21,777 nucleotides of DNA from a virus, in IMG/VR virus record IMGVR_UViG_3300032285_001156, positions 1 through 21,777 of that record. One strand, 5' to 3'. This document shows, in pieces, positions 1-21,777 of this stretch (the first letter of the stretch is position 1; each line of letters begins with the position of its first letter). Position numbers and translations under genes: made by a program. The notes beneath the pieces are model-generated. The model was not told the DNA's origin. It made no database searches and was given only the letters and a program-made list of their open reading frames with translations.

Positions 1-165
1 ACAAAAGAAAAAGCAGTTAAGATTGAAAAATTGTTAGCAGAATTAAATCCTGCAATGAAGCTCAGTGACATCAAGGCGTGGGCCAAGATGATGTCTAAGG
101 CTGATAAAGAAGAACTGTTTGATAAAATGGGCTTCGATAAGAAACAAAGAAAAGAATACGAATGA
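1..165 (+). CDS. C-terminal end of an unrecognised protein (partial)
   Basis: The first frame is open from base 1 to a TGA at 163-165, giving the last 54 residues of a protein that begins outside the window. The tail is Lys/Glu-rich and looks helical (SDIKAWAKMMSKADKEE, then a basic end KKQRKEYE). The stop overlaps the next start as ATGA, so the two genes are probably translationally coupled. I do not recognise the family from this fragment. By its place beside replication genes it may be a replication or recombination protein, but that is inference only. Confidence 0.7.
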   Translation, partial: TKEKAVKIEKLLAELNPAMKLSDIKAWAKMMSKADKEELFDKMGFDKKQRKEYE

Positions 166-857
166 TTCAATTGGCTGAACAACCTTTTAATTGTAGTCAC
201 TGTGGTAAGGCCTTCATGAAAGAGAAGACTTTGTTTGCCCACATGTGTGAACCTAAGCGTAGAGCAATGCAAAAGGATGAAAAACGTGTTCAGAGTGGAT
301 TTTATGCATTTAATCAGTTTTATAAAATTAGACAAGGTGCAAAAAAGCAAAAAACCTATGACGAATTTTGCAAGAGTGCATACTACAACGCATTTGTAAA
401 ATTTGGCAGTTTCTTAAACAATGTAAGTCCGCTATATCCAGAGAAGTTTATAGAGTTTGTAATCAAGAGTGATATCAAACTTGATCACTGGTGTAGAGAT
501 GAGTTATACGACACGTATCTTTATGAAATGTTGAAGATAGAACCAGTAGAAGCCGCATGCCAACGCACTATCACAACAATGATTGAATGGAGTGACACCA
601 GCGGTGCTCAATGGAATCATTATTTCAATTATGTTAACTTTAATCGTGCAGTACATGACATCAGAAATGGAAAAATATCTGCATGGGTCATATTAAACTG
701 TGCAAGTGGTAAGAAGATGCTTGAAAACTTTAATGACGAACAATTAGAACTCATTGACAAGGCACTTGACATTCCATATTGGGTCAAACATTTTAAATCT
801 AACAAAGATGATGTTGCTGTCGTAAGAGAAATCTGCGAAGGGAGTGGAATTGAGTAA
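162..857 (+). CDS. C2H2 zinc-finger-domain protein, function unknown
   Basis: A 231-aa protein. Near its N-terminus it has a classical-looking zinc knuckle, CSHCGKAF with a later H-x-C pair (residues about 11-29: Cys, Cys, His, Cys), followed by a basic stretch (EPKRRAMQKDEKR) that could contact nucleic acid. The rest is helical, with many aromatic residues and no motif I can name. The start overlaps the previous stop (ATGA), and the TAA at 855-857 overlaps the next gene, so this is a compact operon upstream of the polymerase-like and primase/helicase genes. A DNA-binding role is likely; a more exact role cannot be given. Confidence 0.75.
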   Translation: MIQLAEQPFNCSHCGKAFMKEKTLFAHMCEPKRRAMQKDEKRVQSGFYAFNQFYKIRQGAKKQKTYDEFCKSAYYNAFVKFGSFLNNVSPLYPEKFIEFVIKSDIKLDHWCRDELYDTYLYEMLKIEPVEAACQRTITTMIEWSDTSGAQWNHYFNYVNFNRAVHDIRNGKISAWVILNCASGKKMLENFNDEQLELIDKALDIPYWVKHFKSNKDDVAVVREICEGSGIE

Positions 858-1179
858 TCCTCTGCCATATTCGGGCGCACTGAGAAGATTTTGTGAATCA
901 TTTGAAGCTGTCCCGGGGCCAAGTGACCGCAAGTTCTATAGACGTACTAGGGTTGACTGGTCCGACTATAATGACCCTAGGGTTGATTACGTTACTGAGA
1001 CTGTAGATGCTGTAGCAATACATATTCCTATCCATAGATTAGATGAATTTGTTAGCGCAATTGATGAACAGAGATATAAAGAGATGGAAATACGTGATAA
1101 TGTGCCTGCTGTGAAATTAGCATATGAACGTTACCAACTAATGCTAAAAATGTGTGGAGGCGACTATGCCGGATATTGA
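850..1179 (+). CDS. Hypothetical protein, about 109 aa
   Basis: An unrecognised small protein between the zinc-finger gene and the DnaE-like gene. A GTG at 844 is possible, but the ribosome-binding site AGGGAG ends at 844, so TTG at 850 (5-nt gap) fits better. Residues about 33-48 carry a short repeat, RVDWSDYND then RVDYVTET, encoded by the 10-bp direct repeat CTAGGGTTGA at 947-956 and 977-986, 30 bp apart and in frame. The C-terminal half looks helical. Its end overlaps the start of the DnaE-like gene by 14 bases, so both are probably made from one message and may work together. Confidence 0.6.
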   Translation: MSNPLPYSGALRRFCESFEAVPGPSDRKFYRRTRVDWSDYNDPRVDYVTETVDAVAIHIPIHRLDEFVSAIDEQRYKEMEIRDNVPAVKLAYERYQLMLKMCGGDYAGY

Positions 1180-1741
1180 TATTGACTTCGCCGACAGAAA
1201 TCGAGTGCTAGATGTAGTAAAAACTATCACGGCAGTCAACGGAGATAAGAAACATAACACAGGTGTGTACTGTCATTCGATTCCTTACAATCCTTTAACA
1301 GGTTTATCTACTATTGATTACAAAGAAGCGGAAGATAGGGGCTATTTTAAGATAGACTTTTTGAATGCCAGCGTCTATAACTCAATAAAAAGTGAAGAAC
1401 ACATCAAACATTTGTTATCTGTTGAACCACTATGGGATTTATTGGAACAAAAAGAGTTTTGTGATTTGATATTCCACGTAAATGGATATCATAGTTTGAT
1501 AGCGGAATTGAAACCTAGAACTATCGAAGAGTTGGCGATGTTTTTAGCCTTGCTCAGACCGGGGAAGAAGCATCTCGTCCCAATAGTCAGTGAAAAAGGC
1601 TTCGAGGCGGTCAAGGATGAAATCTGGGTTAAAACAGAAGACGCTTACTACTTTAAGAAAAGTCATGCTGTGGCGTATGCTCATGCTATTGTGGTACAAA
1701 TGAACCAAATTTGTGAATCAATCAGCTACGGGTATTCTTAG
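1166..1741 (+). CDS. Miniature C-family DNA polymerase (DnaE/PolC-like) palm protein
   Basis: A 191-aa protein that condenses the catalytic palm of bacterial DNA polymerase III alpha. Start: ATG 1166, with GGAGG at 1156-1160; an upstream in-frame GTG at 1154 is less likely. Motifs in DnaE order: PDIDIDF (residues 2-8; DnaE PDFDVDF with two catalytic Asp), KHNTGV (29-34; DnaE KHAGGV), KIDFLN (62-67; DnaE KFDFLGL with the third catalytic Asp), ELKPRTIEELAMFLALLRPG (114-133; DnaE finger/palm junction), FKKSHAVAYA (163-172; DnaE FNKSHSAAYA). Family members are about 1,100 aa or more; PHP, most of the fingers, clamp-binding and OB regions are absent. All three catalytic aspartates seem kept, so it is not a random remnant. 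It could be a minimal nucleotidyl-transfer enzyme, an accessory replisome protein, or a domesticated fold. Activity is not shown by sequence alone. Confidence 0.75.
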   Translation: MPDIDIDFADRNRVLDVVKTITAVNGDKKHNTGVYCHSIPYNPLTGLSTIDYKEAEDRGYFKIDFLNASVYNSIKSEEHIKHLLSVEPLWDLLEQKEFCDLIFHVNGYHSLIAELKPRTIEELAMFLALLRPGKKHLVPIVSEKGFEAVKDEIWVKTEDAYYFKKSHAVAYAHAIVVQMNQICESISYGYS

Positions 1742-2111
1742 GAACCCTTACTAACTGTATTGATTTTCGTTTTATTCGTTTTTCTGCAATTTCACTTAAA
1801 TTTACGGTTGGGCCAAACAATACTTGAACGTCCTTACTGGCAAAAGTTTTTATGTAGGGCCTGAAATATACCATTTCAGCCTTTAAGAAAATATTAATGG
1901 GAATTTTTCGGTTACTTTCCCACCACCATGTGTCGCCTAGCTCTAAAAAGCTGGTTTTTTCAAATTCTGTGCGTATAACGCCAAAGTCGTAGATGCTGGT
2001 TACGTTAGAATCATTGTTTATAATGATGCCGACGTACTCATTTTCATTAACTTTTACGCAACTGATAAATGGAAACTTGTTTTGGAATTCTTGATCTTTG
2101 TTTGACTTCAT
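1722..2111 (-). CDS. Hypothetical protein, 129 aa
   Basis: An unrecognised leftward gene between rightward genes. The start ATG at 2111 follows a weak AGG-type site (TAGGTTAAATG). The N-terminus is charged (MKSNKDQEFQNKF), then alternating hydrophobic residues suggest beta strands (VGIIINN, IYDFGVI), then a Trp-rich TWWWES segment and a basic tail (EKRIKRKS). Its 3' end overlaps that of the DnaE-like gene by 20 bases in convergent orientation. It starts next to the late-type promoter of the following rightward gene. Base composition matches its neighbours. Function unknown. Confidence 0.6.
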   Translation of the reverse strand: MKSNKDQEFQNKFPFISCVKVNENEYVGIIINNDSNVTSIYDFGVIRTEFEKTSFLELGDTWWWESNRKIPINIFLKAEMVYFRPYIKTFASKDVQVLFGPTVNLSEIAEKRIKRKSIQLVRVPKNTRS

Positions 2112-2117
2112 TTAACC

Positions 2118-2125
2118 TATAAATA
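2118..2125 (+). promoter_or_regulatory. T4-type late promoter box TATAAATA
   Basis: An exact match to the T4 late promoter box TATAAATA. With T4 spacing (box at -13 to -6), transcription would start at about 2131, one base before the ATG at 2132. No ribosome-binding site lies between, so the message would be practically leaderless. Confidence 0.75.
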
Positions 2126-2131
2126 TGTGTT

Positions 2132-3040
2132 ATGCAGAAATTACCTGTCTATTTATATACCAACTCTTATAGCATCACGCTAGATTTGGACAACTCACGG
2201 GGTGTTAACAACGTCATGTACCAACGAAATATCATATTCCAGAAAGGACTGAAAAATAAGGTCCAAATTCAGTTCAAAAATTCCGACCAAAAACCGGTAT
2301 CGATCTCAAGTGGTACTTTTTTCTTTAGAATGTTCGACAACAACAATGTTATGCCATTCCAACCTAAACAGTTAGAGGTGCTAGACGACGGCGTTACCAC
2401 AAGTACACGAGGTTTAGCCTTGCTAACATTAGGCGAAGGCGACACAGTTGATGTTACACCTAAAAAATACACCTTTAGCATCACAGCATTAGACACTGAT
2501 GGTAGCTATGTGCCAACCTATGCCAACACTTACTATGGTGTTAATGGTACAGCTGAGATACGTGAGGATGTTGAACCATTTTTGACCGAAAGTTTTTTAA
2601 CCGATGCGTTCAACTGGTATCGTGATACTCCACTCGACCGTCAAGGTATGCCACAAATGAACTGGTGGACATTTAGCAGTGGTACAATTGAGGTAAATCC
2701 TGCACTAAACACTAATGTCGGTTTACATACGTTTGCATTTTACCTAACAAATTTCAAAGGACACATTGATGTCTATGGAACTTTGGAAAATACACCAAGC
2801 GGACAAGGCAACGGTAATGAGTCTTATGCTCTATTAGAGTCAATACCTTACTCTAAGAATTTTACTGGTGTAGATTACCTAAATATTAGTGGAAATTATA
2901 CCAACTTCAAAGTCAAGTATGTACCGGATGCCGACGGCAGTGGTGCAAATTGGTACGGTGCTGGTGTGCCAGGCAATCCTATTACTGGACAACAATACTG
3001 GCCTAACGGAAAGATTGACAAAATCCTATTTAGAAGCTAA
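2132..3040 (+). CDS. Probable virion structural protein
   Basis: A 302-aa protein rich in Asn, Thr, Gly, Ser and aromatic residues and mostly beta by pattern, as in tail or baseplate proteins. The N-terminus (PVYLYTNSYSITLDLD, then the MYQRN and IIFQKG stretch) introduces a domain resembling phage baseplate upper-type domains: KVQIQFKNSDQKPV, FFFRMFDN, then YTFSITALDTDG. The C-terminal half has a jelly-roll-like look, with YLTNFKGHIDVYGTLENTP and the end GKIDKILFRS, a kind of ending seen in virion proteins of aquatic T4-like phages. The exact late box at its start supports a structural role. Baseplate, fiber or decoration protein cannot be told apart here. Confidence 0.6.
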   Translation: MQKLPVYLYTNSYSITLDLDNSRGVNNVMYQRNIIFQKGLKNKVQIQFKNSDQKPVSISSGTFFFRMFDNNNVMPFQPKQLEVLDDGVTTSTRGLALLTLGEGDTVDVTPKKYTFSITALDTDGSYVPTYANTYYGVNGTAEIREDVEPFLTESFLTDAFNWYRDTPLDRQGMPQMNWWTFSSGTIEVNPALNTNVGLHTFAFYLTNFKGHIDVYGTLENTPSGQGNGNESYALLESIPYSKNFTGVDYLNISGNYTNFKVKYVPDADGSGANWYGAGVPGNPITGQQYWPNGKIDKILFRS

Positions 3041-3044
3041 AATA
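3037..3044 (+). promoter_or_regulatory. Possible AAATA-type promoter box before primase
   Basis: CTAAAATA lies 5 bases before the primase ATG, the same spacing as the clear late boxes, but with three mismatches to TATAAATA. Primase may instead be read from an upstream promoter. Weak call. Confidence 0.3.
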
Positions 3045-3049
3045 GTTGC

Positions 3050-4048
3050 ATGAACCTGATTCAAGCGACTTTTATAAATTTCTTACCTCCGAAAAGAAAA
3101 GCAACTCCAAGTGGCTGGATCAGTTTCAACGCACCCTGTTGCGTCCATAATGGTGACTCTCCAGACAAACGCCAACGTGGTGGTGTAAAAACCTCAGGTG
3201 ACGACGGTTTTCAGTATCATTGCTTTAACTGTGGTTTCAAAGCTGGTTGGATGCCTGGTAAACTATTAAGTAAAAACACTAAAAATCTCATGAGGTGGAT
3301 GGGAGTACCAGATAGCGACATCAGCAAGCTATCACTGGAAGCACTCAAGAATAAAGAAGAATTAGACAAAACACCTATACCCCTAAATTTTGGGCTCGAA
3401 CCACGAAATTTGCCAGAAAATTGCAAAACTATAGACCAGTGGATTGACGAAGGTTGCGAGGATGAGGATTTTTTAAATGTAGTTGCTTACGTGCTTGACC
3501 GAGGTATGGAGCTTGACTGGTATGACTGGATGTGGACTCCAGAGGCTGGTTACAAAGATCGCGTAATTTTGCCATTTTTTCACAAAAATGTGGTTGTAGG
3601 CTGGACAGCTAGAAAAATACGTGATGGCAAGCCAAAGTACTTGACCACTGCTCAACCAGGTTACGTTTTTAATTTAGACAGACAAGATGAAAATAGGAAA
3701 TTTGTGATTGTTGTTGAAGGACAGTTTGACGCCATTGCAGTAGATGGTGTTGCTATCATGCACAATGAACCAAATCCCACTCAAATTTCACGAATTTCTG
3801 CACTAGGACGTGAAGTCATTATTGTTCCCGACAATGACAAGCCCGGTGCTAAATTAATATCCGCGGCCATAGACAATCATTGGTCAGTAAGTTTGCCAGA
3901 CTGGGGGCCAGACGTTAAAGACGTAGCAGATGCAGTGAAGAAATTTGGCAGAATTTACACACTTTTTACCATCTTACAATATCGTGAGACAGGTGAGACA
4001 AAAATTAAACTATTAAAGAAACAACTTGAAAACAAACATGACGACTAA
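3050..4048 (+). CDS. 61: DNA primase, T4 gp61-like
   Basis: A 332-aa primase that would make RNA primers for lagging-strand synthesis with the helicase encoded next. The N-terminal zinc module has APCCVHNGDSPD (Cys30/31, His33) and YHCFNCGF (Cys58, Cys61). A middle region RVILPFFHKN...GWTARKIRDGKPKYLT is the conserved primase/TOPRIM lead-in. The TOPRIM core shows VVEGQFDAIAVDG (Glu223, Asp227) and IIVPDNDKPG (Asp261, Asp263), the metal-binding acids. Length fits gp61 (about 340 aa). The ATG follows the previous stop closely, and the 3' end overlaps the helicase start by 11 bases, the usual coupling of these partners. Confidence 0.9.
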   Translation: MNLIQATFINFLPPKRKATPSGWISFNAPCCVHNGDSPDKRQRGGVKTSGDDGFQYHCFNCGFKAGWMPGKLLSKNTKNLMRWMGVPDSDISKLSLEALKNKEELDKTPIPLNFGLEPRNLPENCKTIDQWIDEGCEDEDFLNVVAYVLDRGMELDWYDWMWTPEAGYKDRVILPFFHKNVVVGWTARKIRDGKPKYLTTAQPGYVFNLDRQDENRKFVIVVEGQFDAIAVDGVAIMHNEPNPTQISRISALGREVIIVPDNDKPGAKLISAAIDNHWSVSLPDWGPDVKDVADAVKKFGRIYTLFTILQYRETGETKIKLLKKQLENKHDD

Positions 4049-5468
4049 TCAAATACCTAACTACAGTTCAGACGTTCAGAAGCTTTACATCGAAATGTTC
4101 ATGAGCGATGCTGAGACATTTTTTCGGTGTAACAACATATTTGACCCTGAAAATTTTGACAGAAAATTCCAGGACATTGCGACCTTCATTAAGAAGTATG
4201 TTGATGATTATAAAGTCATGCCTGAGGCAATGATTGTTAATGCGGCATGTGACGCTGACTTAAATCCGGCGGCATTACCTAAGGAAAACTATGAATGGCT
4301 GATGACAGAATTTGAGCAATTTTCACGTCATAAAGCACTTGAAAGAGCAATTTTAAAATCAGCTGATTTGTTAGACAAAGGTGACTATGGTCCAGTAGAA
4401 AAGATGATTAAGGATGCTGTACAGATCAGTTTGCAGAAAGACATGGGTACAGATTATTTTGAAGATCCGCGTAAGCGTCTTGAAGGATTGAAGAACACAA
4501 ACGGTCAAGTTAGCACAGGATGGCCCAGCGTTGACAAGAAACTGTATGGCGGCTTTAACAGAGGTGAACTTAACATTTGGTGTGCGGCGTCAGGTGGCGG
4601 TAAGAGTTTGTTCTTGGCTAACCAAGGAATTAACTGGGCACTTGCAGGTTTGAATGTTTTATATCTAACATTTGAATTGGCTGAAAATTTAGTGGCCATG
4701 CGTATGGATAGTATGATTACTGATATTCCAACTCGTGAAATTTTTAAGAGTCTTGATGACGTTGAATTAAAAGTTAAGATGACTGGCAAGCGAGCAGGTA
4801 GCGTACAAATCAAATATATGCCAAGTGGTAAGAACGCCAACGACATCCGCAGTTATTTGAAAGAGTATCAGGTTAAGAAAGGTTATAAGCCAGATGTTAT
4901 CCTAATTGACTATTTGGATTTGATGATGCCATTAAGCATTAAAGTCAGTCCAAGCGACTTGTTTGTTAAGGACAAATATGTGTCAGAAGAGTTGCGTAAC
5001 TTGGCAATGGAAACACAGGCTATTGTTGTAACTGCTTCACAGTTGAATCGTTCAGCTGTTGAAGAGATTGAATTTGATCACAGTCATATTTCAGGTGGCT
5101 TGAGTAAGATTCAAACTGCTGACAACGTAATTGGTATCTTTACAAGTCGTGCAATGAAGGAACGTGGACGTTATCAAATCCAGTTTATGAAAACACGTAA
5201 CTCGTCAGGTGTTGGTCAGAAAGTTGATTTAGAATTTGATGTAGACACTTTGCGTATTAAAGACTTGGGTGAAGACGAAGGATATAATTCTGCTCCTAAG
5301 ACCAGTATCTATGAAGGTCTTAAAAAGACATCTACTGTTGTTGATAAAGAAACAGGTGAGATTAAAACTAATCCAATGGAAGGTATTGGAGTAAACAAGA
5401 TCAAGGGTGTTGCGGGATCAAGTAAAGTTAGAGAATTACTTGCAGGACTTAATCCTGAAAAAGATTAA
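4038..5468 (+). CDS. 41: Replicative DNA helicase, T4 gp41-like (DnaB fold)
   Basis: A 476-aa replicative helicase that would form the hexamer unwinding the fork and work with the gp61-type primase just upstream. An N-terminal helical domain (about 1-140) precedes a RecA-like core: Walker A ASGGGKS (184-190), TFELAEN, Walker B VILIDYLD (about 287-294), and VVTASQLNRSA, typical of DnaB/gp41. The C-terminus has a charged tail. A TTG at 4026 would add four residues; ATG 4038 is preferred. The stop shares TTAA with the stop of the convergent YqgE-like gene (5465-5468), leaving no room for a normal terminator. Confidence 0.92.
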   Translation: MTTNQIPNYSSDVQKLYIEMFMSDAETFFRCNNIFDPENFDRKFQDIATFIKKYVDDYKVMPEAMIVNAACDADLNPAALPKENYEWLMTEFEQFSRHKALERAILKSADLLDKGDYGPVEKMIKDAVQISLQKDMGTDYFEDPRKRLEGLKNTNGQVSTGWPSVDKKLYGGFNRGELNIWCAASGGGKSLFLANQGINWALAGLNVLYLTFELAENLVAMRMDSMITDIPTREIFKSLDDVELKVKMTGKRAGSVQIKYMPSGKNANDIRSYLKEYQVKKGYKPDVILIDYLDLMMPLSIKVSPSDLFVKDKYVSEELRNLAMETQAIVVTASQLNRSAVEEIEFDHSHISGGLSKIQTADNVIGIFTSRAMKERGRYQIQFMKTRNSSGVGQKVDLEFDVDTLRIKDLGEDEGYNSAPKTSIYEGLKKTSTVVDKETGEIKTNPMEGIGVNKIKGVAGSSKVRELLAGLNPEKD

Positions 5469-6025
5469 AACAGCGTAGATATTTTTTGATTAACACAGTG
5501 GCTAATTGCCCTTTGCCACTGTTCTTCGCCTGTACCGCTCAGGCATATTTCTTCATTTGCATCTGCGGTTAGCCAAACATGATCCGGCGACCAAGGTGCA
5601 ATGCCACTCATTTCTCCGTCTAGTTGACCAGCACTCCAAGCGGCTAAACCAATTCCTGCTCTCCACATTATCGGCCCGTCTCCACCTGCTATTGCCGATA
5701 ATATTCCTAAGTCTCCAGTGATGCCTAAATTAGGTGCTATCTGTAGAGTACTTGCACTTGACCAATCCATAGTGTGTACAATATGAACCCTGGTTGGTTC
5801 AACTGGGCCGCCTATGTATACTGCTTCGTGACCGTTATAATTAATGCCTGCGGCACTCATAACTGTGGCAATGTTTATTGCTGATGCTTCTTTGTTGACC
5901 ATAACTCCCCATGCTCCATTGACTCCGTGCTGTGCAAGAAGTATCACACTTTTAGCAAAGTGAGAGCTTTGATTTTTTGGTTGAGAAACGAGGATTTTGC
6001 CTCCAAGTGAATTGAAACTGGTCAT
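5465..6025 (-). CDS. YqgE/AlgH family protein (UPF0301, DUF179)
   Basis: A 186-aa protein with the full pattern of the UPF0301 (YqgE/AlgH) family, a cytoplasmic bacterial family of unclear molecular function, linked in some bacteria to gene regulation. Visible motifs: GGKILVSQP near the start, GAWGVMVNKEA (37-47), VYIGGPVEPTRVHIVHT (69-85), a GDLGILSAIAGGDGP segment, and GLAAWSAGQLDGEM (116-129), matching the family's GYAGWxxGQLExE. Length is the usual 180-190 aa. ATG 6025 is chosen because a TAAATA box lies exactly 5 bases before it, as in other genes here; ATG 6031 would overlap that box, and an in-frame start at 6082 would run into the divergent gene. A bacterial housekeeping-type family is unusual in a phage. 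Confidence 0.85.
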   Translation of the reverse strand: MTSFNSLGGKILVSQPKNQSSHFAKSVILLAQHGVNGAWGVMVNKEASAINIATVMSAAGINYNGHEAVYIGGPVEPTRVHIVHTMDWSSASTLQIAPNLGITGDLGILSAIAGGDGPIMWRAGIGLAAWSAGQLDGEMSGIAPWSPDHVWLTADANEEICLSGTGEEQWQRAISHCVNQKISTLF

Positions 6026-6030
6026 ACGCA

Positions 6031-6038
6031 TATTTACG
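6031..6038 (-). promoter_or_regulatory. Late-type promoter box CGTAAATA for the YqgE-like gene
   Basis: Read leftward the box is CGTAAATA, then five bases, then ATG 6025. By T4 spacing the start of transcription falls on the A of the ATG. It adjoins the opposing box at 6040-6047. Confidence 0.55.
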
Positions 6039-6039
6039 C

Positions 6040-6047
6040 CATAAATA
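6040..6047 (+). promoter_or_regulatory. Late-type promoter box CATAAATA for the nucleotidyltransferase gene
   Basis: CATAAATA differs from the T4 late box only in its first base. The predicted start of transcription is about 6053, two bases before ATG 6055; no ribosome-binding site is present. It is back to back with the leftward box, only one base apart. Confidence 0.65.
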
Positions 6048-6054
6048 TAATCAT

Positions 6055-6726
6055 ATGTACATCTTTGAATATAATCCACCAATTGAACTGCACGACGAGC
6101 TAAACCCTGCTCTGTGGGACGGTGAAGAAATTAGACGCGAAATCCAGGTCAAACTGCTTAAAATTGGCCGAGAATTCTACGATTTTTTAGGGGTTTCGGC
6201 GCCGATCGAAGACGTTTTAATCACGGGGTCTCAAGCCAACTACGTGTATACTAAATGGTCTGATATAGATCTTCATTTAGTTATTGACTACAATAAAGTT
6301 GATTATGACGGGGATGTAAAAAAGCTGTTTGATGCCAAAAGAAAGGAGTGGAAACGCATGTATCCACTGAAACTTAAAGGCATCCCAGTTGAACTGTATG
6401 CAGAAAATTCTAACGAACCTGCGGTAACATCTACCTACAGTTTGATATCAAACGAGTGGCTTAAGAAGCCTGCGGCTCCATTAAAAACCTACGATTACGA
6501 TGGGGTAAAAAACCTGGCTTATCAGTGGGAAATTGTGATTAAAAAAGCCATTGATGTTAATGAGCTTGCTGTGCTCAACAAGATCAAAACTATGCTAAGT
6601 CTTTTCCGCAGAAAGAGTCTAGCACGTGATGGGGAATTTGGAACAGGAAATCTAGCGTTCAAAGCCCTTCGTAATAGCGGTCATATTGCAGACTTATTAA
6701 CGGCTGTAGAAACGCTAGAAAATTAA
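6055..6726 (+). CDS. Minimal nucleotidyltransferase (polymerase-beta fold)
   Basis: A 223-aa protein with the nucleotidyltransferase signature ITGSQANYVYTKWSDIDLHLVID: the Gly-Ser helix (58-59) and the metal-binding Asp pair Asp70 and Asp72, followed by a likely third acid in GIPVELYAEN. The C-terminal half is helical and basic (KTMLSLFRRKSLARDGEFG), as in proteins that move a nucleotide onto an RNA, protein or small molecule. Related proteins occur in marine T4-like phages without a known substrate. It diverges from the YqgE-like gene and ends tail to tail with the next leftward gene, sharing TTAA at 6723-6726. A toxin-like or tRNA-modifying role is possible but not shown. Confidence 0.8.
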   Translation: MYIFEYNPPIELHDELNPALWDGEEIRREIQVKLLKIGREFYDFLGVSAPIEDVLITGSQANYVYTKWSDIDLHLVIDYNKVDYDGDVKKLFDAKRKEWKRMYPLKLKGIPVELYAENSNEPAVTSTYSLISNEWLKKPAAPLKTYDYDGVKNLAYQWEIVIKKAIDVNELAVLNKIKTMLSLFRRKSLARDGEFGTGNLAFKALRNSGHIADLLTAVETLEN

Positions 6727-7079
6727 GATTTTAACCAGGGCGGTGCGTGAGCAGTAATCTTAGTTTCTTCTAACTGTTGCAGTTGAATCTTTAAATTATC
6801 TGTCAATCGAATGATTTCGTCTTCACCTAAAACAGCTTCTATTAATTCCTCGCACTGTTCTTTGCTGATGTTAGCAAAGGGCACAAATTCATCTGTTTGC
6901 TCCAAGATCCAATCGTGCGGTATTTCTGTAGTGTCATAGATAGGCGCAGAGTTGCCTTGATCATCACTGCCAGTTAGTGTCCAATAGATACGTGTGATTA
7001 CATTTTGGTGAGGACCAACTCGAGCAGTTGTTTCAAACTTGGAGAAATCCCAAGAGTATGTAAATTGCACTTGACTCAT
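6723..7079 (-). CDS. Hypothetical protein, 118 aa, fiber operon
   Basis: Last gene of the leftward group led by the fiber-like gene. The N-terminus looks beta-rich (QVQFTYSWDF, TARVGPHQNVITRIYWTLTGSDDQG), then a helical acidic part (ISKEQCEELIEAVLGEDEIIRLTDNLKIQLQQLEE). The pattern resembles small proteins found near phage tail genes, with a VITRIYWTLTG stretch seen in similar proteins, but I cannot name a role. ATG 7079 abuts the stop of the glutaredoxin-like gene (TAATATG), suggesting coupled translation. A chaperone or minor virion protein is plausible. Confidence 0.65.
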   Translation of the reverse strand: MSQVQFTYSWDFSKFETTARVGPHQNVITRIYWTLTGSDDQGNSAPIYDTTEIPHDWILEQTDEFVPFANISKEQCEELIEAVLGEDEIIRLTDNLKIQLQQLEETKITAHAPPWLKS

Positions 7080-7080
7080 A

Positions 7081-7380
7081 TTATTTTGGTACCATAGGAG
7101 TAGGTCTTGGGTTATCTAGCGCAGGATCACGACCAATCCACTCTTCTAATTCTTTATAATTGTTTACACGAACGCCATCACTTCTGTAAATTACAGGTAG
7201 TATGCTCCAATCCGGACTTGCGGCTTCAAAATCTCTCCATTTCCATGTAAAGTTATCTACTATACGTAGATCTACTTGCACTCCTGCATCTTTTAATCTT
7301 TTTAACAGGTAGTTACTGAAATTACATTGTGGCAATGGTCTACTCCACAGTACACAAGCGTTTGGGTTAGGTGTTGTCAT
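7081..7380 (-). CDS. Glutaredoxin-like protein lacking the first active-site Cys
   Basis: A 99-aa protein with a thioredoxin/glutaredoxin-like pattern: a first strand CVLWSR, an active-site-like loop RPLPQC (14-19), helix NYLLKRLKDAGV, strand VDLRIVDN, the cis-Pro strand WSILPVIYRSDG, and a final helix with YKELEEWIG. The normal motif is CPxC; here the first Cys is Leu (Leu16) and only Cys19 remains, with another Cys at residue 9. Standard dithiol chemistry is therefore unlikely; a scaffold or a modified redox function is more likely. The start has a strong site (AAGGAGAG before ATG 7380). It lies between the fiber-like gene and a small gene. Confidence 0.65.
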   Translation of the reverse strand: MTTPNPNACVLWSRPLPQCNFSNYLLKRLKDAGVQVDLRIVDNFTWKWRDFEAASPDWSILPVIYRSDGVRVNNYKELEEWIGRDPALDNPRPTPMVPK

Positions 7381-7393
7381 TCTTTATCTCTCC

Positions 7394-9109
7394 TTAGATG
7401 TTGGCTCTAACCAACCAAGAATATTTAATACTGCCGGCACTGGCATGTGAGTTAGTTGTATTATTACTAATATTTTTATCACTGTTGTAAACTGGAATCT
7501 TAATAGAGTTGGTCATTTGATATGGCGCATTTCTTCCAGATGTAAAGCCTAGTGTGATGCGGTCAGTTTTGTTACCGACAATGTTAGGCTGTACAATATA
7601 AGTTAAATCAGGATATAGGAAAACTTCGCAAGTACCTTTGTAGTACTCAGAATTTGTGCTGTCAACAAAGCTGATAGCCAACTCACCATATGTAATACCT
7701 GAGCAGTCTACAGTCAATAATGTTGCAGTAGTTCCGTAAGTCTGTGCGGCTGGCATGTCAACAGTACCAGGAACTGCTATTGGTTCAGATCCATGGATAC
7801 CACCAGGAGCTGTTCCGTAACCGTCCTCAAGACCAATCCTAGTGATAGTATCAGTTGTTTGGATGTAATAGGTAGCAGCCGCTTGATAAGTGATAGTAGT
7901 ATCAATGGTAAAATATGCTGTACCACCTATAGCACTAACTGATGTTACGTTATAGAACTGTTGTAAATTTTGATCAAATATAACCCACTGGCCTGACTGA
8001 TAGGCATTACCAATTTGATTGATTTGGTTGGCCCATTGACTTGCGGCTACTGGAATAACGTTAGTACTGGTTGAGCTGGCGCTGGCTGTTACAATACCTG
8101 TAGGAGTAAATGCACTACGAGCCATGTAGACATAATTTTGGTCAGCTTGTAGTGTACCAGCAATTTGATCTTTTTGTCCTTTTAATGTAGAAGGACTACT
8201 GATGTTTAATATGGTTGTAGTTGTGCTTAGACTGATACGTCCGTTGTTATCAACTGCAAGTCCTTGGCCAATTATAACACCACCTAATGTTGACTGTGTA
8301 GCTGGTGCAATACTAAATGTAGCTGGCTTGTTGACTAGGTCATTGTAGTCACCTGATGCCGCCACTGTGGCCAATCCCAAGTTAGCACGACCAATAGCTT
8401 TCTGTGGTGTGCTGTATGTAGTAGCTGTTGAGATGTCTAACTTGTTGCCCAGTTGGTTAGTTAGTAAACTTACTGTAGAAGTACTGGTGCTTAATAGTGA
8501 TGCCAACTGTTGGATCACTGAGAATGTTGTACCGCTTGTTCCAACTAAATTTGAAACCGCTGTGGAAACTGCTGTGTTTAGTGTAGCAGTAGTAACATAA
8601 GCGCCTAGTGTTGCTGAAGTTAGATAACCTGTGTCATTGCGGAAAGCACTTACAACTGTTGGATAGTCTAACAAGTCATAGAAGCTGCCGCTGGTTGAAA
8701 CTACCTTGAATGGAGGCAAGTGGGTAAGGTCGTTGTAGTCGCCTGTGCGTCCTACATTAGATATACTGCCTAAGCCGCCACCGCCTACACCGTTAGGATC
8801 AATCCATACAAAACCGCCTGTTGAATTGGCACTCAGGATCCATGTAGCTGTTGCTACATTATCGGTGCGCAACATGGTATTAGTGATCAAGTGTGTGGGG
8901 ATTTGTACTTCGCTGATTTGTCCAGTTAATAGGCTAAAACTGCCGCCTACTTGATGACTGGCACCTTGGATTTCAATACCGCCAGGTGTAGTACCATCGC
9001 TGATTCTAAATGATAGGGTATCGAGGTCAACAAATATTTCGCCTCTATGGGGCGTAAATGTTGCTCCGGAAGCAAGGCCTTCTTTACCTTGATAACTGCG
9101 TACTGGCAT
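7394..9109 (-). CDS. Tail fiber-like virion protein
   Basis: A 571-aa protein, poor in charge and rich in Thr, Ser, Gly and Ala, typical of fibers. The N-terminus (GEIFVDLDTLSFRISDGTTPGG, residues about 23-44) matches a short module common at the start of fiber and adhesin proteins. Fiber repeats follow: GDYNDLTHLP (123-132), GSFYDLLDYP (141-150) and GDYNDLVNKP (253-262). The segment LGNKLDISTATTYSTPQKAIGRANLGLA is typical of tail fibers. The C-terminus (about 330-571) is beta-rich and unlike the rest, and is the likely receptor-binding part. TATAAAAA and an AAGGA site precede ATG 9109. Expected at the virion surface. Confidence 0.8.
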   Translation of the reverse strand: MPVRSYQGKEGLASGATFTPHRGEIFVDLDTLSFRISDGTTPGGIEIQGASHQVGGSFSLLTGQISEVQIPTHLITNTMLRTDNVATATWILSANSTGGFVWIDPNGVGGGGLGSISNVGRTGDYNDLTHLPPFKVVSTSGSFYDLLDYPTVVSAFRNDTGYLTSATLGAYVTTATLNTAVSTAVSNLVGTSGTTFSVIQQLASLLSTSTSTVSLLTNQLGNKLDISTATTYSTPQKAIGRANLGLATVAASGDYNDLVNKPATFSIAPATQSTLGGVIIGQGLAVDNNGRISLSTTTTILNISSPSTLKGQKDQIAGTLQADQNYVYMARSAFTPTGIVTASASSTSTNVIPVAASQWANQINQIGNAYQSGQWVIFDQNLQQFYNVTSVSAIGGTAYFTIDTTITYQAAATYYIQTTDTITRIGLEDGYGTAPGGIHGSEPIAVPGTVDMPAAQTYGTTATLLTVDCSGITYGELAISFVDSTNSEYYKGTCEVFLYPDLTYIVQPNIVGNKTDRITLGFTSGRNAPYQMTNSIKIPVYNSDKNISNNTTNSHASAGSIKYSWLVRANI

Positions 9110-9121
9110 AATGTTGGTTCC

Positions 9122-9129
9122 TTTTTATA
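9122..9129 (-). promoter_or_regulatory. Late-type promoter box TATAAAAA for the fiber-like gene
   Basis: Read leftward TATAAAAA has one mismatch to TATAAATA. The predicted start of transcription is near 9116, seven bases before ATG 9109. The overlapping AAGGA could serve as a ribosome site only on a longer transcript. Confidence 0.45.
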
Positions 9130-9139
9130 GCACGGTGTG

Positions 9140-9147
9140 GTTAAATA
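9140..9147 (+). promoter_or_regulatory. Late-type promoter box GTTAAATA
   Basis: GTTAAATA is followed by seven bases and ATG 9155, the same spacing as at 6040. The predicted start is about 9153. It diverges from the fiber promoter. Confidence 0.5.
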
Positions 9148-9154
9148 TGTTACT

Positions 9155-9589
9155 ATGCTATTTACCGTTGATGTCAAACTTCCAGAGCCTCCACAGGCCG
9201 TCTACTTGGGTATTTTAAACTCAGGTTATTGTGTGCAAACAGCGCCGTTTATTCCAACGGCACAAGACTTTGATTGGGACGGAGAAATACCTGTTGATCA
9301 ACAGGGCCGTCCTATACTGCCCGGGCAACCAGAGATGACCCTACTACAAAAGGGATTTGATCGTTGTATAGATCCTATAAACTGCCGAGCAGTAGATCTA
9401 GGACTTCGCAACTTTCAATGGCCTGGACACATCACAATGGACAAGCCTGTTAGAATGCGTTACACAACAACTCGCGTCAAAGCACGCCTGGGCTGTTGGG
9501 ACATTGACTGGTTAGCTGAACTGGTAAATTCAGACGACAAGGTAGCAGTCAGCTACCTGCACTCACAACGCTGGTATCACCCAGGATAA
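9155..9589 (+). CDS. Hypothetical protein, 144 aa
   Basis: The open frame extends up to a GTG at 9137, but that region contains the TAAATA box, and ATG 9155 has the box-to-start spacing used by neighbouring genes. Visible features: LGILNSGYCVQTAPF, a Pro-rich middle (PVDQQGRPILPGQPE), several Cys and Trp residues (RCIDPINCR, LGCWDIDWL), and a short aromatic end (SQRWYHPG). I do not recognise the family. Its late-type promoter and position between fiber and glycosyltransferase genes suggest a virion or late function. Confidence 0.65.
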   Translation: MLFTVDVKLPEPPQAVYLGILNSGYCVQTAPFIPTAQDFDWDGEIPVDQQGRPILPGQPEMTLLQKGFDRCIDPINCRAVDLGLRNFQWPGHITMDKPVRMRYTTTRVKARLGCWDIDWLAELVNSDDKVAVSYLHSQRWYHPG

Positions 9590-9599
9590 TTCAACCCTC

Positions 9600-9628
9600 T
9601 TGCATGTGAATCTTAAATATGCTATTAT
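9600..9628 (+). promoter_or_regulatory. Sigma70-like promoter before the glycosyltransferase-like gene
   Basis: TTGCAT (9600-9605), 17 bases, TATTAT (9623-9628). The -35 matches three of six and the -10 five of six consensus bases. A CTTAAATA box (9612-9619) lies inside the spacer, so early and late use could overlap. An AAAGGA site precedes ATG 9650. Confidence 0.45.
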
Positions 9629-9649
9629 ATACGCATATAAAGGATTCTA

Positions 9650-10474
9650 ATGTACAAATTCACTCCCGGCCCATATGAGCCAGCACCCGTCCAAGAAGGG
9701 CAACCTTTAACCTTTAGCCAAACATGGACTTTTGGCGACATCATCTACTCAATGATTCCCATCAAACTCCTAGGCGGTGGCGAATTTTATCTTAGACTAG
9801 AAAACCTAGACAACTTGTGCAAAACTGTTATTGGCTGGCCAAATGGCGGTAGTCACTCGGGTCGCATGAAGCAGAAAGACTTTGATCTGCTGAAACCCTT
9901 GATCGAAGCGCAAGACTATATTCACAAGTGGGCTGTATGGGAAGGCGAGGCAATTACGCATCCTTTAGACAATATCTGTTGCTGGTTCTATGGTAATCAG
10001 ATTGACAAGGGTCATTATGGTCGCCTGTACTCGCTGGCAGTGGGACTTGATCCTAATCAGTGGGAACCAGCTATTACTCAGCCCTGGCTCACACTAGGCG
10101 ACAAACAGCCAATCCGTATTCCCGGCAAGCCTATTGTTATTTCTAAAACAGATCGTTATGGCAACGGACAAGTACACGAAGTTTGGGGTCGCATGCGTGA
10201 TCAAATTGATCAGTGCGTGTTTGTGGGCACAGAAGAAGAGCATCGCAACTTCCAGCAGGATTTTGGTGTTACTGTTACCTACTACCCAACCAAGGATCTG
10301 CTAGAACTTGCACAGGTAATTGCGGGCGGCGAACTTTACGTGGCCAACCAATCAGTGGGCATGGCTATCGCACAAGGGCTAGGAGTTAACTTCTGGTGTG
10401 ATCACCGCAAGGACAACTGTACGCTAGAAGGCTGTGAAACTTACTTTCGCAGATCAAACGGCTTTTACTTCTAA
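9650..10474 (+). CDS. Glycosyltransferase-like protein (GT9/heptosyltransferase-like fold)
   Basis: A 274-aa protein whose C-terminal half resembles nucleotide-sugar glycosyltransferases of the ADP-heptose/GT9 type: strand PIVISKTDRYGNG, then CVFVGTEEEHRNFQQDFG, TKDLLELAQVIAGGELYVANQSVGMAIAQGLGV. This is the family pattern in which a Gly/Ser-rich loop (here NQSVGMA) binds the donor. The N-terminal part (FGDIIYSMIPIKLLGGGEFYL) matches the family's GDxLxxxP region. It may modify virion or host surface sugars. It has its own AAAGGA site, and a sigma70-like promoter unlike its neighbours. It ends overlapping a second glycosyltransferase-like gene by 21 bases. Confidence 0.65.
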   Translation: MYKFTPGPYEPAPVQEGQPLTFSQTWTFGDIIYSMIPIKLLGGGEFYLRLENLDNLCKTVIGWPNGGSHSGRMKQKDFDLLKPLIEAQDYIHKWAVWEGEAITHPLDNICCWFYGNQIDKGHYGRLYSLAVGLDPNQWEPAITQPWLTLGDKQPIRIPGKPIVISKTDRYGNGQVHEVWGRMRDQIDQCVFVGTEEEHRNFQQDFGVTVTYYPTKDLLELAQVIAGGELYVANQSVGMAIAQGLGVNFWCDHRKDNCTLEGCETYFRRSNGFYF

Positions 10475-10987
10475 CTGTTCTACACAGCCGTAGAGCATGA
10501 ATTCAGAGGGCCAAGGTACAGAAGTAAACCAGGCCCAAAATTCTTCTGAGTAGGGTTGGATCTGTTGACACACTGATTCTCGCATGACAAAGGGTGTAGT
10601 TGGCGCTCGCAACTGTTGCCAGCCGTAGAGTTGCCACAGCTGATAGACCCACGCTCGATAGGGACCAGGATTGCGATGCAGTCTATGATCTTCTAGTGTA
10701 CCCGGCACATGATCGCTGTCCCAAAACTCTATATCCTGATGCAGATGTATGGGCAGGCGCAGTTTGATTATCTGTTGTAGTAGCCAACCACTGGAGCGCA
10801 CATGTCCCCACCGTTCAGCCCAGGTCACAGCCAGTGCCGCTTCTCGATCACTTATGAGTTCAGTGCGATTGATCACACGCTGACCTGGTATCCAATGCCC
10901 GCCGGGTTCATTTACCACAAGTATATCAGGCTTGAGTCTAAGAGCCAAGAGAATTTCAGGGTAATAAGAGACCACGCAGGTTTTCAT
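10454..10987 (-). CDS. Glycosyltransferase-like protein (DUF6492-like)
   Basis: A 177-aa protein with the look of DUF6492-type glycosyltransferases: strand TCVVSYYPEILLAL, RLKPDILVVNEPG, then WLLQQIIKLRLP, which matches the family's W-x-x-Q-Q-x-x-K-L helix, followed by HLHQDIEFWDSDHVPG, where the Asp residues could form the metal-binding DxD-like site. Start: ATG 10987 is chosen; the frame stays open upstream to a GTG at 11047, but that part covers a strong GCCGC/GCGGC hairpin (11011-11023) and looks noncoding. It converges with the previous glycosyltransferase-like gene. Together they may make a surface sugar modification. Confidence 0.55.
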   Translation of the reverse strand: MKTCVVSYYPEILLALRLKPDILVVNEPGGHWIPGQRVINRTELISDREAALAVTWAERWGHVRSSGWLLQQIIKLRLPIHLHQDIEFWDSDHVPGTLEDHRLHRNPGPYRAWVYQLWQLYGWQQLRAPTTPFVMRESVCQQIQPYSEEFWAWFTSVPWPSEFMLYGCVEQLEVKAV

Positions 10988-11010
10988 GAGAGTTCCGGAA
11001 CGCATCCTAG

Positions 11011-11023
11011 CCGCGAAGCGGCG
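11011..11023 (-). repeat. Perfect GC hairpin
   Basis: GCCGC, three-base loop, GCGGC, a five-pair all-GC stem just upstream of the glycosyltransferase-like gene. There is no T run on either side, so it is not a standard terminator. It could shape the 5' leader of the leftward message. Confidence 0.4.
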
Positions 11024-11068
11024 AGCGGTACAAAAGAATTTTTCCACACACGTTATCTACCAACATAA

Positions 11069-11239
11069 TCAAGTTCTAGGACAGCGAGTAAACCACTGAC
11101 ACCATTCCCACATATAGGCAAACTCCAAGCCTAGAACAAAGAATACCACCAAATAAACTAACCACTCGACCAAACCCATGGGTTCAGGCGCGGGTTCAGT
11201 CCACTGATAGTCGTTTAGGTCATCCGGTAAATTTGCCAT
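11069..11239 (-). CDS. Small single-pass membrane protein
   Basis: A 56-aa protein. ATG 11239 is preferred because GGAGG lies ten bases upstream; the frame runs further to 11284. An acidic Pro-rich head (LPDDLNDYQWTEPAPEPMG) is followed by one membrane segment (VEWLVYLVVFFVLGLEFAYM) and a short Cys-containing tail. I cannot name it. It is one of three small membrane proteins in this stretch; their grouping would fit lysis or membrane-remodelling roles, but nothing proves it. Confidence 0.6.
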   Translation of the reverse strand: MANLPDDLNDYQWTEPAPEPMGLVEWLVYLVVFFVLGLEFAYMWEWCQWFTRCPRT

Positions 11240-11293
11240 AATAAGAAAGCCTCCGCTAGAGCCAGTAGGGCCAGCATAATCCACATTCTAAAC

Positions 11294-11479
11294 TCAAAGG
11301 GCAGTCGCATTGCGTCCCCAACGTATCCGCATCCATACCCGCTCCATTAGATAGTGTACACCAGTTAGTATAATGTGAATTACCACAGCGTCACTCATGC
11401 CAGTCCATAGGGCTGTGATCAATAAGGCTATGATTCTATATGTGACAGTACGAACGAGTGTGCGAGCATGTGTTTCCAT
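11294..11479 (-). CDS. DUF2061-like small membrane protein
   Basis: A 61-aa protein that resembles the DUF2061 family: an N-terminal HARTLVRTVTYRIIALLITAL, the pattern of the family's K/R-x-x-TWR-I-I segment, two hydrophobic stretches, and the end YLMERVWMRIRWGR, matching the family's YxHERxWxRIxWG. Members are short two-helix membrane proteins of unknown function. The start at 11479 follows the previous gene's stop by a few bases. In a phage it may act on the host membrane during lysis or entry, but this is inference. Confidence 0.7.
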   Translation of the reverse strand: METHARTLVRTVTYRIIALLITALWTGMSDAVVIHIILTGVHYLMERVWMRIRWGRNATAL

Positions 11480-11487
11480 ACCCTTAA

Positions 11488-11760
11488 TTATGCCCAGCGT
11501 AGTAGGAATAAGGTACGATCTGGTGCTCGTTTAAAAGCTAGGGAGCAGTAGCCGGGTTTTAGTCCCCAACCCATGTTGTGATAGGCCCAGTGTGAGTAGT
11601 GATGACCTATATAAGACTCTAACCAGTCTTCAAGTATGATAATACTGTCAATCCAGTCTATTTGTTGGTCACAGCCGGGCCACGGAGCACAAGCTACATG
11701 CTCAAATGGATGTATGTCGGGTAAGTACATCTTGCCCGGTAACGACAAGCTGGTGCTCAT
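11488..11760 (-). CDS. Hypothetical protein, 90 aa
   Basis: An unrecognised protein with many Trp, His and Cys residues (HPFEHVACAPWPGCDQQIDWIDS, HHYSHWAYHNMGWGLKPGYC). The His/Cys content could bind metal, but there is no known motif. The start at 11760 is fixed by a CTTAAATA box whose last base lies six bases from the ATG, so the message would be leaderless. The stop is followed almost at once by the DUF2061-like gene. Confidence 0.6.
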   Translation of the reverse strand: MSTSLSLPGKMYLPDIHPFEHVACAPWPGCDQQIDWIDSIIILEDWLESYIGHHYSHWAYHNMGWGLKPGYCSLAFKRAPDRTLFLLRWA

Positions 11761-11765
11761 AGTAA

Positions 11766-11773
11766 TATTTAAG
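11766..11773 (-). promoter_or_regulatory. Late-type promoter box CTTAAATA
   Basis: Read leftward CTTAAATA, then five bases and ATG 11760. By T4 spacing transcription begins at the ATG itself. No ribosome site is present. Confidence 0.5.
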
Positions 11774-11785
11774 AAATATTACAAA

Positions 11786-12016
11786 TTAATCGCTACAACC
11801 ACAGCCTTTTGGACAATGACTAACTTCCCACCACTGTACATATGGTAGCGAGTGTGCTAGAGCCATTAGAGCCCACATACAAGTCATAGTGTGATCGTTT
11901 AAGCCACATACTGCACTAGATTGGAACAAGCTATAGACAAACCCTAGTAAGAATAGTGGTCCGGGAGCAAAACGAAGAGTCTGTTTGATTAGATAGTAAG
12001 TGTACAAGCGTGTCAT
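11786..12016 (-). CDS. Small membrane protein with Cys-rich tail
   Basis: A 76-aa protein with two hydrophobic segments (RFAPGPLFLLGFVYSLFQ and CMWALMALAHSLPYVQWW) and a Cys-rich end (SHCPKGCGCSD) that could bind metal or form disulfides. Family not recognised. The start at 12016 is supported by a TCTAAATA box and a five-base gap. It follows the oxygenase gene in a leftward group of small late-type genes. Confidence 0.6.
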   Translation of the reverse strand: MTRLYTYYLIKQTLRFAPGPLFLLGFVYSLFQSSAVCGLNDHTMTCMWALMALAHSLPYVQWWEVSHCPKGCGCSD

Positions 12017-12021
12017 ACACT

Positions 12022-12029
12022 TATTTAGA
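12022..12029 (-). promoter_or_regulatory. Late-type promoter box TCTAAATA
   Basis: Read leftward TCTAAATA, five bases, ATG 12016; same spacing as at 11766 and 6031. It sits just beyond the end of the oxygenase gene. Confidence 0.5.
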
Positions 12030-12590
12030 CTATAAGATGGTTTTTATGGGATTTGATCGTACCCAGTCTGAATTGGTGGGTACGTAGTGTGCATAAGTGC
12101 TCATTATATAGCGATCAACGCCGTCGGGATCTGGTTGTCCACGATGTGTATGTGTCCAGAAGGTAGGAAACACAACTGCTCGCCCTTTACGTGACTCTAT
12201 AACTGTAGAATCATGCATAAACTCTGTGCCACAAGCATTATCACTCAAATAGACTATAATACATAGTATGCGATGTGGTAGAGCTAGATTATGTTCACTG
12301 TGCCAACGATCGTAGGAGTAAGTGGGCGGAAAATGTTTGAATCGCCAAGGACTAAACGCTAGAGCGTTGTCCATGTAGTCTAGTGAGAGAAAACGTGATC
12401 TATACTGATCAAGTAGATCTGAACTTAGCTGAGCAAGTGGCATATTCGTAAGCTCAAGATCCAAATGACGATAGCCCATATGTGAAGCTAAATGCCGGCT
12501 GGACAAGCCCTGAGCAAGACTAGACTCAATGATCTGATCACAAGCACTAACACTTAGCGCATCTTCAACTACCAGCGTGAAATCAATCAT
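12030..12590 (-). CDS. 2OG-Fe(II) oxygenase
   Basis: A 186-aa non-heme iron dioxygenase-like protein of the prolyl-hydroxylase type. The core shows RWHSEHN (His97, Glu99), ILCIIVYLSDNACGTEF, KGRAVVFPTFWTHTHRG (His147 or His149) and RYIMSTY (Arg160, expected to bind 2-oxoglutarate). The metal triad is thus HxE...H rather than the commoner HxD...H. Such proteins are frequent in aquatic T4-like phages, where substrates are unknown; protein or nucleic-acid hydroxylation is possible. Its start overlaps the upstream small gene by eight bases, so the two are probably co-translated. Confidence 0.82.
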   Translation of the reverse strand: MIDFTLVVEDALSVSACDQIIESSLAQGLSSRHLASHMGYRHLDLELTNMPLAQLSSDLLDQYRSRFLSLDYMDNALAFSPWRFKHFPPTYSYDRWHSEHNLALPHRILCIIVYLSDNACGTEFMHDSTVIESRKGRAVVFPTFWTHTHRGQPDPDGVDRYIMSTYAHYVPTNSDWVRSNPIKTIL

Positions 12591-12816
12591 AACGATGGCC
12601 TAGCGCATAGTCGTCTGGATCTTCTAATACTAGAGGACAGCAGTCACTAAAGCGAAGCACAAATTCCGTATATATAGAAGTTTCTATTGGCACCCAAAAG
12701 CGTGTGCGATTAATGTGTACTTCAACTTGAAGCTTATGCTGAGAGATGAATGCAAATACTTCTGCACAGCGTGGATTCTGTGTGAGTACATAGTATTGTC
12801 GTGTGCGGGGAATCAT
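12583..12816 (-). CDS. Hypothetical protein, 77 aa
   Basis: First gene of the leftward group leading into the oxygenase. The sequence suggests a small alpha/beta domain (QYYVLTQNPRCAEVFAFISQ, then LQVEVHINRTRFWVPIETS, EFVLRFSDCCPLVLEDPDD). No family recognised. The start is set by TTTAAATA plus seven bases before ATG 12816. The overlap with the oxygenase suggests a shared task. Confidence 0.6.
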   Translation of the reverse strand: MIPRTRQYYVLTQNPRCAEVFAFISQHKLQVEVHINRTRFWVPIETSIYTEFVLRFSDCCPLVLEDPDDYALGHRYD

Positions 12817-12823
12817 ATAGGGA

Positions 12824-12831
12824 TATTTAAA
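12824..12831 (-). promoter_or_regulatory. Late-type promoter box TTTAAATA
   Basis: Read leftward TTTAAATA, seven bases, ATG 12816; predicted start near 12818. It lies at the edge of the AT-rich part of the noncoding region. Confidence 0.5.
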
Positions 12832-12918
12832 AATTTTTAGCGCAAAATTTTTTGATCTTGATTCTCAGGGTGGGGAGAAGTTTTGAGCTGGTAGAAAATT
12901 TTGTAGCAAAAATCAAGA
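12828..12918. repeat. AT-rich segment with palindromes and an inverted repeat
   Basis: Contains TAAAAATTTTTA (12828-12839, a perfect palindrome), CAAAATTTTTTG (12843-12854) and another AAAATTTT (12895-12902). TCTTGATT (12856-12863) and AATCAAGA (12911-12918) form a perfect eight-base inverted repeat. It is noncoding on both strands. The AT content would make it easy to melt. Confidence 0.55.
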
Positions 12919-12988
12919 GTGGTGGCAGATCTCGGCCCCTGGTGATCTAATCTAACTGGGGGGTGATTTTACCAATTTACGGCATGCG

Positions 12989-13008
12989 CTGTTGCTATTG
13001 CGCAACAG
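12989..13008. repeat. Hairpin CTGTTGC/GCAACAG
   Basis: A perfect seven-base stem with a six-base loop. No T run follows on either strand, so it is not a simple terminator. It lies between the AT-rich and GC-rich parts of this noncoding stretch. Confidence 0.5.
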
Positions 13009-13067
13009 TAAGCATGCTTAGTGGCCGGCCACCCCCACCTGGCCACCCCCCACCCCTAAGCATGCTT
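13009..13067. repeat. Paired GCATGC palindromes flanking a C/G-run element
   Basis: TAAGCATGCTTA (13009-13020, perfect palindrome) and TAAGCATGCTT (13057-13067) flank a segment starting with the perfect palindrome GTGGCCGGCCAC (13021-13032), followed by two copies of a GGCCACCCCC unit. Read leftward this is strongly G-rich (runs of four to six G), with quadruplex potential. It directly follows the end of the early gene at 13071. It could be an origin part, a protein-binding site or a transcription block. Confidence 0.6.
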
Positions 13068-13070
13068 TCC

Positions 13071-13388
13071 TTAGACTAACTCTTCGTCCACGGGCTTCAT
13101 ATCGAAGTCAAAGCCTTCAGCCTCCAGCTCTGCGACTGCTTCGTTGAACAGGCTTTCGATCATGCGTACATTGTCGGCGATGCGCTTGTCCTTCTTGCGC
13201 TTGCCTAGTGCGCTACCCTTTACGTACATCATAGCATAGTGCTCTGCACAGTACAGCGAGCCCTGCACTAGATCATGTGCGCCACAGTAAGGGCTAGGCC
13301 CTGTGTGTGTACGTGCATCGTATGTGGGCCCTAGGTATGTACAGCCGTACTGCTTGAGCGCAATGCGATCACTGTTGTCTGTGTACAT
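13071..13388 (-). CDS. Cys/His-rich hypothetical protein, possibly zinc-binding
   Basis: A 105-aa protein with a Cys/His cluster: YGCTYLGPTYDARTHTG, then SPYCGAHDLVQGSLYCAEHY. The PYCGA...YCAEH pattern resembles the zinc-like end of GcrA-type regulators, though no GcrA N-terminus is present. A basic patch (LGKRKKDKR) and a helical acidic tail (NEAVAELEAEGFDFDMK) follow. It begins one base after the ATPase stop, so both are probably translated from one early message. A regulatory role is possible. Confidence 0.6.
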   Translation of the reverse strand: MYTDNSDRIALKQYGCTYLGPTYDARTHTGPSPYCGAHDLVQGSLYCAEHYAMMYVKGSALGKRKKDKRIADNVRMIESLFNEAVAELEAEGFDFDMKPVDEELV

Positions 13389-13389
13389 G

Positions 13390-14244
13390 TCATGCTCTCC
13401 GCATGCAGGTAGTACGAGCCATAGCCGCCCAGTTGGCTGGGAATGCCTTGCGCAGGTCTGCGATCTTAAGCACCATGCGCAGGCTCAGCTCACGCAACTT
13501 AGTCTGGTTGTCAGTAATGAACTCAACAACTTCATCCTTCTGGATAGGCTCAAACTCGTATGCATCCAACATGCCATCGCCTACGATCTGTTTAATGCGT
13601 AGGATCTTCTCACGTGTTGTATCCATGGTCAAGTCTAGGTAGTGGCAACGTGACTCTAGTGCATCCAAGTGATCGCGTAGCTTCTTGCTCTTCACGTGCT
13701 CGAACTTGATGTTGGTAATAAAGATAGCCGCGCCCTTGAACTCGAAACGATCTGGAATGCCTTCTGAGCGTAGTATACGTGAGTCTGTGTTCCAGCTAAT
13801 GAAACGCTTCTTGGATGAGTCTAAGGCACCCTTCAAGATGTTTAGGGAAAGGTCCTCTAACAGGATTGAGTCACAGTCGTCGAAGACCAGTACGTGTTTA
13901 GCGTCTGAGTATTCGTACAGCTTCTTGTACAGACCGATAGCTGACATAGCGCCTTTTACCACTTCATACTTGGGCTTGCGCTCACCTAACACATCAAAGA
14001 TACCGTCCTTTGACAGTACTTCTTCTACACCAAAGGATTTGCCCACGCCTGGGGGACCACTTACGATCATAGCGCGAACATCACCACGGCGCACGGCACG
14101 TGTCATCTCTGTGAGGATATCGAATCGCTCTTTGAGACGAGTCATGATGCTTTCATCTGATTCGCGAGCTACTTCTTTCTCACGTGCCTTGATAGCTTCT
14201 TTGTCGAACTCTAAGAGGTTAGTTGCGAGACTTGCTTTTGCCAT
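13390..14244 (-). CDS. AAA family ATPase
   Basis: A 284-aa AAA+ ATPase. Walker A SGPPGVGKS (62-70), Walker B HVLVFDDCDS (117-126, Asp122/Asp123), sensor-1-like FITN (175-178), and a helical C-terminal lid (LSLRMVLKIADLRKAFP). The N-terminus is a charged helix (FDKEAIKAREKEVARESDES). Similar stand-alone ATPases are widespread in large phages; the substrate is not known. ATG 14244 follows AAAGG, and the promoter at 14271-14299 drives it with the gene at 13071. It may remodel a protein or nucleic-acid complex early in infection. Confidence 0.85.
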   Translation of the reverse strand: MAKASLATNLLEFDKEAIKAREKEVARESDESIMTRLKERFDILTEMTRAVRRGDVRAMIVSGPPGVGKSFGVEEVLSKDGIFDVLGERKPKYEVVKGAMSAIGLYKKLYEYSDAKHVLVFDDCDSILLEDLSLNILKGALDSSKKRFISWNTDSRILRSEGIPDRFEFKGAAIFITNIKFEHVKSKKLRDHLDALESRCHYLDLTMDTTREKILRIKQIVGDGMLDAYEFEPIQKDEVVEFITDNQTKLRELSLRMVLKIADLRKAFPANWAAMARTTCMRRA

Positions 14245-14270
14245 ATGTGCCTTTCTGTTAATGTGTGTGT

Positions 14271-14299
14271 ATTATACGATCAAATGCGGAACTTGTCAA
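14271..14299 (-). promoter_or_regulatory. Early sigma70 promoter of the ATPase operon
   Basis: Leftward TTGACA (14299-14294), 17 bases, TATAAT (14276-14271), both exact. The -35 and spacer lie inside the 3' end of the upstream gene: TTGACA is read there in frame as part of LLDK, and that gene's TGA stop lies just before TATAAT. The expected start is about 14264. Confidence 0.85.
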
Positions 14300-14501
14300 G
14301 TAGTTCTTTGACTTCTGGTTCCACTGTTTGGATCTCGTCCATGACCGTGGCTACCATCATGTTGAGCACCACAAGAGCGTCCTTGCGAGTGTCTGCTTCC
14401 AGGCTTTGGATAAAGCTGAGCACGGCGTCTTTACCATTCATCATCCACAGAACATCAGCGATCGCTCGCTGACGCTGTGTCAAGCCTTCTATCTCAATCA
14501 T
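14280..14501 (-). CDS. Hypothetical early protein, 73 aa
   Basis: A small helical protein (GLTQRQRAIADVLWMMNGKDAVLSFIQSLE, then an acidic tail VEPEVKELLDKF). Its ATG overlaps the previous stop as ATGA, so it is translationally coupled. Its 3' end doubles as the -35 and spacer of the ATPase promoter. I do not know its function; host takeover is a common role for such genes. Confidence 0.75.
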   Translation of the reverse strand: MIEIEGLTQRQRAIADVLWMMNGKDAVLSFIQSLEADTRKDALVVLNMMVATVMDEIQTVEPEVKELLDKFRI

Positions 14502-14698
14502 TGTGCGAAGATCTCTTTGCTGAGAATGTCATTCTCTACTGCACGATGGCAGACATTCATGGCCTGCGTTACGAATGTGTAGACCAGGGCTTTCTCTTTG
14601 GGAGTCAGCTGTTCAATGCGCTCTTGTAGCTCACCGAATGACTCTGGTGTGTAAAAGAAGCCGTTGAATGGAATTGGGTTGTTAACGATATTGTACAT
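14498..14698 (-). CDS. Hypothetical early protein, 66 aa
   Basis: The longer frame to 14737 is not preferred; ATG 14698 has GGAGG eight bases upstream and forms TAATG with the previous stop. The protein has an N-terminal YNIVNNPIPFNGFFYTPESF followed by helices (LQERIEQLTPKEKALVYTFV). No family recognised. It is the middle gene of a three-gene early operon. Confidence 0.7.
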   Translation of the reverse strand: MYNIVNNPIPFNGFFYTPESFGELQERIEQLTPKEKALVYTFVTQAMNVCHRAVENDILSKEIFAQ

Positions 14699-14880
14699 TA
14701 TTGATCCTCCAATACACGAATTGCCAAAGCACCACACGCCATGACCAAGAGTCCTACCACTGCGATCGCTGTGCTGGATAGGAGCTCGGCTGTGTCTACA
14801 CTAGACTCAACACCACCAACACCACCCAGCACGATCACCAGTCCTGCTGTAAAACAAATCATTGCACCGTCTCTATTCAT
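14698..14880 (-). CDS. Small two-helix membrane protein
   Basis: A 60-aa protein with two hydrophobic segments, AMICFTAGLVIVLGGVGGV and STAIAVVGLLVMACGALAI, and few charges. ATG 14880 follows an AAAGGAGC site. Not recognised. As first gene after its own early promoter it is probably made in quantity early, and may act on the host membrane. Confidence 0.7.
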   Translation of the reverse strand: MNRDGAMICFTAGLVIVLGGVGGVESSVDTAELLSSTAIAVVGLLVMACGALAIRVLEDQ

Positions 14881-14907
14881 ATCTGCTCCTTTAGTGTTTA
14901 AGTGTGT

Positions 14908-14936
14908 AGTATAGCACAGGAATTACCATTTGTCAA
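14908..14936 (-). promoter_or_regulatory. Early sigma70 promoter of the 14880 operon
   Basis: Leftward TTGACA (14936-14931), 17 bases, TATACT (14913-14908), with an extended -10 TG. The spacer carries TGGTAATTCC at the same place as related motifs in three other promoters. Confidence 0.8.
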
Positions 14937-14956
14937 CCCCTGTGCCCAAAGACCCT

Positions 14957-15280
14957 TTAGTCTAGTCGGCTACCAGCGTAGGCCTTCAAACCCAGCGCCT
15001 GCAGGTAGTTGGCATAGGCATAGGCACCAGCTTCTTTGATGTCGATGTTTTGGACTGGCAGTTCGCCTGGATTCCACATGCTGAGGCACTTGGGTTTGTA
15101 GTCCTTGCGGAAGCCGGCCTTGATCAGCTCTTTGGCCTGCTTTGAGTTGGTACGATCCACGTAGACGTCTACCCAAGCAAAGCCACAAGCACCACGGTCA
15201 CCGCCCCACTTGGCGTACTCTGCTTGGCTTGCTTGTTCTGCAAAAACTTTACCTGCTGTGATGAATTCTGCTGTTACCAT
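14957..15280 (-). CDS. Hypothetical early protein, 107 aa
   Basis: A protein with a WGGDRGACGFAWVDVYVD segment (26-43) seen in small proteins of several phages, but without known function. The rest is a mixed alpha/beta domain (KQAKELIKAGFRKDYKPK, EAGAYAYANYLQALGLKAYAG). Conserved Cys and Trp residues lie near the start of the motif. ATG 15280 follows AAGGAGC. It has its own promoter at 15309-15337 and looks monocistronic. Confidence 0.75.
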   Translation of the reverse strand: MVTAEFITAGKVFAEQASQAEYAKWGGDRGACGFAWVDVYVDRTNSKQAKELIKAGFRKDYKPKCLSMWNPGELPVQNIDIKEAGAYAYANYLQALGLKAYAGSRLD

Positions 15281-15308
15281 CGTCTGCTCCTTAGTGTGTT
15301 AAGTCTGT

Positions 15309-15337
15309 ATTATACAGTCAAGTGTAGATTCTGTCAA
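15309..15337 (-). promoter_or_regulatory. Early sigma70 promoter of the 15280 gene
   Basis: Leftward TTGACA (15337-15332), 17 bases, TATAAT (15314-15309). The TGA stop of the upstream gene (15336-15334) is the TGA inside TTGACA. Confidence 0.85.
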
Positions 15338-15573
15338 GCCATTTCTTTGAATACTTTGTAGCCCTTGCCCTGTAGCACACGGAGAGCTTCACGGATCTTT
15401 TTAGCATCTTCTTCGTACCAGTCCAGCATCTCTTTGGCGTCTTTGATAGTGTCTGAATCGTGTTCAACACCAAAGAAGTTGTGAGTGTAGAAGTAAAAGG
15501 TCTTGCCATCCTCGTCACGTGAACGTTGAATGGTGCCAATGTTCTTGTACAGTTGAATTTCGTTTAGCTTCAT
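15334..15573 (-). CDS. Hypothetical early protein, 79 aa
   Basis: A small protein: a beta-like N-terminus (IGTIQRSRDEDGKTFYFYTHNFFG) then a long charged helix (TIKDAKEMLDWYEEDAKKIREALRVLQGKG). Family not recognised. ATG 15573 follows AAGGAGC. Its stop codon lies inside the -35 of the next gene's promoter. Own promoter at 15598-15626. Confidence 0.75.
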   Translation of the reverse strand: MKLNEIQLYKNIGTIQRSRDEDGKTFYFYTHNFFGVEHDSDTIKDAKEMLDWYEEDAKKIREALRVLQGKGYKVFKEMA

Positions 15574-15597
15574 GTGTGCTCCTTAGTGTATGTGTGT

Positions 15598-15626
15598 ATT
15601 ATACGATCAAGCCAAAGACCTGTCAA
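15598..15626 (-). promoter_or_regulatory. Early sigma70 promoter of the 15573 gene
   Basis: Leftward TTGACA (15626-15621), 17 bases, TATAAT (15603-15598). The whole -35 and most of the spacer are coding for the end of the upstream gene (VDRSLA then TGA). An ATTAACCCTA motif ends four bases upstream of the -35. Confidence 0.85.
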
Positions 15627-15948
15627 CCTCTAGGGTTAATCGTTTGGCAGGGTGTAGTATCTCCCCATCCCACTCGAGTTGGCTCTTCTCGAACTCGGTC
15701 ATGTATGAATCCTCCACGACGCCGTAGCCGATGATATACTGACGAGATCCCAAGTCGTCCCACTCGATCTGACCACGGAGAGCTTCTACCAGCTCAGTGA
15801 TAGCTTCATCACTGCGACCGTGATCGCCCAGCTCGTAGAAGTAGTCTTCACCGCCCTTGAACTTCCAATACTGAGGGCACTCACCGGTACCGTCCCAATC
15901 GTGGGCACCATAGTTCTCCATGTACTGTGTAGTGATGTGCAATTTCAT
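15607..15948 (-). CDS. Hypothetical early protein, 113 aa
   Basis: Begins MKLHITTQYMENYGAHDWDG, then GECPQYWKFKGGEDYFYELG, a pattern I associate with a phage and plasmid family of unknown function. The rest is acidic, with EAITELVEALRGQIEWDD and a YIIGYGVVEDSYMTEFE segment. ATG 15948 follows AAGGAGCTGAT. The last codons overlap the promoter of the next gene. Function unknown. Confidence 0.78.
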   Translation of the reverse strand: MKLHITTQYMENYGAHDWDGTGECPQYWKFKGGEDYFYELGDHGRSDEAITELVEALRGQIEWDDLGSRQYIIGYGVVEDSYMTEFEKSQLEWDGEILHPAKRLTLEVDRSLA

Positions 15949-15974
15949 ATCAGCTCCTTAGTGTCTATGTATGT

Positions 15975-16003
15975 ATTATACGGCCGGTTTAACCAAATGT
16001 CAA
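15975..16003 (-). promoter_or_regulatory. Early sigma70 promoter of the 15948 gene
   Basis: Leftward TTGACA (16003-15998), 17 bases, TATAAT (15980-15975). The spacer holds the near-palindrome TGGTTAAACCGG. A 16-bp repeat (16015-16030) lies just upstream. Confidence 0.85.
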
Positions 16004-16014
16004 CCCCTTTTGGT

Positions 16015-16030
16015 GTTGTATTTTCGCCAC
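16015..16030 (-). repeat. 16-bp direct repeat, copy 1
   Basis: GTGGCGAAAATACAAC read leftward, identical to 21757-21772. Both copies lie upstream of early promoters on the same strand (11 and 26 bases from the -35). An upstream promoter element, operator or conserved RNA end is possible. Confidence 0.6.
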
Positions 16031-16180
16031 GATCTTAGAGTGTGTAACTTTTTCATAGATGACTCTATCAGGATCTACGTGATGATCGAGACGATGATCA
16101 AGGTGAGTCCCAACGGCGCTTCACAGCGGGTCGGGACTCGGGGTTTGCCGGGACACTACCCCCGGACTTGGAGCGACTGA
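16031..16180 (-). other. Noncoding structured segment, possible RNA or 3' UTR
   Basis: About 150 bases with no convincing gene. Read leftward it can fold as CCGGG/CCCGG (eight-base loop) followed by a seven-pair stem GAGTCCC/GGGACTC, which encloses a CGCT-GTGA-AGCG hairpin with a GNRA-type loop. A direct repeat GATGATC and an ATAGA/TCTAT hairpin lie further downstream. It is more GC-rich than its surroundings. It could be the 3' part of the 16450 transcript or a separate small RNA. Confidence 0.4.
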
Positions 16181-16450
16181 TTAGAGTGTAATGCCTAGGC
16201 TCTTAGCCTTATAGCCCAACGCAACGATCTCGCGTGATGGACGGCCCAACTCGTATTCTGTAACATCAACACCATTACCAGCGGTACGTGTATTTGCGTA
16301 AACAGCGTAACCAGCTTGACGAAGACGGCTTGCTTCTGCGGCCAAGTTGCCGATGCCCATCTTCTTAGCTTGAGCGGCAGTCAACTTCTTGCCAGCTTGC
16401 AATGTTTGAAATACTTTACCTGTTTTGGTTTCTAGATTGATTCTTTTCAT
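16181..16450 (-). CDS. Small helix-turn-helix protein
   Basis: An 89-aa protein. ATG 16450 is chosen (GAGGAA site) over an in-frame start at 16495. The central part KVFQTLQAGKKLTAAQAKKM, GIGNLAAEASRLRQAGYAVY fits a winged-helix/HTH pattern like HTH_39-type phage proteins: L-T-x-x-Q-A-x-x-x-G-I-x-N-L-x-x-x-x-x-x-L-R-x-x-G. A beta wing with the polar end VDVTEYELG follows. It may be a DNA-binding regulator of early transcription; its targets cannot be seen from sequence. Confidence 0.7.
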   Translation of the reverse strand: MKRINLETKTGKVFQTLQAGKKLTAAQAKKMGIGNLAAEASRLRQAGYAVYANTRTAGNGVDVTEYELGRPSREIVALGYKAKSLGITL

Positions 16451-16473
16451 TTTTATGTTTCCTCTGTAATTGT

Positions 16474-16489
16474 GATGTGCTCTCACATC
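16474..16489 (-). promoter_or_regulatory. 5'-terminal mRNA hairpin of the HTH gene
   Basis: Read leftward GATGTG-AGAG-CACATC, a perfect six-pair stem with a four-base loop. It begins about two bases after the predicted start of transcription (16491). Such 5' hairpins can protect messages or tune translation. Confidence 0.5.
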
Positions 16490-16497
16490 GTACATAT

Positions 16498-16526
16498 ATT
16501 ATAGCACCTATGCCTGCCCTAGTCTA
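16498..16526 (-). promoter_or_regulatory. Sigma70-like promoter of the HTH gene
   Basis: Leftward TAGACT (16526-16521), 17 bases, TATAAT (16503-16498) with an extended -10 TG. The -35 is weaker than the others. It lies within the 3' end of the upstream gene. Confidence 0.65.
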
Positions 16527-16948
16527 GCTTTTTGGACTTTTTCCTCCATCGCCCGGTCCCAACTCCAGTCTAGGCTAGGACGATTGGTTAAACCAAACTT
16601 CTCGTAGCACCACTGCGTGAGGTTATCCAATAAGGGGATACCTGGGATCTCTTCAGCTGGCTCAAACCAGTCGTAGCTGATCTTGGCAGTCAAACCTTCG
16701 ACTTCAGGGGCGAATTCTTTCATACCGCATGACTGAAGGTTCACAGCAGTCTTCCATCGACGGACCAACAAGGCCTCGGTTTCTTTCCAATGGCGGACAG
16801 CCCACTTCTGCTTGCGTTTGTTAAGTGTTGTAACTACGCCACGGACTGCATCAATGCGTTGTCCAAGGCGCTCGATCTCGGGACCAGCATCTCGCCAGTC
16901 CTTGGCCACGAGGGCCACGTATTCGGTCTTATTTTTTGATTGAGACAT
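16508..16948 (-). CDS. Hypothetical protein, 146 aa
   Basis: An N-terminal helical part (WRDAGPEIERLGQRIDAVRG, then TLNKRKQKWAVRHWKETEALL), then a Trp-rich C-terminal half (YDWFEPAEEIPGIPLLDNL, WCYEKFGL, PSLDWSWDRAMEEK). ATG 16948 is used; GTG 16954 is possible. It overlaps the upstream membrane protein by 20 bases. Not recognised. The helix pair may form a coiled coil. Confidence 0.65.
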   Translation of the reverse strand: MSQSKNKTEYVALVAKDWRDAGPEIERLGQRIDAVRGVVTTLNKRKQKWAVRHWKETEALLVRRWKTAVNLQSCGMKEFAPEVEGLTAKISYDWFEPAEEIPGIPLLDNLTQWCYEKFGLTNRPSLDWSWDRAMEEKVQKARLGQA

Positions 16949-17111
16949 TAGCACGGAAGAAGGCTCCTAGAACCACAACAGCAAACCACGTGGAAAGGTT
17001 GAATGGAACAGCGATCGCCGGGAACAGCGTGTTGAATGCCCAGATGGTTAAGAACGGGCCAATCAAGACCACGATCAGGATGAGGGCGATCAGAGCGATG
17101 AGTTTAAACAT
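16929..17111 (-). CDS. Small two-helix membrane protein
   Basis: A 60-aa protein with two strong membrane segments (MFKLIALIALILIVVLIGPF, LTIWAFN; and NLSTWFAVVVLGAFFRA) and a basic end. The start follows AAGGATTAACAA. It overlaps the next gene by 20 bases. A holin or a host-membrane protein are both possible; nothing fixes either. Confidence 0.7.
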   Translation of the reverse strand: MFKLIALIALILIVVLIGPFLTIWAFNTLFPAIAVPFNLSTWFAVVVLGAFFRANVSIKK

Positions 17112-17134
17112 TTGTTAATCCTTGTTAAATTAGT

Positions 17135-17156
17135 GAGGGCTCTCTCGTTGGCCCTC
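17135..17156 (-). terminator. Intercistronic hairpin
   Basis: GAGGGC/GCCCTC, a six-pair stem with a ten-base loop, between the Ala/Lys-rich gene and the small membrane gene. There is no T run downstream, so it is a weak terminator or a processing site. Confidence 0.35.
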
Positions 17157-17175
17157 GCCACGGCACTTAGGCAGA

Positions 17176-17607
17176 TTACATCAATGCTTCACCAAGCTCA
17201 GCCTTGATAGCTTCAATGGCCTTAGCTTCGGTCTGCACAGCAACAGCTGGCTCTTTCTGAACTGCTTTCGCAGGCGCTTTGGTAGTCTTCGCTACCGGAG
17301 TCTTCGTTGCTTTAGCAACAGGCTTAGAGACCTTAGCCTTAGGTGCGGTAAGACCGCGTTTATCAGCGGCAGCTTCGAGAGCGGCCTGTACAGCTTTGTT
17401 AGTGGTACCATTCTTAGTTGCGAAATCAATGCGAACGAGGAAGGCAACTGCGTCCTCTTTGGTCATTGGCTCGCTCAACTCGATGATATCGATGTTCTTG
17501 TGGCCATTCTTCTGAAGAACTTTGGTACGGAACGCATCGTTACAGAAACGAACTTTGTACTCGCCGTTGAGAGAAGAAACGCCTGCATGTGAATAAAGAT
17601 TGCTCAT
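17176..17607 (-). CDS. Protein with Ala/Lys/Pro-rich histone H1-like tail
   Basis: A 143-aa protein. ATG 17607 follows AGGAG; the in-frame start at 17664 would include the promoter. A folded N-terminal part (NGEYKVRFCNDAFRTKVLQK, then IDIIELSEPMTKEDAVAFL) precedes a low-complexity tail from about residue 88 (KAKVSKPVAKATKTPVAKTT, then KAPAKAVQKEP), very like the tails of bacterial histone H1-like proteins. The tail would bind nucleic acid through its lysines. A role in covering DNA or acting as a scaffold is possible. Confidence 0.7.
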   Translation of the reverse strand: MSNLYSHAGVSSLNGEYKVRFCNDAFRTKVLQKNGHKNIDIIELSEPMTKEDAVAFLVRIDFATKNGTTNKAVQAALEAAADKRGLTAPKAKVSKPVAKATKTPVAKTTKAPAKAVQKEPAVAVQTEAKAIEAIKAELGEALM

Positions 17608-17635
17608 AAAAACTCCTGTGTGTGTTAAAAAATTA

Positions 17636-17664
17636 ATTATACTGCCAAAATGCCCAAATGTCAA
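17636..17664 (-). promoter_or_regulatory. Early sigma70 promoter of the 17607 gene
   Basis: Leftward TTGACA (17664-17659), 17 bases, TATAAT (17641-17636). The upstream gene's TGA stop (17663-17661) is part of TTGACA. Confidence 0.85.
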
Positions 17665-17849
17665 GCCCCGTGATAGGGACTGTAGATCTCATCGATTTGG
17701 TCCTGTGGCGTTTCTGCCACACCCGTCGACTCAATCCACCCGTAGACCTGCTCGATGGGGCACTCAAGCATCATAGCTATGGTCTTTGGGCTATAACCCT
17801 CGATATACAGTTGCTCGATATCGTAGGCTAAATCTTTAATTGCGCTCAT
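17661..17849 (-). CDS. Small HTH-like early protein, 62 aa
   Basis: The core AYDIEQLYIEGYSPKTIAMM, then ECPIEQVYGWI, has the spacing of a helix-turn-helix of the sigma-region-4/transposase type (helix, turn GYSPKTIA, recognition helix IEQVYGWI). An acidic end follows. Similar short proteins occur in aquatic T4-like phages. ATG 17849 follows AAAGGAAC. It could bind DNA or RNA polymerase. Confidence 0.72.
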   Translation of the reverse strand: MSAIKDLAYDIEQLYIEGYSPKTIAMMLECPIEQVYGWIESTGVAETPQDQIDEIYSPYHGA

Positions 17850-17904
17850 CTTGTTCCTTTAGTAGTTGTTGAACCATCCAATCGATTACTTTGCTTTCAT
17901 TCAT
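17836..17904 (-). CDS. Possible 22-aa micro-gene
   Basis: A short frame (MNESKVIDWMVQQLLKEQDERN) with a strong GAGGAGG site six bases before the ATG at 17904. It overlaps the end of the upstream gene by eight bases and the next gene's start by 14. The peptide would be an amphipathic helix. It fills the only gap between two coupled genes, so it is more likely real than by chance, but it is short. Confidence 0.45.
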   Translation of the reverse strand: MNESKVIDWMVQQLLKEQDERN

Positions 17905-18106
17905 CAAAGGCCTCCTCGCCCATTTCAGTTACCGTTTCTTCCACAACGCCAAGATCGACGATGCGGGCCTGTCCGTCACTCACACCCTGGAAAGCACTAC
18001 GGAATGACTCATGCTCTGCTAGGAAATCGAATACATCGTATCGATCCCAGGTATCAGGCACTTCCAGCTCTTGATACAGCTCAGTTCGTACAATGACCTT
18101 CTTCAT
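17897..18106 (-). CDS. Hypothetical early protein, 69 aa
   Basis: A small acidic protein: strand KKVIVRTELYQELEVPDTWD, then helix RYDVFDFLAEHESFRSAFQG, then strand ARIVDLGVVEETVTE. Family not recognised. ATG 18106 overlaps the previous stop (ATGA), giving coupled translation with the 18585 gene. Confidence 0.72.
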   Translation of the reverse strand: MKKVIVRTELYQELEVPDTWDRYDVFDFLAEHESFRSAFQGVSDGQARIVDLGVVEETVTEMGEEAFDE

Positions 18107-18585
18107 ACAGTTTCTTCTTCCACGTTAACTGCCTTGAGAGCCTCTGCAAGAGGAACAAGGCCTTCCTTGATTACGCCAGCTGTGTCGTAAACAGCGCCAG
18201 CATACCATACTTCATCCTTCATCACGTAGTAGAACTCAGCACCACAGTTGTGAACCTGCTCAAGGAACTCTTCGAACGTGTGCGCTACTTGCCAAGATAC
18301 ATTCTCTTCGCCGCGATCACGACCGTAGAACGTAGTCATGTTGCCGTAGAGCTTGTCGTAGGCTTCGCCGTCCATTGGCACTTCAAACTGGCTAAAGGCG
18401 TGCTTCTCACCGATCTCAGCTCGCAGGCTACTCAGGTCTCCTAGCGCGACCAAGTTGTTGGCCTTTGCTGAATTGTAGTGTTCCTGCAGGATACGGCCGT
18501 TGTTCTCAAGATAGCCATCCCAGTGACAGTAAACGCTTTTGCAAATGTCACCATGCATAACTGCGATACGACTGCGTGTTCCCAT
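18103..18585 (-). CDS. Conserved phage protein, MGTRSRIAV type
   Basis: A 160-aa protein beginning MGTRSRIAVMHGDICKSVYC then HWDGYLENNGRILQEHY, a signature I recognise from many phages and some bacteria, with no known function. The YCHWDGYxExNG segment probably forms the core. LVALGDLSSL and EFYYVMKDEVWYAG match later conserved parts. ATG 18585 follows AAGGAGC. It is the first gene of an operon with the 18106, 17904 and 17849 genes. Confidence 0.8.
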   Translation of the reverse strand: MGTRSRIAVMHGDICKSVYCHWDGYLENNGRILQEHYNSAKANNLVALGDLSSLRAEIGEKHAFSQFEVPMDGEAYDKLYGNMTTFYGRDRGEENVSWQVAHTFEEFLEQVHNCGAEFYYVMKDEVWYAGAVYDTAGVIKEGLVPLAEALKAVNVEEETV

Positions 18586-18613
18586 TAGTTGCTCCTTAAG
18601 TGTTTAAGTGTAT

Positions 18614-18642
18614 AGTATAGCGTCAATTTACCAGTCTGTCAA
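18614..18642 (-). promoter_or_regulatory. Early sigma70 promoter of the 18585 operon
   Basis: Leftward TTGACA (18642-18637), 17 bases, TATACT (18619-18614). The spacer holds TGGTAAATTG. An AACCCTAC hairpin (18645-18665) lies two bases upstream of the -35. Confidence 0.85.
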
Positions 18643-18644
18643 CC

Positions 18645-18665
18645 AACCCTACACTGAGTAGGGTT
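18645..18665 (-). repeat. AACCCTAC/GTAGGGTT hairpin upstream of the promoter
   Basis: A perfect eight-pair stem with a five-base loop between the YubB-like gene and the next promoter. It may end or slow the upstream transcript, or bind a protein. It contains ATTAACCCTA (18668-18659), also seen near two other promoters. Confidence 0.5.
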
Positions 18666-18686
18666 AATTGTGGCTTTAATACAACA

Positions 18687-19271
18687 TCACTCTTCTTCCT
18701 CTTCGGCGTTGTCTTCTTCCCATTCACGGATGCTTTCGGTGATGTTCATGCACTCGTCGATCTCTGGGTTGATCTCTTCGGCTATCTGATCAGCAGTCAT
18801 ACCAGAGAGCTCGTAGTAGTCATCACCGTTCTCATCGAACAGGCCAGCAAAGCACATGCCTGACTCCCAGTAGATGAGCTTGACCTTAAAGCCCTGATCC
18901 ATGAACTTCTCCATGGCATTGACTGGAGGAGCCCAAGCACTGTCAAAACTCATGCGTAGAGCATTGGGACCATCTTCTGTGATCATGCCGTCATCGCCCC
19001 CCACATCCCACTTGGTGCCCCACTCGTTGACGCAGAAGTCATACCAAGTAGAGTAACCATACTTCTCTTGATTGGACTTCTCAGCGGCCTCAAGAGCGAT
19101 CTGCTCAGGATTATCATCGGCTCCTACTCGACCTGCCACGATGTGGAGATCTTTGGGCACGGGCACGAACTCATCCAGCAAGCGACCATCAACATAGGCT
19201 TTCTTGGCCCGCTCAATCATAGCAGGATCTTCGTGAGTTAGTTCTAGATAGTTGTTGCACCAATTAGGCAT
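18687..19271 (-). CDS. YubB-like ferredoxin-fold protein (DUF1281-like)
   Basis: A 194-aa protein starting MPNWCNNYLEL, the signature of DUF1281/YubB proteins found on plasmids and phages. Further family-like features: EFVPVPKDLH, WYDFCVNEWGTKWDVG (about residues 76-91) and SFDSAWAPPVNAM (109-121). The end is very acidic (EDNAEEEEE). The family has a ferredoxin-like fold; its function is unknown. ATG 19271 follows AAAGGAG inside the previous gene's end. Confidence 0.82.
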   Translation of the reverse strand: MPNWCNNYLELTHEDPAMIERAKKAYVDGRLLDEFVPVPKDLHIVAGRVGADDNPEQIALEAAEKSNQEKYGYSTWYDFCVNEWGTKWDVGGDDGMITEDGPNALRMSFDSAWAPPVNAMEKFMDQGFKVKLIYWESGMCFAGLFDENGDDYYELSGMTADQIAEEINPEIDECMNITESIREWEEDNAEEEEE

Positions 19272-19272
19272 A

Positions 19273-19461
19273 TCAAACTCCTTTTAGTCGTTGAAAAGTT
19301 CTGTAACGCATATCAAACTTGATGGGCTTGGAGAACACCTTGTGTTCGTTTGTGCCCGCCTTGATGTAGGCAAGAAGTTTGTCCTTCTTGTCATCAAGCA
19401 CATAGACATGATTGGGGCACTTCTGATTACCCCAATCAGTTGTTTCTCTAAGGAAGATCAC
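19273..19461 (-). CDS. Hypothetical early protein, 62 aa
   Basis: GTG 19461 follows AAGGAG and forms GTGA with the previous stop. The protein is small and basic (VLDDKKDKLLAYIKAGTNEH, KPIKFDMRYRTFQRLK) with strand-like parts. The WGNQKCPNHVYVLDD start has a Cys. Not recognised. It is coupled to both neighbours. Confidence 0.7.
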   Translation of the reverse strand: MIFLRETTDWGNQKCPNHVYVLDDKKDKLLAYIKAGTNEHKVFSKPIKFDMRYRTFQRLKGV

Positions 19462-19691
19462 GCAGGCTCCTTCTCTGCGAACAGGGCCTGCATATCACGC
19501 ATGAATCGACGGTAGGCCACCTTCTGGATCTGTGGAAGTTCATCTAAGGCTACTAGATCGCCCATCTCCATGACTGCTTCGAGCAAGCCAGGATGGCCGT
19601 TGACACGCTGATAAGCGGTAACAATCTCAATTGCTTCGGTGATGTCCATCTGATAGATGTTGCCATTGCGTAGTGTAGTGATAGTTCGCAT
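19458..19691 (-). CDS. Hypothetical early protein, 77 aa
   Basis: A short beta start (MRTITTLRNGNIYQMD) then helices (AIEIVTAYQRVNGHPGLLEA, IQKVAYRRFMRDMQALF). First gene of the operon ending with the YubB-like gene. ATG 19691 follows AAAAAGGAGC. Not recognised. Confidence 0.74.
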   Translation of the reverse strand: MRTITTLRNGNIYQMDITEAIEIVTAYQRVNGHPGLLEAVMEMGDLVALDELPQIQKVAYRRFMRDMQALFAEKEPA

Positions 19692-19718
19692 GCTCGCTCC
19701 TTTTTAGTGTATGTGTGT

Positions 19719-19747
19719 ATTATACGATCAATCTATCTGGATGTCAA
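19719..19747 (-). promoter_or_regulatory. Early sigma70 promoter of the 19691 operon
   Basis: Leftward TTGACA (19747-19742), 17 bases, TATAAT (19724-19719). The -35 and spacer encode the end of the upstream gene (LVDIQID, then the TGA stop). Confidence 0.85.
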
Positions 19748-19913
19748 CCAGTTTTCCATCTCTAAAGATAAAATATTCGTTGATTTGGCCGTAGTAGGCC
19801 CAGATACAGTTGTTGCCCTGGGTCAGGGTGTAGGACTCGACTCCGCGATTCTTGTAGTGTTCGGCCACTACCAGGACTTCGAGTGAATTCAGTGTGGGAT
19901 CAATTCTAACCAT
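19728..19913 (-). CDS. Hypothetical early protein behind a long leader, 61 aa
   Basis: ATG 19913 follows AGGAGCACAC, the usual early site, so it is preferred over an in-frame start at 19985 that lies in structured RNA without a good site. The protein is small (VRIDPTLNSLEVLVVAEHYK, YTLTQGNNCIWAYYGQINEY, FIFRDGKLVDIQ), mostly beta by pattern. Not recognised. It is the only early gene here with a leader of about 200 bases, so its expression may be controlled at the RNA level. Confidence 0.68.
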   Translation of the reverse strand: MVRIDPTLNSLEVLVVAEHYKNRGVESYTLTQGNNCIWAYYGQINEYFIFRDGKLVDIQID

Positions 19914-20112
19914 GTGTGCTCCTATGTTTGGGGAACTCCGAGCTAACTTGTAGGTCCGTCCCCTACAGTAAGTTGCCTTCGTCATTACTGCCTAGATCAT
20001 CCGCCAGCTTCGCCCGAAGGTCTGCCTTCATAGTCCTTAGGATTGCGTAGGGCGACCCCTGTGCTCCTCTCCTAAGGTCCCTAGCGGTCTAGGTAACCCC
20101 TAATCTCTAACT
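19914..20112 (-). ncRNA. Structured leader RNA, candidate regulatory element
   Basis: A predicted transcript region of about 199 bases between the promoter and the gene at 19913. Read leftward it holds four hairpins: A CCTAG/CTAGG (20093-20080); B CCTTAGG/CCTAAGG (20077-20035) enclosing AGGG-GTCG-CCCT (20060-20049); C CTTC/GAAG (20019-20008); D AACTT-GTAGG/CCTAC-AAGTT (19974-19945), ten pairs with a three-base bulge. It could be a riboswitch-like control element, a processed small RNA or a protein-binding leader. No known riboswitch class was recognised. Confidence 0.5.
19963..20031 (-). CDS. Possible 22-aa leader peptide
   Basis: ATG at 20031 opens MKADLRAKLADDLGSNDEGN, LL, then TAG. The AAGGA before it is only two bases away, so translation would be weak. 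It lies within the structured leader and ends inside hairpin D, so translation could change folding of the leader. Low confidence. Confidence 0.25.
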   Translation of the reverse strand: MKADLRAKLADDLGSNDEGNLL

Positions 20113-20119
20113 TAACTCT

Positions 20120-20148
20120 AGTATAGCACCGGTTAAACCATCTGTCAA
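20120..20148 (-). promoter_or_regulatory. Early sigma70 promoter of the structured leader
   Basis: Leftward TTGACA (20148-20143), 17 bases, TATACT (20125-20120) with an extended -10 TG. The spacer holds the near-palindrome TGGTTTAACCGG. The TGA stop of the upstream gene (20147-20145) is in TTGACA. Confidence 0.85.
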
Positions 20149-20399
20149 CCCCATGCGTTATATAACCCTATAACTCCTAGGGTTAATGCTACAACGTTAA
20201 CCAACATCTGTGGCTTATTTCCCACACGGATAGTCCAAGCTAAGAAACAAAGGGTACCAACAAAGAATGATGGAATAGCATATGGATACATGCTAGGACC
20301 TTCTCCTGATAGTAATAATTGGTTGCCAATAGCATTACAAAGGTGCCCTCCGATGATGCCTATAGCTCCTACCCACTGTAACAGATCATTAAACTTCAT
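20145..20399 (-). CDS. Three-helix membrane protein, 84 aa
   Basis: Three hydrophobic segments: WVGAIGIIGGHLCNAIG, YAIPSFFVGTLCFLAWTI and MLVNVVALTLGVIGLYNAW, joined by short loops with GNKPQ. The pattern faintly recalls three-helix half-transporters (SemiSWEET or PnuC-like), because of the Trp-Thr-Ile-Arg...Asn-Lys-Pro-Gln region, but this is not enough to name it. It overlaps the upstream gene's end by 11 bases, with an AAGGAT site, and TGA lies within the next promoter. Confidence 0.72.
   Translation of the reverse strand: MKFNDLLQWVGAIGIIGGHLCNAIGNQLLLSGEGPSMYPYAIPSFFVGTLCFLAWTIRVGNKPQMLVNVVALTLGVIGLYNAWG
20178..20187 (-). repeat. ATTAACCCTA motif, also the arm of a TAACCCTA/TAGGGTTA hairpin
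   Basis: Identical decamers occur at 15631-15640 and 18659-18668. Here the motif pairs with TAACCCTA at 20163-20170, an eight-base arm with a seven-base loop, inside the end of the membrane gene. Confidence 0.4.
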
Positions 20400-21093
20400 T
20401 CTTAATCCTTATCACGAATCCACTGTAGTCCTTCTTGGCGCGACCCTTAGCCTTCAATCCCAGCATGACTCCACGTGGATCCAGGAAGCGAAGATCGGTC
20501 TCGTCCGCTGATGGAACTCCCTGGGGGATCTCATCGTATACTGCGACAACACTCATGCCCTGCATTAATGCCTTGGCCACGTCCGCATCATTCCCATCAG
20601 CCTTGCTGAACGTGAGGTGATAGTTGGAGTACTGCGCAACCTTACGTCCTAGTACTTTAGTATAATCATAGAACTGTACTTCGGGAAAGATCTGGAAAAT
20701 GTTAAGACCCGTGCCGTTGACCTCATACTTCTCCCAGCTGAGATCTGAGGTACCATTCAGACGAAACACGGGCTTGAGCCCCAGCTTCTTAGCCAGCTTG
20801 ATCGCCTTATGGATGTCCTGGGTCAACCAGTTGAAGAACGTAGTGCGATCTTCAAAGAACATCTTGGTCTTGCGTATACGAGCCTTTTGGATCGTATTCG
20901 TCGTCTCACCCTTCTTGAACATGCCACCACGGCCCGCTGTATTGAGACAAGCCGCTGTACATCCTGCGGTTCGCTTGGGACATGTTTCCTTACCTGAAAG
21001 ATCAGCTGGGGCCAAGTGTAGGATGAAGCTAAGATAGCCCAGTTTCGTACCCTTCTGGATCTTAGGGTTAGCTGTAGACAATAGTTTGAACAT
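20389..21093 (-). CDS. Conserved phage protein with Cys cluster (DUF7227-like)
   Basis: A 234-aa protein of a type common in phages: MFKLLSTANPKIQKGTKLGY, then LSFILHLAPADLSGKETCPK, then GCTAACLNTAGRGG (Cys cluster), KARIRKTKMFFEDRTTFFNW, then PVFRLNGTSDLSWEKY. Members have no settled function. The four Cys (about residues 38-49) could bind a metal or iron-sulfur cluster. The C-terminal part (HLTFSKADGNDADVAKALMQ) and GVMLGLKAKGR complete the family pattern. ATG 21093 follows AAGGAGC. Confidence 0.78.
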   Translation of the reverse strand: MFKLLSTANPKIQKGTKLGYLSFILHLAPADLSGKETCPKRTAGCTAACLNTAGRGGMFKKGETTNTIQKARIRKTKMFFEDRTTFFNWLTQDIHKAIKLAKKLGLKPVFRLNGTSDLSWEKYEVNGTGLNIFQIFPEVQFYDYTKVLGRKVAQYSNYHLTFSKADGNDADVAKALMQGMSVVAVYDEIPQGVPSADETDLRFLDPRGVMLGLKAKGRAKKDYSGFVIRIKNEV

Positions 21094-21119
21094 GTGCGCT
21101 CCTTGTAGTGTATGTGACT

Positions 21120-21148
21120 ATTATACAGTCGGTTTTACCACTTGTCAA
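21120..21148 (-). promoter_or_regulatory. Early sigma70 promoter of the 21093 operon
   Basis: Leftward TTGACA (21148-21143), 17 bases, TATAAT (21125-21120). The spacer has TGGTAAAACCG. The upstream gene's stop TGA (21147-21145) is in TTGACA. Confidence 0.85.
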
Positions 21149-21357
21149 CCCCTAACAAACTCTACTAACTCAATCTGTTGTACAAAAGCCACGAACTCGT
21201 CATAGCTTACCAGACTGTAGGGCGAATGATTGTAAAACTCTCGCGGCATCCTAACCTCGCGACCATCCTTCCGGCACTCGTGGAACATCTTGATGTTGTC
21301 CTCTTCGACATCATCCCAAGTCTGGTACTCGAATCCTTTGTAGGTGAAATGTTTCAT
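21145..21357 (-). CDS. Hypothetical early protein, 70 aa
   Basis: Begins MKHFTYKGFEYQTWDDVEED (a short beta hairpin then helix), with HECRKDGREVRMPREF and a helical C-terminus (YDEFVAFVQQIELVEF). ATG 21357 forms TAATG with the previous stop and has GAGGAG upstream. Not recognised. Coupled to the GIY-YIG-like gene. Confidence 0.74.
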   Translation of the reverse strand: MKHFTYKGFEYQTWDDVEEDNIKMFHECRKDGREVRMPREFYNHSPYSLVSYDEFVAFVQQIELVEFVRG

Positions 21358-21695
21358 TAGTCTCCTCTCACATCAGTGTTTAAGGCGGGCATGATAGCTC
21401 TACGAAGCTCTACTTCTCGCTTGTGAGCCTCTGATTTCCCACGTATGATCTCATGAACGATGATCTCGATCTCGTCCTTGGACTCCAACTTGCGAAGCTC
21501 GGCACACAAGAGCCAGTTCTTGTCTTCTGTCTTAGCGCGATAGAAGTGCTTTGCGGCACGACTCAAAACACTCTTGTTCACAGTGCTCTCAGTCTTAGCT
21601 GTCACGCCAATGTAGTTCTTGCCGTTCACGACCAGCTCATATATTATATGATTGCGGTCTGTGCGCTTTTTACGAGTAGGCTTTTCTAAGTTCAT
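21357..21695 (-). CDS. GIY-YIG-like nuclease-fold protein
   Basis: A 112-aa protein with the look of a GIY-YIG domain: IIYELVVNGKNYIGVTAKTE (the first motif relaxed to IYE; YIG at 28-30), LSRAAKHFYRA (possible catalytic Arg46), and the end HKREVELRRAIMPALNTD, matching the usual helix with Glu and the xPxLN end. Phages use this fold in homing nucleases and in host-DNA cutting. No host intron or inserted gene pattern is visible. The ATG lies seven bases after the -10, so the message may be leaderless. Confidence 0.62.
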   Translation of the reverse strand: MNLEKPTRKKRTDRNHIIYELVVNGKNYIGVTAKTESTVNKSVLSRAAKHFYRAKTEDKNWLLCAELRKLESKDEIEIIVHEIIRGKSEAHKREVELRRAIMPALNTDVRGD

Positions 21696-21701
21696 AAGTG
21701 T

Positions 21702-21730
21702 ATTGTATATGAAAAAACCAAATGTGTCAA
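21702..21730 (-). promoter_or_regulatory. Sigma70-like promoter of the GIY-YIG-like gene
   Basis: Leftward TTGACA (21730-21725), 17 bases, TACAAT (21707-21702). The ATG at 21695 coincides with the expected start; no ribosome site lies between. Confidence 0.75.
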
Positions 21731-21756
21731 CCCCATGATGCGACTAGGGTCTTTCC

Positions 21757-21772
21757 GTTGTATTTTCGCCAC
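21757..21772 (-). repeat. 16-bp direct repeat, copy 2
   Basis: GTGGCGAAAATACAAC read leftward, identical to 16015-16030, near the window's right edge and 26 bases upstream of the promoter -35. Confidence 0.6.
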
Positions 21773-21777
21773 ACCGG

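Follow-up and report, generated by a model that had tools for sequence, protein, structure and literature searches.

The gene at positions 1166-1741 (+ strand) of the window, which is the whole 21.8-kb fragment of an environmental phage (virus record) analyzed here, was found to encode one half of a split minimal Pol III alpha. This half (the C-half, family phrog_11778, 191 aa plus stop) contained the three catalytic aspartates, and the GRGS motif and helix of the Pol-beta-type nucleotidyltransferase core lay outside it, on a separate gene (the N-half) identified in related phages. The two halves together probably make up a reconstituted nucleotidyltransferase that is used in replication or repair.

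The C-half gene and its protein

All five DnaE motifs noticed in the first-pass annotation were located, in order, in the intact open reading frame: PDIDIDF at residues 2-8 of the 191-aa protein, KHNTGV at 29-34, KIDFLN at 62-67, LKPRTIEELA...LRPG at 115-133, and FKKSHAVAYA at 163-172. The ATG at 1166 gave the M-P-D start found in most environmental relatives, and the GGAGG at 1156-1160 (+ strand), 5 nt before this ATG, is a likely ribosome-binding site as judged from the sequence. Residues 3-185 matched phrog_11778, annotated as "DNA polymerase", with an E-value of 6e-62. The match to the Pfam DNA_pol3_finger domain (E 7e-4) remained below the Pfam cut-off, and the DnaE matches in NCBIfam were weak. 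When the C-half family was searched as a profile against the PDB, a check that the annotation had proposed, solved DnaE chains were the only matches (best E 5e-5) apart from one chance match. By sequence comparison, the DnaE-like motif set was more than a chance resemblance. The C-half was 48% identical to that of its nearest isolate, Atu_ph07. The gene was intact and under purifying selection, with a dN of 0.09 and a dS of 1.12 (dS being near saturation) against its closest relative and nucleotide changes mainly in third codon positions.

By tblastn, the C-half had matches in 90 records of isolate phages; in 89 of these the match spanned at least 80% of its length. The isolates were large phages, for the most part of jumbo size (Atu_ph07, Phosso, PA5oct/Paride, 121Q, GAP32, RaK2, CBB, XaC1, and SCTP-2), and the smaller phage Slickus01 (142 kb) also carried the C-half. 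Among viral contigs, at least 549-595 stretches matched the family. The proposed small size was conserved, with lengths of 185-204 aa in 101 relatives. No match was found in the plasmid collection searched. Bacterial and archaeal genome contigs gave 21 matches, of which 20 were weak (22-31%) and looked like ordinary DnaE; only one resembled the C-half family. This was a 3.7-kb contig of an archaeal Natrialbaceae MAG, 49% identical over nearly the full length, and it was probably phage contamination. The family therefore appeared to be restricted to phages within the collections searched. Several GenBank records labeled the C-half as "hypothetical" or "putative membrane protein". In Atu_ph07 (NC_042013), where the C-half occupies 8992-9567, the RefSeq gene begins at 9073 although the frame is open upstream to the ATG at 8992, so that the conserved DxD strand is cut off.

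Conservation of the catalytic residues

The Asp triad of the C-family was found in the C-half in the forms PD(F/I)D(V/I)DF and K(F/I)DFL. The codons of D3-I-D5-I-D7 (1172-1186, + strand) encoded the metal-binding DxD strand, equivalent to D401, D403, and D405 of E. coli DnaE, and those of K62-I-D64 (1349-1357, + strand) encoded the equivalents of K553 and D555, the latter being the third catalytic Asp. Residues H30 to G33 (1253-1264, + strand), in the segment directly after the deleted thumb, corresponded to H511 and G514. R131-P132-G-K134 (1556-1567, + strand) and FKKSH at residues 163-167 (1652-1666, + strand) corresponded to R639-P640-G641 and to FNKSH at 756-760, respectively, and both belonged to retained finger parts. 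D3, D5, and D64 were unchanged in all 101 aligned relatives; the three catalytic aspartates were thus kept, as the first reading had it, and no loss of an Asp was seen. Residues D7, H30, G33, K62, R131, P132, K134, F163, K164, H167, Y171, and N180 were also invariant in this set (n=101).

Since MPDIDIDF was used as a seed in the first scan of viral contigs, Asp conservation was biased in that scan. A motif-blind scan was therefore run, for which the seed was confined to the sequence that follows the third Asp. It yielded 80 loci, three of which were cut by contig ends, and DxDxD and KxDxL were kept in 77 of the 77 complete ORFs. Both motifs were also kept in the isolates found by tblastn and, likewise, in the diverged XacN1 and RAS14. 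The catalytic Asp and Lys residues and GRGS were unchanged at overall identities down to ~29%.

Predicted folds

AlphaFold models were built from natural sequences, 101 for the C-half and 61 for the N-half, with mean pLDDT values of 91.0 and 86.8, respectively. The best PDB matches of the C-half model, seven in number, were all Pol III alpha, with a probability of 1.00, a query TM of up to 0.63, and E-values of 2e-3 to 1e-2; the best matches of the N-half model (12) were Pol III alpha or PolC. The modest E-values were due to the shortness of both pieces. The structure prediction called for by the annotation thus placed Pol III alpha first, and the fold match agreed with the phrog_11778 and PDB profile matches in supporting descent of the C-half from DnaE.

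The separate N-half and the split point

A search of the complete relatives with PF07733 revealed a second small ORF with about 170-210 aa of open frame, in which the match stopped just before the point where the C-half starts. This N-half belonged to a separate family of about 170 aa, phrog_11127, also annotated as "DNA polymerase" (E 2e-39 for the N-half of a relative). In the alignment, the N-half ended at E. coli residues 392-393 and the C-half started at 399-400, so that about six residues separated the two. In 121Q, for example, the two halves are gp56 and gp16. The G-x-G-R-G-S motif was invariant in the aligned N-halves, and the residue equivalent to E. coli R390 was not conserved. The distance from GxGRGS to the N-half end was exactly 35 residues in 74 of 75 ORFs, and no natural fusion of the two halves was found among these 75. 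The absence from the C-half of this first part of the palm, the GRGS motif with its helix, had been overlooked in the first-pass annotation.

Both halves were present in 15 of 15 complete isolate phage genomes, each of which also had a B-family polymerase, in agreement with the T4-like replisome setting suggested earlier. With both profiles applied to eight long environmental contigs, the two halves were found together in all five of those >180 kb, and three fragments of 108-172 kb had the N-half and lacked the C-half. The N-half was absent from the 21.8-kb window, where so distant a gene is not expected, and no B-family polymerase was found among the scanned ORFs of this fragment; the pairing was thus observed in the relatives rather than in the phage of the window. 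The DxNSLYP and DTDS motifs were intact in most of the B-family polymerases of the relatives. In Atu_ph07 and Slickus01 the B-family polymerase appeared to be spread over two ORFs, so splitting was not confined to the DnaE-type core in this group.

Parts of DnaE that are missing

Two internal segments were also missing from the C-half, a deletion of thumb and index finger that the first-pass annotation had not noticed. The distance from D7 to H30 was 23 residues, and its E. coli counterpart (405 to 511) is 106, an indication that the thumb was gone. From G133 to F163 it was 30 residues versus 115 in E. coli (641 to 756), which indicated that the segment with YQEQVM and RRAMGKK was gone. The index finger region, YQEQVM...RRAMGKK at 686-716 of E. 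coli, therefore had no counterpart in the C-half, and the Pfam finger domain match ended short of it in the C-half proteins. The DnaE index finger region contacts the incoming nucleotide. The first-pass statement that the fingers were gone applied to the index finger but not to KPxSIEELA..RP and FKKxH, finger parts that the C-half retained.

The missing parts were also searched for elsewhere in the 15 complete genomes. With phrog_405, a profile of full-length phage DnaE, profile positions ~322-437 were matched by the N-half and positions ~579-696 and ~776-809 by the C-half. Because the only other match was a weak one of 27 residues in Phosso (E 0.01), a third piece was not detected. The PHP, HhH, OB, and clamp- and tau-binding parts were not found in these genomes with this profile; the PHP, OB, and clamp-binding parts all lay outside the C-half, just as the annotation had stated. 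A third gene carrying the index finger or thumb was also sought in the same genomes with PF17657 and phrog_405, and no candidate was convincing; a weak match (E 0.02) was to an ORF of 558/565 aa in GAP32 and its sister phage CBB.

Gene neighborhood

The C-half gene was preceded by phrog_11058 (162-857, + strand), a conserved neighbor with a weak C2H2-like zinc finger that was found at this position in 12 of the 13 isolates compared, and by a short ORF without a family (844-1179, + strand) that overlapped the C-half start by 14 bases. Downstream was the convergent phrog_11637 (1722-2111, - strand), which likewise kept its position in 12 of the 13; this tail-to-tail arrangement with the C-half was a very stable pairing. 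A gene of a virion structural protein family, phrog_14467 (2132-3040, + strand), a gp61-like primase with a weak Toprim match (3050-4048, + strand), and a gp41-like, DnaB-like replicative helicase (4038-5468, + strand) followed. The order phrog_11058, short gene(s), C-half, phrog_11637, structural-type gene, primase, helicase was the same as that of the window in 12 of the 13 isolates. The structural-type gene was constant in place and matched in sequence in about half of the isolates. In the thirteenth isolate, Slickus01, only the C-half and helicase corresponded to the window order. UvsX, UvsW, and a DnaQ-like exonuclease were encoded upstream of the C-half in several isolates, and clamp-loader genes were located near the N-half in relatives.

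Several other genes of the window were identified. A second Pol-beta-type nucleotidyltransferase (6055-6726, + strand; phrog_36119) showed a weak NTP_transf_2 match and GS and DxD motifs. An AlgH/YqgE-like protein (5465-6082, - strand; DUF179, E 4e-30) had no PHROG match and was of a cellular type unusual for a phage. A 2OG-Fe(II) oxygenase-like protein (12030-12590, - strand; phrog_61) matched PF13640 at the cut-off, and a GP88 family protein (20389-21093, - strand) matched PF17338 with an E-value of 3e-37.

Discussion

Whether such a protein was already described had been left open in the first-pass annotation, and it was. As given in the available text of Iyer et al. 2021 (PMC7824862), group 2.2 jumbo phages have a minimal, phage-specific Pol III alpha split in two, with an NTP-binding N-terminal protein and an Mg- and template-binding C-terminal protein encoded by distant genes. 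The same text reports that the split Pol III alpha accompanies a B-family polymerase, suggests that the polymerases cooperate in making one of the strands or in repair, and presents the assembly of both halves into an active enzyme as a proposal. Among the papers searched by phrase for the split enzyme, PMC7824862 was the only match, and no experimental test of the split core was found. Like that protein, the C-half of the window contained DxD and the third Asp and had neither PHP nor C-terminal domains, and no categorical difference from the available description was seen. Our analysis adds to that description the split point, the loss of thumb and index finger, the motif-blind conservation of the aspartates, the constant pairing, the synteny with primase and helicase, and the absence of a detected third piece. 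In PHROGs v4, phrog_11778 and phrog_11127 are separate entries, both named "DNA polymerase", and no statement joining them as one core was seen in these entries. Earlier sightings in RaK2-like phages were the truncated 172-aa Pol III alpha of phage CBB, CBB_328 (PMC5259590), and the Pol III alpha subunit gp316 of Atu_ph07 (PMC6102473). Both correspond by size and annotation to the N-half, and the available text of these two papers says nothing of the C-half as part of a polymerase. The phage halves share the catalytic aspartates, GRGS, RP, FxKSH, and the fold with bacterial DnaE of E. coli, Thermus, and M. tuberculosis. Unlike these, the phage core consists of two chains and lacks PHP, thumb, index finger, HhH, OB, and clamp- and tau-binding parts.

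The signature of Pol-beta-type nucleotidyltransferases consists of a GS helix followed by a DxD strand. Since the split falls within this signature, neither half would be expected to be catalytic alone. The strict conservation of both motif sets in genes that are always paired argues for a reconstituted metal-dependent nucleotidyltransferase. In the proposed mechanism, the N-half, encoded near a clamp-loader gene, would supply the GxGRGS motif and the helix gripping the triphosphate, and from the C-half would come the DxD strand together with the third Asp and what is left of the fingers. Both proteins would assemble into one Pol-beta-type active site, which would hold two Mg ions and add nucleotides; this physical assembly and catalysis are inferred. 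The split core may then lengthen primers made by the adjacent primase and hand them off to the phage B-family polymerase. Bacillus DnaE similarly extends primers before the hand-off to PolC (PMC5627055). Primer extension, a guess drawn from the gene position and this analogy, is the leading one for the split core, with gap or repair synthesis a close second; taken alone, it is a tentative assignment that may well be wrong. Without thumb, index finger, PHP, and clamp-binding parts, the split core would be expected to be distributive and to carry out short synthesis rather than bulk replication. The missing index finger and thumb also mean that templated polymerization is not assured. The full proposal, in which a two-chain DnaE core lacking thumb and index finger is active, template-directed, and extends primase primers for the B-family replicase, is more doubtful still.

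The loss of thumb and index finger from the C-half, with neither found elsewhere in the 15 genomes, would also suit a reconstituted core that acts as an untemplated nucleotidyltransferase on an end, a protein, or a small molecule, since such an enzyme has no template to grip; the invariance of the metal-binding and GRGS residues is compatible with this too. However, the retained finger parts (KPxSIEELA..RP and FKKxH) hold invariant residues and match DnaE fingers, for which an end-labeling enzyme has no obvious need, and the gene setting is that of a replication fork, so that we regard an untemplated activity as unlikely. We give just as little credence to the idea that the pair is left over from a captured DnaE as a relic without catalytic function, structural or regulatory in nature, which helps to hold the replisome together. 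The large-scale deletion of functional parts, the division into two genes, and a B-family polymerase able to replicate, with intact motifs in most relatives, would fit such a relic. Yet a structural relic needs none of the three catalytic aspartates, the Lys, and GRGS that stay invariant to ~29% identity, and the DnaE parts that bind the host exonuclease, tau, and the clamp are the very ones missing.

The first-pass annotation had proposed a minimal C-family enzyme, and the presence of all three catalytic aspartates in one protein is what speaks for a stand-alone polymerase of 191 aa. But the C-half starts inside the Pol-beta signature and has neither the GS motif nor the first helix of the palm, which Pol-beta-type nucleotidyltransferases use; all complete genomes that were checked encode the GRGS half in a gene of its own, and the stand-alone enzyme was for this reason rejected as highly improbable. 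Least credible of all is a full-length polymerase of which a frameshift or an assembly error has left only this fragment, a reading to which nothing but the small size points. The length is constant in 101 relatives, the C-half is under purifying selection, unrelated conserved genes flank it in 12 of 13 isolates, and the other DnaE parts are absent nearby. The flanking DNA, which the annotation had named as a place to look, contained no frameshifted full-length polymerase, and a broken polymerase was ruled out by the relatives, the synteny, and the selection.

A reconstituted nucleotidyltransferase made from the two halves remains the preferred reading. If the halves form an active enzyme, they would define the minimal working core of C-family polymerases, and would show that the active site of this core can be built from two chains split inside the nucleotidyltransferase signature. 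They would also provide an example from nature of a bacterial-type and a B-family polymerase sharing a fork. If the core does extend primers for the B-family replicase, a bacterial-type and an archaeo-eukaryotic-type polymerase would operate at a single phage fork, and the C-family would have a new lower size limit.
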